NCBI GenBank assembly: GCA_947500445.1 | Contig: CANMSB010000001.1 | Location: 1 to 64,000 of the forward strand | DNA length: 64,000 nt | Origin: an uncultured Flavobacteriaceae bacterium | Lineage (GTDB): Bacteria; Bacteroidota; Bacteroidia; Flavobacteriales; Flavobacteriaceae | Direction of reading: 5' to 3' | In this document: in pieces, positions 1 through 64,000 of the stretch | Numbering within the stretch: position 1 is the first letter of the stretch | Layout of the letters: every line of letters starts with the position of its first letter | Notes under the pieces: model-generated | Database searches by the model: none | Seen by the model: only the letters and a program-made list of their open reading frames with translations | What the model was told of the DNA's origin: nothing | Program-made: the position numbers and the translations under genes

Positions 1-960
1 GATTCCACGATATCGGGAATCCCGTCGTTATCGTCGTCCAGGTCCACGGCATCGGTCACGCCGTCGCCGTCGGAATCCATGACCTCCCTGTAGTCCACTT
101 CCGGTGTGCCGGTATCGTAGAGGTTGGGAAGATCGCTGGCCCCTCCGTTCTGGTCGTCGTTGACATCCACGGGCATACCGGTATCGTCCACGTCATCGAA
201 AGTGTCGAGCAGTCCGTCGCCATCGGTATCGGTAAGGGTCCCGTTGTCGGAGAACCCTGCTTCAAGGGTGTCCGGAAGTCCGTCGTTGTCGCTATCGGTA
301 TCGATATAGTCGGGCAGGTCCTCCGCGGCGTCCCCATCGGTATCGGTAGGTTGTGTTATGGGTGTGCTTCCTGAGAAGTCGGGGTCGTACTGGTTGTCGA
401 TACCGTCGTTGTCGTCGTCGGCCTCCAGTGGCGGTCGGTATGCTGCCGTTGTCTGTGCCTCTACGTTGTCGGGTATCCCGTCGTTGTCGGCATCGATATC
501 GAGGAAGTCGGCGCCCTCGGCGCTGTCGGAGTTGGGTGTTTCCAATGGCGTCCCGTCCGTTACGCTCCCGCCGGTATCGTCCAACGCGTCCTGTAGCCCG
601 TCATTATCGTCGTCCACCATTGAGGTGGGGTCCCCCGGCACGGGGTAGTCCACCTGTCCGTCGCCATCGGTATCGGTACCGTTGGCCTCGAGGATGTCGG
701 GTATCCCGTCGTTATCGGCGTCCCTGTCGAGATGGTTGGGGGTCCCGTCCCCGTCCTTGTCGAACCCGGGCTGTACCGCCCCGTTGTCGTCGCCCACGGT
801 ATCGTTCCCGTCGTTATCGTCCAGATATGCCGGCACGCCGTCCATATCGTTGTCGGCATTGGGATCGCTCCCCCCCGATTCCACGATATCGGGAATCCCG
901 TCGTTATCGTCGTCCAGGTCCACGGCATCGGTCACGCCGTCGCCGTCGGAATCTATAGCG
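1..960 (-). repeat. Thrombospondin type 3 repeat array
   Basis: This segment codes for roughly ten irregular TSP3-like units with alternating Asp/Asn/Gly, such as DADNDGIPD, DDDNDGID and DSDNDGLPD. The DNA is clearly richer in G+C than the rest of the window (cgtcgtc, cggtatcgg, ccgtcgcc strings). It uses the same GAC/GAT, GGC and ACC codons again and again. The array continues past position 1. Its homogeneous DNA also gives long antisense frames (for example 353-958 on the plus strand), which are shadows. Confidence 0.9.
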
Positions 961-2963
961 GAACCATTAATGGTAATGGTCAAGTTGGCGGAATCGACAT
1001 TTCCAGAATTGTCGATAGTGTCGATTAAGGTATAGGGAATTACATCGGTCAAGGTATCCCCAATCAAAAGATTTGATACCAAGGGATTGCTGGTGTCCGG
1101 TATGTAGGAGTAGGTTCCATCCCCGTTTACGATAATGAATCCATAGGTGGTGGCTATTTGAGTTCCCACATTTCCGTTATTGCCATCTACTGCGCTGATA
1201 CGTGGTACGGCCGTACTTTGCCAATTAAGATCTGATATTCCGGCAATTTGCCCTGCATTGTCGGAAGCTGTAGCATCTGGTCCGTAGTTATAGCTCAATA
1301 CTACTTGATCGACAGGCGTATCAAAATAAATATTTATGTTACCATGTGCATCTTCCGGTGGAACTACCCCGGTCCCATAAAACGTATTCGTATTCGGCTG
1401 CATTACCGACCCTGAAACTTGTGGAATAAACGATACGTTCGTTCCCGATAACAGACCGGAAACCTGCATTTGATCTTGCCACGAATCGTTTTGGGACCAA
1501 TCGATATCGGAAATGGTAAAGGAAAAGTTTACGATGGGTTGGTCAAAATCAATGGTCAATGTTGTACTGGGACTGGGATTGATGGAAGCATCGATTGCAA
1601 ATAGGAGGTAACCGGTATGCCCGCCATTGGTCGCTGTTTGTAAGGAAACCTGATTTTGGCCGGGTATCCCGATTCCTCCAGGATCTGTAGATGTAAAATC
1701 GAGGGTGACACCATCCACCGTTCGGGAAAGGCCGTTAACAGGTTCCAGATTGGCGAATTGGTTTTCCCAAATGAGTTGGGATAGTGGTCGGTCGCCACTG
1801 TCGGTACCAAAACCGTCATCGTCAAAAATAACATTTCCAGTAGCTGCGGAACCCCATACAGTCACCGTATTGGTATTGTCGGTCGCAATCGGAAGTTCAT
1901 CCACCCCATTAATGGTAATGGAAACATATCCATAGTCGATATTACCGTTTGCATCTTGTATTCCGTAAGAGATAATGTCGGTCAGCACCGTTCCGTTTTT
2001 TAAGCCCAATACGGCGATGTTCGTTTCATCCACATCATAGGTATAGGCGCCATTCGCCATTACGGTTATGGTTCCGTAGGTGGAGTTGAAGGGATTGTTT
2101 ACACTGGCAGAATATCCATTTACTTCGGAAACGGAAAGTGTGTCCCCCGATGAAAGATCGGTATCATTGGCCGCTAAATTTCCAGAAACGGTAGAAGTAT
2201 CGTCTGCCGATACGGAATTGGTGTCATCAAAAGCTTGTGGGAGGTATTGAACATTGATAAAGGCATCGGCGCTGGAAGTACCTTGAACATCGGTTACGGC
2301 GACCGTCATGGTACGTACACCCTCGGTGGCACCACCGGAACCGCGTTGGTTTCCATACAGAAAGTTGGCCATAAAAATGTTAAAATTCGCTACGGGAATA
2401 GGACCGGAGCCACTATCGGTTATGGAAAATACTCCAGGACCGGTGTTCGTAACCGTCAGGGTACTGCCTCCCGCCGTGATATTGGATGGGCCTGCCGTGG
2501 TGGATAAATTATAGACTGCGCCAATCCCTCCGGTACCACTGTCTATGATACCAACAAATTCGTCATTCGTGTCCGTTACCCCAACAAAGGATATTGTCGC
2601 GTTTAAGATGTTTCCGTCATCGGTAGAAACTGCGGCACCAAATTCTACGGTCGGGCCTACCGAGCCCGAAACGGGTTCGGAAACTACATTGGAGTTTACG
2701 CCGGCTTGGGTACCGTTCAAATCAATTACCGGTGGTGCCATTGTCGGGAATTGGAGAAAAAATAGTGCGGTAGTCGCCTTTTTTTGAGCCCCAAAAACAT
2801 TTTCGTTAGGGGCAATACATAGCGGATTATCGTTGGCTATGGAATTCGCGCTTACGGCAGCTGTTAAAGGTAGGAATAGAAAAATCAAGAAACATGAAAC
2901 CTTTTTTCCAAGTTGGGTAAGAGAAAAGGATTCGTTTGTGAAAGGGCGAACGTCGTACTTCAT
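1..2963 (-). CDS. Giant secreted protein with VCBS-like domains and TSP3 repeats (partial, C-terminus off the left edge)
   Basis: An open frame runs from ATG at 2963 to the left edge without a stop; an in-frame ATG at 2975 is an alternative start. Residues 15-40 form a hydrophobic signal segment ending near AVSA. Residues 60-200 are an Ig-like beta domain. Two VCBS/cadherin-like repeats follow; each has a YGTI/YGFI...GxYxY strand, an LTDxIxY strand and a final TITING. From about residue 668 the protein is an Asp-rich thrombospondin type 3 array of DGDGVTDxxDxDDDNDGIPD-type calcium-binding loops. In Flavobacteriia such proteins are usually exported by the type IX system and act as surface adhesins or gliding-associated proteins. 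The sorting domain would lie outside the window, so this role is inferred. It stands alone, with an SPW gene upstream on the same strand. Confidence 0.85.
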   Translation of the reverse strand, partial: MKYDVRPFTNESFSLTQLGKKVSCFLIFLFLPLTAAVSANSIANDNPLCIAPNENVFGAQKKATTALFFLQFPTMAPPVIDLNGTQAGVNSNVVSEPVSGSVGPTVEFGAAVSTDDGNILNATISFVGVTDTNDEFVGIIDSGTGGIGAVYNLSTTAGPSNITAGGSTLTVTNTGPGVFSITDSGSGPIPVANFNIFMANFLYGNQRGSGGATEGVRTMTVAVTDVQGTSSADAFINVQYLPQAFDDTNSVSADDTSTVSGNLAANDTDLSSGDTLSVSEVNGYSASVNNPFNSTYGTITVMANGAYTYDVDETNIAVLGLKNGTVLTDIISYGIQDANGNIDYGYVSITINGVDELPIATDNTNTVTVWGSAATGNVIFDDDGFGTDSGDRPLSQLIWENQFANLEPVNGLSRTVDGVTLDFTSTDPGGIGIPGQNQVSLQTATNGGHTGYLLFAIDASINPSPSTTLTIDFDQPIVNFSFTISDIDWSQNDSWQDQMQVSGLLSGTNVSFIPQVSGSVMQPNTNTFYGTGVVPPEDAHGNINIYFDTPVDQVVLSYNYGPDATASDNAGQIAGISDLNWQSTAVPRISAVDGNNGNVGTQIATTYGFIIVNGDGTYSYIPDTSNPLVSNLLIGDTLTDVIPYTLIDTIDNSGNVDSANLTITINGSAIDSDGDGVTDAVDLDDDNDGIPDIVESGGSDPNADNDMDGVPAYLDDNDGNDTVGDDNGAVQPGFDKDGDGTPNHLDRDADNDGIPDILEANGTDTDGDGQVDYPVPGDPTSMVDDDNDGLQDALDDTGGSVTDGTPLETPNSDSAEGADFLDIDADNDGIPDNVEAQTTAAYRPPLEADDDNDGIDNQYDPDFSGSTPITQPTDTDGDAAEDLPDYIDTDSDNDGLPDTLEAGFSDNGTLTDTDGDGLLDTFDDVDDTGMPVDVNDDQNGGASDLPNLYDTGTPEVDYREVMDSDGDGVTDAVDLDDDNDGIPDIVE
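877..953 (-). repeat. Exact 77-bp in-frame duplicate of positions 1-77
   Basis: Positions 877-953 and 1-77 are identical base for base. The offset of 876 bp is exactly 292 codons, so both encode the same SDGDGVTDAVDLDDDNDG stretch in frame. The match stops at 954 (t against c). Its other end may run further to the left of the window. This suggests that a block of about 292 residues is itself a repeat unit, or that gene conversion acts within the gene. Confidence 0.9.
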
Positions 2964-3406
2964 GATAGGTAGCATGGATCTAAAAGTTAAAATGGTCTTA
3001 AAAAAGGAGCGATAAACCTAGATTAATTTTTCTTAAACTTTCATTTTTTGTTGTAAAATCTTACAAAAATGATGTGTAACGTAATTTTAATATTGATAGA
3101 GAATACATGCCGTTAGGATAATCTATCAAATGAGACGTTTCCTTTTTTAATCAAATAGACCGTGATTGCTTGAGTATAGGAGGATGTGCTAATAGGTGAT
3201 GGAACCAGATTCCATGCTCTTTGTACGCAAAGGCCTAGGGTACGACACTTTAATGAATAAGTCTAAAGGAAAAGGGTATTCATCCATTAGTGTTTTACCG
3301 TTCCGAGGGTATAAGGGAATGAAGATTGGAAACACAAAAAGCCCCTGCAACCAGGAGCTTTTCTTACTGTTTATATGTTAAAGGAATACTTTTGAGGGAA
3401 AGTCGG
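2964..3406. other. Intergenic region upstream of the giant secreted gene
   Basis: It holds the AT-rich leader and presumed promoter of the minus-strand giant gene (about 2976-3110) and, at 3336-3362, the terminator of the SPW gene. A 61-codon plus-strand frame at 3196-3381 covers the terminator hairpin and has no recognisable protein features. I see no gene here. Confidence 0.5.
3336..3362 (-). terminator. Intrinsic terminator of the SPW-repeat gene
   Basis: Arms gcccctg (3341-3347) and caggagc (3352-3358) pair with one G.T mismatch around the loop caac. The stem is flanked by five A (3336-3340) and a T run (from 3359). Read on the minus strand it is a GC stem followed by TTTTT, 45-70 nt after the stop of the gene at 3407. 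Confidence 0.75.
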
Positions 3407-3763
3407 TCAGGCGGCGACGGCTTCCGGCTTGTGTAAGCTTACTACCGTCAGTACCGCTATACCATTTACCCAATAGTAATAGGCATCGATACCTTGAAAG
3501 GAAAAAATAAAGGGCGCAATCACAAATAGGACCGCTACCAAAAAGTCGACCGTTAGATGCATTTTATATGGCACCACCCTTACGATCCCCAAGTGATGGT
3601 CCGTTAATACGGTCAGTACAAACGCCGCGATACCCACGATCAACGATAAATATAGGGCCATGCTGTTCGTACCGCCCAAGCCCAAAAGAAAGGGTAGTAC
3701 CATTAACGCTATTGCTACAGGATAATCCAAAAAAGCATGGATCCGTTTCGTTACAAATTTCAT
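3407..3763 (-). CDS. SPW repeat family membrane protein
   Basis: A 118-residue integral membrane protein with four hydrophobic helices (about 14-32, 36-55, 69-88, 93-110). It has two pseudo-repeats, each opening with a short charged or aromatic stretch before a helix pair (RIHAFLDYPVAIALMVLPF and KMHLTVDFLVAVLFVIAPF). This layout matches the SPW/SPW_repeat family, whose molecular role is unknown. The start is the only good ATG, the length is typical, and a clear terminator follows, so it is probably monocistronic. Confidence 0.8.
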   Translation of the reverse strand: MKFVTKRIHAFLDYPVAIALMVLPFLLGLGGTNSMALYLSLIVGIAAFVLTVLTDHHLGIVRVVPYKMHLTVDFLVAVLFVIAPFIFSFQGIDAYYYWVNGIAVLTVVSLHKPEAVAA

Positions 3764-4523
3764 AATTGAATAGATTTAAAGGTTTTTAAAAGTGTTTTTA
3801 TACAGTTGTTTCCGGTTGTTTTACTCCGAAGGCGTCGGTTTGGTTCTATTTTTTTGGCCGACCAAAGCTGTTCGGGATGCAATACGATAGTGTTCAAGAA
3901 CAAAAAATACGTTTCCTATTTTACGCGAAACGGGTTAGGTTCGACCCGGGATTTGGTACCTGTATCACATCCTAACCTTCTACATCGTAGCCGGTCTTTT
4001 AAGGATGATTACATTGCAAAGATGGGCCTATATACTAGTTTGGACGCTACAAAAAAAGGACGAAGAATTGTACTTTATGTTTGGGTTTGGAGATGCGTGT
4101 TTAGAATGATGTTCCAAGAATTTTGTAGCCAGGTCGGTTTTTAAAGATGGTCGATTGGGTTTGGACGAGATCTACAACCATTGCCGCGGCAGGGTATCAT
4201 AGGTAGGGCAAGGTGTTGTAGACATGGATTTGCTTTGACGAAAATATGCCCCATCGCCGAACTTTACCGGCACCACCTTTAGGGGCCCCTGATTTTCGTT
4301 TATCACCTTTAAGTGGCTCTAGGAAAGAACGGCCATTCGTAAGTATTGACGATTGGACGGATACCAATGAATGCGACCGGCCCAAAAAACGTTTGGAGGC
4401 AATCGTTTTTTGGGCTGTCGGGACAATTTTAAGAAGCTTTTAGCAGCGCTTCGGTTATACGGTTATAGGCTTTTCTACTGAACGTTTCTTTCCAGACGGT
4501 ACCCGAAACGGCAACAAGCTGTT
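3764..4523. other. 760-bp region without a convincing gene
   Basis: Short frames exist (3806-4144 plus; 4197-4385 minus), but their translations have no signal peptide, domain or compositional support. The minus frame contains a Lys/Gly-rich stretch (LKGDKRKSGAPKGGAGK) that could be a decayed fragment of something basic; I cannot place it. The only definite structure is the perfect inverted repeat at 4380-4415. Confidence 0.45.
4380..4415. repeat. Perfect 12-bp inverted repeat
   Basis: Left arm gcccaaaaaacg (4380-4391) and right arm cgttttttgggc (4404-4415) are perfect reverse complements around a 12-nt loop. It lies 109-144 nt past the stop of the minus-strand AraC gene at 4524. There is no trailing U run, so it is not a textbook terminator, though it could be an RNA 3' end or a protein site. 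Confidence 0.7.
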
Positions 4524-5603
4524 TTAGCTACTTTGATACAAGTGGTGAAATGTTGTCTTTTTTTGTTTGAATTCCGTAGGAGTGCTTTGGGAATAGTGTT
4601 TGAAGAACCTTGAAAAATGGTTGGGTTCTTCAAACCCCAGTTTTCTGGAGATGGATGTAACGGATTGTCCTTCCCACAGCATCGATTTGGCGGTATTCAC
4701 CAGCTCGAATCGTATGAGTTGACCAAGGGAGGTATTCATTTTATGACGTACTTTAACGGACAACGCTTTTATGGAAAGGTTCATTTTATCGGCGTAAAAT
4801 TCAAGGGACCTTTCTTGGGTGTGGTATTTTTGAAGCAGCTCCAAAAGGTCTTGCGAGAATTGGTCGCGATGTTCAAAATCAAAGTTTTCACGAAATTGTT
4901 TCGGGCTTTGTCCGGTCGATTTTTTAAAGAAGCGGTTGAAATAGGCGTCATCCTTAAACCCCAGATCATAGGATACTTCTTGAATCGTTTTCTCGGTAAA
5001 TGCAACTTCTTTTTGGCTTTCGTTTAGTCTTTTGGATTGGATCAGACCGGTAAGGGATAGCCCAACTTTGTTTTTGAAAAGCGCTTGAACGTTATACCCT
5101 CGATCATTGATCTGGTTCATAAGGTCGTTACCGGACAATCGGTTTGCATATTCTTTATCGATAACTTCCTTGATATCGAAGATAACCTGATACTCTTCCT
5201 TGTTGGCATTGAACGGATTTTGCCAATACCACTGTTTGGAGGCGACGGTCATAATATCCGTAGCCGTATTGGCGGACAAACGCTCCGATAAAAAAGAGCT
5301 GCATTCCGTGCATTCCGGTAAATCGATATATCCCAAGGAAACCAAATGCTTGAACAATACACGGAATTCCGAGGCATGCAATTTTCCTTGGTCCGAAAAT
5401 TCAATTTTACGGACCCTAAAATTGTCCGATAAAAATTTAATGTATTGGCCTTTTTCTAAAAAAATGGCTTTTTCCTGCCAGTCGAAATAATTCTTAAAAT
5501 CGACTTGGATGCTTCCCGTTCCAGAAATGATATGGAAGAGCGAGTGCCGTTCCATCAGGTAGACCTTATTGATTTCGGGATGGAATTTTTCAACGTTTTG
5601 CAT
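4524..5603 (-). CDS. AraC-family regulator with two tandem HTH domains
   Basis: A 359-residue cytoplasmic regulator. Residues 1-130 look like a cupin-type sensor (beta-rich: SLFHIISGTGSIQVDF, KAIFLEKGQYIKFLS). Residues about 136-240 form one complete AraC/HTH_18 domain with the conserved second helix pair (TIQEVSYDLGFKDDAYFNRFFKK.TGQSPKQFR). Residues 243-350 form a second one (SVTSISRKLGFEEPNHFSRFFKH.SQSTPTEFK). Most AraC proteins have one such domain, so the duplication is unusual. It has no close operon partners: about 420 bp separates it from the RHS gene and 760 bp from the SPW gene. The target is unknown. Confidence 0.85.
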   Translation of the reverse strand: MQNVEKFHPEINKVYLMERHSLFHIISGTGSIQVDFKNYFDWQEKAIFLEKGQYIKFLSDNFRVRKIEFSDQGKLHASEFRVLFKHLVSLGYIDLPECTECSSFLSERLSANTATDIMTVASKQWYWQNPFNANKEEYQVIFDIKEVIDKEYANRLSGNDLMNQINDRGYNVQALFKNKVGLSLTGLIQSKRLNESQKEVAFTEKTIQEVSYDLGFKDDAYFNRFFKKSTGQSPKQFRENFDFEHRDQFSQDLLELLQKYHTQERSLEFYADKMNLSIKALSVKVRHKMNTSLGQLIRFELVNTAKSMLWEGQSVTSISRKLGFEEPNHFSRFFKHYSQSTPTEFKQKKTTFHHLYQSS

Positions 5604-6020
5604 AAGCGATAGTCGATTACGGGGTAGCGCTTTCGCGGCTCGATTTCAAACGGGGTTCTCACCAAGTAGTACGGGAGGCCTTGCACCCATCTCATTTCTT
5701 TGTCGTAGTTTTTGAAAAAACCTTAAGCCGAATTGTAGAAATTATTCCCTCAAGAAAATTGGTAGTAGTATTCCTTCCAAAGCGATGATGGAACGTTTTG
5801 TTCACCGTTCATACAGGATTTGGAGCAACACAAACAATTATTTTGGGTCCCTACCGCTAAAGTGAATACTTTTCCATTAATGGGAGTTTTTGTCGTGGTC
5901 ACCGGGAATCAGCATGCCATTACGGCAACGGAAGTCTTATTTCCTTGGGATTAAAAGAGTTTTTATTTCCCACGTTGCTCACGCAATAACAAAGATTTCC
6001 ACTCCTTAAAACCGCTTATA
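5604..6020. other. Intergenic region between the divergent AraC and RHS genes
   Basis: This 417-bp stretch must carry promoters for both the AraC gene (minus) and the RHS fragment (plus). No frame continues the RHS protein upstream: in its frame a stop (taa, 5952-5954) lies 23 codons before the ATG, and the intervening codons do not resemble YD repeats. No gene seen. Confidence 0.5.
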
Positions 6021-8501
6021 ATGTTTGATGCAGATACCTACAACATACCGCATTGGGAAGCAGATTCCGATATGGAACCTGAGGTGTTCACCGAAAAAAA
6101 AAGTTACGATGCTAAAAACAGGCCAATTCAGGAACATACCGGACGGCTTGGAGGAACCCTTTCCGTTGTAGACTACACGTATAACCAGGCAGGGCTGTTA
6201 CGTGAAGTAAGGGGTAACATTGCCCAAAAAGGGCCATTGGTATATGTACGGGATATCCAATATGACGAAAAAGGACAACGGAAAGCGATTTTTTATGGGA
6301 ACGGTTCGGTTACAAGGTATGGATACGATGAAACCTCTTTTCGACTGGTACGAATTAGAACCGTGAATACTTCGGAAACGCTTCAAGACCTTAATTATAC
6401 CTACGATTCCGTTGGAAACCTGACCAGTATCGAAAATTTGGCACAGGACACCATTTTTTTTAACAACCAGATGACCGTTCCTGGCCAGACTTTTGTTTAT
6501 GACGCCCTGTACCGGTTGATAACCGCCAAAGGACGGGAACACATGGGACAAGCGGGCGTACATGCCAGTATACCGGATTCAAGGATAGACCATTTGCGAA
6601 CCGCATTGCCACATCCCGGTAATGGAACGGCGCTTCAAAAATACCGCCAACAATATACCTACGATGCTACGGGAAACTTGCTCAATATCCGTCATTTGGG
6701 CGGTTTGGGGAGTTTAACGCATCGGTGGACCAAAACTTTGGGTTACAACAATAATGATGGAGATCGCCAACGTTTAGGGGTAGCACAAACCGTTAAAAAG
6801 AACAATCAATTGTTGGACTATACCCAAGGCGCTGACGTACAGCGTTACACGCATGATCCTCATGGGAATATGGAGGGATTGCAACCAAATACACCGCAAC
6901 AGTTCGGTTTAACATGGAACTGTTTCGATCGGTTAACGCATGTATCCATTATTCAGGGCACTGCCCACTATTGGTACACGATAACAGGAACACGCAACCG
7001 CAAAACGATTACCGATGGCAACCGCATAACTAAAGAACGGGTGTATTTCGGAAATTTGGAGGTCTACCGCGAGTTCGACCCAGATGGTTCGGTGCGATTG
7101 GAACGGGAGTCGTTCCATATCGCGGGCAATGCTGGTCGGGTAGCCTTGGTGGACACCAAAACGATCGCTGCTGGATCGGACACCACTGCCGATCGGTCGG
7201 TACGGTATCAGTATGCGGATCATCTGGGGTCTTCGGCCTTGGAATTGGATGCTTCGGGAGCCCTTATTTCGTATGAGGAGTATTATCCCTACGGCACCAC
7301 CTCGTACCAAGCGGTGGATCAAAGCGTAAAGGCCGCTGCCAAACGATATCGGTATACCGGTATGGAACGGGATGAGGAAAGTGGGATGAACTACCATACC
7401 GCACGTTATTACCTGCCGTGGTTGGGAAGATGGTCGAAACCTGATCCCATTGGCACCAATGGAGGGATCAACCTTTATGAATACTGCGATTCCAACCCTA
7501 TAAATAAAATAGATCCGGGAGGGTTGGATGGTTTTAGCCTGTCGCCGAGTCGTTTTAGCCTTTTGGACGAGTCAGATCGACTACGGCTCGATCCCATCGA
7601 TCCGGATTTAACGGTACCCGAGGTTTCATCACCGGGCCCCGTGGCCGCCACCGATGCTGGAAGCGGGAACACCACTGCGGCCGCGCCCGATACTACTACG
7701 ACCACTTTTGGGCCGTTAACGATCGATAATGGTCGTTTGTCCGGTTATCCCCTTATTCCAACAACACCCTTGTCGGAGTCGGGAGATTTCTTTTACGCTC
7801 CGGGACGGTACTTTTTTACGGACTTTCCCTTGGTAAGTATTATTTCCTTTTCCCAATACACGAACTCCAATCAAAGAATGCAGTTTGGCCAGACAACGGG
7901 GAATGCCCGTAGCGATTCCTATACCGCTTTACGGGTGGGAAACGACCGTTTTCATTTGGATGTGGGATATCGTTCTACCATGGTTTCCAATGATGCCTCG
8001 CTCCATCAAATGCAACAGGTAGAGGAACAACGGGTAGGGGTGTTGGGACTACAGTTAGGACCTGTGGGTCTTGCCTATTGGAACGATCATGCGTTTTGGC
8101 CGACCGGGGACGGGGGCGATCAAGGGGATACTGCGGGCGCCAGCCTGTCCTATATCCCTAACAACGGCATCGATATGGGCAGTGGATGGTTGTTGAACAA
8201 TCTGAGTTTAAATTTGAGAATGGCGACCGGAATTCCGGTGAGGGGAAGCGAGGCTTTGGAAGGCGGAGATGTAATATATCAAGAAGTGATACGTCCCGAC
8301 ATCTCGAGGGGAGATCTCTTTTTACAAGGGCAATTGTCCAAAGGAAACTATAACCTCGACATCGGTGCCGGGATCGATAGTGGACTGTTACGACATGCCA
8401 TTCAAAGCGATTTGGTACATCGAAATCTGGATATCCCGGAGTTTCGGTCCGAAAGCCATTTTGGTGCCTATTTGTTCGTTAGGGGATATTTTGGAAATTG
8501 A
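6021..8501 (+). CDS. RHS repeat-associated core protein, N-terminally incomplete, with unusual all-beta C-terminal tip
   Basis: 826 residues without a signal peptide. Residues 30-330 carry YD-type repeats (YTYDSVGNLTSIENLAQ, YTYDATGNLL, YTHDPHGNMEGL). Residues about 385-505 are the RHS core (YQYADHLGSSALELDASG, YRYTGMERDEESGMNYHTAR, NPINKIDPGG). This arrangement belongs to the C-terminal part of the SpvB/TcdB-type RHS proteins, which are normally above 2000 residues; the SpvB and propeller parts are absent. After DPGG come a Pro/Thr-rich linker and a tip of about 270 residues. The tip has alternating hydrophobic strands and a GDGGDQGDT motif that faintly recalls polymorphic toxin type 23. It could be an orphan toxin cassette or a degraded gene. 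No same-strand immunity gene follows. Confidence 0.8.
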   Translation: MFDADTYNIPHWEADSDMEPEVFTEKKSYDAKNRPIQEHTGRLGGTLSVVDYTYNQAGLLREVRGNIAQKGPLVYVRDIQYDEKGQRKAIFYGNGSVTRYGYDETSFRLVRIRTVNTSETLQDLNYTYDSVGNLTSIENLAQDTIFFNNQMTVPGQTFVYDALYRLITAKGREHMGQAGVHASIPDSRIDHLRTALPHPGNGTALQKYRQQYTYDATGNLLNIRHLGGLGSLTHRWTKTLGYNNNDGDRQRLGVAQTVKKNNQLLDYTQGADVQRYTHDPHGNMEGLQPNTPQQFGLTWNCFDRLTHVSIIQGTAHYWYTITGTRNRKTITDGNRITKERVYFGNLEVYREFDPDGSVRLERESFHIAGNAGRVALVDTKTIAAGSDTTADRSVRYQYADHLGSSALELDASGALISYEEYYPYGTTSYQAVDQSVKAAAKRYRYTGMERDEESGMNYHTARYYLPWLGRWSKPDPIGTNGGINLYEYCDSNPINKIDPGGLDGFSLSPSRFSLLDESDRLRLDPIDPDLTVPEVSSPGPVAATDAGSGNTTAAAPDTTTTTFGPLTIDNGRLSGYPLIPTTPLSESGDFFYAPGRYFFTDFPLVSIISFSQYTNSNQRMQFGQTTGNARSDSYTALRVGNDRFHLDVGYRSTMVSNDASLHQMQQVEEQRVGVLGLQLGPVGLAYWNDHAFWPTGDGGDQGDTAGASLSYIPNNGIDMGSGWLLNNLSLNLRMATGIPVRGSEALEGGDVIYQEVIRPDISRGDLFLQGQLSKGNYNLDIGAGIDSGLLRHAIQSDLVHRNLDIPEFRSESHFGAYLFVRGYFGN

Positions 8502-8552
8502 GTTTTGGGAATCAAGCCCTATACCTTTGTTTTGGACTCATTTGAATTCTGG

Positions 8553-9131
8553 TCAATTGATGTCATTAGCGCTATTGCGCTCTTGTGCTATTCTTAAAAT
8601 CGGTAATGGAAAACGAAAGGTATGTGTAAACGATTCTTTTTTGGTCATAGCATCGCTACCGCCCTTATGGTCTTCAAATTCGAAGTTAATGCTGGCATCT
8701 GCAAAGGCCTTTGCAATGGTTCCAGAACCGATATTATATTTTCTGGCAAAAATTTCTTTCCATGCCTCCTGACTGCTTTTGGAATGTTCACTGGTGTAGG
8801 TCAGTTCCCCTCTTTTTTGCCGTACTTCGATAACCACCCGTTTTGCGCTATTTAAAGTTATCGCCTGTGGTTTAAAATAGTAGTCGCCTTTGACCATGCT
8901 CGTTGGAATTTCCTCGATAAATGGATGGCCATGAATGGAAAAAATAGGTGTGGTATCGCATTTTAATTCCACCTTGCCCAAGCGTACCACTCCATCCTCG
9001 GATCGGGCAACGTTGAAATGTTTTAGATATAAAGATCCACAACTGACATAAAAACTTCCTAGTAAAGGACCATCTTCGGCGCGAAACAATAAGGTCAATT
9101 CGATTGTTCTAAAATCTTTTTTTTTGCTCAT
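8553..9131 (-). CDS. Hypothetical protein, second gene of a two-gene operon facing the RHS gene
   Basis: 192 residues, no signal peptide and no family I recognise. It is predicted beta-rich, with clusters such as ELTLLFRAEDGPLLGSFYV and DYYFKPQAITL, then a helical SSQEAWKEIFARKYNIGSGTIAKAFADASI segment. The C-terminal strand region is FTHTFRFPLPILRIA. It starts 26 bp after the stop of the upstream gene (9158-9706), so the two are likely co-transcribed. It converges with the RHS gene, with only 51 bp between stops. A role as immunity protein or toxin partner is possible from position alone; nothing in the sequence proves it. Confidence 0.6.
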   Translation of the reverse strand: MSKKKDFRTIELTLLFRAEDGPLLGSFYVSCGSLYLKHFNVARSEDGVVRLGKVELKCDTTPIFSIHGHPFIEEIPTSMVKGDYYFKPQAITLNSAKRVVIEVRQKRGELTYTSEHSKSSQEAWKEIFARKYNIGSGTIAKAFADASINFEFEDHKGGSDAMTKKESFTHTFRFPLPILRIAQERNSANDIN

Positions 9132-9157
9132 TTGATTTGAATTTTTAGGTGCTTCGT

Positions 9158-9706
9158 TTATTCTGGATAATGGACCACTATTTTGGAAATTTTACCGTCG
9201 AGGCCATTTTTTCGGGTATAGTTCATTTCGATATTGCTACTATATATCGACTGTTCAAAGGTGCGAATGCAATAATTGAATATTTTTTTCTTGACCAGTA
9301 TTATGGCAAAATCATCATTCTCCTTGCCTTTTGGGTTATCGTATACTTTTATTACCGTTCCTTTTGGTACTTGAATCAGGTTTACCGAACGGGCCTCATC
9401 GTTCTTCTGGGCACGTCCATCAAAATTTTTGTTCCCAATACTCTGTACCACATCTTGATCGCATCCGTTTCCTTCATAGAAGACGATTCGCGTACCCTCA
9501 TTTGTTTTTGTGTCTAAATCATTTTGGGATGTTGTTCTCCCTTCGTCGTCGGTTTCCTTTATTTCGGAATCCTTGATTTCCTTTGGTTGCTCGTCGTCCA
9601 CCAATATTGGTGGCATTTCTTCCATTTTTGGTTTAAGGAAAAAGTACAGGGCGGTACCCGCTACCAAAGCAATGAGTAATATCCAACTGGTTTTTTGCTT
9701 TTTCAT
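9158..9706 (-). CDS. Membrane-anchored beta/gamma-crystallin-like protein
   Basis: 182 residues: a positively charged N-terminus (MKKQKTS), a single transmembrane helix at about 8-24, an acidic Asp/Glu/Thr-rich stalk (30-68) and a compact globular domain (70-182). The domain carries IVFYEGNGCDQDVVQSIG, DEARSVNLIQVPKGTVIKVYDNP, YCIRTFEQS and NGLDGKISKIVV. These match the pattern of bacterial beta/gamma-crystallin-like domains (aromatic strand, DDF, GLDGKIS). Two cysteines (CDQD and YCI) could form a disulphide outside the cytoplasm. It is the first gene of the pair facing the RHS gene. Family assignment is by motif memory. Confidence 0.6.
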   Translation of the reverse strand: MKKQKTSWILLIALVAGTALYFFLKPKMEEMPPILVDDEQPKEIKDSEIKETDDEGRTTSQNDLDTKTNEGTRIVFYEGNGCDQDVVQSIGNKNFDGRAQKNDEARSVNLIQVPKGTVIKVYDNPKGKENDDFAIILVKKKIFNYCIRTFEQSIYSSNIEMNYTRKNGLDGKISKIVVHYPE

Positions 9707-9998
9707 GAAATCATGTTTAATTGTTGTTGAAAAGTACTGTTGTTTGAAATTATCGATTACGAAACTATAGAGAAGCCTTAATAATGATTTTCAGGATAGT
9801 TCCAAAACTTTGTACAATGGTCTCAATTGGATTTTTTACCTAATTTTCTGTTGGGGAAGGAGCCATCGTGGTCGATAATTCTTGGATGCCGGTCATGGGA
9901 AATCTACTTTTTTGGCGTAGGTAGCAATCAATTTGTTGTCTTTTGAACGATACCCGTAATACACCTTGTTTTGAGTGATGTCGTTATTAGGACAAAAG

Positions 9999-11330
9999 TT
10001 ACTTTTGTCCATACCGTATGTCGGTATACCGGTTCGGGTTTAAAAAGTGCTTTATCGTATGCTTTGCAATGGCCCTCCCTTGTCTTTTTCCCTCTTCCGT
10101 TGCAAAACCAAAGTGATATCCGTTCATGATCCTTGAATCGGCACATTCGTTTGCGGCCTCGTCCAAATCAGAATAATACCTTGTTTTTGAATTTGGCAAA
10201 GCGGTCGTTGATTGCATAGCGAACGAAACTTTGGCAGTACCGTAAATATGGGTTAAAATTTCTGCTCCCGCGGCACCGGTCGCCGCATGGGCCGAAGGAT
10301 ATTCGGGCCAAGGCGGGGTCACCATTTCCGGTTTCCAGTTTCTGTCTCCCCTTGTTTTTGCATTACCGTCCAATGCCGCATTTTTGATTGCGGTATAAGG
10401 CCTCCAGGTATCATAGTGATATTTGCTTTCCAAAGAGGCCAGGTAGAGGTCGTAGAGGTTCATGTTCAAGAGTGCGAACATTCTATTGGCAGCTACAATG
10501 GGTAGGGCTTTTTTCCGTGCCGTAATACGGCCGATCCTGTTCCAACTGTGTTCCCCGAATTCGGCCCACCAATGGGCGTAATCCGTTTGATCCGTTGTTC
10601 TCGCGCCACTATTTTTTTTCCCGAACGTTTTTACTTGCTCAAAGCTTTCCGCATAAGCCTGCGAAGCAATTGAGGGTGGGGCGGGAGATCGGAATTGGGT
10701 AAGGGAATCCAAGGTGAAGGGGCGTGCCACTGAAAAATCAGGTTTCAACACCCAGTCATAACCTGGGGTGTACCGATAGTTTCCCGGTTTGGTCATAGGG
10801 GTATAGTTCCCTTGTTTCCTATGCCCGTCATTTTTTCGAAATACGATCAAGTTGTTCGCTAGCCGTTCTCCAAAAGCGGTGGCCTCCGATCGGTTACTGG
10901 TATGGGGTATATTTTGCAACCACGCTTCGCAGACCATAGCGATAGTATCTTTCCTATCGGGGTACGCTTCCGTAAGGATTGTCTTGGTTGCCGTAATAGA
11001 GGCCGCTAACGGGTCAATTTTAGGGGCGCTTCCTTTAAAATGGTACGTTTTGTACTGAGAAGTCCTCGAATTGAAGATGTCATGTATGGCCAAATGTACC
11101 ATGGCCAAAGCCCTCACACCGATAAACGAATAAAACTGATCGTGTTCGTTGGCAATGGTATAGGTGAATTTGTTTATCTCCAGTACGAGTTCGTTTGAAA
11201 CATTTGACAAATCCCTATTGGCGGAAAGGGTTCCTAATGTTTTACAGGAAGCTAGGGTAAAACTCAGCAATAAAGGTAAGATGCAATGTTTTATGGCAGG
11301 TGTAAAAGTAATGCGGTTATTTTGATTCAT
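9999..11330 (-). CDS. Vanadium-dependent haloperoxidase-like (PAP2 superfamily) lipoprotein
   Basis: I start at ATG 11330, because a lipoprotein signal (hydrophobic run ending LASC) follows immediately; an upstream in-frame ATG at 11411 would add 27 unlikely residues. The body matches the vanadium chloroperoxidase/acid phosphatase superfamily. The vanadate ligands are seen as WRP (about residue 307), PSAH with its Ser and catalytic His (about 350), and an SRI..GYHF segment with the ligand Arg and His (about 405). Members oxidise halides with peroxide or act as phosphatases, and which applies here cannot be told. About 200 bp separates it from the upstream hybrid two-component gene. Confidence 0.85.
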   Translation of the reverse strand: MNQNNRITFTPAIKHCILPLLLSFTLASCKTLGTLSANRDLSNVSNELVLEINKFTYTIANEHDQFYSFIGVRALAMVHLAIHDIFNSRTSQYKTYHFKGSAPKIDPLAASITATKTILTEAYPDRKDTIAMVCEAWLQNIPHTSNRSEATAFGERLANNLIVFRKNDGHRKQGNYTPMTKPGNYRYTPGYDWVLKPDFSVARPFTLDSLTQFRSPAPPSIASQAYAESFEQVKTFGKKNSGARTTDQTDYAHWWAEFGEHSWNRIGRITARKKALPIVAANRMFALLNMNLYDLYLASLESKYHYDTWRPYTAIKNAALDGNAKTRGDRNWKPEMVTPPWPEYPSAHAATGAAGAEILTHIYGTAKVSFAMQSTTALPNSKTRYYSDLDEAANECADSRIMNGYHFGFATEEGKRQGRAIAKHTIKHFLNPNRYTDIRYGQK

Positions 11331-11536
11331 AAGGAGCTCGGTTAAAAGTTGAATCAAAAGTAGATTTCTGGTAACGTTAAAGGATTCACTATAGTTCCAA
11401 AAGTTGTTCATTTGGTTTCAAAAGCGGTTTTGTAAAACCTTTTAGATTGTTCGCCAAATTACTAAAGGCACATACCGTCAATACGGCACCTATACCGATG
11501 CCACTGGAATTATCTGCAAGTGGCATCGTTTCGGTT

Positions 11537-14500
11537 TTATAGCGGAGGTTTTTGCGCGTTCTTGTAAGCGGATGGGGAAACACCATAAAGTTCTTTAAAA
11601 CACTTTGTGAAATACGAAAGGCTGTTGAAACCTACTGCATAGGCAATTTGAGATACGTTGTCGCTTTGCCCTTCCAATAATTGGGCCGCCCGTTTTAATC
11701 GGAAATTACGCATCAATTCGCCCGGGGCATGGTCGGTAAGGGACTTTAGCTTACGATGCAATTGTGTTTTACTGATTCCCAGTTCCATTTGCATTTGCGG
11801 TACCCCAAAATCGGGATTCCGATGTTGTTCTTCCAACAACCGCAATACCCTTTTCAAAAACGCCTCGTCCATTGAATTCACTGTTATCGCGCTGGGTACT
11901 ATGGTGGCTTTCGTCCCGAATAGCTTTCGAAGTTTGGCCCGTTCCAGGATTAAGTTTTTCACCCTTACTTTTACTTCCTTGCCGTTAAAAGGTTTGGTCA
12001 AATAGACATCGGCACCCATTTCCAAGCCTACTATTTTATTCTCGACACCCGCTTTTGCCGTAAGCATGATTATGGGGATATGGCTGGTTATACGGTCCGA
12101 TTTTAGTCTTTTACAAAGCGTTATCCCATCAATTTTGGGCATCATTACGTCCGTTATTATCAAATCAGGGACCAATTCGATCGCTTTTTCCAAGCCCTGC
12201 TCCCCATTTGTCGCCTCGATTATTTCATAGGTTTCTTTTAACTGCTCCTCAATAAAGAACCGCATGTCTTCATTATCCTCTACAATCAGTATTTTGTTTG
12301 CATGTATGGCACTCGGAACACTACGTCTTATTGCCGTAATAGGGGGTGTTTCCAAAAGGGATGCCGATTTTGAAATCGATTGGTCGAATACGGCTTTATG
12401 GGACTTTATTTCTTCCATGGGCAGCACCACCTTAAAACTGCTTCCTTTTCCCAATTCACTTTCCACATAAATTTCCCCTTGCATCAGTTCTACCAACTCT
12501 TTGGTCAAGGCCAATCCGATACCGGACCCTTGCTTTTCCCTGGTATAGCTATCGTCCATCTGAAAAAAACGATTAAAAATATGCCCAAGTCCTTCGGGAG
12601 CAATTCCCTGGCCATAATCGGTTACCTTAATATGAAGGGAAGCTTCTTTGTACACTGCGGCTATTTTTACCGCCGCCCCATCGTTTGTAAATTTAAAGGC
12701 ATTGCTCAATAGGTTATACATGATTTTTTCAAGTTTATCCCTGTCGAACGCTACCCATAAAAATGTCGAAGGAACCTTTACTTGGTAATCCATCCCCCGT
12801 TGCGCCGCATGAGAGCTAAAGGAGGATGCCGCCGAACGGATGCATTTAAAAATGTCTCCTTCTGAAGGATTGAGCTTTAGCTTTCCATTATCCAATTTTG
12901 ATAGGTCCAAAAGCTGGTTCACTAATTTTAATAAGCGGTCGGCATTTCTTCGGATCATTCTTACATTGGAAGTGGTCAATATTTGGTCGTTTGATGATTC
13001 CAAAGCGTCTATTGGCCCTTTTATTAAGGTCAAAGGCGTTCTAAATTCATGGGAAATGTTTGCGAACAACCTCGTTTTCATGCTATCCAGTTCCTTCAAA
13101 CGATTGGTTTGTGAAAGCAACAAGCTATTTTTTTCGGCCAGTTCTCCCGTACGTTCATTGATCAGGTTTTCAAGTGCGTAGTTTTTTCGTGTCAAACGAG
13201 TGGACTTCCATTTCCATAGCATCAAAACCGTTCCCATGATCATGGCCAGATAAAGAGTATATGCCCACCACCTTAGATACCAAGGCGAAAGAATCTTAAA
13301 ATGATAGGAAGCCGGTTCCCCTAAATTTCCCTGGGAATTTTTACTCCTTACACGAAAGGTATATGTTCCTTTAGGCAAATTGGTATACTCCTTACGGTTT
13401 GCCGTAGAAAAGGAAGACCAATTTTCATCGTACCCGTCCAAGCGATACTGGTAGGTATTGGAAAATTCATTAAAAAAACTAGGATTACTAAAGTTAAAAC
13501 TAAAGTTGTTTTGCGCATGGGGTAATGAAGGCCCTCCCTCTGAAACCTGTACTTTGTAGCCGCCAAACAATATGGAATCCGTTTGGTAACCTACTTTTCT
13601 AATAATGGTCTTACTTTGCTTTTGTTCCTGTTGAACGATATTGAGGTCATACCGAAAAGTACCTTTTTTTCCTGCAAACCATGCTACATTGTTCAAGGGG
13701 TCATAAAAAAGTAATAGGGAAGCAATATATTCTTTGGCTATCGATTTTTTAATGTAAGTACCTGTTTTCTGTTTTAAGGCCAAGTATTGTATCGGGTTTT
13801 CGGAGTCGTTTTTTATGGAAAATAGAATGGTACCATAATTATCTACCGCTTCAACAAAAACGGTTTCCCCAGGGAAACCCAGTTTCGATGCCAACGTACC
13901 ATCTTCATAAAATTTTTGCTCTTTTTTATTGAATCGGTACATTTTTTTATAGTACTTGGCAGAAAAGTAGACCTGGTTGTCGATTTTATATTGGTATAAT
14001 ACGTCATTGGGGTGGCCGTTTTTACTATCGAAACGGGCTATTTGTGGAGACTCCAATTGCAATGCTCGTTGCCGATTTTGAAATGAAACCTGGTAAGCGG
14101 CGCTAAAATTAGTGCCCAACCATAAATTTCCATTTGTCATTTCTATAACCGTATAGATCTCTTCTTTAATTTGGGGTATCGGCATGTTAAACTGCCATTG
14201 CCCATTCCGTTGTTCCATTGTCATCAAACCCTTTGTAGTACCGATGAGCACTTTTGAATCGTTCAATTTGGAACGCTTTAAACTTAAAGGATTACATTTT
14301 TGTAGGAGTTGCAAGGTTTGCTCCTTCAATTCGTAAATACCGCGTTCGCCTGCAACGAGCAACTGGTCCTTAAAAACGATAAGATCATGGATTCTAAATT
14401 GTGAATTTCCGATTTTAAAAAATGAAGGGGTCCTTTGTACGGAACTGTCTTGAACAAAAAGGCCGGCTTCGGTACCCAATACCATGCGCCCCTTAAAGCG

Positions 14501-15580
14501 ATTCGCCTTTTGGCCCCAACCCCTGACGTTCACTTCATGTCCTATTTTCGAGTAAGCCGTATTGCGATAATTTAATTTAGTGATCCCAAAGCTTGTAGCG
14601 ATCCACAAGTTGCCTTCCCGATCCTGAAAAATGTCCACGATCATTGAGGAAGAGAGGGTGTCGTCGGTGGCACGCAAAAGTTGCCTTCCAAAGGTGTCTA
14701 TTACCACTAGTCCATCGCTAAGGGTGGCAATGGCAAAATTTCCACCGCGGAGCCGGGTAGCCCTCCCCAGAATGTTTTTGGTTAGAAAATCGTCCGCTTC
14801 TGTTTTAAAAGGTGTTATAGTACCGGAATCATATAATTCCAAATTTCTTGAGTTGGTACCGATCAACACTTGATTTTCTTTAAATGGCAGTATAAAGCGA
14901 ATAGGGGAATCATTGTAACGGGCGCCATTTTTTAAGGGTCTTAGGGTATCTTTTTCAAGAACATGCAATCCTTTGCCCGAATGTAGTATTTGAACATATA
15001 GCTTTTGATCGGCATAGCTCGTTCGTATCGATTGCCCTGCTGCTACGGGCCAAGCTGTAAAAGCATCATCTTTCCATCGCAGTAAAACGTTCAACCCATT
15101 AAAGAAAACCCCTTGGGGAGTGGCTTGCAACTGCCAAACGGCCAAGTTCTCCCTATGTTTTGCATCTAAATGCTCCAGTAGCGATACATATTTTAGGTTT
15201 CCCATACTATCGGTGTCCAAATACCCAAGTTCTCCGTTCCCCCCTACATAAATCTTTCCGTTCCGATCTTTGGCAAGCGACATAACCCGGCCTTTGTTCG
15301 GTAGCGATAAGTAATCCCAATTACTGCCATCATAGATCAATAACCCCTTGTTACCAATATATAACAGCCCATTATCTCCTTGTACAATTACGTTGTTAAA
15401 AGGATCTTGGCCATAAATGTCGGGAGTGTACCTTTCATAAAAGGGAAACCCGCTTTCTTTTATGTGAATGGGAAGTTGGGGGTGTTGCGCGCCTACGATA
15501 GCCGGTAAAAAGAGGAAACCAAAAAGTACCCCCATTAAAAAGATTTTTTTTCGATGTGTTCTTTTCATTTTTTGGTCCAT
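11537..15580 (-). CDS. Hybrid two-component system protein (sensor kinase-REC-AraC)
   Basis: 1347 residues. A signal peptide (about 10-32) is followed by a periplasmic seven-bladed reg_prop sensor (to about 690) and a Y_Y_Y domain (YQYRLDGYDENWSSFS, about 700-765). A transmembrane helix lies near 775. Then come HisKA with the phospho-acceptor in FANISHEFRTPL (about 840), HATPase_c (N box LLSNAFKFT; G boxes DYGQGIAPEG and GSGIGLALTKEL), REC (KILIVEDNED, phospho-acceptor D in IITDVMMP, K in LTKPF; about 1097-1210) and a C-terminal AraC HTH (1245-1345). HTCS proteins normally sense glycan fragments and switch on a SusCD locus. The nearest one here, at 20-25 kb, has its own GntR-type regulator. 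Confidence 0.95.
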   Translation of the reverse strand: MDQKMKRTHRKKIFLMGVLFGFLFLPAIVGAQHPQLPIHIKESGFPFYERYTPDIYGQDPFNNVIVQGDNGLLYIGNKGLLIYDGSNWDYLSLPNKGRVMSLAKDRNGKIYVGGNGELGYLDTDSMGNLKYVSLLEHLDAKHRENLAVWQLQATPQGVFFNGLNVLLRWKDDAFTAWPVAAGQSIRTSYADQKLYVQILHSGKGLHVLEKDTLRPLKNGARYNDSPIRFILPFKENQVLIGTNSRNLELYDSGTITPFKTEADDFLTKNILGRATRLRGGNFAIATLSDGLVVIDTFGRQLLRATDDTLSSSMIVDIFQDREGNLWIATSFGITKLNYRNTAYSKIGHEVNVRGWGQKANRFKGRMVLGTEAGLFVQDSSVQRTPSFFKIGNSQFRIHDLIVFKDQLLVAGERGIYELKEQTLQLLQKCNPLSLKRSKLNDSKVLIGTTKGLMTMEQRNGQWQFNMPIPQIKEEIYTVIEMTNGNLWLGTNFSAAYQVSFQNRQRALQLESPQIARFDSKNGHPNDVLYQYKIDNQVYFSAKYYKKMYRFNKKEQKFYEDGTLASKLGFPGETVFVEAVDNYGTILFSIKNDSENPIQYLALKQKTGTYIKKSIAKEYIASLLLFYDPLNNVAWFAGKKGTFRYDLNIVQQEQKQSKTIIRKVGYQTDSILFGGYKVQVSEGGPSLPHAQNNFSFNFSNPSFFNEFSNTYQYRLDGYDENWSSFSTANRKEYTNLPKGTYTFRVRSKNSQGNLGEPASYHFKILSPWYLRWWAYTLYLAMIMGTVLMLWKWKSTRLTRKNYALENLINERTGELAEKNSLLLSQTNRLKELDSMKTRLFANISHEFRTPLTLIKGPIDALESSNDQILTTSNVRMIRRNADRLLKLVNQLLDLSKLDNGKLKLNPSEGDIFKCIRSAASSFSSHAAQRGMDYQVKVPSTFLWVAFDRDKLEKIMYNLLSNAFKFTNDGAAVKIAAVYKEASLHIKVTDYGQGIAPEGLGHIFNRFFQMDDSYTREKQGSGIGLALTKELVELMQGEIYVESELGKGSSFKVVLPMEEIKSHKAVFDQSISKSASLLETPPITAIRRSVPSAIHANKILIVEDNEDMRFFIEEQLKETYEIIEATNGEQGLEKAIELVPDLIITDVMMPKIDGITLCKRLKSDRITSHIPIIMLTAKAGVENKIVGLEMGADVYLTKPFNGKEVKVRVKNLILERAKLRKLFGTKATIVPSAITVNSMDEAFLKRVLRLLEEQHRNPDFGVPQMQMELGISKTQLHRKLKSLTDHAPGELMRNFRLKRAAQLLEGQSDNVSQIAYAVGFNSLSYFTKCFKELYGVSPSAYKNAQKPPL

Positions 15581-15730
15581 AAGGCTTTGGGGTTGCTAAG
15601 GGCCCTTTAAAATACAGATAGTTCACCGAAAACTTTTCCCTATAGTCCCAAAAGATAATACAAGGGTGCCAGAAGCGTTTTTCTTCGGACAGTTGCGTGT
15701 TTTAAAAATTTTGGCGAAGAAACACGGGTA

Positions 15731-16537
15731 TTACCTTGTATTTGGTACGGTTCGTATCCAGGTCATGTAGTGATAATCAAACTCCCCGGCTTTAAAGCTA
15801 CCGTTAAGTTCGGGAATCGCGCTTTTCAGTTGTAAAAGCGAATCGTTCAGTTGCCAGCTTCCCTCCGTATGTACGCTGTCCTGAAATTTAAGGGCTATTA
15901 TCCCTTGCTCATTATCTTCATAAGCAGTGACCCTATAGATCTTGAACTTGTTTTCGGGTGCGACCAGGGCGTCAAAATGTTTGAGCATAACGGGTACCGC
16001 GCTATCGCTGTTTCCCAGGGAAGAGAGATGAACCGCGTTATAGGCCTTACGTTTGTTGTGGATATCCCCACACTTCCGATCCATACATCCACGGTGTTCG
16101 TCCTTTAAAAAGTAAAGGGTATCCGAGGTATTGTATGCATGTATGCGCCATTGCTTTACTAGTGTATTAATTGGCTTTTGATCTTCTTTTTTGAGATGAA
16201 TGGTATCCAAATTCCATTCGGCTCCCTTGCGGGCACCGCCTCCAAACGAACTGAATGCTACAATTTCCTTAGGAACATATCCCTTTTTATCGATGACTTC
16301 AAAAATGAAAAGGGGAGGAGCCTCCATTTGAAACATTTCGGTCAACAAAAACTGTCGGTATCTAATTTCCGGCAATCGAAAATACCCGTTCTCGTCCGTT
16401 TTGGTTTCTCCAACCGTACAATTGGTAACGGGATTCCCTTCAAAGTCGGCTATTGTTCCATATAGTCCCGGACGTCGGAGCCGTGACACACAAGAAGTCA
16501 AAACTATACAAAGTAGGACAATCGGTAGGTGTTTCAT
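15731..16537 (-). CDS. Lipoprotein with carboxypeptidase-regulatory-like domain
   Basis: 268 residues. Lipoprotein signal with LTSC (Cys16). Residues 25-58 resemble a CarboxypepD_reg-like beta-sandwich (LYGTIADFEGNPVTNCTVGETKTDENGYFRLPEI), and the remaining about 210 residues are unrecognised. Two cysteines at about 151 and 156 (CMDRKC) and a C-terminal aromatic stretch (FDYHYMTWI) are notable. It lies 150 bp upstream of the hybrid two-component gene on the same strand and may share its transcript, but the gap suggests a separate promoter. Role unknown; an outer membrane location is inferred. Confidence 0.7.
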   Translation of the reverse strand: MKHLPIVLLCIVLTSCVSRLRRPGLYGTIADFEGNPVTNCTVGETKTDENGYFRLPEIRYRQFLLTEMFQMEAPPLFIFEVIDKKGYVPKEIVAFSSFGGGARKGAEWNLDTIHLKKEDQKPINTLVKQWRIHAYNTSDTLYFLKDEHRGCMDRKCGDIHNKRKAYNAVHLSSLGNSDSAVPVMLKHFDALVAPENKFKIYRVTAYEDNEQGIIALKFQDSVHTEGSWQLNDSLLQLKSAIPELNGSFKAGEFDYHYMTWIRTVPNTR

Positions 16538-17091
16538 TGGTTACAATTATTATTGTGACGCACGTACTTCAACGGAATACGCTTCCCAAGCATACCTAGG
16601 GGTACAGTCCTTTAACGGGTCTTCCGTATTACAGGGCATTCTGTAATTTTTTAGAAATCAAGAAACCGCTGAACGCTGAAGCTGTACCGTTACGTTGATG
16701 CAATGTTGAAATATAAGTCATTCTTTTTCCGAGAACTTAGGCTTTTTAAATGGATATCAATTCCGTTTCCCTCTTATGGCATTTAATTTGGACAATGCTA
16801 CCGATTTTTTTCTTGAAACCGATGCCGTCCACCATTTGGCCCATTTCTTCCGTTAAATCATAGGTACACCTCCATTGTCCAAGGAAAAACGAACTAATAA
16901 GACAAAGATATTCCTACTTTGTATAAATTGGAGTAGTATCGATGTGAAAAAAGGTTGCTTAACCGGGGGTATTCGTATTCCCCGTTCTTAAAATAAAGAG
17001 AGAAAAATCGGTATTTCGAAACGGTAGTGCCCATATCGGTTGTAATTTTCCCCAAGGCCGAAACAACCTACAAAAGCTGGGATAAAACAAA
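16538..17091. other. Intergenic region with a possible gene remnant and weak hairpin
   Basis: Downstream of galK on the minus strand. A weak GC hairpin (arms cgggg 16964 and ccccg ending 16984) could end the galK transcript. In one minus frame, 16746-16913 is open for 55 codons and reads like a protein core (FFLGQWRCTYDLTEEMGQ, then GIGFKKKIGSIVQIKC) before a TAA. It has no start codon before an internal Met. It may be a decayed lipocalin-like fragment or chance. Confidence 0.35.
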
Positions 17092-18219
17092 TTAATGTCG
17101 GCTAGTTGGTGACAGCGCGGTACCGTCACCGGGAACCGTCTGAAAGTGCGAAAGTGAGTTGCCGAATTCGGACTCATAAGCAACTTTGGCCCGTTCGACA
17201 AAGGCCGGAACGGCTTTTTTATGGATAAGGTTCAAGGTGCATCCGCCAAAACCGCCGCCCATCATTCGGGCACCCAGTATCAGGGGTTCGCTCTTTGCCA
17301 AGCGTACTAGAAAATCCAGCTCTGGACAACTTACTTCATACAAAATGCTAAGGCCCTCATGGGTTTTATAGAGCAGTTCGCCCAGTTTTTTCAAGTCGTT
17401 CTCCTTTAACGCCTTTACTGCTTCCGATACCCTTGCTATTTCAGCAATCACGTAGGTGCAGCGCTTATAGGCTTTAATGCCCAAATGGGTTCCTACGGTT
17501 TCTAGCATATGCGGACGGACCTCCCGGAACGATTTTTCGATACCGTACGTCCTTGCCAGTAGATCGAGGCTAGTTTCACATTCCTGTCTTCGCTCATTAT
17601 AGGCCCCTGTGGCCAGATCGTGGGCAACGTTGGTGTTTAGTAACAAGATACAATGGTCCCCCAGGTCCATTGGAATATACTCAAAATCAAGGGTAAGGCA
17701 GTCCAAATGGATAAGATGGCCCGCTTTACCGTGGACGGATGCAAATTGGTCCATAATACCGCATTTGGTGCCGACATAACGATGTTCTGCCGATTGGCCG
17801 ATCTGTACCAGCTCCAAGTTGGACAGCTTTAGCCCGAAAAGTGAATTGAGCCCAAAGGCAAAACCACATTCCAAGGCCGCTGATGAGCTGACGCCCGATC
17901 CTACGGGTATCTCACTTCGGATATGGCATTCAAAACCCTCTAGACCGGCACTTCGTTCGTGGATTTCGCAAAGCACTCCGATCAGATAATTGTGCCAGCC
18001 TTTGTCGCTTTTTTCCAACTGTTCCAGATTTAAGGATAAGGTTTCCCCGAAATCTTCGCTTATGATGGAGCAATGGTTTTTTGAACCGTTCTTTCGAAAG
18101 GTCAAAAACATGTGTTTGTCTATCGCCGCGGGCAGTACCCATCCTTGGTTATAATCGATATGTTCCCCGATCAGATTGATTCTTCCGGGCGATTTTACGA
18201 TAATTTCGGAACGGTCCAT
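17092..18219 (-). CDS. galK: Galactokinase
   Basis: 375 residues, typical length. GHMP kinase with all three motifs: the galactokinase signature GRINLIGEHIDYNQGWVLP (about 12-30), the phosphate-binding loop PVGSGVSSSAALE (about 105-118) and the C-terminal GARMMGGGFGGCTLNLI (about 320-337). The catalytic Asp lies in KCGIMDQFAS. It phosphorylates alpha-D-galactose at C1 with ATP in the cytoplasm, the first step of the Leloir pathway. It is the last gene of the galactoside locus, 65 bp after the alpha-galactosidase. No galT or galE follows in the window. Confidence 0.97.
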   Translation of the reverse strand: MDRSEIIVKSPGRINLIGEHIDYNQGWVLPAAIDKHMFLTFRKNGSKNHCSIISEDFGETLSLNLEQLEKSDKGWHNYLIGVLCEIHERSAGLEGFECHIRSEIPVGSGVSSSAALECGFAFGLNSLFGLKLSNLELVQIGQSAEHRYVGTKCGIMDQFASVHGKAGHLIHLDCLTLDFEYIPMDLGDHCILLLNTNVAHDLATGAYNERRQECETSLDLLARTYGIEKSFREVRPHMLETVGTHLGIKAYKRCTYVIAEIARVSEAVKALKENDLKKLGELLYKTHEGLSILYEVSCPELDFLVRLAKSEPLILGARMMGGGFGGCTLNLIHKKAVPAFVERAKVAYESEFGNSLSHFQTVPGDGTALSPTSRH

Positions 18220-18284
18220 GGCGAAAATTGGATTATTGTTTTCCTTTTGAGGTTAAAATACCGGCCCTCTGACCGGTAAACGTT

Positions 18285-20084
18285 TTAAGGTTTTGTCATC
18301 CTTACTCTGGTCAAAGATAACATTCCGCCGGGAGGTACCGCTATGTTTTGTATTTCGGAATCGGAAAAATGGTCGCTTTGGACGGTAATATTTCCCATAC
18401 AATCCCATACTTGAAAGGAGACGCCCGTGCCGGGGCTTTCTTTTTCATTGGAAAGCAGCACCGAGCTACTCGGTTTTGCATTTAGGATATCGATTTTATG
18501 CCCCTTTAACGGTAGTTTTACCAAGGTGTCCGAGAACAGACCGATAATGGTATGCTCGTTTTTTTGCGCTATGAGCAACGGGTAATTTTCCGTGGGAGAT
18601 GTCGGTACAAAATCTGAACTAAGCAATACCTCGTGGTTTTCGTTCCAGTACCGGGTGTAAAAAGCGATCATTTTTAGGTGCTCAGGAGTGGCATTTGTCA
18701 GCATTATTGAAATTTGGGGAACCCCAAAAAGGGTATTCATATAATGAAGGGCGGCAATTTCTACAGTTTCCTGGGCGTGCCAGGTAACCATATCGGCATG
18801 AACGGCGGTATTACCGGCCAATAGTTTAATGTCGGTAATGCGAACACGGTTCATGGTATAGTCGCCGGGGCAGTCGAAGGCACGCAACATATTACCATAT
18901 TTTCGAATGGCCGGTCCGGTATACTTTTGCCGAAATTCGATAAAGATATCCGGTCGTATTTGTAACAGCGCATTCGTTATCGCTTTTAAGAGCAAGTCTA
19001 CAGCAGTATTGATGGAAAGCGTGTCTTTGCCCGAAGGATCAAAGGTCGTTTCGGGATATTTTTTAAAGTCGTCGATAAAGTCCAGTTTCAGACCGTCCAA
19101 ACCCCAGTTGGTGACGGCATCGACATACGTTTGTACCAAATATTGCCTGACTTCCGGGTATCTGGGATCGAATACTGGGGCCCAACGGTGGTTTTCGGTC
19201 AGGAATTTGCCCTTAAATTTGGTGTACGCTTTTGATTCTTTACCACAAAACGGAACGGAATACCAAACACCGACCTTCATGCCAATGGCCTGTATTTTTT
19301 TCACTAGACTACCAAAGTCCTCAAAACGATCAGGCTCCCAATCGCCGGTATAATCATATCCTCGATTGTTATCCTTGGTCTGCCAACCATCATCGATGAT
19401 AATGGCCTCAAAACCTAGACTATGGGCAAGCGTACATTCAGCCAATAATAGCTCCTCTTCCAGATCTTGATGAAATTGGTACCAAGTGGAGTATAGCGGT
19501 TTTTTTGCGATGGCCGGGACGTTCATCGGTTTTAGGTCTTCCGAATTTTCCCACCAAAGCGCGGTATTTCGTAATGCTTCGGAAAAGTGTATGTTGCGCT
19601 GGTCCAAACGAATGTCGATACTAAAGTCGCTAATAGGGTAGTTGCATTCCGTAAAAAGAATGACCTGACAGTAAAAGAGATTGTCCTCTTCCCGGTATTT
19701 GGCGCTCAATTCCACGCGATTTACAGGATTGGAGCAGGAGAAGCACAGTATGTTTTCATCCTTATTGCCAAAAAGACAAAGTACCGGGGCGTCGATGGAT
19801 ATGCGCGACTCCAGGGTAGTCAATTCCCAGTCTGCCTCGATTCTTTTGGAAAAATCAGCAGTGGGTTTCCATAGTCCCTTTACGTTTACCGACGGCACTT
19901 TCCATTCCAGAACGATAGGGGAAGGAACAAATGCCTCGTTTTTTGATACGGTGAGACGGTATACCGATACCGCCTTTTCCTGTAAAATAGACGCTAGCTT
20001 ACAATCGGCATCGTTTGCATTTGTTTTTATTTGAATGGTTTCGGCCATTTTCGTGAAGGTATTATCGAATGTTCGTACGTCCAT
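18285..20084 (-). CDS. Alpha-galactosidase, GH36-like
   Basis: 599 residues without a signal peptide, so probably cytoplasmic or leaderless. The N-terminal 200 residues are a beta-sandwich and a TIM barrel follows. Barrel motifs: IIIDDGWQ (strand 1), GVWYSVPF, the nucleophile loop WGLDGLKLDFIDDF (K-x-D, about residue 335) and RAFDCPGDYTMNRVRI, which should hold the acid/base Asp. These fit GH36 (clan GH-D) alpha-galactosidases, which cleave terminal alpha-galactose with retention. An alternative start is Met13 (20048). A hairpin lies between SusD and this gene, so its level may be set apart from SusCD. GalK downstream supports galactose as the product. Confidence 0.88.
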   Translation of the reverse strand: MDVRTFDNTFTKMAETIQIKTNANDADCKLASILQEKAVSVYRLTVSKNEAFVPSPIVLEWKVPSVNVKGLWKPTADFSKRIEADWELTTLESRISIDAPVLCLFGNKDENILCFSCSNPVNRVELSAKYREEDNLFYCQVILFTECNYPISDFSIDIRLDQRNIHFSEALRNTALWWENSEDLKPMNVPAIAKKPLYSTWYQFHQDLEEELLLAECTLAHSLGFEAIIIDDGWQTKDNNRGYDYTGDWEPDRFEDFGSLVKKIQAIGMKVGVWYSVPFCGKESKAYTKFKGKFLTENHRWAPVFDPRYPEVRQYLVQTYVDAVTNWGLDGLKLDFIDDFKKYPETTFDPSGKDTLSINTAVDLLLKAITNALLQIRPDIFIEFRQKYTGPAIRKYGNMLRAFDCPGDYTMNRVRITDIKLLAGNTAVHADMVTWHAQETVEIAALHYMNTLFGVPQISIMLTNATPEHLKMIAFYTRYWNENHEVLLSSDFVPTSPTENYPLLIAQKNEHTIIGLFSDTLVKLPLKGHKIDILNAKPSSSVLLSNEKESPGTGVSFQVWDCMGNITVQSDHFSDSEIQNIAVPPGGMLSLTRVRMTKP

Positions 20085-20286
20085 TTTCCACTTTTGGTTT
20101 TTAAAGCTGTCCTTTTAGAATTAAGTTGTAACATTCAGCTACAAATTTCATACTTGCGCTATTCTCTTTAAAAGTGTTTGGCGACATACACACGGAATAT
20201 TTTACTAAAACCGGGTTTTTTAAACCCTTGATAAGGGGTACAAGTGGCTTTCTGGTATTCCCGGATCGCTTTGGGTACATTGGCTT

Positions 20287-20318
20287 TGTCAAAAGAGCCA
20301 AGCAATATATCGCTTGGC
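20287..20318 (-). terminator. Hairpin between susD and the alpha-galactosidase gene
   Basis: Perfect 7-bp arms gccaagc (20297-20303) and gcttggc (20312-20318) with an 8-nt loop. On the minus strand the stem is followed by TCTTTTG. It sits about 50 nt after the SusD stop, so it may end most transcripts and lower expression of the downstream enzymes, or protect the 3' end of the susCD mRNA. Confidence 0.6.
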
Positions 20319-20370
20319 CCTTCGGACAACTCGCTATTTAAACTAACTCAATTTGAAAGTCTCTTATTGC

Positions 20371-21942
20371 TCAATAACCTGGATTCTGATCTAGGTTGCC
20401 GTTAGCATCTATTTCAGAGTTCGGTATCCATACCAATTCATGTTTGCCAAGTTCAAAAACACCTCCACTGATCGATTTCGGATGTGGTCCGTGAAGTGAT
20501 GTTGCGCCCAAGTAATCATCGGCAAGTCCCCATCGAACCAAATCAAAGAAACGATGTCCCTCTATGGCAAGTTCCATTGCCCTTTCGTTGATAATGGCGG
20601 TACGCATGTCTTCCTGACCGATAGTAGGGTCGGTATCGGCCAATAAGGTGAGTCCCGCACGTTCCCTTACCTGGTCGATAAAGGGAATTGCTGCTGGGGT
20701 CTGCCCATCCTCGTTCAGGGCCTCGGCGAGCATTAACAGCACATCGGCGTACCGGATGATCCGCCAATTGTTTCCTACGTTGGTTCCCAGAAAATCTACT
20801 TGGTCCCGTGATCCAAGATCCAACCCGGCATACTTTCTAGTGAATATGGCAGGCAATCCCGCGTCATCCGCTGCTTGAATGTCTTCGGCAAAGTCGGTGG
20901 TATAGTCGCTACCGCCGTATCCTGTGGCACCGGCATAATCATAAACAATGGAAGCATTGCGGCGTACGACGTCCCCTTCTGCCTCATAAAGGTCCCGTAA
21001 CCATGGATTGATCAAATGGCTACGGTCCGGAGATTTGGATGGTGGGGCATAATCGATATGATAGTTGCCCATGGTCCCTGTTCCCGGAATATCGGTTCCC
21101 CAAACAAAAGTGGTCTGTCCTAAGAATTGAAGCTCGAACACCGATTCCAAATTGTTCTCGTTGGTGGTCGTAAAATTGTCCTCATACTGTTCGGCGGGCA
21201 ATAGGCTATACCGGCCTACAAGGGTGTTCAAGGTTTGGTGGGCATTTTGCCATTGCCCTAAGTACAAATAGCTTTTCCCTTTCAATGCCGTGGCGGATCC
21301 TGAGGTTGGTCTACCAAGGTTGGCGCCGTCCCAGGTTTCCGGTAAAAGGGTCTCTGCTGCCTCAAGATCGGAAATGATCTGTTCCCAAACGGTGGCTGGA
21401 GCGGTCTGTTCTACCAACAGATTATCCAGGTCGGGAAGTTCGGTAATCAAGGGAACGTTCCCGTATAAATTGACCAGATACCAATAATCGAAAGCTCTTA
21501 AAAAGTACGCTTGGCCCACTAGGGGATTGCGAATTTCGGCGTCCGGTATTCCCTCTTCGTTCACCTTGGCGATAATGTTGTTGCAACGTGCTATGGATTT
21601 ATAGAGCTGTTGCCAAGGCTCTACCGCCCAACGATCACCGGGATTTCCCAAAAAAGTGGACATTGCGGTATTGCTGCCAAAATCAAAAATATTGAATTCG
21701 TCCGACCGTAGCATGGCTCCGGTATGTACAATCCTTCCCCAAAAGAAGGTATCCGTAATAGGGTGAAAAGCACCGTTTACCGCCGCTTCCACTTGGGCCA
21801 CGGTAGAACCAAAGTTTTCGGTAGAGGTGGCGTTGTTGTTCTGTTGGTCCAATAGTTCATCGGAACATCCCAATGTCAACAGGAAGGACAAGAAGAGCGC
21901 TCCGGGAAATCGAAATTTTACATTCTTTATCATCGTTATCAT
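20371..21942 (-). CDS. SusD/RagB family outer membrane glycan-binding lipoprotein
   Basis: 523 residues (or 520 from Met4 at 21933). Lipoprotein signal ending LTLGCS. The body has SusD hallmarks: an early acidic or amide-rich segment, TPR-like helices with AYFLRAFDYWYLVNLYGNVPLIT, then VWEQIISDLEAAETLLP, GSATALKGKSYLYLGQW and a C-terminal RVRE...NERAMELAIEGHRFFDLVRWG. It caps the partner SusC barrel and hands over oligosaccharide. It begins 9-18 bp after SusC stops, so the pair is co-translated. The ligand is probably an alpha-galactoside, judging from the following enzymes. Confidence 0.95.
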   Translation of the reverse strand: MITMIKNVKFRFPGALFLSFLLTLGCSDELLDQQNNNATSTENFGSTVAQVEAAVNGAFHPITDTFFWGRIVHTGAMLRSDEFNIFDFGSNTAMSTFLGNPGDRWAVEPWQQLYKSIARCNNIIAKVNEEGIPDAEIRNPLVGQAYFLRAFDYWYLVNLYGNVPLITELPDLDNLLVEQTAPATVWEQIISDLEAAETLLPETWDGANLGRPTSGSATALKGKSYLYLGQWQNAHQTLNTLVGRYSLLPAEQYEDNFTTTNENNLESVFELQFLGQTTFVWGTDIPGTGTMGNYHIDYAPPSKSPDRSHLINPWLRDLYEAEGDVVRRNASIVYDYAGATGYGGSDYTTDFAEDIQAADDAGLPAIFTRKYAGLDLGSRDQVDFLGTNVGNNWRIIRYADVLLMLAEALNEDGQTPAAIPFIDQVRERAGLTLLADTDPTIGQEDMRTAIINERAMELAIEGHRFFDLVRWGLADDYLGATSLHGPHPKSISGGVFELGKHELVWIPNSEIDANGNLDQNPGY

Positions 21943-21951
21943 TTTTTTATT

Positions 21952-24900
21952 TTAAAAAGTGGCTTGTACACCAAGCATAAAAGTTCTTGCATTAGGGTAA
22001 GCCCTCGCATCGAGACCTCTTCCCAATAGAGGGTTCACAGGTGCCCGCAAACCGGGGACACCGGTGTTTCGGTTGGCACGACCGCCGTTTGTGGAAGATA
22101 CGTCGGGATCGTACCCGCTGTATCCGGTAAGTACGAATACATTTTGAACGTTCAACGACAAGCGTACGTTCTTTACCCAATCCACCTTAAAGAAATCGTC
22201 GTTAAAGGTATATCCAAGGTCTATGTTTTTTAACCTAAAATAAGAACCGTCTTCCACAAAGAACGAAGAAGGTGCCTTGTTTCCTGCCGGGTCGGAGATC
22301 GATGCCCTTGGAATATTGGTATCGGTATTGCTCGGTGTCCACGAGTTCAATACATCGGTAAGCTTTCCACCATCCTGCCATAGGATACTGTAGTATCGTG
22401 CCAGGTTGTATATTTCATTTCCCTGAACGCCGTTAAAGGCCAGTCTAAAATCCCATTGTTTGTAGGTCCCGTCCAAATTGATACCATAGGTAAAGTCGGG
22501 CGTGGGGTCCCCGATGATCGTTTGGTCGTCGGCATCTATTTCACCGTTCCCATCAACATCTACCCGAACAAAATCTCCCGTTGTGGGATCTACCCTGTCC
22601 TCAACGATAAAACCATAATAGGCACCGATAGGTTGTCCGGCAAGTGTTCTGTTGACGACCCTTAGGTCTTCGTCGATGGCGGGCCCTAAAATCGGATTTG
22701 GAATTTCATCGGCCTTGCTCTCCAAGTTGAAGGCAAAATTGGTTCCTACGGCAAAATTAAAATCCCCTTCCGACTTTCGGTAGGTAAGGTCCACTTCAAG
22801 ACCGCGATTGATCAAGGTACCGGCGTTTCGGGTGACCGGTAAGCTTACACCACTGGTAGATGGCAGGTTGATGGCCACCAACACATCCTCAATGTTTTTG
22901 GAGAAATAGTCCGTGGTCAAGAAAAATTTGTTATCCAGGAAGGACATGTCCACACCAATATCGAAGGTTTTTGTAGTCTCCCAGATCAGGCTCGGGTCGG
23001 CCAAGGTAGTCTGTGCCAAGCCGGTCGCCAAAGCCCCTCCGAAAGAAGTATTGGATTGGTTGGCCAAAAACACGGCTTCGGTGGGATAGAAAATATCCGG
23101 ATATGATCCCAGTTCCCCATAAGAGGCCCGTAGTTTAAGAAAGTTGATTTTTTCCGAATCAAAAAAGCCTTCATCACTGATGTTCCATGCACCGGAGAAG
23201 GAAGGGAAATAACCGACCTGATTGTCCGCTGCAAATCGCGAGGAGGCATCCCTACGCAATGTCGCCGAAAAAATGTATTTACCGTCATAGTTATAATTGA
23301 AACGCCCAAAGTAGGATTCCAGTCCCGCCTCGTTGTTGGCTCCTAGCAATACCAACTCGTCACTGGCAGCCAAGGCGCTGATGGTCCGAATGTCGTTGGT
23401 GGGGGTTCCTTGACCAAAAACACCGTTGCTTTTTTGCGACTCCTTAAAAAAGGTGTACCCGAGTACGGCACCGATTTTGTGGTTTCCGAATTCCTTCTCA
23501 TAATTTACGGTCGGTTCTACGAGCACATTGATGTCCTCTTGCCGAAAATCGGTCAGATCGTTTTGTTGGTTGACGTTCAGTACCGCGTCCACATCGCTCA
23601 TGAAAAAGGTGGGGGTAAACTGAAAGGCGTTGGTCACTACGTAATCCATCCCAAAGTTGATGGAAGCGGTAAGGCCGTCAGTGACTTCGTAGTCCAGTTT
23701 TGCACCTCCAAAAATGGTTCTTGTCGTAACAAGGTTGTCTTCCAAAGTGGCAAGTCCATATTGGTTTACACCGCCAGGACCGTGTATATCGGCAAAGGGA
23801 GCCTCAAAACCGCCGTCATTGGCCTCGTTTCGTAAACGGAGGGTAGGAACGGACACCCCGTCCCAACCGAACCAGTTGTTTTCTTGTAGGCGCCCTTCCG
23901 TAATACCAAGGGATTCCGTTAGTCTGAATTTACCAAAATTGAATTGGCTGTTCACCCTAAAGTTGATCCTTCGGAACCCGGAACCGACCAAAATACCATC
24001 TTGATCAAAATAGTTTCCGGAGGCGTAGAAGGAGGCGTCCTCACCACCGCCCGAAATACCAAATCCCATTTCCTGTACGACCCCAGAACTTAAATTTTCG
24101 TCCTGCCAATCGGTATCCACACCGTTCCAATCCACTCGAGTGGACTCCCCATCATTTTCAAAACGCTGGTTCAGGTAATCGGTGTACTGTGATCCGTTAA
24201 CATAGTCCAACTGTTTGCTTGGCGTATCGAACCCGATACGGGACCTGAAGTCCACTTGTATGCCCTGACCCGTTCGGCCATGGTTGGTTTTTATGAGAAT
24301 AACCCCGTTGGCCGCCCTGGCACCATATATGGCGGAGGCCGCCGCATCCTTCAATACCGAAATATCCTGAATGTCGTTGGGGTTGATGTAGTCCATATTA
24401 TCTACGAACAGACCGTCCACCACATAAAGCGGTGCTGCGTTGCTGAGCGAGTTTACCCCTCGAATGAACACATTGGCGCTACCGCCGGGCTGTCCTCCAA
24501 AACTTTCTACCTGAACACCGGCGAGTTGCCCTTGCAGCGAAGTTGTAGGGTTACTGGCCACTACATTTACGATAGCATCTTTTTTTATCGTAGCTACGGA
24601 GCCCGTAAGTTCACGCTTATTAGAAGTACCATAACCTACGATGACCACTTCGTCCAATGCTTGGGTATCCGGATTCATGAGTTGGTCGATCGTGCTTTGC
24701 CCGGCCACGGGTACTTCTTGGGTTTGATACCCAATGTAACTAAATACCAATATGGCATTTTCGCCAACACCGATACTGTAGTTTCCATCAAAATCAGTAG
24801 TAACACCATTTGTGGTGCCTTTTTCTACAATGTTCACGCCCGGTAGGGGACCTTGGTCATCCGATACGGTTCCGGAGACCGTGGTTTCCTGTGCTACGAC

Positions 24901-24960
24901 GGTAACCATGAACAAGAGGGCCAATACCGATAATAGCCCTTTGAAGCGGTTTGTTTTCAT
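21952..24960 (-). CDS. SusC/RagA-type TonB-dependent transporter
   Basis: 1002 residues. Signal peptide 1-23, then a CarboxypepD_reg-like domain (VSGTVSDDQGPLPGVNIVEKG, 27-105), a TonB-box-like DEVVIVGYG, a plug with the SusC signature (GVQVESFGGQPGGSANVFIRGVNSLSN, YVVDGLFV, ISVLKDAAASAIYGARAANGVI, 110-235) and a 22-strand barrel ending in a terminal aromatic strand (FMLGVQATF). It imports oligosaccharides across the outer membrane using TonB energy together with the adjacent SusD. A -7 box and a palindrome lie upstream, and the GntR-type regulator gene precedes it by 166 bp on the same strand. Confidence 0.97.
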   Translation of the reverse strand: MKTNRFKGLLSVLALLFMVTVVAQETTVSGTVSDDQGPLPGVNIVEKGTTNGVTTDFDGNYSIGVGENAILVFSYIGYQTQEVPVAGQSTIDQLMNPDTQALDEVVIVGYGTSNKRELTGSVATIKKDAIVNVVASNPTTSLQGQLAGVQVESFGGQPGGSANVFIRGVNSLSNAAPLYVVDGLFVDNMDYINPNDIQDISVLKDAAASAIYGARAANGVILIKTNHGRTGQGIQVDFRSRIGFDTPSKQLDYVNGSQYTDYLNQRFENDGESTRVDWNGVDTDWQDENLSSGVVQEMGFGISGGGEDASFYASGNYFDQDGILVGSGFRRINFRVNSQFNFGKFRLTESLGITEGRLQENNWFGWDGVSVPTLRLRNEANDGGFEAPFADIHGPGGVNQYGLATLEDNLVTTRTIFGGAKLDYEVTDGLTASINFGMDYVVTNAFQFTPTFFMSDVDAVLNVNQQNDLTDFRQEDINVLVEPTVNYEKEFGNHKIGAVLGYTFFKESQKSNGVFGQGTPTNDIRTISALAASDELVLLGANNEAGLESYFGRFNYNYDGKYIFSATLRRDASSRFAADNQVGYFPSFSGAWNISDEGFFDSEKINFLKLRASYGELGSYPDIFYPTEAVFLANQSNTSFGGALATGLAQTTLADPSLIWETTKTFDIGVDMSFLDNKFFLTTDYFSKNIEDVLVAINLPSTSGVSLPVTRNAGTLINRGLEVDLTYRKSEGDFNFAVGTNFAFNLESKADEIPNPILGPAIDEDLRVVNRTLAGQPIGAYYGFIVEDRVDPTTGDFVRVDVDGNGEIDADDQTIIGDPTPDFTYGINLDGTYKQWDFRLAFNGVQGNEIYNLARYYSILWQDGGKLTDVLNSWTPSNTDTNIPRASISDPAGNKAPSSFFVEDGSYFRLKNIDLGYTFNDDFFKVDWVKNVRLSLNVQNVFVLTGYSGYDPDVSSTNGGRANRNTGVPGLRAPVNPLLGRGLDARAYPNARTFMLGVQATF

Positions 24961-24992
24961 AAGTGATGCTTTAAGTTCAGATTAATTAGTGT

Positions 24993-25024
24993 ACTATGAT
25001 AGTCTATGCTACTTGTCAAATGTA
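24993..25024 (-). promoter_or_regulatory. susC promoter -7 box and candidate operator
   Basis: On the minus strand a Bacteroidota -7 box TACATTTG lies at 25024-25017. About 15 nt further downstream, in the presumed leader, is the 11-bp palindrome ACTATGATAGT (25003-24993, arms ACTAT/ATAGT around one base), next to a direct repeat CTATG-N5-CTATG. Position and symmetry suit binding by the GntR-type regulator encoded just upstream; the link is inferred. No clear -33 TTG was found. Confidence 0.5.
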
Positions 25025-25126
25025 GAAAAAAAATGATGATAAAATATTTTTAGGGCATAAAAAATAAGATTTTAACAATTAAAGGTGAGAATACTAGGAA
25101 AGCTTCAATTAGGGGAGGTGTCGTAT

Positions 25127-26140
25127 TTATAGCGATCCCCGATCTATCAAAGTTGTGGGAACTATCGTTTTTAGGCCGCTCAGGTTACGGATGTTGGTCG
25201 CGGTATCACGGGCCATTTCCTTAAAGTCCGTAGATATGGTGGTAATGCCCCCGGATATGATTTCTTTTACAATATGGTCGTTAAAGGACAGTACGCCCAA
25301 ATCTTTACCGATTCTAAAATCATTGTTACGGCAGTCCTTTAACAAGGACCATAGATCGGAATCATTTATAAACAGGTAAAGCCGATCTTTGGCGACACTA
25401 TCAGGTTCATATTGTTCTAAAACGTCGAAAGGCAGTCCATGATCACTGCAAAAGTTTCGAAAGGATCGTAATATTCCCGCTGGATAATCGCGGTCGTTCC
25501 GGAAAAAAAGGACCAGCCGTTTATACTTTTTAATTTTATGTTTTAAATGCACTAAGTTGTCGTAGGTACTTTTTTCAAACTCTTGGGTCACGTAAGAATA
25601 GGTATTGCCCAAATCGATGAAACGGTCGACAATCAGTAGTTTTTCCGGAGCTAGCGTACCAAGCAATCGCCTGCTGCGCTCACTTTCGATCGGCGCGACT
25701 ATGTACATGCCGTATTTGCCACTGATATTGGCATAGATGGTTTCAAATACATCATCATTGTTGTGATGGAAAAAGACATCGATCTGTACCGAATCACCAA
25801 ATTGCTTTCGAAGCGAGTTGTAGAACTCCTGTTGGAAGCGTTGAAAGGAATACAAGATCAACGCAATTTTAAGGTAGCGCTCCGTTTTATCGCTAATTAC
25901 AAAATATCCTTTGGTCTTTTTCGACTCGATCAAGCCTTTGCCCTTAAGTTCCTCATAGGCTTTGACAATCGTTTTTCTTGCGAAGCCCACCTCGTCCACC
26001 ATGATGTTTATGGAGGGCAATTGATGCCCTACCTTTAAATGGCCGGAGTTGATGGCGTCAATAATTCCCAGGACCAGCTGCTCGTGTTTGGAAAGGGAAT
26101 TAACCTCCTTAAGTCTGTCGATGAAATTGGTAAGTTTCAC
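25127..26140 (-). CDS. GntR-type regulator with periplasmic-binding-protein-like sensor domain
   Basis: 337 residues. Residues 15-80 form a GntR winged helix (HEQLVLGIIDAINSGHLKVGHQLPSINIMVDEVGFARKTIVKAYEELKGKGLIESKKTKGYFV). Residues 90-337 form a LacI/GalR-like type I periplasmic-binding-protein fold (YGMYIVAPIES, RLYLFINDSDLWSLLKDC, KDLGVLSFNDHIVKEIISGGITTISTDFKEM), with the last stretch matching the hinge region of sugar-sensing repressors. Such proteins usually repress or activate a SusCD locus in response to a sugar. It sits directly upstream of susC, so control of the galactoside locus is likely. Confidence 0.88.
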   Translation of the reverse strand: MKLTNFIDRLKEVNSLSKHEQLVLGIIDAINSGHLKVGHQLPSINIMVDEVGFARKTIVKAYEELKGKGLIESKKTKGYFVISDKTERYLKIALILYSFQRFQQEFYNSLRKQFGDSVQIDVFFHHNNDDVFETIYANISGKYGMYIVAPIESERSRRLLGTLAPEKLLIVDRFIDLGNTYSYVTQEFEKSTYDNLVHLKHKIKKYKRLVLFFRNDRDYPAGILRSFRNFCSDHGLPFDVLEQYEPDSVAKDRLYLFINDSDLWSLLKDCRNNDFRIGKDLGVLSFNDHIVKEIISGGITTISTDFKEMARDTATNIRNLSGLKTIVPTTLIDRGSL

Positions 26141-26260
26141 GTAAAAGTGGTATTGCGCCGGTGAATTTACGGGAAAAATACTTCTTCTCCACTATCCAAG
26201 GCCCAGTAAGCATATACGATTTCCCTGAGAACGGCTTACAAAAACCATATGTAAAATAGA

Positions 26261-27274
26261 CTATTGCCCAGACTCAAAAAAAGCGTCGAGCAGTTCGAAC
26301 ATCATTTCCGGTTCGTCTTCGCGAATGAAATGACCCGTATCGGGCAGCAGCGTGTGCGGCTGGTTCTGGGCACCTGGAATACGCTCTTGAAATCGCTTCT
26401 CCGCGTCGGGGCTGATGTTGTCATCAACGGAAAAAATAGTCAGGAACGGTTTTTCCCATTGTTCCCATTTTTCCCATAGGACGCTATTTTTTTGAGCATC
26501 TTCCACGTTGGGGTCCGTGGGCACTGCCAAGGGCAATTGCCTAGGCCCGGCCTTATAGGATTCTTCGGGAAAAGGAGCATCAAAGGCCACCAGTTCCCCA
26601 TTGGACAACGGGGCAAAAGTTGCGGACTGTACCGTAAAGGAGTAGGTGGGTACCGTTTGGGAGAATACCTGCCAATTTAAAAAAGTCTCGGAAACATTAT
26701 CGCCCGTTGGGAGGTCCGTATTGGAAATGGCAACACTTTTAAAACGTTCCGGGTTTTCGATAGCGACCCGTAGGCCGATCAATCCTCCCCAATCTTGACA
26801 GTGGAGGTACACCTCTTTCAGGTCCAGTGCCTTTACAAAGGAGGTAATCCATGCTTCCTGGTTATCATAGGTATGTACGCTTCTCCAAACGGGTTTGTCA
26901 CTTTTCCCAAAACCGATGAGGTCCGGGGCATATACATGGTATCCATTTTCGGCGAACAGCGCAATGAGTTCCCTTAGGCCGTAACCCCAATTTGGATTGC
27001 CGTGCAATAACAGCACAATTTGGCCATCAGCGGGGCCGGCCTCCACGTAATGCATTTCCAGATCGTATGGCATTACCGTAACGTATTTTGGTTCCCAAGG
27101 GTAATCGGGCAAACCTTGAAAGCGTTCCAAAGGCGTTTTTAACACCTCAATGGTGTTCTCCTCGGAAACAGGTTCTTGAACGGGTTCTTGAGGGGACTCG
27201 CTATCGTTATCCGTTGAACAACCGATGATACCGATCAAGAGCAACAAAAAAACGAGCGTTAGGTTATTTTTCAT
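26261..27274 (-). CDS. Haloalkane-dehalogenase-like alpha/beta-hydrolase lipoprotein
   Basis: I start at ATG 27274, which gives a lipoprotein signal ending LLIGIIGCS; the longer frame from 27343 adds an implausible N-terminus. After an acidic Pro/Glu-rich linker comes an alpha/beta hydrolase. The oxyanion motif is HGNPNWGYGL, the nucleophile elbow is CQDWGGLIGLR (Asp about 162, followed by the halide-binding Trp) and the catalytic His is in DTGHFIRED (about 315). HGNP, DWGG and GHFxxED are typical of haloalkane dehalogenases (HLD-I/III-like) and close epoxide hydrolases. Surface anchoring is unusual for this family. Its leader is the 57-bp sequence repeated at 50 kb. Confidence 0.8.
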   Translation of the reverse strand: MKNNLTLVFLLLLIGIIGCSTDNDSESPQEPVQEPVSEENTIEVLKTPLERFQGLPDYPWEPKYVTVMPYDLEMHYVEAGPADGQIVLLLHGNPNWGYGLRELIALFAENGYHVYAPDLIGFGKSDKPVWRSVHTYDNQEAWITSFVKALDLKEVYLHCQDWGGLIGLRVAIENPERFKSVAISNTDLPTGDNVSETFLNWQVFSQTVPTYSFTVQSATFAPLSNGELVAFDAPFPEESYKAGPRQLPLAVPTDPNVEDAQKNSVLWEKWEQWEKPFLTIFSVDDNISPDAEKRFQERIPGAQNQPHTLLPDTGHFIREDEPEMMFELLDAFFESGQ

Positions 27275-27405
27275 CTGTTTAAAATTTTGTAGTTTACTGA
27301 AAATGAAGAAACTAAAAATTTCTGCACATTCAGTAATTCGCATAAACTTATTTTAATCATCTCGGTAGGGTATACTTAAAAAAGTTTATGCTCATTTCAT
27401 ATCAA
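27274..27405 (-). repeat. Dispersed leader repeat, long copy, with 66-bp internal segment
   Basis: Positions 27274-27330 match 50337-50393 at 53 of 57 bases; 27389-27405 match 50386-50402 exactly (17 bp). The segment in between (about 27326-27391) is missing in the other copy, with tgc at the junction in all three places. That segment contains a perfect 10-bp inverted repeat, gcataaactt (27340-27349) and aagtttatgc (27382-27391). On the minus strand the homology ends at the A of the dehalogenase start codon, so this is exactly its 5' leader. Confidence 0.8.
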
Positions 27406-27824
27406 TTTCTGTTTTTTAAGCGTTGTAACATTCTTTGATTAAAGGCTTTTTCGGCACGTAGCAAGCGTAATATTTTTACATCCGGCAGCACGCCCGCCAA
27501 ATTATCGATAAGATCTTGTTGCGCTTTCAACAGCGCGGCTTCGGCTTTTAAATATTCCTTCACCACGGCCCGGGCTTTTTCGTCGGTCATGGTGTCTATA
27601 TTTTTATAATCTTCCAGAATTTTCCGCGATTGTTTGCGTCTGGTATTTTCGAGCGCTTCATCATATTCGAAGTATATGGGCCAAAATTCGGCAGCCTCTT
27701 TGGCGCCCAGATCCAGTTCCCTGGTAATGAATGATGTTTTTAACGCTTTGATACGTTCTTTGGGTGTTTGCCCCGTAACGGCAAATGTGCCGAGTAAAAA
27801 GAATAATAGAACGGTTTTTTTCAT
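27402..27824 (-). CDS. Spy/CpxP-like periplasmic protein of an ECF sigma operon
   Basis: 140 residues with a signal peptide (MKKTVLLFFLLGTFAVTGQ, cleavage near 19). The mature part is almost all helical and charged (LDLGAKEAAEFWPIYFEYDEALENTRRKQS...). It contains the LTxxEAxxFWPIYxxYxxxx pattern common in Bacteroidota proteins annotated as sensors of ECF-type sigma factors. It overlaps the upstream gene by 4 bp (ATGA), the mark of translational coupling. It is the last gene of a six-gene operon. Probable role: periplasmic stress sensing or chaperoning tied to the sigma factor; inferred. Confidence 0.75.
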   Translation of the reverse strand: MKKTVLLFFLLGTFAVTGQTPKERIKALKTSFITRELDLGAKEAAEFWPIYFEYDEALENTRRKQSRKILEDYKNIDTMTDEKARAVVKEYLKAEAALLKAQQDLIDNLAGVLPDVKILRLLRAEKAFNQRMLQRLKNRN

Positions 27825-28372
27825 GGTGTAAGGTTTTGTGTGGCGTCCACTTCTATATCCAAAAGGTAGTCGTATAGGCCTTCTTGTATCAGTTCATCTT
27901 CGATTTCCATGTCGTAAACGGAATCGGAGAGGAGTATTTCCAGATCGGAATCGGTAAAAAAGTATTGTTCCTGCTGCAGGTAATAGGAGGTTTCCGCCTG
28001 TCCTAAACTTGCAAAATCAATGGTAGCGTCTTTTTGATCGTTCGGTTTCCATAACATCATCAAAAACAGCAGTCCTGCAGCAATACCCGAGGCATACCAC
28101 CATAAGGGGACGACGCGTTTCCGCTTTTTTTCCAAGGGTATGGGGCCAGCGTCGTTTTGTCGCCCATTTTCCGTATAGGCTTGTATTACGGTGCTTTCGA
28201 GTGTGTCGAGATATGCCTTGGAAGGCGCGAAACCATCTTCGGTGGTCCCAAATTCCTCTTCGATGTCCAATTGTTCAAAAAGATCCGCTTCAAACGCATC
28301 CAGGTAAGCCTCTGGAGGTCCAAAGCCATCTGCTATCTTTTCTTTTTCCGGATCGATCTCTTTTCGATGCAT
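27821..28372 (-). CDS. Single-pass membrane protein, putative anti-sigma factor
   Basis: 183 residues. An acidic cytoplasmic N-terminus (1-88) carries two similar segments with the pattern DGFxPPxAYLDxxE (FGPPEAYLDAFEADLF and FAPSKAYLDTLESTVI). One transmembrane helix follows (WWYASGIAAGLLFLMMLW, about 91-108), then an acidic extracytoplasmic part rich in Asp, Glu and Tyr. Position directly after the ECF sigma gene (10 bp) and this topology suit an anti-sigma factor, but there is no zinc-binding HxxxCxxC motif. The two N-terminal repeats may be the sigma-binding element. Confidence 0.6.
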   Translation of the reverse strand: MHRKEIDPEKEKIADGFGPPEAYLDAFEADLFEQLDIEEEFGTTEDGFAPSKAYLDTLESTVIQAYTENGRQNDAGPIPLEKKRKRVVPLWWYASGIAAGLLFLMMLWKPNDQKDATIDFASLGQAETSYYLQQEQYFFTDSDLEILLSDSVYDMEIEDELIQEGLYDYLLDIEVDATQNLTP

Positions 28373-28382
28373 TGTTTTATTT

Positions 28383-28925
28383 TTAAGTTTCTTGTAAGGA
28401 TTGTTTCAATCGTTTTACCGCCAAATGGTAATTTGCCTTTAACCCGCCTTCGGATGTCCCCGTTATTTCGGCAATTTCACTGTATCGCAGTTTATCGAAA
28501 TATTTCATGTTGAAAACTTCCCGTTGTTTCTCGGGAAGCCGGCTAACCGCGGTCTGCAGTTTTAACTGTATTTCATTGCCGCTGTACGTATCGGTATTTG
28601 CCGAAAGGCGCAGCATCCCCTTCTGGTGCAACATATCGATGGGCATATGGGTCCGTTTCGATTTTTTTTCCAAAAAGGATAGCGCCTCGTTTCTGGCAAT
28701 GGTGAACAACCAAGTATACAATTTGCTATTTCCTTTAAACCCGTCGATATATTTGAACACTTTAATAAAAGTAAGCTGTAATACTTCATCGGTATCCTGG
28801 TGGTCCACGATCATTTTCCGTATAAAGCGATACAACCGTTCTTTATAGCGCCCCACCAAATGGCGAAATGCCTCATTCTTACATTCCTTGTCCCGTAATT
28901 TTTGTAAAAGTTCCTTTTCCTGCAT
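28383..28925 (-). CDS. ECF-type RNA polymerase sigma factor
   Basis: I start at ATG 28925 (MQEKELLQKL...), 5 bp after the DUF1501 stop; a longer frame from 28964 would overlap it. 180 residues. Region 2 is visible as HLVGRYKERLYRFIRKMIVDHQDTDEVLQLTFIKVFKYIDGFKG with YTWLFTIARNEALSFL. Region 4 is LPEKQREVFNMKYFDKLRYSEIAEITGTSEGGLKANYHLAVKRLKQ. It directs polymerase to a small stress or envelope regulon, possibly including its own operon. Regulation likely runs through the next gene. Confidence 0.93.
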   Translation of the reverse strand: MQEKELLQKLRDKECKNEAFRHLVGRYKERLYRFIRKMIVDHQDTDEVLQLTFIKVFKYIDGFKGNSKLYTWLFTIARNEALSFLEKKSKRTHMPIDMLHQKGMLRLSANTDTYSGNEIQLKLQTAVSRLPEKQREVFNMKYFDKLRYSEIAEITGTSEGGLKANYHLAVKRLKQSLQET

Positions 28926-28929
28926 GGGC

Positions 28930-30177
28930 TCAAGGCTTAAAAAGCGATAGCTGTTGTGGAACAAAGTCGGGAAAGGTGCCGGATGCCGAAATGTTCAAAT
29001 GTTCCGACAGTACCGTGCTGAAAACCGAACGAACATCGGTGGTAACGGGCAGTTCCCTCTCGCAAGTCCCTTCGTTTATTTCTTTTAAATTGTGATGTAG
29101 GTAGTGTTGGTCGAGGTTGTTCCCCAGTATAAATTGGCAGGACCCACTCCCATGATCGGTTCCCAATGCCCCATTTTGTCGGGTTGTACGGCCGAATTCC
29201 GTCATCGTCATGACCACGACATCGTCTTGATAGGTGCTTATATCCTCCCAAAAGGCCGCCATAGCACTTGCTAGGTCTTGGGCGTTTCTGGCAAAGGCCC
29301 CGTTTTTGGTGGGCTGTCTGCTATGGGTATCCCATCCCGTACTCTCGGCAAATGCCACCTCCAGGCCTACTTGGGCCTTGATCAATTGTGCTATTTGTTG
29401 GAGACCAGATCCCAGGGTACTATTGGGATAGCTTGTTTGTTTTGGGGTTTCCAGATCGATACTACGTAATAGTTTTATGGCTTCCAAACCATTTTTGCCC
29501 GCATTCCTAAAACGTTCGTTTTGTTCTTTTTTATATTGCTCACCGATACCGTTCAGGGCTTCATCGGTTACAAGCTGTTGGTCGAAACGAAGGTCTTGCA
29601 AACGTTCTACGGCCAAGGTAGGGGTGTTGCCATAAAAGATCCGGGGCCTGCTAGGGGAGAGCGCCACCGCTCGAAAAGGAGAGGCGTTTTGTGATACGGG
29701 CCGTTTTAGACTTCTATTGATCCATCCGTCCGAGGTACTTTTAACGCCTGGAGTGCCACTTTCCATAAAATCCTGCATATCAAAATGAGACCGATTCTCG
29801 ATCGGGAGGCCCACACCGTGAACGATGTTCATTTGGCCTTTATCGAATAAGGGTTTTAACGCCCCCAAATAGGGGTTTAGGCCGTAGCCGTCGACCAAAG
29901 GCAATAGCTGTTCCGTTTTATTTTTAGAATCAAGGAAAAGGTTGGGCCGTACCGATTTCAAAAAAGTATTTTCCATAGGTTGTACGGCGGCAAGTCCGTC
30001 CATAGCGCCTCTTTGAAAAATAGTGACCACTGTTTTTTTTCGGCTTAAAGCGTTCGATCGTAACGGCATTGTCGCGGCCTTTGCAATAAAAGGGGGAATC
30101 CCTCCCAAGGTAATACCGAATACCGCCAAACTGCCGCCTTTAAGAAAACCGCGTCTGGACCATTCCCGTTCGTTCAT
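28930..30177 (-). CDS. DUF1501 family exported protein
   Basis: 415 residues from ATG 30177; the frame could also start at 30192. A twin-arginine signal is clear (SRRGFLKGGSLAVFGITLGG), so it is exported folded. The body has DUF1501 features: VVTIFQRGAMDGLAAV, NIVHGVGLPIENRSHFDMQDFMESG, ESTGWDTHSRQ, VVVMTMTEFGRTTRQNGALGTDHGSGSCQFILG. The family is related to the alkaline phosphatase/sulfatase fold (metal-binding Asp/His in TDHGSG and WDTH), but its substrate is unknown. It lies 17 bp after DUF1800, its usual partner. Confidence 0.92.
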   Translation of the reverse strand: MNEREWSRRGFLKGGSLAVFGITLGGIPPFIAKAATMPLRSNALSRKKTVVTIFQRGAMDGLAAVQPMENTFLKSVRPNLFLDSKNKTEQLLPLVDGYGLNPYLGALKPLFDKGQMNIVHGVGLPIENRSHFDMQDFMESGTPGVKSTSDGWINRSLKRPVSQNASPFRAVALSPSRPRIFYGNTPTLAVERLQDLRFDQQLVTDEALNGIGEQYKKEQNERFRNAGKNGLEAIKLLRSIDLETPKQTSYPNSTLGSGLQQIAQLIKAQVGLEVAFAESTGWDTHSRQPTKNGAFARNAQDLASAMAAFWEDISTYQDDVVVMTMTEFGRTTRQNGALGTDHGSGSCQFILGNNLDQHYLHHNLKEINEGTCERELPVTTDVRSVFSTVLSEHLNISASGTFPDFVPQQLSLFKP

Positions 30178-30194
30178 TGTATCATGGCACATGG

Positions 30195-31838
30195 CTATCG
30201 TTTTTGAAATTGTGGCGAGGTATATCGCTGTATCGGGGCCAAAGGCCGTGTCGGGCTTATTCCTTCCATATTGCCTGCGCTTAGGGCGTATGCGAATTTG
30301 ATACGTTGCGCGATCGCCGCTTCATTGATCCAAAATTCCTGAATGGTAGGGTAGCCGGTCGGCGGTTGAAAGGCATACAGGGGCTGGCCGTTGGAACTCA
30401 ACCATTTTAGGGGAGCACTGGCATCCTCGATAATGGCCCCATTTTCCCGAAACATGCTCACCACAAAGTCAAATGGGGATTTTGCCTTGGCCTTTCGGTA
30501 AATGGGGTTCCAAAACTCGGGCGCTTCTACCATGGTACGTATCGTTGCACCGATATGACCCTCGGTTTTTCCGAAGATATCGGCCATTTTAGCGATCAAT
30601 ACAAAGGAAGGCGTGTCGGATACAAAATACATTGCCAGTTTTTTGGAAATATGGTCTGCCGTGGAGGAATGCGTTGCAAGTTGCTGTATAAGCTGTTGTC
30701 CTTCTTCATACCCTTTCTTTTCGTTATAGTGCCTGCCGAGAACGGTTTTGGCTTCCGCATCGTGCCGGGCCGCATCAAAATAAAATCCATTATCGATAAA
30801 GGATTTTTTCGATTTCCTTTCGTTTTCAAGGACGATGCCCTCTAATTTTTTTGATATGGGATAGAGTAGGGGACTTGTTTTCCATCCGGTCAAAATACGG
30901 GCGATTTCGATGACATCCCTTTGTTGATATCCTCCGTCGACACCGAGCGTATGTAGTTCCAAAAGTTCCCGTGCATAGTTTTCGTTGATTCCCGGTTGCT
31001 GCTTTTTATGGCGAAATGGCATTAAGGGTGCGTTGGACAGAACGGCGGCCCCTTCTTTTGCATTCGACAGGGTATTGTCCAAATAAGTAAGCATGGCAGG
31101 GTGGCGGGCCGTGGCGGCCAGCATTTTGTTAAAGCGTTTTAATACGAACGGCCTTATGGCATCGCGTTCATAGGAGAGCACATTGGTGGCCACATCGTTG
31201 ATGCGTGTAATGGAAACATTAAAATGATTGAACCAGAAATCGACCAAACGTTCTTCCAATTGATTTGGGGCATGCACGGCACGGAACAGTTTTTGGCCGG
31301 CCAGTTCGTACATCAGTTCCATAAAGTTTCCGAGGCCCATACTTTTCATGGGGGCCTCCAACATGGAAGCATTTGGCATTTGATAGAACCAACGCCGATC
31401 GACTTTTTGGACGTTTCGCAATATGGTACCGAACATATCGTTAAAACTGATCTGGCCGCGTAAGGTTTTTTTACCGTTAGCCCTACGATGTTGCGCTACC
31501 GATTTTAAGGTAACGATCAATCCCGGATACGTTCTAGCAAGCTGTTTCAGGGAAAGGCCCGTAGTGGTGAATTTTCGTAACGCCCTTTTCTCGAAATCGA
31601 CATCCGTTTTGGCCGTGAGCTGTTCGGTCAACCACATATCGACCCCTATTTTTTTTAGCCTTTCCCGCAGGTCGTCCGTGCCTCCGAAAGTAAACTTTTC
31701 CAATACGTACTCCACGGCTTCCGCATCGTTCCAGCCCATGGAGCGGAAAGGTGTTCGGACGAGCCCGAAGGAAACGGTGTTTTTTGCTGTGTAATGGTCG
31801 ATCATGGTCTCTTGGTTCAAGGCGATGGTATTGTTCAT
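30195..31838 (-). CDS. DUF1800 family protein
   Basis: 547 residues, mostly helical. Family features: an N-terminal FTFGGTDDLRERLKKIGVDMWLTEQL, LVDFWFNHFNVS, the central PGINENYARELLELHTLGVDGGYQQRDVIEIARILTGWK and a C-terminal GYPTIQEFWINEA. No clear signal peptide, although its DUF1501 partner is exported by Tat; it may travel as a complex or the start may be misjudged (Met12 at 31805 is another choice). Function unknown. The gene lies 22 bp downstream of a Spy-like lipoprotein and upstream of DUF1501 in one operon. Confidence 0.92.
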   Translation of the reverse strand: MNNTIALNQETMIDHYTAKNTVSFGLVRTPFRSMGWNDAEAVEYVLEKFTFGGTDDLRERLKKIGVDMWLTEQLTAKTDVDFEKRALRKFTTTGLSLKQLARTYPGLIVTLKSVAQHRRANGKKTLRGQISFNDMFGTILRNVQKVDRRWFYQMPNASMLEAPMKSMGLGNFMELMYELAGQKLFRAVHAPNQLEERLVDFWFNHFNVSITRINDVATNVLSYERDAIRPFVLKRFNKMLAATARHPAMLTYLDNTLSNAKEGAAVLSNAPLMPFRHKKQQPGINENYARELLELHTLGVDGGYQQRDVIEIARILTGWKTSPLLYPISKKLEGIVLENERKSKKSFIDNGFYFDAARHDAEAKTVLGRHYNEKKGYEEGQQLIQQLATHSSTADHISKKLAMYFVSDTPSFVLIAKMADIFGKTEGHIGATIRTMVEAPEFWNPIYRKAKAKSPFDFVVSMFRENGAIIEDASAPLKWLSSNGQPLYAFQPPTGYPTIQEFWINEAAIAQRIKFAYALSAGNMEGISPTRPLAPIQRYTSPQFQKR

Positions 31839-31860
31839 GTTTTTGGCGCTATCCGTTTTG

Positions 31861-32310
31861 CTAAAAACCGCCGCGGCCGCCCCTTCTATTTTGCATTTGC
31901 CCCCTCATTTGTTCGCGTTGTTCTTGTTTAAAGGCTTCATAGGTCCGTAGCTGTGACTCGTCCAAGATCAGGGCCAGTTTGGAATCCGTTTCTTGCGATA
32001 CGGTCCTCATTTGCTGGAACTGTGCACGCCGATCGTTACCGCCCGAATTTCGTATTTCCTGAATCCTTTCCTGTCGTTCCTTTAAAATTTCCCGTACCGG
32101 TAATTGTTGGTCCTCCCTAAGCGCGAGGTCGGCCATTAATTGCATCCGGGCATCTTTTCGATCCGATTTGGTAACGGTCGTTTTTTCCGAGGTGGTTTCT
32201 TCCGCTGCTACCGCGGTTTTGGATGGGCCGCAGGCAAAACAGATATAGCAACTGCTAACAAGCAGTAATAGCCTTTTGGTATTTTTTCTAAGGTGATTTT
32301 TGATTTTCAT
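31861..32310 (-). CDS. Spy/CpxP-like lipoprotein
   Basis: 149 residues. Lipoprotein signal ending ICFACG (Cys27). The mature part is a long helical, Arg/Gln/Glu-rich domain with paired motifs LMADLALREDQQLPVREILKERQERIQEIR and KLALILDESQLRTYEAFKQEQREQMRGQ. These resemble the LTxxQ repeats of Spy/CpxP chaperone-like proteins, although the Thr positions differ. The C-terminus is Gly/Arg-rich (QNRRGGRGGF). It is the first gene of the ECF operon, and together with the last gene it brackets the operon with Spy-like proteins. Confidence 0.75.
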   Translation of the reverse strand: MKIKNHLRKNTKRLLLLVSSCYICFACGPSKTAVAAEETTSEKTTVTKSDRKDARMQLMADLALREDQQLPVREILKERQERIQEIRNSGGNDRRAQFQQMRTVSQETDSKLALILDESQLRTYEAFKQEQREQMRGQMQNRRGGRGGF

Positions 32311-32407
32311 ATGATTCGTGTTTTTGGTGTACTGATGGACAGGGTCCGCCCGACTGCTTATGGGTTAGAATGCTTTTTGTATCAAAAGGTTTAATCCAAT
32401 GGGCATA

Positions 32408-32437
32408 AAAAAAGGTTTTCCGTAGAAAACCTTTTTT
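32408..32437. terminator. Strong bidirectional intrinsic terminator
   Basis: Perfect 13-bp arms aaaaaaggttttc (32408-32420) and gaaaacctttttt (32425-32437) with loop cgta. A and T runs form part of the stem, so it works on either strand. It ends the DUF6515 gene (stop at 32465) on the minus strand and insulates the ECF operon downstream. Confidence 0.85.
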
Positions 32438-32464
32438 CAAAATCGCTATAGTATCGCTATGATA

Positions 32465-33019
32465 TCAGTCGTCCAATTGCGCAACGACTTGATAGCCTTC
32501 GCTGACCGGAGCGTAGATGGTTCCGTTCAGTTCATGGGCCGTGTTTCCCTGATAGTCCATTTCTACGGCATCTTCTGGAACGGTCTCTACTATAGCTCCC
32601 ACCGGTGCGGCCACTACCTGAAACTCGTCTTGTACTTCCTGATAAAAGAGTCCGTCGGCGTAAGCGTATCGCGCACCACGGACGGTCAACCTAATGGCTC
32701 TGGCGGGCAGCGTTCTTAATCGAAAACCCCTTGGCGGAAAGGCACGGGCATACGCCCCGTTACTGGCTATGAAAAACATGGCACCTACCGTATGATAGGT
32801 CACGTTTCTGAAAACGATGGCGCGCGTTCCTTTCGGCAATACCTTCAACGTTCTTCTTACAACACGTCTTTTGGTGCGCCGCACCTTTTTCCGTTTTACT
32901 TTTTTCCGGACCTTAACGGCATTTACCGCCGGTCTCCTTACGGCTTGCGCCTCTATGCTGGGCGTATAAGCGAAAAATGCGATCAAACAAATAACTAGTA
33001 CATACTTTATATTTTTCAT
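32465..33019 (-). CDS. DUF6515-like exported basic protein
   Basis: 184 residues. Signal peptide 1-25 (ending EAQA), then a strikingly basic segment, residues 30-60 (KVRKKVKRKKVRRTKRRVVRR). Short beta repeats of the DUF6515 type follow: LPKGTRAIVFRNVTYHTVGAMFF, YAYADGLFYQEVQDEFQVVAAPVGAIVETVPEDA, TAHELNGTIYAPVSEGYQVV. Function unknown; the tyrosine-rich repeats suggest a small periplasmic or surface protein. Monocistronic, with the strong terminator 28 nt downstream. Confidence 0.75.
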   Translation of the reverse strand: MKNIKYVLVICLIAFFAYTPSIEAQAVRRPAVNAVKVRKKVKRKKVRRTKRRVVRRTLKVLPKGTRAIVFRNVTYHTVGAMFFIASNGAYARAFPPRGFRLRTLPARAIRLTVRGARYAYADGLFYQEVQDEFQVVAAPVGAIVETVPEDAVEMDYQGNTAHELNGTIYAPVSEGYQVVAQLDD

Positions 33020-33134
33020 GTCTTTTAGTTTTACTGTTGCTCTTTTGACCGCAATGCCTCCAAATGGTTTAATGACTTTCGACGAACTGCGCTATTTTTT
33101 CGTGCATCTTCCATTTTTCGGTTTATCCGTTCTG

Positions 33135-33163
33135 TTATACCATTACAATGTAAAAATGGTGGA
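33135..33163. repeat. Palindromic intergenic repeat, copy A
   Basis: 29 bp matching copy C (58105-58133) at 24 of 29 positions. Arms accatt and aatggt surround a 10-nt centre. It lies 16 bp past the stop of the type-B CTD gene at 33179. Confidence 0.55.
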
Positions 33164-33178
33164 ATACACACAAATGGA

Positions 33179-35482
33179 TCATAGCAGCACTAGATAGCCA
33201 GACTTTTTTGTCTTCCCATTGGCGGTCATATACTCTAAAGTATAGATGTAGGTTCCCTTTAATTGCTTATTACGTTGATTTCCATTTCCCTCGAACAGGT
33301 TTCCGTTGATACCATAGGCTTTGGTCTCGTGCTCTAAACGGCCGGACTTGTTATAGATGCGAAGTACATTATCCGGATACTGCTCAATACCATCGATTCG
33401 GAGAAAGTCGTTGCGACCATCGGCATCCGGGCTTATTACATTGTAAACGGTAATGCCTTGATCGTTCGGGATATCGTCGCTCATCGTTACGGGCGGTTGT
33501 TCTTCCGTTATGGCATTGGCATCTACGTTCGCTACCGAAAGGTTCGATTTGTTCAGGCCAATAAGAAAGGCATCGAAAGAGCCGCCATTTCTAGAGACCA
33601 GGCTTCCTTCGGTCATCCCGCCTACAAACACGTAATCGTCCTTAATGGTCAAATATCCCCTTTCCTCATAGGGCGTACCGATTTGTGCTGTTTCCAGAAC
33701 GTTCAAATTCATATCCATTTTTTGTACGATAATATCACCCGATAGAAAACTGCGATCGGGATTACGTCCTTTAAAATCGCCGTAGGTATAGCCAGAGGCA
33801 TAAACGGTACCATTGGCGTCGTCCACTTCTATTTTTCGGAACCGTTCTGATTTTGAGGTGCCGAACTGTCGGAATCGTGGATTTTTAAGTTCTGAATCAT
33901 ATTTTACGATAAAGGCGTCCCCTTCTCCTTTGTGTCCGCCCTGTAGATTGCCACTGGTATACCCTGCAACATATACGTTGCCATTGGCATCAACGGTATT
34001 GGCAAGTGCCCAATCGGCGCTAAAACCGGGACTTGTAATTATTGCGGTATGGAGTACCGTGGGTGCGGTACGGTCCAAATTTGAATAGACCATTACAAAA
34101 CTGTCCGCGGCATTCGGTTCGTTCACGAACCAACCACTAACGACCAATCTGGATTTCTGACCGTTTTTTGCGGGAACAAAGGTAATACCGCCCCAGGCCT
34201 CATGTACCCTATTGGCCGTATTGGTGGCCGAATCCAGGGAAACCCAAATTTGTTCCAAGGTGTCGGCATCGTACTTGGCCACTAAAAATACATTATCGCC
34301 AAGGCCTGAATTCGCGGGGGCACCTGCACCGGAAACGTATAAATTGCCATTGTTGTCCACGGTAATGTTTCCAAAGCCATCGATTCCGGCTTGTCCGTAT
34401 TGCGTAAAGTCGACCAGCTGCCCGGTATTTTTATCGATTTTTAGAATGATTCCGTCCCAACGGCCCTTATTGCGAAAACCGGGCAAGCTACCATAGGTGC
34501 GCCCTGCCGCATATACGTAGTCCCTGCCGACCGTACCGTCGAAAAACAGGGTTCCGTTCAGGGTCGGGTATTCAAATACCCAATCGGTGGTGCCGTCCGG
34601 TCTTAGTTTTACCACTAACGATTCGTTCTCTCCCGTTGAAGATGGGTTAAGGTTACTGTCGGTAAGCCCAAAAAGATAGGTGTTTCCGGAATTGTCGGTC
34701 GCGGTGCTCGCGATCACTTCTTTACCGATAGCGCGCACCTGGGCGATGCCGTTCGAATAGGAAACACTGTTCGATACGGCACTTGCAAATCGAAATTGCG
34801 CTGTATTCGTCAAATCCAATGATTGTGAGGCATTACACCAATAGTCCGCATTTTGCCCGGTGGTATCCGATGGCACCTCCGTACAGGGAAAAATAAAGGC
34901 GATCAGGTCAATATCATTGTTCGCTACATAAAAAAGATACGTGCCCGTGGTCGCTACATTTTGATTTTGCTCGGTAGCGAATAACAAACGATAGTCGCTT
35001 GCGTTTCCGGGAAGTTCGATATGTCCCCGCTGGTAATCGAAATGTTTGATGATCAGATAGTCGTTATCGACCCGATCGGGTCCCTTTCTAAAAAAAGGAA
35101 GCCCCGTTCTTTTCGACCCCAAGATGATGCGATCCCCGGAAGCTCCTTGATACGATACATCGGTATTGGCCTTACTGGCGCATTCGACCAGATTGACACG
35201 GTCGGCCCCGGGAAACTCCTTTGAAGGGTCCACGGGACAAAAGGTATCATATCCATTGGTTTCACCATCAATATAGTCCGTGTCGAAAACGGTCCATTCC
35301 AGATCGCTATACGGCGCTCCGGCGGCCACAATGGCCTCGGAGCCGTTCAACTCGCCAATTCCGTTCGCTTCCAAGGGCATGGGAGGAAAGGCTCGGGCGG
35401 CCTCTAAAAGTTGAAAATTGCTTTGTGCGTTAAGCGTGCCGATGACGCTCATTAATCCAATAAAAAATAGTGTTCTTTTCAT
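33179..35482 (-). CDS. Secreted SBBP-type beta-propeller protein with type-B T9SS sorting domain
   Basis: 767 residues. Signal peptide 1-19 (ending LNA). Residues 45-230 form a beta domain that begins by describing a GAPYSDLEWTVFDTDYIDGE segment. Residues about 255-645 are SBBP-like propeller repeats (NTVDANGNVYVAGYTSGNLQG, DDANGTVYASGYTYGDFKG). The last 85 residues are a gliding-motility-type CTD (YNVISPDADGRNDFLRIDGI, YPDNVLRIYNKSGRL, GTYIYTLEYMTANGKTKKSGYLVLL), the type-B signal for export by the type IX system. Nine bp after PorP/SprF and paralogous to the protein at 36452-38848. Function probably surface binding; inferred. Confidence 0.9.
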   Translation of the reverse strand: MKRTLFFIGLMSVIGTLNAQSNFQLLEAARAFPPMPLEANGIGELNGSEAIVAAGAPYSDLEWTVFDTDYIDGETNGYDTFCPVDPSKEFPGADRVNLVECASKANTDVSYQGASGDRIILGSKRTGLPFFRKGPDRVDNDYLIIKHFDYQRGHIELPGNASDYRLLFATEQNQNVATTGTYLFYVANNDIDLIAFIFPCTEVPSDTTGQNADYWCNASQSLDLTNTAQFRFASAVSNSVSYSNGIAQVRAIGKEVIASTATDNSGNTYLFGLTDSNLNPSSTGENESLVVKLRPDGTTDWVFEYPTLNGTLFFDGTVGRDYVYAAGRTYGSLPGFRNKGRWDGIILKIDKNTGQLVDFTQYGQAGIDGFGNITVDNNGNLYVSGAGAPANSGLGDNVFLVAKYDADTLEQIWVSLDSATNTANRVHEAWGGITFVPAKNGQKSRLVVSGWFVNEPNAADSFVMVYSNLDRTAPTVLHTAIITSPGFSADWALANTVDANGNVYVAGYTSGNLQGGHKGEGDAFIVKYDSELKNPRFRQFGTSKSERFRKIEVDDANGTVYASGYTYGDFKGRNPDRSFLSGDIIVQKMDMNLNVLETAQIGTPYEERGYLTIKDDYVFVGGMTEGSLVSRNGGSFDAFLIGLNKSNLSVANVDANAITEEQPPVTMSDDIPNDQGITVYNVISPDADGRNDFLRIDGIEQYPDNVLRIYNKSGRLEHETKAYGINGNLFEGNGNQRNKQLKGTYIYTLEYMTANGKTKKSGYLVLL

Positions 35483-35491
35483 GTTGTAGTG

Positions 35492-36394
35492 TTAATTTCT
35501 TCCAATAAAAGTGTTCGTAGTAGTAGGGGAAAGTTTAAATCGTATGTAAATTTCATGTGCTCCGTTAGCGATATCGCCAAGGGCATCGGTATAATAGTCG
35601 TAGGAGTACCCCAGTCCGATATTTGGTGTTATGGCAATACCGGCCAGTCCACTGATGGCCTTATCGTTTCTGTAATTGACCCCGAAATGGAACCGATCTT
35701 TGAACGTTACTTGTGTGGTCAGGTTATATAGGAAAGGGCTATCCGTAATCTGTTGTAGCAAAAAGGAGGGGCGTAAGGCCCAGTCTTCGCTCAATGGAAT
35801 ATGGTACCCGCCCATCACGTTAAAAACGCTACTTCTTGTTCGGAATCCCGGAGCGATATCATCGTCGGTCGCCGATAACAGGGTAGGTGCCGAAAGACCG
35901 AAGAACCACCGATCGTCATGGATCAAAAATCCTACTCCGACGTTGGGCGAGAAACTGTTGTCCAAATCAGTAAAGAACACCTCTTGGTCGGCAATGGTCA
36001 GTTCGTCGGTATCCAATGCGAAGAAGTTTCCCGAGGCACTCAAGGAAAAACGCATTTTTATACGGTCGTTAAGGGGAACGGCATAGGCAAAATGTGCCGA
36101 TATATCGGTGTTGGAGGTCGGTCCAAAATCATCGTTGACAACGCTCAGCCCCAATCCTATTTGTTCGGACAAACGCTGTTCCGCCATAAAGGAAAGGGAA
36201 TTTGGGGCTTCATCGATACCTGTCCATTGGGACCGGTATCCTCCGGTAAAGGTGAAGCCCTCTAGGGTTCCTACATAAGCGGCATTCACATTGGCCGGGT
36301 TGTACAGGTATTGGGTAAACTGTGGTCTTTCCTGGGCATGTGCCGTAAATAGCAAGGAAAATGCCGCTATACTCCATATAAAATATTTTTTCAT
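35492..36394 (-). CDS. PorP/SprF family type IX secretion outer membrane protein
   Basis: 300 residues. Signal peptide 1-20 (LLFTAHA), then a beta-barrel-like body with the PorP/SprF start RPQFTQYLYNPANVNAAYVGTLEGFTFTGGYRSQWTGI and later IGLGLSVVNDDFGPTSNTD, DRWFFGLSAPTLL, GLGYSYDYYTDALGD and a final barrel strand. Members are thought to anchor or pass type-B CTD proteins encoded next to them, as SprF does for SprB. Here it lies between two such CTD genes in one operon (57 bp after the first, 9 bp before the second), so both are likely clients. Confidence 0.93.
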   Translation of the reverse strand: MKKYFIWSIAAFSLLFTAHAQERPQFTQYLYNPANVNAAYVGTLEGFTFTGGYRSQWTGIDEAPNSLSFMAEQRLSEQIGLGLSVVNDDFGPTSNTDISAHFAYAVPLNDRIKMRFSLSASGNFFALDTDELTIADQEVFFTDLDNSFSPNVGVGFLIHDDRWFFGLSAPTLLSATDDDIAPGFRTRSSVFNVMGGYHIPLSEDWALRPSFLLQQITDSPFLYNLTTQVTFKDRFHFGVNYRNDKAISGLAGIAITPNIGLGYSYDYYTDALGDIANGAHEIYIRFKLSPTTTNTFIGRN

Positions 36395-36451
36395 CTTTAT
36401 CTGTTGTTGTTAGTATGTAAGGGTGTTATGGGCGCAACACCATGTTAGTGG

Positions 36452-38848
36452 TTAAAAAATTTGTAGGTATCCCGTTTTTTTGCGCAAACCGTTTTCCGAG
36501 CGGTATTCAAGAAGGTACAGATAGGTACCTTGCATCGTTTTATCGGTTTTTTGGGATTTTCCATAAAACAAGTTGTCGCCAATGCCGTAATTGGTGGTGT
36601 CGTACTCCAAAATCCCGTTTCGGTTGTAGATCTGCAGCCGGTTGTCCGGATAGTTCTCGATACCGTCGATACGAAAGAAATCGTTCAGGCCGTCCGGATT
36701 TGTGGATATCACGTTGTAGACCGTGATATCGGTTTCCGGTATTTCACCTTCTTCTCCGTTTTCATCCTCTTCGACCACTTCCTCCGGAGGGTTTGCCGCC
36801 AAAAGGGCCGGAAGTTCATCGAGTGTAAGGGTCTCGGTATCCGCGGTAACGATAAAACCGTCGAAACCGCCAACATTGTTACCTTTCATCACCGCCTCGG
36901 TAATACCGGACAGGTATAGAATACCCCGATCGACGAAGGGAAAACCACGCTCTTCACCGGAAGTACCCAATTGCAAACGTGCCGCTAAGACGAGTTCGGA
37001 ATTTAGTTTTTGTACGATGACATCCCCAGTGTCCTTGTTTGCATTGGCGTTGGTTTTGGCATAGTCGCCATACGTATATCCAATAGCATAAAGGTTGTCA
37101 TCGCTATCGATTTCCAGTTTGCGAAGACCGTCGGATTCCGGGGTTCCGAACTGTACGGCATCGATCAGGTTGAGGTCTCCATCGTATTTGGCTACGAAAT
37201 TATCGCCTTCTCCCTGGTGGGTTCCGTATAAATTTCCCGTAGTGAATCCGGCGACGTAAATGTTTCCTTCGGAATCGAAGGTGTTGTCCAACACCCAATC
37301 GGCCTCAACCCCGTTCGATTCCAAGATCAACGTATGGGCCCTTCGAGGGGTGGTCGTGTGCACGTTTTCAAATACCGATACGAACCCATTGGAACCTCCA
37401 TTGGTCATGTACCAGCCCCCGACCACGACTTCGCCTTCTCCAGGGGTGTCGGAGGGGATGTAGCTGATACCTCCCCAAGCTTCGCTTACAAAAACGGGAT
37501 TGTCCTCAGGTTCGTCGATGACGCGCCAAATATTCTGTAAGGTTTCCGCACTGTGTTTGGCGATTAAATGACCGGAATCGGTCGATGTGGCATCTTCGGG
37601 ACTGCCCGCCCCGGAGACATATAAATTTCCGGCATCGTCCAAGGTAATATTGCCATATCCATCCAATTTGCTGTTGCCCCACTGATCTGAGGCGACGACC
37701 GCCCCGGTCTCGAGATCTAGTTTTAAGAGAATGGCATCCCATTGTCCTCCGGAAGTAAAGCCTGCAATAGCGCCGTGCGTGCGGCCTGCGGCATACAAAT
37801 ACTGCCCGTCGGCAATGGCATCGAACAACAGTCCACCATCGCTTACCCCGACTTCCGTTACCCATAAACGGTTTCCTTCGGGATCATGCTTTATTACGAA
37901 CACCTCGTTTCGCCCGATTTCATTTCCTGTAAAATTGCCATCGGAAGCACCATAAACATAGGTGTTCCCGTCGGTGTCGGCTACCACGCCATGTACCATT
38001 TCATGATCAGGGGTCCCAAACTGATCAAAACCAATGTCCAAAGCGGGAGTGGTATCGTTGGTAGTAACAAATCGAAATTGTTCCGGATTGTCCAAGGATA
38101 ACGAACCATCGTCGTTACACAAAAAAGTAGGGTCGGAGGGCATGGCGCCACTTATGGGCGGGTAGATAAAATCACAGGGAAAAATAAAAGCGATCAGGTC
38201 CAAGGTTCCATTGCGATTGGAAAACAGGTAATACCCCTCGGTGGCCACACCCTCATCGGTAGTAGCATAGAGGAGTGCGTACTCCTCCGGTGTTCCCCTT
38301 AACTGAATATGGCCCAAGCGATAATTGAAATGAAAAATGACGACCCACTCATTGTCTATTCCATCCGTTCCGGAAAGGAAAAAAGGATTGGGGTTCTCGG
38401 GAACGCCCAAAACGATGCGGTCGCCCTGAGGACTGCTATAGCCACTGTCCAAATCCAGGTTATTGACGCAACGGATCATCATCAGCCGATCTTCCCCCGG
38501 ATATTCGTCCCCGATATCGGCAGGACAAAAATAGTCGTATCCCGTGGTTTCGCCCTCCATATAGGAAGTATCCAGAATGGTATATATGATATCGTTAAAA
38601 GGGGTTCCCGAACCAAAATTCCGATCATTGGGGTCTTCAGGTCGGATCTGGGAGGAGTTTTCCGGTTGCGCCCGATAGGTACGGGCCTGTTCCAGCATCG
38701 CTTCTCGCGATTGTCCAAAAACAATGGAACTTCCTATCAAAAAAAACAGTACCGCCATCCATGCAAGGTACTTTTTTGGGTAAACGGACAAACCGCCCAA
38801 GGTGGACGAACGAACGCCCGTGAACGTTTGTGGTAACATATGCTTCAT
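36452..38848 (-). CDS. Secreted SBBP-type beta-propeller protein with type-B T9SS sorting domain (paralog)
   Basis: 798 residues from ATG 38848; starts at 38866 and 38839 are also in frame. A long n-region precedes the signal helix (KKYLAWMAVLFFLIGSSIVFG, about 27-45). The plan is that of the 33179-35482 protein: an N-terminal domain with GTPFNDIIYTILDTSYMEGETTGYDYFCPADIGDEYPG, SBBP-like repeats (NTFDSEGNIYVAGFTTGNLYG, DSDDNLYAIGYTYGDY) and a type-B CTD (YNVISTNPDGLNDFFRIDGIENYPDNRLQIYNRNG). An acidic EEVVEEDENGEEGE linker precedes the CTD. Clearly a duplication of its neighbour, diverged over the whole length. First gene of the three-gene operon. Confidence 0.9.
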   Translation of the reverse strand: MKHMLPQTFTGVRSSTLGGLSVYPKKYLAWMAVLFFLIGSSIVFGQSREAMLEQARTYRAQPENSSQIRPEDPNDRNFGSGTPFNDIIYTILDTSYMEGETTGYDYFCPADIGDEYPGEDRLMMIRCVNNLDLDSGYSSPQGDRIVLGVPENPNPFFLSGTDGIDNEWVVIFHFNYRLGHIQLRGTPEEYALLYATTDEGVATEGYYLFSNRNGTLDLIAFIFPCDFIYPPISGAMPSDPTFLCNDDGSLSLDNPEQFRFVTTNDTTPALDIGFDQFGTPDHEMVHGVVADTDGNTYVYGASDGNFTGNEIGRNEVFVIKHDPEGNRLWVTEVGVSDGGLLFDAIADGQYLYAAGRTHGAIAGFTSGGQWDAILLKLDLETGAVVASDQWGNSKLDGYGNITLDDAGNLYVSGAGSPEDATSTDSGHLIAKHSAETLQNIWRVIDEPEDNPVFVSEAWGGISYIPSDTPGEGEVVVGGWYMTNGGSNGFVSVFENVHTTTPRRAHTLILESNGVEADWVLDNTFDSEGNIYVAGFTTGNLYGTHQGEGDNFVAKYDGDLNLIDAVQFGTPESDGLRKLEIDSDDNLYAIGYTYGDYAKTNANANKDTGDVIVQKLNSELVLAARLQLGTSGEERGFPFVDRGILYLSGITEAVMKGNNVGGFDGFIVTADTETLTLDELPALLAANPPEEVVEEDENGEEGEIPETDITVYNVISTNPDGLNDFFRIDGIENYPDNRLQIYNRNGILEYDTTNYGIGDNLFYGKSQKTDKTMQGTYLYLLEYRSENGLRKKTGYLQIF

Positions 38849-39130
38849 ATTAAAACAGATTATCATATCGGATTAGAACAGTTAAGGTTGACAAAGGTTT
38901 AGTTACCGCTAATTTTTATCGGATGAAACGGTATGGGAATACGGTAAGAACTTTGATTTTTGATGATTTTACTTACTTTTAAACCTGTTTTTTATGATAA
39001 TTTTGCTTGATAATCGTATTGTTTTTTCATTGGTATGGGCCTCTTTTGAATAGCCTGATTGCCGATAGGATGGGAAGATGCCATACTATTTGACCATTTT
39101 TTTCGTTAGACTACCCTATTCCAATCCATT

Positions 39131-39661
39131 ATGAAACCATTTTTTTCTGTTTTAGTGCTTTTATTGACTTTTTGCTCCTGTGATAAGGTAGATGAACTCA
39201 CAAAATTCGATATTGATTACGACACCAGTGTCGTTATTGCATCCGCCGCAAACATCAATCTGCCCTTTGATGTAGTGACCCCGGATGTGGAAACCAATTC
39301 CGAATCGGAGTTCGCCGTTAACGATACCCGTAAAGATTTGATCGAAGAAATTAAACTCAAGAGCCTTCGCTTGGAGTTGGCAAGTCCGGAAGATGCCGAT
39401 TTTAGTTTTTTGGAATCGGTGGAAATTTTCATCAGTGCGGAAGACTTACCGGAACTTCAGGTGGCAACTATTGTTGAAGTACCGATGGATGCCGGAACGG
39501 TCATCGAACTCGATACCTCCGACGATGATTTGAAGGACTATATTAAAAAAAATCGTTTTAGTCTTCGGTTGAACACGGTTACCGATGAGGTACTGACCGA
39601 AGACCATACCATTGACGTAAAGTCGGTATTTTTTGTGGATGCAAAGATTTTAGGGATTTAA
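39131..39661 (+). CDS. Small lipoprotein of unknown function
   Basis: 176 residues. Lipoprotein signal with TFCSC. The mature domain is acidic and beta-rich: FDIDYDTSVVIASAANINLPFDVVTPDV, LIEEIKLKSLRLELASPEDADFSFLESVEIFISAEDLPE and a final KSVFFVDAKILGI. I do not recognise the family, though the layout (two pairs of strands with LKSLRLEL...VEIFIS) is common in Bacteroidota lipoproteins. It stands alone, divergent from the type-B CTD operon across 280 bp that must hold both promoters. Confidence 0.7.
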   Translation: MKPFFSVLVLLLTFCSCDKVDELTKFDIDYDTSVVIASAANINLPFDVVTPDVETNSESEFAVNDTRKDLIEEIKLKSLRLELASPEDADFSFLESVEIFISAEDLPELQVATIVEVPMDAGTVIELDTSDDDLKDYIKKNRFSLRLNTVTDEVLTEDHTIDVKSVFFVDAKILGI

Positions 39662-40242
39662 CCTGTTTTATGCATTAGCAAATCTACCACGGCCCGAAAC
39701 TGGTTCAAAACCGGGCGTTTCACTATGTTTTCGAGTTTAACCGTACGTGGCTACCCACAAACTCGGAGAACATCCGGATTTGGTTCATTTTCGGATTTCA
39801 TGACGAAGTGCTAAGACATAAACCGGATTCAGACGCTTTCGCTCCCATACCATTCCGGTAAAAACACCTTAAAATAAACGCTGTTATCGCTTCGAAAACG
39901 GAAGTTTATTACATCCTCTTTAAACATTGTATTTTTTGAGGGATATGTGTGGTTGGAGTGTACCGTCCGTCCTTGATGCCTTTATCGATAGGGTACGATT
40001 TCTTCCAAAGTTCCGATACAGGCCGTTCCTAGCTATCTTGTCCACAACATACGGTGCATTTCGTTTTTCACACGCTATCATTGCCGATATCATCGTATGG
40101 TATCGGTATTTTATGATTTTCGGAGCACGGGATGGTAAATGAGCCTAGATTTACTGCAAATCAGCAAAGCCTCCGGATGCCCTTCCCCTAATTTTGTTGT
40201 TAAATGTAGTAGGGTACTGCGTATCATCTAAACAACAATAAC
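39662..40242. other. 581-bp region without a recognised gene
   Basis: A frame at 39927-40142 has no protein features. Two weak stems follow the lipoprotein gene: gcccg/cgggc around 39694-39715, and cgagttt/aaactcg around 39730-39763. Either could form its 3' end. A -7 box for the next gene is at 40189. Nothing else seen. Confidence 0.45.
40189..40196 (+). promoter_or_regulatory. Candidate -7 box of the DJ-1/PfpI gene
   Basis: TAATTTTG matches TAnnTTTG and lies 47 nt before the ATG at 40243. No good TTG -33 element precedes it at the usual spacing. Confidence 0.35.
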
Positions 40243-40806
40243 ATGAAACTAAAAGGAAAAAAAGTAGCCATTTTGGCAACGGACGGTTTTGAAAAATCAG
40301 AATTGTTCGAACCGCTAAACGCTTTGAACCGGGAAGGCGCTTCGGTACAATTGATTTCGGTCAAGGAGGGATTGATCAAAAGTTGGGACGGTAACAATTG
40401 GGGTGAACGTATTCAAGTAGATGCGTTGGTGCGGGAATCGCGCGAATCGGACTATGATGCCTTGGTACTGCCTGGAGGGGTCGCCAACCCGGACCTGCTT
40501 CGCACCCATTCCGATGCGCTGCAGTTTATTCGCGATTTCTTTAAGAGCGGAAAACCTGTTGCGGCCATTTGCCATGCCCCATGGTTGTTGATCAGCGCCA
40601 ACGTCATCGAAAACCGCAAGGTAACTTCTTACCATAGCATTAAGGACGATGTGGTCAATGCCGGTGCAAGGTGGGTCGACCAAGAGGTAGTGGTAGACAA
40701 TGGTTTGGTAACCAGTAGAAATCCGGACGATTTGCCCGCTTTTATCGATAAACTAGTAGAAGAGATTTGGGAAGGCAAACATTCGGAACAAGTTGTGGAC
40801 GCGTAA
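40243..40806 (+). CDS. DJ-1/PfpI family protein (type 1 glutamine amidotransferase-like)
   Basis: 187 residues, the usual length of PfpI/YhbO proteins. Motifs: KKVAILATDGFEKSELFEPL with the conserved Glu, DALVLPGGVANPDLLR, and the nucleophile elbow PVAAICHAPWLL (Cys about 110, followed by His). The third catalytic residue would lie in VTSYHSIKDD. Family members act as deglycases, chaperones or proteases in carbonyl and oxidative stress; the exact activity is disputed. Cytoplasmic. The next gene lies 86 bp downstream, with a palindromic repeat between. Confidence 0.92.
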   Translation: MKLKGKKVAILATDGFEKSELFEPLNALNREGASVQLISVKEGLIKSWDGNNWGERIQVDALVRESRESDYDALVLPGGVANPDLLRTHSDALQFIRDFFKSGKPVAAICHAPWLLISANVIENRKVTSYHSIKDDVVNAGARWVDQEVVVDNGLVTSRNPDDLPAFIDKLVEEIWEGKHSEQVVDA

Positions 40807-40832
40807 CGGCGTTTCCTTCGAACCGACCGAGT

Positions 40833-40861
40833 TATACCATGTTAACTTTGAAATGGTATTA
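40833..40861. repeat. Palindromic intergenic repeat, copy B
   Basis: 29 bp that, reverse-complemented, match copy C (58105-58133) at 27 of 29 positions, including a 20-bp exact stretch. Perfect 7-bp arms ATACCAT (40834-40840) and ATGGTAT (40853-40859). It lies 27 bp after the stop of the DJ-1/PfpI gene. Confidence 0.7.
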
Positions 40862-40892
40862 AACCGTTAAATCTTAAACCAACATCACTTAT

Positions 40893-42425
40893 ATGCCCAT
40901 TATTGGTCAACTTATCAAAGGATTGGTACACGCTTCACAATATGTTACCGGCGATCGTGATCCGGTAACCGAGCAGCGTACCGTATTAAAGGAATTGCTA
41001 ACACAGGCGGTAGACACCGCTTTGGGCAAAAAGTATGGGTTTCAACGTATTTTGGAAGCAACATCCCCGACGACCGCTTTTGCCGAAGCGGTTCCTTTTT
41101 TTGATTATCATAAAATAAACGAGGAATGGTGGTATCGGCAGCATGGTCTCGCACAGTCGAATATCACTTGGCCCGGAGCTCCGGATTATTACGCCCTAAG
41201 TTCTGGAACGACGGGAAAGAAAAGCAAACGCATACCGGTAACCGATGCCATGATCAACGCCATTAAAACCGCCGGGGTCAAACAAATTATGGCGTTAAAG
41301 AATTTTGATTTACCTGCCGACTTTTTTGAAAAAGGTATCTTAATGTTGGGGAGTTCCACTGATCTAACACAACGGAAACACCATTTGGAAGGGGAAATCA
41401 GTGGTATCAGTGCTAGCAATATCCCATCATGGTTTAGAGGCTACTACAAACCTGGGGAGGCTATTGCGGAAATCGATGATTGGGACGAACGTGTGGCGCA
41501 GATCATAAAGGAAGCGCCCGATTGGGACATTGGCGCCCTTAGCGGAATCCCTTCTTGGATGGAGCTCATGTTAAAAGCGGTAATCGACGCCCATGGTTTG
41601 GATACCATTCACGATATCTGGCCCAATCTTCGGGTATATACATCCGGTGGTGTTGCCTTTGGACCGTATGAAAAAAGTTTTCACGCCCTCATGGGAAAAC
41701 CGGTGACGGTAATCGATACGTATTTGGCTTCCGAAGGTTTTATAGCTTTTCAAAACCGCCCCGACACCGATGCCATGCAATTAATTACCGATAACGGTAT
41801 TTATTTTGAGTTTGTACCTTTTGATGAAACGGCCATCGAAGCGGACGGATCCCTTTCCCCATCGGCCCGAGCCCTGCGTTTGGACCAGGTGGAAAAAGGT
41901 GTGGATTACGTGTTGCTCATAAGCACGGTTGCCGGTGCTTGGCGCTATATGATCGGTGACACCATTACCTTTACCGATGTCGATAGGGCCGAGATACAAA
42001 TTACGGGCCGCACCAAGTTTTTTTTAAATACCGTTGGATCTCAACTTTCGGTAAACAAACTGAACGATGCCGTGCACGGTTTGGAAACGGAATATGATAT
42101 CCGTATTCCGGAATATACCCTTTGCGCCAAAAAATTTGAGGACGGTTTTTATCACAGTTGGTACTTGGGAAGCGATTCGGACATTGATACCGATACTGTG
42201 GCAACCGCTTTGGACAACTTCTTAAAAGAGGCCAACAAGAATTATAAGGTGGCCCGTTCAAAAGCCTTGAAAGGGGTAAAGGTGCATATGGTGCCGCCCC
42301 ATATCTTTCACGAATGGAGCGCCGCATCCAAGAAAAAGGGCGGCCAGGTTAAGATGGAGCGGGTAATGGGAGAGGAGCGGTTTTCGGAATGGGAGACCTT
42401 TGTAACGGATACGATAGCACAATAA
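40893..42425 (+). CDS. GH3 auxin-responsive-type acyl-adenylating enzyme
   Basis: 510 residues. ANL-superfamily protein of the GH3 (auxin conjugase-like) family. The ATP loop is YYALSSGTTGKKSKRIPVT (about 97-115). Other motifs are PNLRVYTSGGVAFGPYEKSFHALM, DTYLASEGFIAFQ (motif 2), YRYMIGD-like WRYMIGDTITFTDV (motif 3) and a C-terminal subdomain with NYKVARS. Plant homologs join acyl acids to amino acids. Bacterial substrates are unknown, so an amide- or ester-forming step on a carboxylic acid is the most that can be said. Cytoplasmic, no signal peptide, length typical. Confidence 0.93.
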   Translation: MPIIGQLIKGLVHASQYVTGDRDPVTEQRTVLKELLTQAVDTALGKKYGFQRILEATSPTTAFAEAVPFFDYHKINEEWWYRQHGLAQSNITWPGAPDYYALSSGTTGKKSKRIPVTDAMINAIKTAGVKQIMALKNFDLPADFFEKGILMLGSSTDLTQRKHHLEGEISGISASNIPSWFRGYYKPGEAIAEIDDWDERVAQIIKEAPDWDIGALSGIPSWMELMLKAVIDAHGLDTIHDIWPNLRVYTSGGVAFGPYEKSFHALMGKPVTVIDTYLASEGFIAFQNRPDTDAMQLITDNGIYFEFVPFDETAIEADGSLSPSARALRLDQVEKGVDYVLLISTVAGAWRYMIGDTITFTDVDRAEIQITGRTKFFLNTVGSQLSVNKLNDAVHGLETEYDIRIPEYTLCAKKFEDGFYHSWYLGSDSDIDTDTVATALDNFLKEANKNYKVARSKALKGVKVHMVPPHIFHEWSAASKKKGGQVKMERVMGEERFSEWETFVTDTIAQ

Positions 42426-42711
42426 GACGTATCCTTATTTTCGTTTTCCGAGCTGGTTTGGAAAGGTCGTGATTTTAGCCTGTACGTATCATAAAAGGGC
42501 CTAAGCATTCGTAAAGGACAGTGCAACTTCACGATACCGATACAATGGTATTACACAAATGTCGGTGTTACCGGTTGGATATTCATCAGATTCGTTTTTT
42601 AAGGATATAATCAAATTACGACGGTATGCTTCGTATGGTCGTACGCGCTTTTGTCTAAAAACTTACCAACATTTCGTTTTAAATATTGGAAATATTACCG
42701 AAATTTGGAAT

Positions 42712-43020
42712 ATGTCCGAAAAATATCCAATCACTACCGAATTACTGGAAGCCTGGCTAAAACAGGCTATTTTGACCGGAGTCGGTTATTTTAAGATCTG
42801 CAATTCCGGAGGGTGTAATGCCTTAATGGAAAAAGGAATCTATACCGTTACCAAAAATGGCCATACGGAAATGCGATATACCGAGCGGGAACGGATACTG
42901 GAAATTTTTAGGCAGTTGGTAAACAAGTACCATAACTTCGAACGTAACGGTTATGCCTACTATTGGTATGATGGTAGTTGGCGTAGGTGCAAGCAGAATA
43001 CGGTACACCAAAAATCTTAG
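42712..43020 (+). CDS. Small hypothetical protein
   Basis: I start at ATG 42712 (MSEKYPITTELLEAWLKQ), giving 102 residues; the frame is open further upstream but that part looks unstructured. Helical N-terminus, then GYFKICNSGGCNALMEKGIYTVTKNG and a helix (RERILEIFRQLVNKYHNFERNGYAYYWYDGSWRRCK). Three cysteines and an aromatic GYAYYWYDGSW segment are the main features. No family recognised. Convergent with the metalloprotease gene, whose stop is 23 bp away. Confidence 0.5.
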   Translation: MSEKYPITTELLEAWLKQAILTGVGYFKICNSGGCNALMEKGIYTVTKNGHTEMRYTERERILEIFRQLVNKYHNFERNGYAYYWYDGSWRRCKQNTVHQKS

Positions 43021-43043
43021 GGGAGCGAAAGGAAAGGCTTCCT

Positions 43044-43655
43044 TTAGTCTTTTGCTTTATCGGCAAACTCTTGCGCCATTATCATAATTTCATCGGGGGA
43101 CAGGTACAATCTCTTTATTCGATTTCGATACTTTTCCGCTATGCCCGCTTCGGTAAGAATAAAATTCTTGGCTGCCAGTATTTGTTTTGAAAGTCCATGG
43201 GAGACGGCAAAACTATCCGCGGTGCGCTCTGCCTTTTTTATAAAACTGCCGGAAAAGGTGTATCCCAGTCCAAACCCCAACAAATTTAGGGAACTCCGGT
43301 TTTTATAATCCAGAACATGCCCCAGTTCATGCCCTAGCCAGCCGACCAATATTTCAGAACTTAAGTTTTTGGTTTCGTACAAGCTATCTCCTAGCTGAAA
43401 ACGTTCCGAAATCAATATCCGATACCTTCGCTTCCTTTTGGATCTCAGCAAATCCTTAAAAACGGGTTGTGCTTTCATGATGGAAGTGCGCAGCTTTTTT
43501 TTAAACTGAAAAGCAATCGTTGTCGATGTTAGTTCAGGATAATGGGACAAGGCCAAAAGCGCCTCTTTTTCGATAGATTTGGGAATCGTATGTTGGGCGT
43601 TCAATAGTTGCATGGTCAAGGTTATATAAAGTAGGTTCTTACACAGGGGTATCAT
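43044..43655 (-). CDS. Exported zinc metalloprotease-like protein
   Basis: 203 residues. Signal-like N-terminus (NLLYITLTMQLLNA). The zinc motif HELGH is in GWLGHELGHVLDYKNRSS (about 110), with the downstream third ligand in KKAERTADSFAVSHGL (Glu about 144). HExxH with ExxxD suits a gluzincin of the M48 type, although the protein is shorter than most. It overlaps the cardiolipin synthase stop by 4 bp (ATGA), so it is translationally coupled. A role in envelope maintenance is inferred. Confidence 0.78.
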   Translation of the reverse strand: MIPLCKNLLYITLTMQLLNAQHTIPKSIEKEALLALSHYPELTSTTIAFQFKKKLRTSIMKAQPVFKDLLRSKRKRRYRILISERFQLGDSLYETKNLSSEILVGWLGHELGHVLDYKNRSSLNLLGFGLGYTFSGSFIKKAERTADSFAVSHGLSKQILAAKNFILTEAGIAEKYRNRIKRLYLSPDEIMIMAQEFADKAKD

Positions 43656-45127
43656 AATAATGGACTAAAAAATTTGGCAAAACCTTCTTTCAGCCGTTGC
43701 GTCCAAGAGCGGTTTTTAAAGGTGGAGTAGTCCAATAATGTTGCGGCATTACACTCCTTATCGAATTCGGTGATGATCTGTGAGGTAATCTGTTCGTTAT
43801 ATACCAAGGCATTTACTTCAAAATTGTGTTCAAAACTTCGATAATCAAAATTTCCGGTTCCTACCGAAGCCAAGTCAGTATCACGGATAATGAGCTTGCT
43901 GTGGGAAAAATTGTCCCTTAAGTAAATCGATACGTTCACACCCAGCAATGCCTCAAAATTGGACTGCATGCTGTATTTCGCCAAAAAGGAGTCCGATTTT
44001 CTGGGGATCAACAGTTTTACGTGTACCCCGCTCATGGCGGCAATTTTAAGAACGGTCAACAAGGTGGGGCCGGGAATAAAATAAGGATTGGCGATACGTA
44101 TGCAGGATTTGGCCGATTGGATCATGCCGATATATTGGTGCAGTATCGACGGTTGTTCGGAATCGGGACCGCTGGCGATAAGCTGCATGGTGGTCGTTCC
44201 CATTTTTGGGATTTTTGGAAGATATTTTTCTTGCAATAGCGGCGCCTCCCTACTGGCAAAATGGTAGTCCTTGATAAAAATATGGTGCAGGCTTTCGACC
44301 GCGGGTCCGGCTATCCTCAAATGGATGTCCTGCCAAATGCCCAGTTCCGAGGATGCTTCCAAATATTTATCGGAAACGTTCATTCCCCCCACAAAACCGA
44401 CCTTACCGTCGACCACTACAATTTTACGATGGTTCCTATAATTTAGGGTGTACATAAAACTACCGATCCTCAAAGGCATCATAGGGTAGGTGTGCACGCC
44501 GATGTTTCGAAAACGCTCTTTCAGCTTTCCCTTAAAGGACATACTTCCCAAGGAATCGTACATCAAACGAACTTCCACACCTTCCGCTACCTTCCGTTTA
44601 AAAAGTTGGTAAAATTCATCCTGTAGGTCTCCCTGTTCAAAAATATAGTATTGAACATGCACAAATTTTTCGGCTTTTTCAATAGCATCGAATATCGCTT
44701 GAAACGTCTCTTTTCCACCGTGCATTACGTTTACCTGATTGTCCGTATACAGCGTGCTTCCGGCACTGTTGCGTAGCATTTTTGCCAACGGTTCCCCCAT
44801 AGCATCGGCAATCTTCCGTTTTGAACTGCCTTGCAGGGTAGCGGAATAGGTTTCGTAAAAACGTCTGCGTTTTAGGTTGGCTTTTAGTTTGTAAAACTTG
44901 AATTTTCTCCGGTTTACCCCAAAAAGATAATACAAAAGCGGTCCGAGAAGGGGAAGAAACAATATACTTAAGATCCAACTGAGCGAACGGCTGGGCCGCG
45001 ACCCATGGAAGAGCACACTGATCAATGCCCAAACGGTAACAACACTATAAAAGATAAGCAGCAGTTTTTGCACGGTAATTTTTTTATGGCACCCGTTCGA
45101 CCGTTTGCTTTTCACTGTGATGATCAA
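43652..45127 (-). CDS. cls: Cardiolipin synthase (phospholipase D family)
   Basis: 491 residues. Two transmembrane helices near the N-terminus (about 22-41 and 48-70), then two phospholipase D motifs: NHRKIVVVDGKVGFVGGMN (about 233) and HSKLIIRDTDLASVGTGNFDYRSF (about 411). It condenses two phosphatidylglycerol molecules into cardiolipin at the inner membrane. No ATG lies at the start: the frame opens with TTG at 45127 after a TAG, and GTG at 45115 is the other choice. It is coupled to the metalloprotease gene downstream. Confidence 0.93.
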   Translation of the reverse strand: MIITVKSKRSNGCHKKITVQKLLLIFYSVVTVWALISVLFHGSRPSRSLSWILSILFLPLLGPLLYYLFGVNRRKFKFYKLKANLKRRRFYETYSATLQGSSKRKIADAMGEPLAKMLRNSAGSTLYTDNQVNVMHGGKETFQAIFDAIEKAEKFVHVQYYIFEQGDLQDEFYQLFKRKVAEGVEVRLMYDSLGSMSFKGKLKERFRNIGVHTYPMMPLRIGSFMYTLNYRNHRKIVVVDGKVGFVGGMNVSDKYLEASSELGIWQDIHLRIAGPAVESLHHIFIKDYHFASREAPLLQEKYLPKIPKMGTTTMQLIASGPDSEQPSILHQYIGMIQSAKSCIRIANPYFIPGPTLLTVLKIAAMSGVHVKLLIPRKSDSFLAKYSMQSNFEALLGVNVSIYLRDNFSHSKLIIRDTDLASVGTGNFDYRSFEHNFEVNALVYNEQITSQIITEFDKECNAATLLDYSTFKNRSWTQRLKEGFAKFFSPLL

Positions 45128-45369
45128 ATCTTGGCCCCTGTGCTATGATTTTTAACGACCGTGGCCGAGATAAGCCTTGTAAAATGACACTACAGCGACG
45201 CTAAAACGGTTTTTCTCGGTTCAGAAATAAAACAGTAAACGCGTTGGTGGTCAAGATACTCTTTTGGGCGGAAGGAGACAATTCCGGTACCAACGCCTAG
45301 TTTTATTTTATCGGGGGAAAACATTTTCACAACACGTGTACGCTATTCCGAATGGCACTTACGGTATCC

Positions 45370-45510
45370 CTAAAGCCATAGAAATTTACAAACGATAAAA
45401 ATCAAGAAAAGCAGTGCGGCTACAAAAAAAATGCCACCGACTGCCGTTGCGGCCCGCACCCTCGCAATCTTGGTTTTTTTTACTTTAAAAAGTGTAATGA
45501 GTTTGTCCAT
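45370..45510 (-). CDS. 46-residue single-pass membrane protein
   Basis: ATG at 45510, TAG at 45370. A basic N-terminus (MDKLITLFKVKKTKIARVRAAT) leads into one transmembrane helix (AVGGIFFVAALLFLIFIVCKFLWL). Positive-inside charge, a clean helix and placement just after the terminator of the next small gene speak for a real gene. It groups with the two small envelope genes upstream on the same strand (45558, 45760). Function unknown. Confidence 0.55.
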   Translation of the reverse strand: MDKLITLFKVKKTKIARVRAATAVGGIFFVAALLFLIFIVCKFLWL

Positions 45511-45517
45511 AAAAAAT

Positions 45518-45539
45518 GGGCAAGCTTTTCGGCTTGCCC
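45518..45539 (-). terminator. Intrinsic terminator after the small acidic lipoprotein gene
   Basis: Perfect 8-bp arms gggcaagc (45518-45525) and gcttgccc (45532-45539) with a 6-nt loop. On the minus strand it is followed by ATTTTTT, ending the transcript from 45558. The T run abuts the start codon region of the 46-residue gene, which must therefore rely on read-through or its own start site. Confidence 0.85.
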
Positions 45540-45557
45540 TCTTTCCTTTTTTGTTAT

Positions 45558-45743
45558 TTAGTTTCCGTCGGTAGCATCTTCTACTTCTTCCTCTATTGCC
45601 TCACCGGCATCTTCAAGTTCTTCACCAACTTCTTCAATTCCGTCTTCCACTTTTTCCGCGGTGGTTTTTTCTCTGCAACTTGTTGTTCCCAGTAAAAAGA
45701 AAGACAACAATAGCGCGGTTCCTAACTGTTTCATATTTTTCAT
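45558..45743 (-). CDS. Small acidic lipoprotein
   Basis: 61 residues from ATG 45743. Lipoprotein signal ending LGTTSC (Cys about 23), then a purely helical, acidic tail of Glu/Asp/Ala (TAEKVEDGIEEVGEELEDAG...) with heptad-like spacing. Such short acidic lipoproteins recur near DUF1328 and other envelope stress genes in Bacteroidota. Function unknown. It follows the DUF1328 gene by 16 bp and is closed by a strong terminator. Confidence 0.7.
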   Translation of the reverse strand: MKNMKQLGTALLLSFFLLGTTSCREKTTAEKVEDGIEEVGEELEDAGEAIEEEVEDATDGN

Positions 45744-45759
45744 TATCATAACGTTTATA

Positions 45760-45921
45760 TTATACGACTCGTTTTCCCCTGAACAGTGAAATCACAAAAA
45801 GCACTATAAAAATAAAGAAGAGCACTTTTGCAATACTGGCCGCTCCAGCGGCAATACCACCAAAACCGAAAATTCCGGCGATTATAGCTAAAATTATAAA
45901 GGTAATTGTCCAACGTAACAT
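45760..45921 (-). CDS. DUF1328 (YtjA-like) small membrane protein
   Basis: 53 residues from ATG 45921 ([22 protein letters not shown]...). The earlier in-frame ATG at 45960 would add a hydrophilic stretch not seen in the family. It has two short transmembrane helices with the DUF1328 pattern [45 protein letters not shown]. The family is widespread and linked to stress or stationary phase by genome context only. Upstream partner of the acidic lipoprotein. Confidence 0.85.
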
Positions 45922-46093
45922 ATGTTTTGTTTTTAGGTTATACATTAATTTCTGATACAAAGATGTTCTATTTCAATGGCTTAGTTTAGTTCGTATGTGC
46001 TTAATGTTGACCCATTTGCCATAAAAGTGCCCACCTGGGCCTTATGTTTCCGTTATTTGTATGATGGCGGTCCGAATACCGCAATCTTGTATC

Positions 46094-46120
46094 TTGGATT
46101 TTTTTAAAAGAGTACATTTG
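46094..46120 (+). promoter_or_regulatory. Promoter of the first AraC paralog
   Basis: TTG (46094-46096), a 16-nt spacer and TACATTTG (46113-46120) fit the Flavobacteriia -33/-7 consensus. The predicted start is about 15-20 nt before the ATG at 46143. Confidence 0.6.
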
Positions 46121-46142
46121 ATAGTTCTTTAAAAAAAAGATA

Positions 46143-47189
46143 ATGGCCAATTTGATATCGGTTAAGGATTTGGATGTTCACGATTTGGTTAGGGGCCTGG
46201 CCGACGTGCTGGGATCCTCTTGTGATGAGGATAATAATGAGATCTGTTTTAACATATTACCGGAAAAGGGCAAAGGATATGTGAAAGGCGTCCGTTTTTC
46301 GAATGGAATGAGCACTTTGGATATAGATTTACAATTAAAGGAACCTCTTTCGTTAAAAATGAGTCTGTCCACGATACAGCCCCTACGTATTCTTTTCAAC
46401 AGGGAGGCTACCTTGGGAATCCGGTTCATGGATAAGGAGGACGCATATGAAGTGCGACGGTTGGAAAGTGCCTTTGTATCGGGAAACTCGCGGCAACATG
46501 TAATTTTGGAGTTGCCTGCCGAATTACCGATCTGTTTTTTTAGTCTGGAAATCAATAGAAAGTTATTCGAGGTCAAAATCGACGATTTTTTAACGGCAAT
46601 GAACGTAGAGTTGGAGCAATTGTTCCGCGATGTGAACGGAATCAACTCGTTTTTTTATAAGGGACACTACAGTTTGGATATTGCAAAGGCCATTGAAGAA
46701 TCCCTGGAGTGCGAACTGTTAGGTTTCACCCGTTCCGTTTTTATGGAGGGTAAGGCCTATGAAATACTGGCACATCAGTTGCGTTTGTATCTTGATGATC
46801 TTTCGGGTCCCGAAAAAAGAAAGATTTTACGCCAGTCGACCGTAGAACTTATCGAGTCGGCAGCCGGAATTATAAAGTCGGAACTCGAAAATCTGGAGAA
46901 CATCATTTCGCTGGCCAATCGGGTAGGCCTCAACCAAAATACCTTGCAAAGCGGTTTCAAGCATTTGTACGGCATGTCGGTAAACAAATACATCCGACAG
47001 GCCAAAATTGAAAAAGCGCGGGAGCTGATCGAAACTACCGATCTTAATGTTACCGAGATTACCTATAAAATCGGTATCAATTCCCGAAGTTACTTCTCCA
47101 AATTGTTTAAGGAACGCTATTTCATGAGCCCGAGAGAATATATGGCCAAGGTTCGCGGTGGCACGTCTTCCGGTACCCAAACGGGCTAA
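46143..47189 (+). CDS. AraC-family regulator, paralog 1 of 3
   Basis: 348 residues. The N-terminal 230 residues are a ligand or partner domain that is not a clear cupin. The C-terminal 100 residues are an AraC HTH: LENIISLANRVGLNQNTLQSGFKHLYGMSVNKYIRQAKIEKARELI, then LNVTEITYKIGINSRSYFSKLFKERYFMSPREY. The same layout and the RSYF(S/C)K(I/L)F signature occur in the genes at 47319 and 49296, so the three arose by duplication and diverged strongly. No signal or membrane segment. The target is unknown. Confidence 0.88.
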   Translation: MANLISVKDLDVHDLVRGLADVLGSSCDEDNNEICFNILPEKGKGYVKGVRFSNGMSTLDIDLQLKEPLSLKMSLSTIQPLRILFNREATLGIRFMDKEDAYEVRRLESAFVSGNSRQHVILELPAELPICFFSLEINRKLFEVKIDDFLTAMNVELEQLFRDVNGINSFFYKGHYSLDIAKAIEESLECELLGFTRSVFMEGKAYEILAHQLRLYLDDLSGPEKRKILRQSTVELIESAAGIIKSELENLENIISLANRVGLNQNTLQSGFKHLYGMSVNKYIRQAKIEKARELIETTDLNVTEITYKIGINSRSYFSKLFKERYFMSPREYMAKVRGGTSSGTQTG

Positions 47190-47318
47190 ACTTTCCTTTG
47201 TTCCATAGGGGACCTATTATCGATTAACATTTTTTTTAGTTACCAAATTAGGGCATATGTGTTAATAACGGTTTCGATTTTGTTAATCTGAAAAAGGCTT
47301 ATCCAAGTTCTTTGTACT

Positions 47319-48368
47319 ATGAAATCAAAGACGGAGGAACGACAACAAATCGTTATAAGAAGTATAAAGAATGAAGTTATTTTAGAACAGTTGAACGACT
47401 GTTTGGAGGGAACGATCGCAAAGCAGTGGGGCGAACATACCTTGACCTTCGATAATACCAAAGGGCTAGGAACCATTAGAAGTATGGATTTCGACTGGGG
47501 AGTTTCCTTGTTGGATTGTGATTTGGAGCTGACCCATGCTACCGAAATCATCTTTCGTACCTCACAGGTATCCCCGGTCGAATTTATTTTTATATCGGAA
47601 GGTTCCTTAAAATATCAGGAAAGCGGTAAAGATTCTATGGATTTGGAGTGTTTTCAGAATATTATTATTTCCCCCAAGCGAGCGGCGAGACAAACTTTTG
47701 TCTTTCCGCCCGCTACCCGTCTTAAGGTAAACGTAATCCGGATCAAGAAAAAGGAATTCTTAAAAAAGAAAAATAACAATGTAACGTATTTGAACGATCT
47801 GCTTTTCTCCGTATTCAACGATGAGAATTCCGACTTGCCCTATGCACATAGCGGAAGTTATAGTTTAAGGATTGCCGATCAGGTGAAATCACTTGACAAA
47901 GCCTATGATAGTGGTATGATCCGTACCTTAAGTTTGGAAGGTCGGCTTTATTTGATTTTGGCGCTACAACTACTGGAGCATCACGAATATGAAGATAAGG
48001 AGGCGCTGCCCGATTCGCTGTCCAAATCCGATATTCAAAAGATACACAAGCTCATCACCTATATATTGGACCACATTTCGGAACCTTTGACCATAAAATT
48101 GCTATCCAAGGAATCTACTCTGAGCGCCAAAAAACTACAATTGGGCTTTCGGTTGTTGTATTCCAAGTCGGTCAATGAATATGTACGGCAGCTCAAATTG
48201 GAGATTGCCCGCGACCTACTGAAAAACTCGGAGCAATCGGTATCGGAAATTGTATACCATATCGGTATCCGCAGTCGCAGTTACTTTTCCAAAATATTTT
48301 ATGAGGAATATGGAGTGCTCCCTACCGAATATCGAAAACGGTTGCATCTGCCCGGGGGAAAGGTTTAA
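47319..48368 (+). CDS. AraC-family regulator, paralog 2 of 3
   Basis: 349 residues. The N-terminal domain contains VEFIFISEGSLKYQESG and IIISPKRAARQTFVFPPATRLKVNVIRIKKKEF, in a place corresponding to the sensor domain of the neighbours. The C-terminal HTH is LTIKLLSKESTLSAKKLQLGFRLLYSKSVNEYVRQLKLEIARDLL, then QSVSEIVYHIGIRSRSYFSKIFYEEYGVLPTEYRKR. It starts 129 bp after paralog 1. Its stop overlaps that of the convergent SRAP gene by 4 bp, so the two transcripts run into each other. Confidence 0.88.
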   Translation: MKSKTEERQQIVIRSIKNEVILEQLNDCLEGTIAKQWGEHTLTFDNTKGLGTIRSMDFDWGVSLLDCDLELTHATEIIFRTSQVSPVEFIFISEGSLKYQESGKDSMDLECFQNIIISPKRAARQTFVFPPATRLKVNVIRIKKKEFLKKKNNNVTYLNDLLFSVFNDENSDLPYAHSGSYSLRIADQVKSLDKAYDSGMIRTLSLEGRLYLILALQLLEHHEYEDKEALPDSLSKSDIQKIHKLITYILDHISEPLTIKLLSKESTLSAKKLQLGFRLLYSKSVNEYVRQLKLEIARDLLKNSEQSVSEIVYHIGIRSRSYFSKIFYEEYGVLPTEYRKRLHLPGGKV

Positions 48369-49069
48369 ATGTCCTTCGGAATATCCGGATAGTCAACGGG
48401 GTTCAACATACTATCATAAGAAATGTTGTTTTTGAAAAAATCCCGGGCTACGGGGTTGGCCTTTAACCCAATGGATTCGGAGGAACCGTTAATTTTTCGT
48501 AAACCCTCAAGGTCAATATCATTTTCAAGCCACAATTGTTTGTAATTGTCCGGGATAACAATGGGCATAGTGTTTCCAAGGTTTTGAAACTGCTTTACAT
48601 AGGTATTTACAGAACCGGTTAGTAATGAGCAGGATAGAAACCCATCGTTAAGGGTATTGTATATTCCTGCGATGTGAAAAGGTCTGCTATCGGAAAACCC
48701 TACATAATAGGGAAAAACGACCCCATTTTGCAGATAATTGGTAAAAAAACCGGTAACAATGATCAGACACCTACGTTGCTTAAAAGCAGTACTGTACCAC
48801 GATTCGTCCTCCAAAAATTTTTCATCGATGTTCAGGGTGTTCGTTACCTCTTGAAAGGATAGCCAATCGTCTTCAAAATTATCTGGAAGTATGCCCCAAA
48901 TGGCCAACGAAACGATATCGGGACGCCGGTTCGTAAGTATCGGTAGCGTTGCTTCGTGAAGCCCGTTGATCACAATTTCGGGGCGATAAAGATTAGGATA
49001 TTTAAAGGATACCTCAAATTGTTTCTCTATCCGTTCCCGTTTTGCGGTATTTGAAAGTTTATAATACAT
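48365..49069 (-). CDS. SRAP (HMCES/YedK) family protein lacking the catalytic cysteine
   Basis: The family fold is evident: INGLHEATLPILTNRRPDIVSLAIWGILPDNF, TNTLNIDEKFLED, QRRCLIIVTGFFTNYLQNG, FHIAGIYNTLNDGFLSCSLLTG, GNTMPIVIP and a C-terminal VARDFFKNN. Normal SRAP proteins need Cys2, which becomes the N-terminus and crosslinks to abasic sites. At ATG 49069 codon 2 is TAT (MYYKLSNTAK). The Glu of the GxxEW motif is Thr (GFFTNY, about 110) and the active-site His is Gln (KQFQN, about 161); only the Asn of TNTLN remains. Starting at ATG 49105 would not restore Cys2. It probably binds DNA without covalent chemistry, or is decaying. Confidence 0.85.
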   Translation of the reverse strand: MYYKLSNTAKRERIEKQFEVSFKYPNLYRPEIVINGLHEATLPILTNRRPDIVSLAIWGILPDNFEDDWLSFQEVTNTLNIDEKFLEDESWYSTAFKQRRCLIIVTGFFTNYLQNGVVFPYYVGFSDSRPFHIAGIYNTLNDGFLSCSLLTGSVNTYVKQFQNLGNTMPIVIPDNYKQLWLENDIDLEGLRKINGSSESIGLKANPVARDFFKNNISYDSMLNPVDYPDIPKDI

Positions 49070-49215
49070 ATACGGTGCAAGTAACGAAAAACCGATAGGG
49101 GTCATTGTTTCGTTTGAGATAAAATGTAACTCTTTAAAAATTAATTGTTTAACCTTAACATTATATTGGGAGTCTTAATCCCGATATCGTTAAACAAATC
49201 TCCTATATCGGTAAT

Positions 49216-49242
49216 TTGCTATGGTGGGTTGCGGTAATTTTG
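49216..49242 (+). promoter_or_regulatory. Promoter of the third AraC paralog
   Basis: TTG (49216-49218), a 16-nt spacer and TAATTTTG (49235-49242) fit the -33/-7 consensus, 54 nt before the ATG at 49296. The 226 bp between here and the SRAP start (49069) serve both divergent genes. Confidence 0.55.
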
Positions 49243-49295
49243 TTTAGGGTAATAGTATCCATATTCAGTTTAGACCGACCGGAGGTGTCACCATC

Positions 49296-50330
49296 ATGAA
49301 CACAAGAAAACAAAGAACATTAGAAGAACTACAATGGTTGCAACAGTGGCTGCCGGGTGATATCACCTATCAAAACGGTATTCAGGTACTACGGGTGAAA
49401 GAAAATTTGGGTGAAGGAGAAGTACGTTGTGTTTGTTTTGATGAGGGTTTGATGGCCATGGAATTCGATATCGTGTTAAATGAGAACCGCGACATTAAAA
49501 TGGATCGATCGGTAGGCGGCCTAATTTATTTTTTATATTGTTTTACAGGGAACTGCTTTCACAAATTCGAGGGAATCGAACGGCTTTCCAAGTTAGAAGA
49601 ATTGCAAACGGCGGTGGTCTCCAATATGCAGGAGACCGCAAGTACCTTGCGGATCGTTAAGGGAGAACGACTGGTTTTGAATTTGATTCAACTGAACAAG
49701 GACATGTACCAACAAAATTTTGATTCCAAGGATGATCGTTCCTATGGAAAAACGATTGCCATGCTGGACACCTTCGACGAAAACCCCGGTTTCTTTCAAT
49801 TAGGGCGTATCAATTTAGAAATAGCGGAGCTGATCAAACTTTTGGAAAATGCAAAATATGTCAATGAACTATCGACATTGATGCAGTTCGAGGGCATTTG
49901 CCATTTGATTTTAGCGAAACAGATCGAACAGTTCAATATCGATTTATTGTATGGGAGCGAACCGACCAGTGGTCTATCAAAAAACTCCTTAAAAATGATA
50001 ACGGAAATCGGAGATTTCGTAAAGAACTATCCGGAAATACAACATTCGGTAGATAGCCTGTGCAGAAAGTCCGGACTGTCCGCCGCCAAAATGCAAAAGG
50101 GGTTCAAATACATCTATCATATGACCGTTGGCGAATTTATTCGCGACTGTAGGTTGGTCAAGGGAGAGCATTTGATCCGTACCACGGACATGAACGTATC
50201 CGAAGTGGTATATGCAATCGGATTTACCAGCAGGAGTTACTTCTGTAAAATTTTTAAGGCGAAGTACCGTTGCAGTCCTAAAGCATACAAGAACATGGTT
50301 TTTAACGAAAGATATTCCGTAAAAGCATAA
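49296..50330 (+). CDS. AraC-family regulator, paralog 3 of 3
   Basis: 344 residues. Same plan as the genes at 46143 and 47319: an N-terminal domain with VGGLIYFLYCFTGNCFHKFEGIERL and LRIVKGERLVLNLIQLNKDMYQQNF, and a C-terminal HTH with SVDSLCRKSGLSAAKMQKGFKYIYHMTVGEFIRDCRLVKGEHLI and MNVSEVVYAIGFTSRSYFCKIFKAKYRCSPKAY. It is followed, after the repeat at 50337-50402, by the BLUF gene on the same strand, so a light-related role is possible but unproven. Confidence 0.88.
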   Translation: MNTRKQRTLEELQWLQQWLPGDITYQNGIQVLRVKENLGEGEVRCVCFDEGLMAMEFDIVLNENRDIKMDRSVGGLIYFLYCFTGNCFHKFEGIERLSKLEELQTAVVSNMQETASTLRIVKGERLVLNLIQLNKDMYQQNFDSKDDRSYGKTIAMLDTFDENPGFFQLGRINLEIAELIKLLENAKYVNELSTLMQFEGICHLILAKQIEQFNIDLLYGSEPTSGLSKNSLKMITEIGDFVKNYPEIQHSVDSLCRKSGLSAAKMQKGFKYIYHMTVGEFIRDCRLVKGEHLIRTTDMNVSEVVYAIGFTSRSYFCKIFKAKYRCSPKAYKNMVFNERYSVKA

Positions 50331-50336
50331 ATTTTG

Positions 50337-50402
50337 TCTGTTTAAAATTTTGTAGTCTACAGAAAATAAAGAAACTAAAAATTTCTGCTCATTTCATATC
50401 AA
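50337..50402 (-). repeat. Dispersed leader repeat, short copy
   Basis: Matches the leader of the dehalogenase gene: 53 of 57 bases to 27274-27330, and 17 of 17 to 27389-27405, joined directly without the 66-bp segment. It starts 6 bp after the stop of AraC paralog 3. No minus-strand gene begins after it here, so in this place it is a leader without a gene, or a shared regulatory or mobile sequence. Confidence 0.8.
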
Positions 50403-50665
50403 ATTAATATCTTTCGAAACATATAAGGGTTTTGCCTATTTATGAAGCGTGTTATTCTTTTTTTGTAAGAGCTCAAGGAGGTTAACAAGCGATCGTTTTT
50501 TATCGCTCCGGCGTATGGCTTTTTATCAAAAACGAAAGCTGTGCGTACTAGGGATACCAAAGCTTCAAAATCGAACGGATATATGGTTTATGGTCCGGAC
50601 CGAAAATGGCGACCCTGGCCGGTCTATAGTTCCGGTATGAGTTTTTGATAATTATAAAGCGTTTT
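50403..50665. other. Leader region of the BLUF gene
   Basis: 263 bp between the leader repeat and the BLUF start. A frame at 50449-50640 has no recognisable features. No obvious -7 box. Nothing else seen. Confidence 0.4.
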
Positions 50666-51091
50666 ATGCATTCTATTATTTATACGTCCCGAGCATTGGA
50701 TTCTTTCGATTCGATTCAGGTGTATCAGATGTTGGAGGGGTCAAGGAGTTACAATGCGGAACATGGGATTACCGGATGTTTGTTGTACCATGAAAGGCAG
50801 TTCGTTCAAATACTGGAGGGCGATTACCAAGTGGTGGACGGGCTGTTCCAAAAAATACGTCATGATCAGCGCCATGCCGAAGTGTCCTTGCTAATGGAGG
50901 ACAATACCGATCAGCGACTTTTCGATAATTGGAATATGGGGTTCTACGAGTTTATTTCCAAAGAGGAACGGCAACTTTTTAGAAAACACCAGTTCAACCA
51001 GTTTTTTGAAAATTCAAACCTTTTTAGTCAATCCAGCAAAACCGGTCTCCTTTTCTTCAAAAGAGTACGGGATCTATTGGAATCGAACTAG
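50666..51091 (+). CDS. Single-domain BLUF blue-light receptor
   Basis: I start at ATG 50666 (MHSIIYTSRA); the frame also offers TTG at 50645. 141 residues. A BLUF domain with the full flavin photocycle set: Tyr6, Asn30 and Gln48, whose spacing (24 and 18) equals that of Y21/N45/Q63 in AppA. Trp89 and Met91 (NWNMGF) likewise fit W104/M106. FAD binding and a blue-light-driven hydrogen-bond switch are therefore expected. The last 45 residues are a helical tail with no effector domain, so it must act through a partner. AraC paralog 3 lies upstream on the same strand. Confidence 0.93.
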   Translation: MHSIIYTSRALDSFDSIQVYQMLEGSRSYNAEHGITGCLLYHERQFVQILEGDYQVVDGLFQKIRHDQRHAEVSLLMEDNTDQRLFDNWNMGFYEFISKEERQLFRKHQFNQFFENSNLFSQSSKTGLLFFKRVRDLLESN

Positions 51092-51146
51092 TTTTGAAAA
51101 CCCTTCGCCTTCCTGTTGTTGTCTTGTCGTTGCCGCTACAAACGGT

Positions 51147-53105
51147 CTATTGATAGCCCAACCCATGACCGTAGGAGTAGAGCGGGGAAGCCGAATCGTA
51201 GGGTAGGTCCTCTTTTTGGGCCTTCACCGCTTCCATGGAAGAGGGAATTTCCAAGGGCAATTTTCCCGTTGGACCGAATTTTCCCGTAATCAGATCTAAA
51301 ATTATGTTTTCCGAGGCAAAAAAATCGGCTATGACCGCTGTACTGGCAAAGTCGATCTCGGGTATAACCGGTGGTCGGTCTATGGAAAGTACCGTAATGG
51401 TGGGTTTTTTTGAAATCAAATCAAGGAGGGCATCCCTTTCTTTTTCGGGAAAATCCAAACGGCCCTGTTTGAAAAAACGTTCCAAAAAAGAACCGTTTCC
51501 GGGCTCGTACGGGGTATTCAATTTTAAAATGATATAATCCGCATCTTCGGGATCATCGGTAAGGGAAAGATCGGGATAGGAAAATCCATCGTTGAAACCT
51601 TGGAGGTAGACCTTGCTTTTTTTAGATAGGGGAAGCAGTTCTTTTTCGTTTTTGAGCAAGGTGAGCGAACGGCGCTGCGCCTGTTTTCCCTTTGCCATGA
51701 ATGCTGTACTTCGTAAGCTGTTCACATCCTTTTCGTTCACGTAGGGATCGTCAAAAAGACCCAGGTCGAATTTGTTTTTCAATACACGACGTACGGAGGC
51801 GTTCAGTCGTTCTTCCGAAATCTTTTTTTCCTGTACCAATTGTACCACAAGTTCGGGCAACGCTTCACCGCCGAACATGTCACAACCGGCATCGATCACT
51901 TTCTGTACTTTTTCCAAAGGGGTACTGTCTTCCATTCCCCAATCCGAGGCCGGTTTGGCAAATGTATCGCTGATAATGGCCCAGTCGGTGCAGATGATGC
52001 CATCATAGGCATAGGTGTTGCGTAGCAGTCCGGTAATGATCTCCTTGTTAAAACCAAAGGCCACTTTTTCCTTGGTCTGATTAACCGGAATTCCGTAATA
52101 GGGCATCATAAAAGCCGTTTTTTGGGCAATGGCCGCTTCAAAGGGAATCAAATGGTAGGCAAAATTGTCCCCGGGGTATACTTGTTCTTTTCCGCTGGCG
52201 AAATGGGCGTCCATACCGTCTTTTTGGGGTCCGCCACCAGTGAAGTGTTTGGTCATACAGGCCACACTTTCCGTACTGATTCCTGTGGGGTCCCCTTGAA
52301 ATCCATTTAAATACGCAGCGGTCAACCGTGCGCTCAGTTCCGCGTCCTCCCCAAACGTGTCACTGATTCGGGACCATCGGGGTTCCGTGGCCAAATCTGC
52401 GGTCGGGTGAAGGGCCAAGCGGATGCCTACGGCCCGGTACTCCTTATTGGCAATACTACCGAATTCTTGTACCAAAACGCTATCTCTGGTGGCGGCCAAT
52501 CCCAACGGGGAGGGCCATTCCGAAAATATACCGGACTCGATTCCGGCACCGGGATTGTCCCGAACACCGTGCCGGGGGTCCGAGGCAATGGTAATGGGTA
52601 TCCCCAAACGGGTACGCTCGCCCATTTCTTGTATATTATTGTTCCAACGCACCATCACCTTGGGATCCTCGGGTGCTTGAACAATATTAAAATGGCTCAT
52701 TTTATTTTGGACGACAAAGGTGGAATTTGCATCGAACGCAAAGGTGATCGGATCTTTAAAGCTGGGTACTTCATTCAGTTCGCCCTCCGGTCCCATAGCT
52801 ATAATGTCGATGAACAAGAGTCCGGCCTTTTCCTCCAAGTTCATTTGTCCCAGCAAATTTTCCACACGTTGTGCAACGGGTCGGCGTCGGTCCTCATAAA
52901 CATCCAAACGTCCGTTCTTGTTGAGGTCCCGAAAAGTAAGCCCCTCATTTTCAATGAGCGGTGCCTTGCTCCCCAAAAGGGCAAGATTTTCTTTCGAGGT
53001 ATTGTTCCATTTGATATAATAGATACCTAACGCTATAGCACCGATAACCAGAACCGCGAGCAAAAACCACCCTACATACTTTAAAAAACGTTTTGTTTTT
53101 TTCAT
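51147..53105 (-). CDS. Membrane-anchored GH3 family glycoside hydrolase (beta-glucosidase-like)
   Basis: 652 residues. An uncleaved N-terminal helix (about 9-30) anchors it; a dockerin-like calcium loop (DLNKNGRLDVYEDRR, about 60) follows. The GH3 barrel has MNLEEKAGLLFIDI, GIPITIASDPRHGVR, EWPSPLGLAATRD, KHFTGGGPQKDGMDAHFASG and the nucleophile Asp in DGIICTDWAII (about 373). The second GH3 domain has RRSLTLLKNEKELLPL and a C-terminal SYGHGLGY. It is the last gene of the efflux operon, only 4 bp after the TolC stop. A beta-glucoside or xyloside substrate is likely but not provable. Confidence 0.92.
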   Translation of the reverse strand: MKKTKRFLKYVGWFLLAVLVIGAIALGIYYIKWNNTSKENLALLGSKAPLIENEGLTFRDLNKNGRLDVYEDRRRPVAQRVENLLGQMNLEEKAGLLFIDIIAMGPEGELNEVPSFKDPITFAFDANSTFVVQNKMSHFNIVQAPEDPKVMVRWNNNIQEMGERTRLGIPITIASDPRHGVRDNPGAGIESGIFSEWPSPLGLAATRDSVLVQEFGSIANKEYRAVGIRLALHPTADLATEPRWSRISDTFGEDAELSARLTAAYLNGFQGDPTGISTESVACMTKHFTGGGPQKDGMDAHFASGKEQVYPGDNFAYHLIPFEAAIAQKTAFMMPYYGIPVNQTKEKVAFGFNKEIITGLLRNTYAYDGIICTDWAIISDTFAKPASDWGMEDSTPLEKVQKVIDAGCDMFGGEALPELVVQLVQEKKISEERLNASVRRVLKNKFDLGLFDDPYVNEKDVNSLRSTAFMAKGKQAQRRSLTLLKNEKELLPLSKKSKVYLQGFNDGFSYPDLSLTDDPEDADYIILKLNTPYEPGNGSFLERFFKQGRLDFPEKERDALLDLISKKPTITVLSIDRPPVIPEIDFASTAVIADFFASENIILDLITGKFGPTGKLPLEIPSSMEAVKAQKEDLPYDSASPLYSYGHGLGYQ

Positions 53106-53109
53106 TTTT

Positions 53110-54453
53110 TCAATTTAAAAAGGTGCCGATCGTACCATTCGCCTTGTATTTGTCCAACAAGGTAGCCCAAAATTGCGCTTCTTTTTCAAGAAGGGTTACG
53201 GCACTTTTTTGAAGTACCAACTCTTGTTCGTTCAATTCATACGCATCCGCTTTCCCTTGTGAAAAACGGGCCTGGTAAATGGCGACACTCTCCGTTCTAA
53301 GTTCTAAATTTTCCTTTAACAGCGCTATTTCGCCTGCCAAAGAAACAATTTTTGTTTCCAATTCCCTTTGTTCGAGTTGTGTTCTGTTGGTCTCTTCCCG
53401 GAGCTCCTGTTCCTGGATCTTGCGTTCGCCCTTGAGTTGCGCCACCTTGCTCCGGGTGCCGTCAGATCCGATGATCGGAACCTTTAGCGACACCCCGATA
53501 TAACTGTTTCCGAACCAGGTATCGTTTTCGAAAGGGCGTAAATTTTCATTGAATTGGTTGGCGCCATAAAAGCCGTCGATCGCTAGGGTAGGTAGCCTTT
53601 TGGCCCGATTACCTATAATTTGGCGGACCAACAACGCATCTTCTTCTTTAATGATACGGGCAGTGACCGATTCTTTGACCAAATCTGAACCCTCCCGCAT
53701 TTTGGGGTAGATCATTTCTATGGGTTCGGCGTTCAGTTCATACACTTCCATTGGCGTCGCGCTACCGATCAAAAAGCCCAGATTGAACTGTTCCAATCGC
53801 TTTTCCTCGGTTGCAATGGCCAAGGTAGACTTGGCGTTATTATGGTTGATTATGGCCGTGTTCAATTCACTTTTCAACAATTTGCCCTCTTGGTACATGG
53901 CCTTCATTAGCGACATGGTACCATAGGTACCTACCGTGTCTACTAGGGAGGCGTTTACCTTCGCCTGTTTTTGGGATAACCCGATGTAGGCCTTCATCAC
54001 ATCATATACGAGTTGTTCCTTTTCCCGGTCCCTTTTCAGGAGTTCCAATCGCTCGGCCGCCCTTCGCTCTTTTGCTTCAGCTCTGGTTTTGGCATCGAAT
54101 AGGGGTTGTAATAGGGTAATGCCCAAATCTTGTTGCCAGGTGGTCCCGAACTGTAACTCGGTAAAACCATCCAAATTACTGGACGTGTCGTTTCCACCGG
54201 TAAGCGCGTTCGGAACAAGCGAAGTCGGTATAATGGCGTTGTATTTATAGGCATAGGACAGTGAAATTTGCGGCCCCAGGGCAGATTGCGCCCCTTTTAC
54301 CGCCAAGGCACTATTTTCGACGCGGATCTGGTCCGCTAAAAAACTGGGTTTCTCGTTCAAGGCTAGGGCAATACAGTCTTTTAAGGACCGTTTTTGCTGC
54401 GCCTGCGCTTGTGCAAAACCCAAAAACAATACTAAGAGTGCGATGTTCTTCAT
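53110..54453 (-). CDS. TolC-family outer membrane efflux protein
   Basis: I start at ATG 54453 (MKNIALLVLFLGFAQAQAQ), which gives a clean signal peptide; 54492 would add 13 polar residues. 447 residues. The outer membrane efflux fold is present: two repeats, each with a long coiled coil (KAYIGLSQKQAKVNASLVDTVGTYGTMSLMKAMYQEGKLLKSELNTA and LEQRELETKIVSLAGEIALLKENLELRTESVAIYQARFSQGKADAYELNEQEL). It forms the outer membrane exit duct of the adjacent exporter. It begins 10 bp after the permease stop. Confidence 0.92.
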   Translation of the reverse strand: MKNIALLVLFLGFAQAQAQQKRSLKDCIALALNEKPSFLADQIRVENSALAVKGAQSALGPQISLSYAYKYNAIIPTSLVPNALTGGNDTSSNLDGFTELQFGTTWQQDLGITLLQPLFDAKTRAEAKERRAAERLELLKRDREKEQLVYDVMKAYIGLSQKQAKVNASLVDTVGTYGTMSLMKAMYQEGKLLKSELNTAIINHNNAKSTLAIATEEKRLEQFNLGFLIGSATPMEVYELNAEPIEMIYPKMREGSDLVKESVTARIIKEEDALLVRQIIGNRAKRLPTLAIDGFYGANQFNENLRPFENDTWFGNSYIGVSLKVPIIGSDGTRSKVAQLKGERKIQEQELREETNRTQLEQRELETKIVSLAGEIALLKENLELRTESVAIYQARFSQGKADAYELNEQELVLQKSAVTLLEKEAQFWATLLDKYKANGTIGTFLN

Positions 54454-54463
54454 GATTATTATT

Positions 54464-55597
54464 TTATCTGAATACGGAAGCGGGTTCCACATTTTTTATT
54501 CTTTTGAGCGCGAAGGCCGAACTCCCTGTCGAAATAAGGACGATAACGCCGAACATTACGGCAAGCACCGCAGGGGAAAGTTCGAATACCAGTCCGGTGC
54601 TGGCCACACCGTTCCTAAAAAGTTCCAAAAGGATATATGCCAAAGCAAAACCGACCAGGGCAAATAAAAATGCCTGTGCGAGAATCAGTTTTCGAATGTA
54701 CCCGTTGCTGGCACCGATCGCTTTTAGGGTTCCATAGTCCCTTAGTCTGTCCAAGGCACTGGAGTATAAGGTAAGCCCGATGATAAAGAAGCCGGAAATG
54801 AGCGCAAATATGATTAGGGAACCCGTACTGACGGCGATACCACTAGAGGCCAAAACAGCATTTATGGTACTGTCCTTCAATTCTTGGGACGGCCATGCCC
54901 TTACCCCGGAGAGGGTACCGTTGATGTTTTGTACCACCTGTGCGACCGATGTGCCGGAATCGCAATTGACCAATACGGCATTGATCTGTGTGGATGGTAT
55001 GTTCCCATAATAGCGGGCCCTTTCTATGGTGGTATAGGCTATTGGTGCTCCAAAACCGCGGACCCCTTTGGTCTGTACCGTAATCATTGCCCGTTTTCCG
55101 TTAATTTCAAGTGTGGTACCGGGATCGGTGGTACCGCCCAAGGTTTCCGTATCGAAAACATCGGAGCTGATCGCCATATCGTTCTGTAATGCCAGTACGT
55201 TTCCGTCATTTATGTTCGCCGGTTTTGGTCCGGCGGGAAAAATGGGTCCTTTACTACCGATAAGCAGTAAACTAGCGGTAGCCCCGTTCTGGTAGGTTGC
55301 GCTTCCACCGGCCAATACCAGAGGATACGCTTCGGAAACCCCGGGTATACTCAAAACTTCGTTTACTTTTCTAATATCCAATCGGCCGAGTTGGTTGAGG
55401 TCCTTGCTCTTATCGTCGACCACCCATACCTGCGCATCGGAATTGTTGGCGGTGGTCACCATTAATCCGGTAAGAAAGTTTAGGATGCCCAGCTGTTGCC
55501 CGATTAGGAAGGTGCTGATAATGATACCTACGGTGACCCCGATGCTTTTGGCCTTATCGAAGCGTATGAATCGAAATGCTGTTTTTAATACGGACAT
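54464..55597 (-). CDS. FtsX/DevC-like ABC transporter permease
   Basis: 377 residues with four transmembrane helices: one near the N-terminus (about 18-40) and three at the C-terminus (from about 255), around a periplasmic domain of roughly 200 residues. The C-terminal GFFIIGLTLYSSALDRLRDYGTLKAIGASNGYIRKLILAQAFLFALVGF is the FtsX/MacB signature. The overall build is that of DevC permeases. With the ATPase at 56572 and fusion protein at 55602 it forms a DevBCA-type export pump for lipids, glycolipids or toxic compounds. It starts 4 bp after the fusion-protein stop. Confidence 0.9.
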   Translation of the reverse strand: MSVLKTAFRFIRFDKAKSIGVTVGIIISTFLIGQQLGILNFLTGLMVTTANNSDAQVWVVDDKSKDLNQLGRLDIRKVNEVLSIPGVSEAYPLVLAGGSATYQNGATASLLLIGSKGPIFPAGPKPANINDGNVLALQNDMAISSDVFDTETLGGTTDPGTTLEINGKRAMITVQTKGVRGFGAPIAYTTIERARYYGNIPSTQINAVLVNCDSGTSVAQVVQNINGTLSGVRAWPSQELKDSTINAVLASSGIAVSTGSLIIFALISGFFIIGLTLYSSALDRLRDYGTLKAIGASNGYIRKLILAQAFLFALVGFALAYILLELFRNGVASTGLVFELSPAVLAVMFGVIVLISTGSSAFALKRIKNVEPASVFR

Positions 55598-55601
55598 GGG
55601 G

Positions 55602-56561
55602 CTATTTTGTTGTGGGTTGGGTCAAATCGATTTCACATTGTACGCGGCTATTGATCAGAAGGTTTTGTTGTTGGTCCAAACTTATTTCTACCGTCCTTAC
55701 CCTTCGATCCTCCGCTTCGGAGGCGGCATCGCCAAAAATGGATTTCCGTTTCAAAAAATCGGATAGATAAATAACTTTTCCGGTACTGATCAGCTTGCGA
55801 CCGTCTTGGGAGCGAACGTTTACGGACTGGCCCAAACGTAATTCATCTGCTAGAAGTTCATCGATCTCGCAGGTAGCGATCAATGCTCCCTTGGGGGCAA
55901 ATTGGGCAACACTGCTATTGGCCTGTGTCCCTTCGCCTTTGGTAACCAACCATTCGAGTACCTTTCCATCCGAAGGGGCTAAGATCCGCTTTTCGTCCCT
56001 TTTGGCCTTTGCAATTTTAAGCTGCGCGTTCAGCGCCTGCAATTCGGTGTTCGTTACTTTTTTTTCGTTAAGCTCGTTGTTGAGGTTCGACTTTTCCAAT
56101 TCATATTCCAAGGAGGCGCTTTCCAAAGCGTCCTGTGTTTCTGCATTTACCTTGGATAGGGCAAGCGACCTTTCATAATCCCGTTTTCGTTTCAATAGTT
56201 TCTTTTCGCTCTCCAGTACCTCTTCCGAAGCGATTTTGTTGGACGCCCGTTGTTTGTTAATGGTTGCGATGATACGTGAAATTTCGGCTTCCTCGGCTGC
56301 GGTATTCAGGGTCGCCAAAATGTCTCCCTCCCGTACCGTTTCGTTTTCTTTTTTAATGATTTCCATTACTACTCCCGAAGCCGGACTGGCCAATTGCGCC
56401 AATTTGGAGGCCGATGTAATTCTTCCGTTTCCATAAGCTTGGGATAGTACCGCGGTACTCGTGCTAGCGGTATCGGTTTTGTCCGTAGCCGCTTTTTCTT
56501 CCGTTCCCGAGCAGGCGGCCAAAAAAAGCGATATCAAGATTATTCTGGTAAGATTGAACAT
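55602..56561 (-). CDS. Periplasmic adaptor (HlyD/DevB-like membrane fusion) lipoprotein
   Basis: I start at ATG 56561, giving a lipoprotein signal ending LFLAACSG; the frame from 56585 would add eight residues. 319 residues. Lipoyl half-motifs (LASPASGVVMEIIKKENETVREGDILATL and ILAPSDGKVLEWLVTKGEG) flank a long coiled-coil hairpin (about 85-190). A beta-barrel segment with LADELRLGQSVNVRS follows, then a DevB-like C-terminus (KSIFGDAASEAEDRRVRTVEISLD). It links the inner membrane pump to the TolC duct. Lipid anchoring replaces the usual N-terminal helix. Confidence 0.9.
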   Translation of the reverse strand: MFNLTRIILISLFLAACSGTEEKAATDKTDTASTSTAVLSQAYGNGRITSASKLAQLASPASGVVMEIIKKENETVREGDILATLNTAAEEAEISRIIATINKQRASNKIASEEVLESEKKLLKRKRDYERSLALSKVNAETQDALESASLEYELEKSNLNNELNEKKVTNTELQALNAQLKIAKAKRDEKRILAPSDGKVLEWLVTKGEGTQANSSVAQFAPKGALIATCEIDELLADELRLGQSVNVRSQDGRKLISTGKVIYLSDFLKRKSIFGDAASEAEDRRVRTVEISLDQQQNLLINSRVQCEIDLTQPTTK

Positions 56562-56571
56562 GGTATTGTTT

Positions 56572-57273
56572 TTAATGTGTTGCATTTTCTTTTGTGGTTT
56601 CGGTTACATGGCCATTATCGACTTCATAAATACGATCTGCATAGGGAATCAAACGTAAGTCGTGGGTTACGATCACTACGGCCCGGTTTTCTTTGGTCAA
56701 CGCTTTTAAGCGCTCCATGGTATAGGTCACGCTTTTTGGATCTAAGGATGCCGTGGGTTCGTCACACAGGATCAATGATGGGTCGGTGACCAGTGCCCTG
56801 GCAATGGCGACACGTTGCTGTTGTCCACCGCTTAGTTTTTTGGGAATATTGTTCATACGGTCGGCCATGCCCAATGATGTTAGCGCGGCAATCGCCCTTT
56901 CCTTTATTTCCTTTTTTGAAATCTTAAGAAGCTGTAACGGCATCATTACGTTTTCCAATGCCGTGAGGGGGGCAATCAGGTTATAGCTTTGAAATACAAA
57001 ACCGATTTCTTGCAGTCGCAGATTGGAAAGCTCTCGGTCTTTTAGTTTGGTTATCGATCGGCCACTTACAAAAACGCCTCCTTCAGTGGGATAGATTACA
57101 CAGCCCAAAAGAGAGAGCAATGTGGTTTTACCGCTCCCGGAAGGTCCCAGCAACAATACCAATTCCCCTTTGCTTATTCTGAGAGATGTCGGATGAAGTG
57201 CCGTAATGGTAGTGTCGCCAGAAACATATTCCTTTGATACGTTCGAAACTTTAGCTATGTAGGAATCCGTCAT
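56572..57273 (-). CDS. ABC transporter ATP-binding protein (MacB/LolD/DevA-like)
   Basis: 233 residues. Walker A GPSGSGKTTLLS, Q-loop FVFQSYNL, ABC signature LSGGQQQRVAIARALV, Walker B LILCDEPTASLDP and switch His in VIVTHDLRL. The short length and ITALHPTSLRISKGE start match the FtsX-permease class of ATPases (LolD, MacB, DevA). It powers the exporter and is the first gene of the operon. Its start lies 3 bp from a near-palindromic operator candidate. Confidence 0.95.
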   Translation of the reverse strand: MTDSYIAKVSNVSKEYVSGDTTITALHPTSLRISKGELVLLLGPSGSGKTTLLSLLGCVIYPTEGGVFVSGRSITKLKDRELSNLRLQEIGFVFQSYNLIAPLTALENVMMPLQLLKISKKEIKERAIAALTSLGMADRMNNIPKKLSGGQQQRVAIARALVTDPSLILCDEPTASLDPKSVTYTMERLKALTKENRAVVIVTHDLRLIPYADRIYEVDNGHVTETTKENATH

Positions 57274-57275
57274 AT

Positions 57276-57351
57276 TTTGTTACGTTTTCGTAGCAAATAT
57301 ATAATGTTTTCGTTATAATAAAAAATGTTTTCGTTATTTTTAGTATATTTG
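57276..57351. promoter_or_regulatory. Divergent promoter region with MarR-type operator repeats
   Basis: The octamer GTTTTCGT occurs three times in the same direction (57284, 57306, 57327), 22 and 21 bp apart, that is, on one face of the helix. The first lies inside a near-perfect 9-bp inverted repeat TTTGTTACG-TTTT-CGTAGCAAA (57276-57297, one mismatch). A -7 box TATATTTG for the MarR gene is at 57344-57351. This fits autoregulation of the MarR gene and control of the exporter operon from the same 97 bp. Confidence 0.6.
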
Positions 57352-57370
57352 TGATGTAAAATAAGGAGAT

Positions 57371-57973
57371 ATGCAGCATTCTATTTCTTATAAACCGCTG
57401 ATAAACAGGTGGGAAGATTTTTTAGCGCAGTGTAATAGTACCGATTTAAAAGATTTCGCACGCTATTTATTGCAGGAGGAGGAAGCTGCTGAAAAAGCTG
57501 TTTTGGAGCATGGGGATACCGTTCATGAATATCCGTATCTGACCGCGGAAGCCGGGCGCGCTATTTTCAGGTTGTATAAATTTTCCAAGATATATTCAAG
57601 GCCTATAATGAAAAAAGCGGGCCTGACCTCTTTTGATGAGTTCTCGATTTTAGCGACGCTTTTACATACCGAGGAATTGACCAAAAAAGACTTGATTTTC
57701 GAGAATTTGGTGGAATTGACGACCGGTATGGATATGCTCAAAAGGATGTTGAAGGCAAATTTGATACAGGAGCGTAAAAACCCTTCCGACAAACGCGAGA
57801 AATTGGTATCCCTTAGCGAGTCAGGTAGAAAAACCCTGTTTACGATACTAGAGGAGTTTCAGACCATGGAAGATGTTTTGGGCGATCTTGACCGCAAGGA
57901 ACGTGAAGAGACGGTAAAGTATTTGATGGAGTTGGACAAGTACCATACCGCTATCAATACCGATAGACTTTAG
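57371..57973 (+). CDS. MarR-family transcriptional regulator
   Basis: 200 residues, longer than the usual 140-160 because of a 60-residue helical N-terminus. Winged helix: KAGLTSFDEFSILATLLHTEELTKKDLIFENLVELTTGMDMLKRMLKANLIQERKNPSDKREKLVSLSESGRKTLF, with the wing Asp-Lys-Arg (SDKRE) typical of MarR. The family commonly represses divergent efflux genes and lets go when a small ligand binds. Divergent from the ABC exporter operon across a 97-bp region with repeats, which are candidate operators. Confidence 0.92.
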   Translation: MQHSISYKPLINRWEDFLAQCNSTDLKDFARYLLQEEEAAEKAVLEHGDTVHEYPYLTAEAGRAIFRLYKFSKIYSRPIMKKAGLTSFDEFSILATLLHTEELTKKDLIFENLVELTTGMDMLKRMLKANLIQERKNPSDKREKLVSLSESGRKTLFTILEEFQTMEDVLGDLDRKEREETVKYLMELDKYHTAINTDRL

Positions 57974-58104
57974 GACCGGTAATCTTTTTTTGGCTGCATA
58001 ACGAATGCCTTCGCACTTATCCGTTACTTCCGAAAATTACATTTAAGGATAGAAGGATGTTATACTTATATTAACCGGTTTAAGTCATCTTACCGCCGCT
58101 ATAC

Positions 58105-58133
58105 TAATACCATTTCAAAGTTAAAATGGTGTA
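58105..58133. repeat. Palindromic intergenic repeat, copy C
   Basis: 29 bp with perfect arms accattt (58109-58115) and aaatggt (58124-58130) around an 8-nt centre. Matches copy B (40833-40861, inverted) at 27 of 29 and copy A (33135-33163) at 24 of 29. Confidence 0.7.
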
Positions 58134-58207
58134 CCTTAAAAAAACTTCTTAAGCACCTCAAAAGGCTGTTTTTTCATTTGAAACAAAAAATGCAAACAGT
58201 TTCAATA

Positions 58208-58239
58208 AAAAACCCCCTCGTATTTCCGAGAGGGTTTTT
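58208..58239. terminator. Bidirectional terminator between MarR and the DUF2383 gene
   Basis: Arms aaaaaccccctcg (58208-58220) and cgagagggttttt (58227-58239) pair over 13 positions with one mismatch around loop tatttc. A and T runs at both ends suit termination of the DUF2383 gene (minus) and possibly the MarR gene (plus). Confidence 0.75.
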
Positions 58240-58292
58240 CTATTTGCCTTCCTTGGGAAAGGGTAGTTACTCCTAAGGTCCAAAAAATTACA

Positions 58293-58742
58293 TTAACTTA
58301 TGGTCTCCAGATTGTTCAGTACGGCCAATTCCTTTTGTATGGTATCCCTATGTCTGGTCAGTACCTCCAAAGTGGTCGGGGGCAAAGCTGTTTCGGATAA
58401 TACCTCATTATATTCTTGTATTGCCGCTTTTTCGCCTCGAATAACCTCTTCCAACATAGCCTCGTCCGTATCGGATGCAAAAAACGCTTTCATATCGATC
58501 CAGGTACGATGTGCTTTTGCGGTAAGGCTGTCACCCTTTTCCACATCTTCCCCATAGCCTTTGATCTCTGCTTTTAACTGGTGGCCAAAATTATAGCGTT
58601 CGGCCGATTTGCTTTCAAAAAAAGTCTTTAATTTCGTATTCTCTACCTTTTCGGAAGCTTGTTTAAAACCCTTTTCCGCGTCATAGGTTTTCTCCAATAG
58701 GTCGTTTAATTTACTTGAAATACTATTCGTATCCGTGCTCAT
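58293..58742 (-). CDS. PA2169/DUF2383 family four-helix-bundle protein
   Basis: 149 residues, all helical. The ferritin-like DUF2383 pattern is visible: LNDLLEKTYDAEKGFKQASEKVENTKLKTFFESKSAERYNFGHQLKAEI, then WIDMKAFFASDTDEAMLEEVIRGEKAAIQEYNEVL and LEVLTRHRDTIQKELAVLNNL. Conserved Glu/His positions are compatible with a metal site, but none is proven. Homologs are general stress proteins of unknown activity. Monocistronic with its own terminator. Confidence 0.88.
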   Translation of the reverse strand: MSTDTNSISSKLNDLLEKTYDAEKGFKQASEKVENTKLKTFFESKSAERYNFGHQLKAEIKGYGEDVEKGDSLTAKAHRTWIDMKAFFASDTDEAMLEEVIRGEKAAIQEYNEVLSETALPPTTLEVLTRHRDTIQKELAVLNNLETIS

Positions 58743-58808
58743 ATTCTTATTTTTTTAAATTAACGATACTTTGTTCTGTGATGCGTATCGCTTTACATCG
58801 TTAAAAGA

Positions 58809-59096
58809 TTACTGTTCGCTTTTCGGCTCACCATAAAATCGGTTCCGCTGTTTAAAACGTTCGATTTTTTGTTTCAATCGGTTGATCGACTCCTCCGTGC
58901 CGGTGTGTACGACTTGGTTCATGTGTTCCATGTGTATTTCAACAAAAGGGGAAATCTTCTCTTCCACATTAGGTTGTGCCGGGTTGGCCTGAACGGGCTC
59001 GTTGCCCGTATCCGATTTTCGCAAGCTGTTGCTGTAAGCGAAAGAGATGCCGATAGTGATGAGTACACCCGAAATCATTCCGATTATAATATCCAT
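58809..59096 (-). CDS. Small membrane-anchored protein
   Basis: 95 residues from ATG 59096 (MDIIIGMISGVLITIGISFAYSNSL); the longer frame from 59135 looks like leader DNA. One N-terminal transmembrane helix, a polar Pro/Asn linker (NEPVQANPAQPNVEEK) and a helical C-terminus (EIHMEHMNQVVHTGTEESINRLKQKIERFKQRNRF). No family recognised. Same strand as the DUF2383 gene, 66 bp upstream of it. Confidence 0.6.
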   Translation of the reverse strand: MDIIIGMISGVLITIGISFAYSNSLRKSDTGNEPVQANPAQPNVEEKISPFVEIHMEHMNQVVHTGTEESINRLKQKIERFKQRNRFYGEPKSEQ

Positions 59097-59311
59097 GGTA
59101 TGCCTGTTTTGCCTTACAAAAATACTTTTCGTCACTGCTTAGGTTTAGTGCAATTGCGATTATCATTGACTCGATTCCCTAAGTGTTGCCCTACAAATGG
59201 GATATGCGCTAATTTTTAGCGGAAACGAGTTCGGGTAACTCCATGGCATTGAAGACTTTTGAAAATGTCGGAAGCAAGAGGTCCGACACAACGAATTTTA
59301 AAAACAACAAA

Positions 59312-59527
59312 ATGATAAAAAAAGGAACACAGGTACAATGGAACTGGGGCAGTGGTACTGCCAAGGGAAAGGTAGTGGAAACGTATACGACCAAAACCAC
59401 AAAAACGATCAAGGGTACCGAAGTCACCCGCGATGGGGAAGAGGGCAACAAAGCGCTTTATATAGAACAGGAGGACGGCGACCATGTACTTAAAAGTGAG
59501 AACGAGGTCGAACGGGTCGACGATTAA
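59312..59527 (+). CDS. DUF2945 / HVA1-TUDOR domain protein
   Basis: 71 residues from ATG 59312 (MIKKGTQVQWNWGSGTAKGKVVETYTTK...); the open frame further upstream is not conserved-looking. The small SH3-like fold of the hypervirulence-associated TUDOR family is recognisable by GTQVQWNWGSGTAKGKV, IKGTEVTRDGEEGNKALYIEQEDGDHVLKSENEVE. Function unknown; common among stress-type genes. It converges with the TrkH remnant, its stop touching that of the remnant (59527/59528). Confidence 0.88.
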   Translation: MIKKGTQVQWNWGSGTAKGKVVETYTTKTTKTIKGTEVTRDGEEGNKALYIEQEDGDHVLKSENEVERVDD

Positions 59528-59881
59528 TTATACCGCCAAGTCGTCCATTACAGAAACTTCTTCCTTGTTGTTGGTCGTCTTGGACCATATAGCGATACCA
59601 AAAGTGAGCACTCCCAACCTTCCTATGAACATCAGGCAGATGAGTGTCGCTTTTCCCGTAATGGACAGGGCGTCGGTAATTCCCGTACTAAGGCCTACCG
59701 TTCCCAACGCCGATGCTACTTCAAAAAGAGGCGCCTCCGGGCTAAGGGCATTGCTACAAGAAAGAAGAAAAAAACCAAAAAGGGAATATCCGAAAAAGTC
59801 GAACAACAGGTTCCGTTGTGGGTTCATCCCAATTTTAAAACGCCGGCAACGCGAATTCGGTTGTTTCACAGATGCGGTCAC
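59528..59881 (-). pseudogene. Truncated TrkH/KtrB potassium transporter (C-terminal fragment)
   Basis: 117 residues that match only the end of a TrkH/KtrB subunit: a helix (LFDFFGYSLFGFFLLSC), the fourth pore loop with its filter (FEVASALGTVGLSTGITDAL) and the last helix (GKATLICLMFIGRLGVLTFGIAIW). Full-length proteins have some 450-600 residues and four pore loops; the first three are missing. The frame opens with GTG overlapping the MscS stop (GTGA), with ATG 59827 as an alternative start. A deletion or recombination that joined the tail to MscS is the simplest explanation. A potassium channel cannot be formed from it alone. Confidence 0.78.
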
Positions 59882-60768
59882 TTCTTCGTTTTTGTTGGTA
59901 GCATGTTTGTCAATTCCTTGGGAAGGTCCAAAGTGCGTATCGGGAAAGGAATATTAATGTTATTTTGATCAAAGGCGGCCTTAATGGTAATCATGGCCTT
60001 CGTTTTCGCCTTTGCTACCTCCAATGCAGAAGTGGAATCGATCCAAAAACGGGTTTCAAAGTTTATGGAACTGTCCCCGAATTCCTTATAAAGGAATATA
60101 ACGTCCTCTTTATCCGCTACGGCCTGAAAGGCTTTGGAGATGGTGGTTACCACCAAATCGCGAACTGCCTTTAAATCGGAATCGTAGGCTACCCCGCATT
60201 CTAAAATAACACGGGATTGCGCCGTAGTAGAATAGTTCTTGATCGGATTTTCCACCACGAGCTTGTTGGGAATATAGACCAAATTGTTATCCGGTTGCTT
60301 TAGGGTGACCGATCGTAGATCAAGATCTACCACCTCTCCCTCAAAACCGTTGGTTTCTATCCAATCGCCAAATTTTAGGTGTTTGATATAGGCCAGTACG
60401 ATTCCGGAATAGGTGTTCGCCAGGGCACCTTGTAAAGCCAGACCTACGGCCAGACCTACGACCCCGGCACCCGCCAAAATGGTGTTCAATGCTTTTCCAA
60501 GATTTAAAATTCCCAGTACCATAAAAAGCCCCAATAACACCGTAATGATGGCCACGACCTTGGAAATCAGATTTTTCATGGACTCCTGCAAACTGCTCCT
60601 ATCCATCAACCGTAATGCCAAACGGCTGATGTAACGGGAGAGAATAAGTGTTACGGTAAAAACCAAGGTGGCAATGATCAAATTGGGTATGTTCAAGATC
60701 AAGGCGTCTAACCACGATTGCAGCTTGCCCATCATTTTGTTCCAAGCATCCGAAAATTGTGTTTCCAT
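59878..60768 (-). CDS. MscS-type mechanosensitive channel
   Basis: 296 residues. Three transmembrane helices (about 27-46, 67-88, 93-125). The pore helix is GAGVVGLAVGLALQGALANTYSGIVLAYIKHLKFGDWIE, with the Gly/Ala pattern typical of TM3. The beta domain follows (GEVVDLDLRSVTLKQPDNNLVYIPNKLVVENPIKNYS), then the alpha/beta domain. It releases solutes during hypo-osmotic shock at the inner membrane. Length matches E. coli MscS (286). The TrkH tail overlaps its stop codon. Confidence 0.94.
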   Translation of the reverse strand: METQFSDAWNKMMGKLQSWLDALILNIPNLIIATLVFTVTLILSRYISRLALRLMDRSSLQESMKNLISKVVAIITVLLGLFMVLGILNLGKALNTILAGAGVVGLAVGLALQGALANTYSGIVLAYIKHLKFGDWIETNGFEGEVVDLDLRSVTLKQPDNNLVYIPNKLVVENPIKNYSTTAQSRVILECGVAYDSDLKAVRDLVVTTISKAFQAVADKEDVIFLYKEFGDSSINFETRFWIDSTSALEVAKAKTKAMITIKAAFDQNNINIPFPIRTLDLPKELTNMLPTKTKK

Positions 60769-60981
60769 AAGTTGTTCTTAATATTATATTATACGCTATT
60801 TGTTAGCTGTCGATTTTGGGTTTTCCATGGTCACCACCACATAAGTTGCTGTGGTATTTTAAAATTCCCCAACATCAAAACCGTTTGTTGCACAACCGTT
60901 TCCACCCTCAAGTAATTCAGAAGCTGGCCGGATCGCATGTTGTCCATTGTATTAGCCATACTTCTTAAGGCCCCGTTTTGG

Positions 60982-62076
60982 CTATAGCTTTCCCATAAAA
61001 GAGGGGCTATACTGTTCCAACATATCCAGTACAACTGTTTCTGTTTGCGATAATTCCGGAGCGGGTTCCGGATCGGAAGCGACCTTTTTAAAATAGGCCT
61101 CCAATTCGCCGGATTCATAAAAACTGGGAGCCAGCGGATGCACATAATATTTTCTACATACGTTTCTGGTGTTGCCGAGCGCCTTTGCCGTTTCGTCGTA
61201 GGCCATAAGCATGTTCTTGTTTTTATCTTTTACGGATTTCATGTCCATAAGACGCTCGAAAAAGATGACGGTCGCAGCCCAGGTCCTAAAGTCCTTTGCG
61301 GTAAAAAGAATACCACTTATCCGATGTATGTATTTGTTTACCATCCCACTGTCGATGGTCTTTTTTTTACCGTCCGTATCATAGAACTTGAACAGTTCCC
61401 AACCGGGCAGTTCTTCGCATCGGTTTATGAGCCGTACCAATTGTTTGTTTTTTACCGTAATACGGTGTTTTTTGCCCCGTTTCCCTACAAATTCGAACCG
61501 TATTTTATCCTGAAGTGCAGTAACATGTTTCGAACGGAGGGTCGAAAGACCATATGTTTTGTTGCGTTTGGCGTACTGTTCATTGCCGACACGGATATGG
61601 GTGTCCTCCATCAACCGTATTACCAGAGCCAATACTTTGGTTTTCGGCCATCCTTTCTGTTCCAGATCCTTCGCGACCCTTCGTCTGATTTTTGGCAATT
61701 GTTGTCCAAATACCGACATTTTGTAAAACTTTGTTTGGTTCCGTACCTGTTTCCATAAGGGATGGTATCGATATTGCTTACGCCTTCGCAAATCTTTGCC
61801 CGTTGCCTGTAGATGAGCATTTTCGAGAGAGGCTATTTTTACCTCTTCCCATGCGGGAGGTATTACCAATTGTTCTATGCGCTGCAAACGATTTCCTTCT
61901 TGGATTTGCTGTCCATTAAGAAGGTATTGAAATTGCTCGTTCTGTTTGATGCGTTCAATAGTAAGTTGATCGCTATTTACATAGATCAGGTCCAATTTTT
62001 CAATAGCGGTTTCCGGCGTTTGTAGCATCGCTTTTAAAAAAGAATGGTCTTTGCCCGTTTTTTTCATTAATTCCAT
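60982..62076 (-). CDS. DNA topoisomerase IB (poxvirus-like)
   Basis: 364 residues; Met4 (62067) is a possible alternative start. Domains: an N-terminal beta domain (IYVNSDQLTIERI, VIPPAWEEVKIASLENAHLQATGKDLRRRKQYRYH) and the catalytic domain. Active-site residues: Arg in DTHIRVGNEQYAKRNKTYGLSTL, Lys on the beta-hairpin VGKRGKKHRITVKNKQ, Arg in AKDFRTWAATV and the nucleophile Tyr in NVCRKYYVHP (second Tyr). It relaxes supercoils through a 3'-phosphotyrosyl intermediate without ATP. Length is usual for the bacterial class. No operon partner: 213 bp follow before MscS. Confidence 0.95.
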   Translation of the reverse strand: MELMKKTGKDHSFLKAMLQTPETAIEKLDLIYVNSDQLTIERIKQNEQFQYLLNGQQIQEGNRLQRIEQLVIPPAWEEVKIASLENAHLQATGKDLRRRKQYRYHPLWKQVRNQTKFYKMSVFGQQLPKIRRRVAKDLEQKGWPKTKVLALVIRLMEDTHIRVGNEQYAKRNKTYGLSTLRSKHVTALQDKIRFEFVGKRGKKHRITVKNKQLVRLINRCEELPGWELFKFYDTDGKKKTIDSGMVNKYIHRISGILFTAKDFRTWAATVIFFERLMDMKSVKDKNKNMLMAYDETAKALGNTRNVCRKYYVHPLAPSFYESGELEAYFKKVASDPEPAPELSQTETVVLDMLEQYSPSFMGKL

Positions 62077-62719
62077 GCTAGTGTAACTATGGCGCTTATG
62101 GCATTCGTTTTCTCGTTGCGAAGTTGTGGTGGGCGTTGGCTGTTTTTCCCAGCCTTAACCCTCCGTTTCGGTCCAAAACTATCAAGAGTAAGGTACGACA
62201 AAAGAAGGCAAAATTGGTACAAGTCTCCGTTTATGACAATACCTTTTTGAGTATTATACAGTTGCTTCTAAAGCCGTTTTCCGTTGTGCAGCGCCATAAA
62301 CCCGACACTATTGAAAATGGTTCTGACCTGATGGGGCAGAACCATTTTAACAACCAACCAACTAAAATCACTTATATGCCTGGATTTATTGCCATAAATC
62401 CTTAAGTGTTTCTCAAAGATATCGTGTAGCATCTGCAAAAATGTGCTGTAAAAAAAGTTTGATTGACTGTTTTAAAAAAGCCTTTTTGGTTTTGTGCCGA
62501 AATCTTTCAGGATAGCTTCCCTAACGCCCTATTTCCATAAGGGTTAACGTCATGCCGGTCTCCTCCACTACAAAACGATGGCGTTTTACAAATCTTTGGG
62601 GTAGGTTGGAAACGGCCGATGTTGGAATTGGAGCGATTTCCGAATAGGGACAACATCTACGGTGTTTGAGGTCGCAGGATCGACCAGGGTTTAGGATATT
62701 TGATAAAATCTTTTTTTAC
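62077..62719. other. 643-bp region between divergent genes, without a recognised gene
   Basis: It must carry promoters for topoisomerase IB (minus) and the flavodoxin-like gene (plus). A frame at 62124-62405 ends in MPGFIAINP and shows no domain features. The only strong structure is the perfect 12-bp inverted repeat at 62314-62348. Confidence 0.45.
62314..62348. repeat. Perfect 12-bp inverted repeat
   Basis: aaaatggttctg (62314-62325) and cagaaccatttt (62337-62348) are exact reverse complements around an 11-nt loop. Without a following T run it is not a classic terminator. Its outer aaaatggt/accatttt recalls the palindromic repeats A-C, but the rest differs. Confidence 0.7.
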
Positions 62720-63433
62720 ATGAAAACACCCCCTGATTTTTCCGATATTAATGCACTATTCATCAATTGTACGCTTAAAAAATCACCGGAGCAGAGCCAT
62801 ACCGAAGGGTTGATGAACGTAGCAATGGACATCATGCGCGCAGAAGGAGCGGGGGTAACGTACATCCGTTTGGCAGATTTCGATATTCCTGTTGGCTTGG
62901 CGCCGGACATGCGGGATCAAGGGGCATCAAAAGACGATTGGCCCGAGGTTTTCGATAAAATCCTTCAAGCCGATATCGTAGTGATCGGCACGCCCATTTG
63001 GTTAGGCGAAAAGTCTTCTATAGCCACAAAACTTATAGAACGGATGTATGGTATGAGCGCCCGAACGAACGACAAAGGACAGTACATCTATTACGGGAAG
63101 ACCGGGGGCTGCGTCATTACCGGTAACGAGGACGGCGTCAAGCATTGTGCCATGGGTATCCTTTACGGGCTACAACATCTCGGTTTTTCCATACCCCCCC
63201 AAGCCGATTGTGGCTGGATTGGTGAAGCCGGCCCCGGTCCCAGTTATTTGGACAAGGAGTCCGGAGCAAAGCGCAATGCCTTCACCAATAGAAATACCAC
63301 GTTCATGACCTATAACTTGCTGCACATGGCAAAAATGCTAAAGGCCGTCGGTGGTTATCCCGCTTATGGCAACTCCAGAGAGGATTGGGACGACGGAACC
63401 CGTTGGAATTTTGAAAATCCGGAGTATCGTTAA
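62720..63433 (+). CDS. NAD(P)H-dependent FMN reductase / flavodoxin-like protein
   Basis: I start at ATG 62720 (MKTPPDFSDINALFINCTLKKSP); the frame from 62666 adds an unlikely tail. 237 residues. Flavodoxin-like fold: strand 1 ALFINCTLKKSPEQSHTEGL (phosphate loop), then ADIVVIGTPIWLGEKSSIATKLIERMYGMS, the flavin-facing loop of the NAD(P)H:FMN reductase class, and GGCVITGNEDGVKHCAMGILYGLQHLGF. It probably reduces quinones, FMN or xenobiotics in the cytoplasm. The DUF2254 gene starts 10 bp downstream, so the two are likely one operon. Confidence 0.88.
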   Translation: MKTPPDFSDINALFINCTLKKSPEQSHTEGLMNVAMDIMRAEGAGVTYIRLADFDIPVGLAPDMRDQGASKDDWPEVFDKILQADIVVIGTPIWLGEKSSIATKLIERMYGMSARTNDKGQYIYYGKTGGCVITGNEDGVKHCAMGILYGLQHLGFSIPPQADCGWIGEAGPGPSYLDKESGAKRNAFTNRNTTFMTYNLLHMAKMLKAVGGYPAYGNSREDWDDGTRWNFENPEYR

Positions 63434-63443
63434 CCAAGGGAAT

Positions 63444-64000
63444 ATGTTAAAAAGGATTCCGAAATTTTTTAAGAAGAAAGCGTACCAGTTATACAACAGT
63501 ATCGCTTTTTATCCCATACTGCTGAGTATCGGGTTTTTGGCGTTTGGATTTTTCATGTTGTGGTTGGAGTACACTCCGGCCATAGATGCCATCGAGAATA
63601 CGCTTCCAAGTCTTATTATACGTGATGCCAAGGTCGCTATAACACTGCTTTCCGTGCTCATCGGCGGTATCATTTCCTTGACTGTTTTTAGTTTTACCAT
63701 GGTAATGGGGGTGTTGGGGCAGGCATCTTCCAATTTTTCACCAAGGCTTCTACCGGGATTGGTTTCCGACAAACGCCACCAACTCATTTTGGGCAGCTAT
63801 TTGGGCACCTTGTTATATTGTCTCCTGAATTTGATTTTTTTGGGATCGGAGGCTTCCGACGAAACACATTTTGGATTCGCAATAATGATCGCCGCTATTT
63901 TTGGCGTACTGTGTTTGGCACTATTTGTAAGTTTCATACACAATATTTCCGCTTCCATACAAATACACCGAATTATAGAAAACGTTTTTGACTCGGGTTG
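63444..64000 (+). CDS. DUF2254 predicted membrane protein (partial, runs off the right edge)
   Basis: ATG at 63444; 185 residues visible, no stop. Hydrophobic helices at about 21-42, 66-95, 118-134 and 142-163. Family-type sequences are TLPSLIIRDAKVAITLLSVLIGGIISLTVFSFTMVMGVLGQASSNFSPRLLPGL and LILGSYLGTLLYCLLNLIF, then LFVSFIHNISASIQIHRIIENV. DUF2254 proteins are large (about 400-450 residues) and of unknown function; the N-terminal half is present here. Confidence 0.88.
   Translation, partial: MLKRIPKFFKKKAYQLYNSIAFYPILLSIGFLAFGFFMLWLEYTPAIDAIENTLPSLIIRDAKVAITLLSVLIGGIISLTVFSFTMVMGVLGQASSNFSPRLLPGLVSDKRHQLILGSYLGTLLYCLLNLIFLGSEASDETHFGFAIMIAAIFGVLCLALFVSFIHNISASIQIHRIIENVFDSG

Follow-up and report, generated by a model that had tools for sequence, protein, structure and literature searches.

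A Selected Clade of SRAP-Fold Pseudoenzymes in Flavobacteriaceae That Appears to Belong to an AraC-Run Stress-Response Gene Set

The closest described relatives of the protein studied here are the SRAP (DUF159) proteins, such as YedK of E. coli, human HMCES, and YoqW of B. subtilis, which have the same fold (PDB 2f20, HMCES, YedK). In the relevant part of Aravind et al. 2013 (PMC3765255), Cys2 is called absolutely conserved in the SRAP superfamily, two conserved arginines (R86 and R180 of 1zn6) are predicted as DNA contacts, and known SRAP genes are placed in SOS operons. For YedK, the relevant part of PMC9436759 gives Cys2 and Glu105 as essential, the H160Q variant as about ten-fold slower, and Asn75 as mattering little for an internal abasic site. 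A fold kept after the loss of catalysis is also found in the trypanosome prozyme, a dead regulatory paralogue that, as the relevant part of PMC5201418 describes, activates its active paralogue. Neither a Cys-less SRAP clade nor an AraC regulon like the one described below was found reported among titles and abstract openings, a source in which subscription journals are mostly uncovered.

The window, i.e., the whole stretch of 64,000 nucleotides analyzed, encodes an SRAP-fold pseudoenzyme that we call dSRAP. The Pfam SRAP profile PF02586 matched it at 1e-20 (74.7 bits against a curated cut-off of 27.1), and its catalytic columns were assigned by alignment with 7, later 46, canonical SRAPs. The earlier note had claimed that Cys2, the catalytic Glu, and the catalytic His are replaced by Tyr, Thr, and Gln, respectively, while one Asn is kept. 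The alignment confirmed this, as Tyr2, Thr110, and Gln162 occupy the respective columns and Asn80 (NTLN) corresponds to the Asn of the canonical NARSE motif. Neither of two trivial explanations, an upstream start or a sequencing error hiding a Cys, held. The upstream in-frame ATG at 49105, which is located further upstream than the predicted -7 box, would prepend the Cys-free extension MTPIGFSLLAPY, and no choice of start gives a Cys. A sequencing error is unlikely because the relatives share the non-Cys state: among 111 distinct dSRAPs, residue 2 is Tyr in 47, Phe in 37, Lys in 6, Cys in 5, Ile in 5, Asn in 5, Leu in 4, Ser in 1, and Thr in 1.

Table 1. Features of the dSRAP locus and of the surrounding stress island in the window (scores of operator-like sites in bits).
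Feature	Position	Strand	Details and basis
Operator-like site	40138..40199	+	25.0; 44 bp before DJ-1/PfpI gene (40243-40806)
Operator-like site	45955..46016	-	26.7; training site; non-SRAP matrix
AraC-type regulator	46143..47189	+	ORF, Pfam, A4 profile
Operator-like site	47256..47317	+	19.4; just before AraC gene at 47319; non-SRAP matrix
AraC-type regulator	47319..48368	+	convergent with dSRAP, ends overlap 4 bp; ORF, Pfam, A4 profile
dSRAP gene, SRAP-fold pseudoenzyme	48365..49069	-	234 aa, MYYKLSNTA...; ORF opens at 49069 (ATG TAT TAT...), stop at 48365; ORF, Pfam, alignment, AF2 model
Codon 167, Thr	48569..48571	-	Arg (RMP motif) in 46/46 canonical SRAPs compared; alignment
Codon 162, Gln	48584..48586	-	column of catalytic His (YedK His160); alignment
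Codon 110, Thr	48740..48742	-	column of catalytic Glu (YedK Glu105); alignment
Codon 2, TAT (Tyr)	49064..49066	-	catalytic Cys in canonical SRAPs; translation, alignment
Conserved dSRAP promoter (predicted)	49074..49135	-	half-site 1 AGAGTTAC 49126-49133; half-site 2 CGAAACAA 49105-49112; 21 bp apart; -7-like box TTACTTGC 49077-49084
AraC-type regulator (HTH_18)	49296..50330	+	divergent from dSRAP; ORF, Pfam, A4 profile
BLUF blue-light sensor domain protein	50645..51091	+	beside AraC genes
Operator-like site	59114..59175	-	26.2; at start of small ORF ahead of DUF2383/PA2169-type gene (58293-58742)
Operator-like site	59203..59264	+	22.6; no clear downstream gene
MscS channel gene of stress island	59878..60768	-
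Weak operator-like site	62411..62472	-	12.3; 335 bp upstream of topoisomerase IB ORF (60982-62076, -)
Weak operator-like site	62644..62705	+	13.0; at FMN-reductase-like gene (62666-63433, start codon uncertain)

The AlphaFold2 model of the window protein, built from 50 sequences, reached a pLDDT of 91.5 and a pTM of 0.91. All 21 PDB chains matching this model at E ≤ 1e-3 were SRAPs (best 2f20, TM 0.82), which bears out the claim of a fold conserved without its known chemistry. Together with the Pfam match and the Asn, the WGxxP core is what dSRAP shares with the described family.

The residues of the chemistry are mostly gone from the whole group. Cys2 is present in 5 of the 111 dSRAPs versus 44 of 46 canonical SRAPs, the catalytic Glu (column 110) in none versus all 46, the catalytic His (column 162) in 24 versus all 46, and Asn80, the equivalent of YedK Asn75, in 80 versus all 46. 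The triad of Cys2, Glu110, and His162 occurs together in 0/111 dSRAPs and in 44/46 canonical proteins. It should be noted that fragments of L081, L088, L093, and L210 (5 and 6 pieces) were left out of the alignments with 7 and 46 canonical SRAPs, respectively, that the separate degenerate SRAP L205 was excluded from the canonical counts, and that L214 and L218, whose starts look misplaced, were retained and are the two canonical proteins lacking Cys2. As peptide patterns had been used in the scan of named genomes, the counts were repeated for the 51 dSRAPs found otherwise, which gave Cys2 in 3, Glu110 in none, and His162 in 12.

Meanwhile, dSRAPs have gained near-invariant residues, namely Asn7, Glu39, Trp69, Gln73, Pro130, and Asp142-Gly143-Phe144, with hydrophobic swaps also at positions 34, 57, 61, and 140. 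Glu39, Trp69, Gln73, Asp142, and Gly143 are invariant in 111/111 proteins, and these five and Phe144 in 51/51 of the dSRAPs not picked by pattern; position 39 is His in 39 of the 46 canonical proteins. Overall charge does not separate the two groups (median pI 5.4 versus 5.7). Thus, unlike the described SRAPs, dSRAPs have lost Glu always, Arg167 nearly always, and Cys2 and His mostly, and carry new invariant residues. The Tyr2/Thr/Gln subgroup that the earlier note had asked about was borne out in part: there is a conserved clade, mostly without Cys2 and wholly without the Glu, but the strict combination is not what is conserved, as residue 2 and the residue in the His column are variable. Judging from these alignments, the abasic-site chemistry has very probably been lost, although some dSRAPs might retain weak chemistry, since 24 of 111 keep the His and 5 keep Cys2. 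The five Cys2 proteins without Glu (L054, L055, L056, L125, and L133; MCYKISNTA or MCYRISNTA) are possible natural slow crosslinkers.

For the distribution of dSRAP, several searches were combined. With the window protein as a query, at least 193 of 397 genomes of the family gave some SRAP match, and among the matches listed, full-length ones at 35–54% identity stood apart from canonical ones at 23–32%. A dSRAP profile (A1) scored dSRAPs at ≥207 bits and other SRAPs at ≤144, and when 158 proteins were compared later, the gap lay between 207.5 and 177.0 bits. Its matches above 200 bits were confined to the window's own family in overlapping samples of 395 genomes of the phylum and 246 of the order. 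A single-protein scan of genome contigs gave 59 stretches, none of which was confirmed. A scan of named genomes with a 13-sequence alignment gave 90 relatives, and 79 of the best 80, which were kept, are placed by NCBI in Flavobacteriaceae, in genera including Arenibacter, Aquimarina, Maribacter, Zeaxanthinibacter, Gelidibacter, Kordia, and Winogradskyella. The lone outlier, L149, comes from a 10-kb contig of a metagenome-assembled genome labelled Algicola sp. (Pseudoalteromonadaceae) and may reflect gene transfer, faulty binning, or an incorrect label. The locus sets overlap in genomes, and identical proteins were merged.

A tree of 51 dSRAPs and 47 other SRAPs was computed with 14 active-site columns masked, using a short "quick" search with SH-aLRT as support. 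In it, the dSRAPs group as a single clade with an SH-aLRT of 100, which lies within the flavobacterial SRAPs. The nearest canonical branch, with a support of 83 that is not strong, is the flavobacterial SRAP L087 (genome G310, MCFHLSNT...), which shares LSNT near the N-terminus with dSRAP but, unlike it, keeps Cys2, Glu, His, and Arg. Three of the five Cys2 dSRAPs were in the tree, where they form a supported subclade, and all five share the clade motifs; the simplest reading would be that the Glu was lost once and that the Cys returned or remained in this subclade. L205 (genome G610, another family of the phylum; MSDR, GFYKWK, no His) lies outside the dSRAP clade and looks like an independent loss. 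In five of ten close dSRAP pairs, with dS of 0.5–1.7, dN/dS was 0.20, 0.11, 0.12, 0.10, and 0.15; the other five pairs were saturated and their dS was not computable. These substitution ratios indicate purifying selection on the gene, and the rapid decay in relatives that the earlier note had named as a possible refutation was not seen.

The source genome has three SRAPs. One of them is the second, normal SRAP that had been proposed to be looked for: it lies on contig C43 and is canonical (MCNSTS...GFFEPH...VHNKKKRMP). The other, L083 (C3:156257-156913), is a second degenerate, Cys-less dSRAP paralogue (MLQNLSC, GFYTSY, STQIPVIV) on a long branch of the tree. Its upstream region has no clear operator (4.2 bits with the dSRAP matrix described below), and it may therefore be regulated otherwise. 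Beside L083, an AraC-type HTH is fused with a BLUF domain (L003:2226-3494, minus strand, contig C3; BLUF 5e-26, HTH_18 3e-20). According to our reading of the tables, dSRAP is the sole SRAP found in 17 of 47 dSRAP genomes; the other 30 also have another SRAP locus scoring ≥115 bits with the Pfam profile, the active sites of some of these having been inspected. A dependence on another SRAP was therefore rejected, and in those 17 genomes no other SRAP was found with which dSRAP could pair in the manner of prozyme.

The neighbourhood sets dSRAP apart from the SOS-operon SRAPs of the literature. Its stress island contains genes for DUF2383, Dps, MscS, topoisomerase IB, YtxH, and aldehyde dehydrogenase. 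When 53 dSRAP loci, including two with split copies, were compared with 46 loci of other SRAPs, an AraC gene was adjacent in 29 versus 1 and within five genes in 46 versus 2, which bears out the supposed link with the flanking AraC regulators; the remaining 7 dSRAP loci have no AraC gene at this distance. Within five genes there were also DUF2383 (32 versus 0), MscS (23 versus 2), and topoisomerase IB (13 versus 0). With 60 HTH_18 matches over its 5.2 Mb, the source genome has too few for this proximity to be due to chance. The AraC N-terminal type described by a profile (A4) was present in 48/48 dSRAP genomes versus 73/349 others (Fisher 6e-29, at most 7 candidates per genome scored), where the profile was built from dSRAP loci, relatedness inflates the p-value, and the co-occurrence is confounded by shared ancestry. 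The genome of L088 (G132), a broken dSRAP remnant, is outside the 121 found with this AraC type. BLUF, found within five genes in 2/53 dSRAP loci, was rejected as a general partner.

Conserved elements were found upstream of dSRAP. The heptamer TACTTGC occurs in 31 of 109 distinct upstream regions, in 30 of them no more than 30 bases from the start. Exactly 50 bases upstream of it, a hand count gave TG in 26/30 and TGnGTTA in 18/30 regions, the window having AGAGTTA. The dSRAP matrix, which was grown from these elements, scored above the 99% null level in 79 of the 109 regions, 75 of the 109 having trained it, and the other 30 fell below the motif threshold. A spacing of 21 bp between half-sites is the usual geometry of the AraC family, and other regulator families bind similar repeats. 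In the window, 7 bases separate the end of the -7-like box from the MYYK start codon (49067-49084), so that the dSRAP mRNA would be nearly leaderless.

Scanning of 133 dSRAP loci with this matrix gave 239 sites above 13 bits, a count that contains duplicate loci. They lie at dSRAP (94), DUF2383 (21), aldehyde dehydrogenase (12), YtxH (11), AraC (6), MscS (4), and Dps (3) genes, at other named families (10), at unnamed ORFs (37), and where no gene was called (41). In the controls, 48 other loci contained 2 sites, and a shuffled sixth of the loci reached a maximum of 9.8. As a dSRAP-type site with at most 3 mismatches occurs once in the source genome, a generic matrix was needed. For this, 164 non-SRAP sites served to build a second matrix (consensus aTTGcGTTAA...GCaTTtGaGtcAA-N20-TAncTTTG), which was scanned over 464 kb, about 9% of the source genome. 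Above 10 bits there were 16 sites versus 0.33 expected; 15 of them lie in C1:40138-87122, and the remaining one is weak and lies elsewhere. The dSRAP promoter, absent from the training set, scored 24.0 bits. Other sites in the source genome include ones that precede an AraC gene, genes for DJ-1/PfpI, Dps, and aldehyde dehydrogenase, and the small ORF in front of DUF2383. The sites of this C1 stretch form a dense AraC-like operator cluster at stress genes that spans 40138-62705 in the window and C1:65374-87122.

This cluster has the appearance of a general stress regulon island and is also present in genomes without dSRAP. As an out-of-sample test, 15 islands around well-scoring AraC genes of the type described by the A4 profile were taken from 15 of the 73 genomes with this type that lack dSRAP. 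All 15 contained operator sites, 50 in total, and no SRAP was found in these island stretches. By a hand tally, genes for DUF2383, Dps, hemerythrin, YtxH, aldehyde dehydrogenase, or MscS account for 25 of the sites and other ORFs for 8, and the remaining 17 lie where no gene was called. Because this island and its operator are also present where dSRAP is absent, dSRAP is not needed for the regulation and is best seen as one of the outputs of the regulon. From the position of the sites and the 21-bp geometry of the repeats, we infer that the island AraC protein and this operator are a pair.

We conclude that dSRAP is most likely a non-catalytic, stress-induced binding protein and a regulon output. 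The full reading, in which a clade of SRAP-fold pseudoenzymes is one output of an AraC-controlled stress regulon and works by non-covalent binding of a partner, we consider fairly probable. It draws on comparisons of sequences, which show lost chemistry residues, a single clade, selection, an AraC-linked island, and a shared operator. The clade would have arisen once from a catalytic flavobacterial SRAP. The island AraC protein would bind both half-sites and, under stress, activate transcription from the adjacent -7 box. The dSRAP produced would then bind a protein, a small molecule, or a nucleic acid non-covalently through a remodelled surface marked by Asn7, Glu39, Trp69, Gln73, and Asp142-Gly143-Phe144.

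Could this partner be DNA? A dSRAP with a remaining non-covalent affinity for damaged or single-stranded DNA, serving as a shield or sensor at the time of stress, would be consistent with the retained SRAP fold and WGxxP core, with Asn80 in most dSRAPs, with Lys or Arg at position 4 in 102/111, and with the operator sites at Dps and the neighbouring topoisomerase IB. The presumed contact arginines, R86 and R180 of 1zn6, were mapped by motif to positions 82 and 167. Arg was left there in 5 and 4 of the 111 dSRAPs, respectively, versus 30 and 46 of the 46 canonical proteins; for Lys or Arg, the counts are 13 and 11 versus 41 and 46. The basic KKKR loop is gone as well, with a mean of 0.43 Lys/Arg at positions 163–168 compared with 3.13 in canonical SRAPs. 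The proposal of the earlier note that dSRAP is a DNA-binding protein thus lacks support from the residues. Since the presumed DNA contacts are mostly lost, non-covalent binding of another partner would be favoured, and we regard DNA binding as unlikely, though worth keeping in mind.

It is less probable still that dSRAP is a co-regulator that binds and tunes the neighbouring AraC proteins as a feedback arm. Among 40 adjacent AraC–dSRAP pairs, the AraC gene is divergent and upstream in 15 and convergent and downstream in 21, and dSRAP was never found without the A4 type of AraC N-terminus. Against a co-regulator stand the 73 genomes in which this AraC type occurs without dSRAP, and the operator sites in all sampled islands without dSRAP.

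A new chemistry, in which Lys4, the N-terminal amine, or the conserved Cys101 reacts with a different substrate, seems very doubtful. Position 4 is basic in nearly all dSRAPs, as already mentioned, and Cys101 is present in 107/111; however, Cys101 is not a new feature because it is equally conserved in canonical SRAPs (93%), and the Glu, the general base, is gone from every dSRAP. According to the rules of methionine aminopeptidase, a large residue 2 blocks the removal of Met. Such a residue is present in 104 of the 111 dSRAPs, so Met is probably kept there, which would also hide the alpha-amine that canonical SRAPs use. The ordinary decay of a dying duplicate, to which a few broken or fragmentary copies (L081, L088, and L093) might point, can be dismissed almost entirely, since selection excludes it for the clade, and it is also at odds with the single ancestry, with new residues that are invariant across 111 distinct proteins, with the conservation of the promoter, and with the genomes in which dSRAP is the sole SRAP found.

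As for the preferred reading of dSRAP as a binding protein in a stress regulon, its most novel form is one to which we give an even chance. Namely, an SRAP lineage would have lost the chemistry that defines its family and been taken over as an effector by a general, AraC-controlled stress regulon of Flavobacteriaceae that is apparently undescribed, with an operator of roughly TGnGTTAA-N13-TGAGTCAA-N20-TAnnTTTG and a new ligand site around Glu39, Trp69, Gln73, and Asp-Gly-Phe. A selected clade mostly without Cys2 and wholly without the catalytic Glu separates the SRAP fold from its chemistry, and dSRAPs are a natural set of variants for asking what else this fold can do. For a large group of marine bacteria, the operator and the AraC type offer a stress regulon that can be tested. 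Across marine flavobacteria, dSRAP is kept under selection and appears to have joined a stress-response gene set run by AraC regulators.
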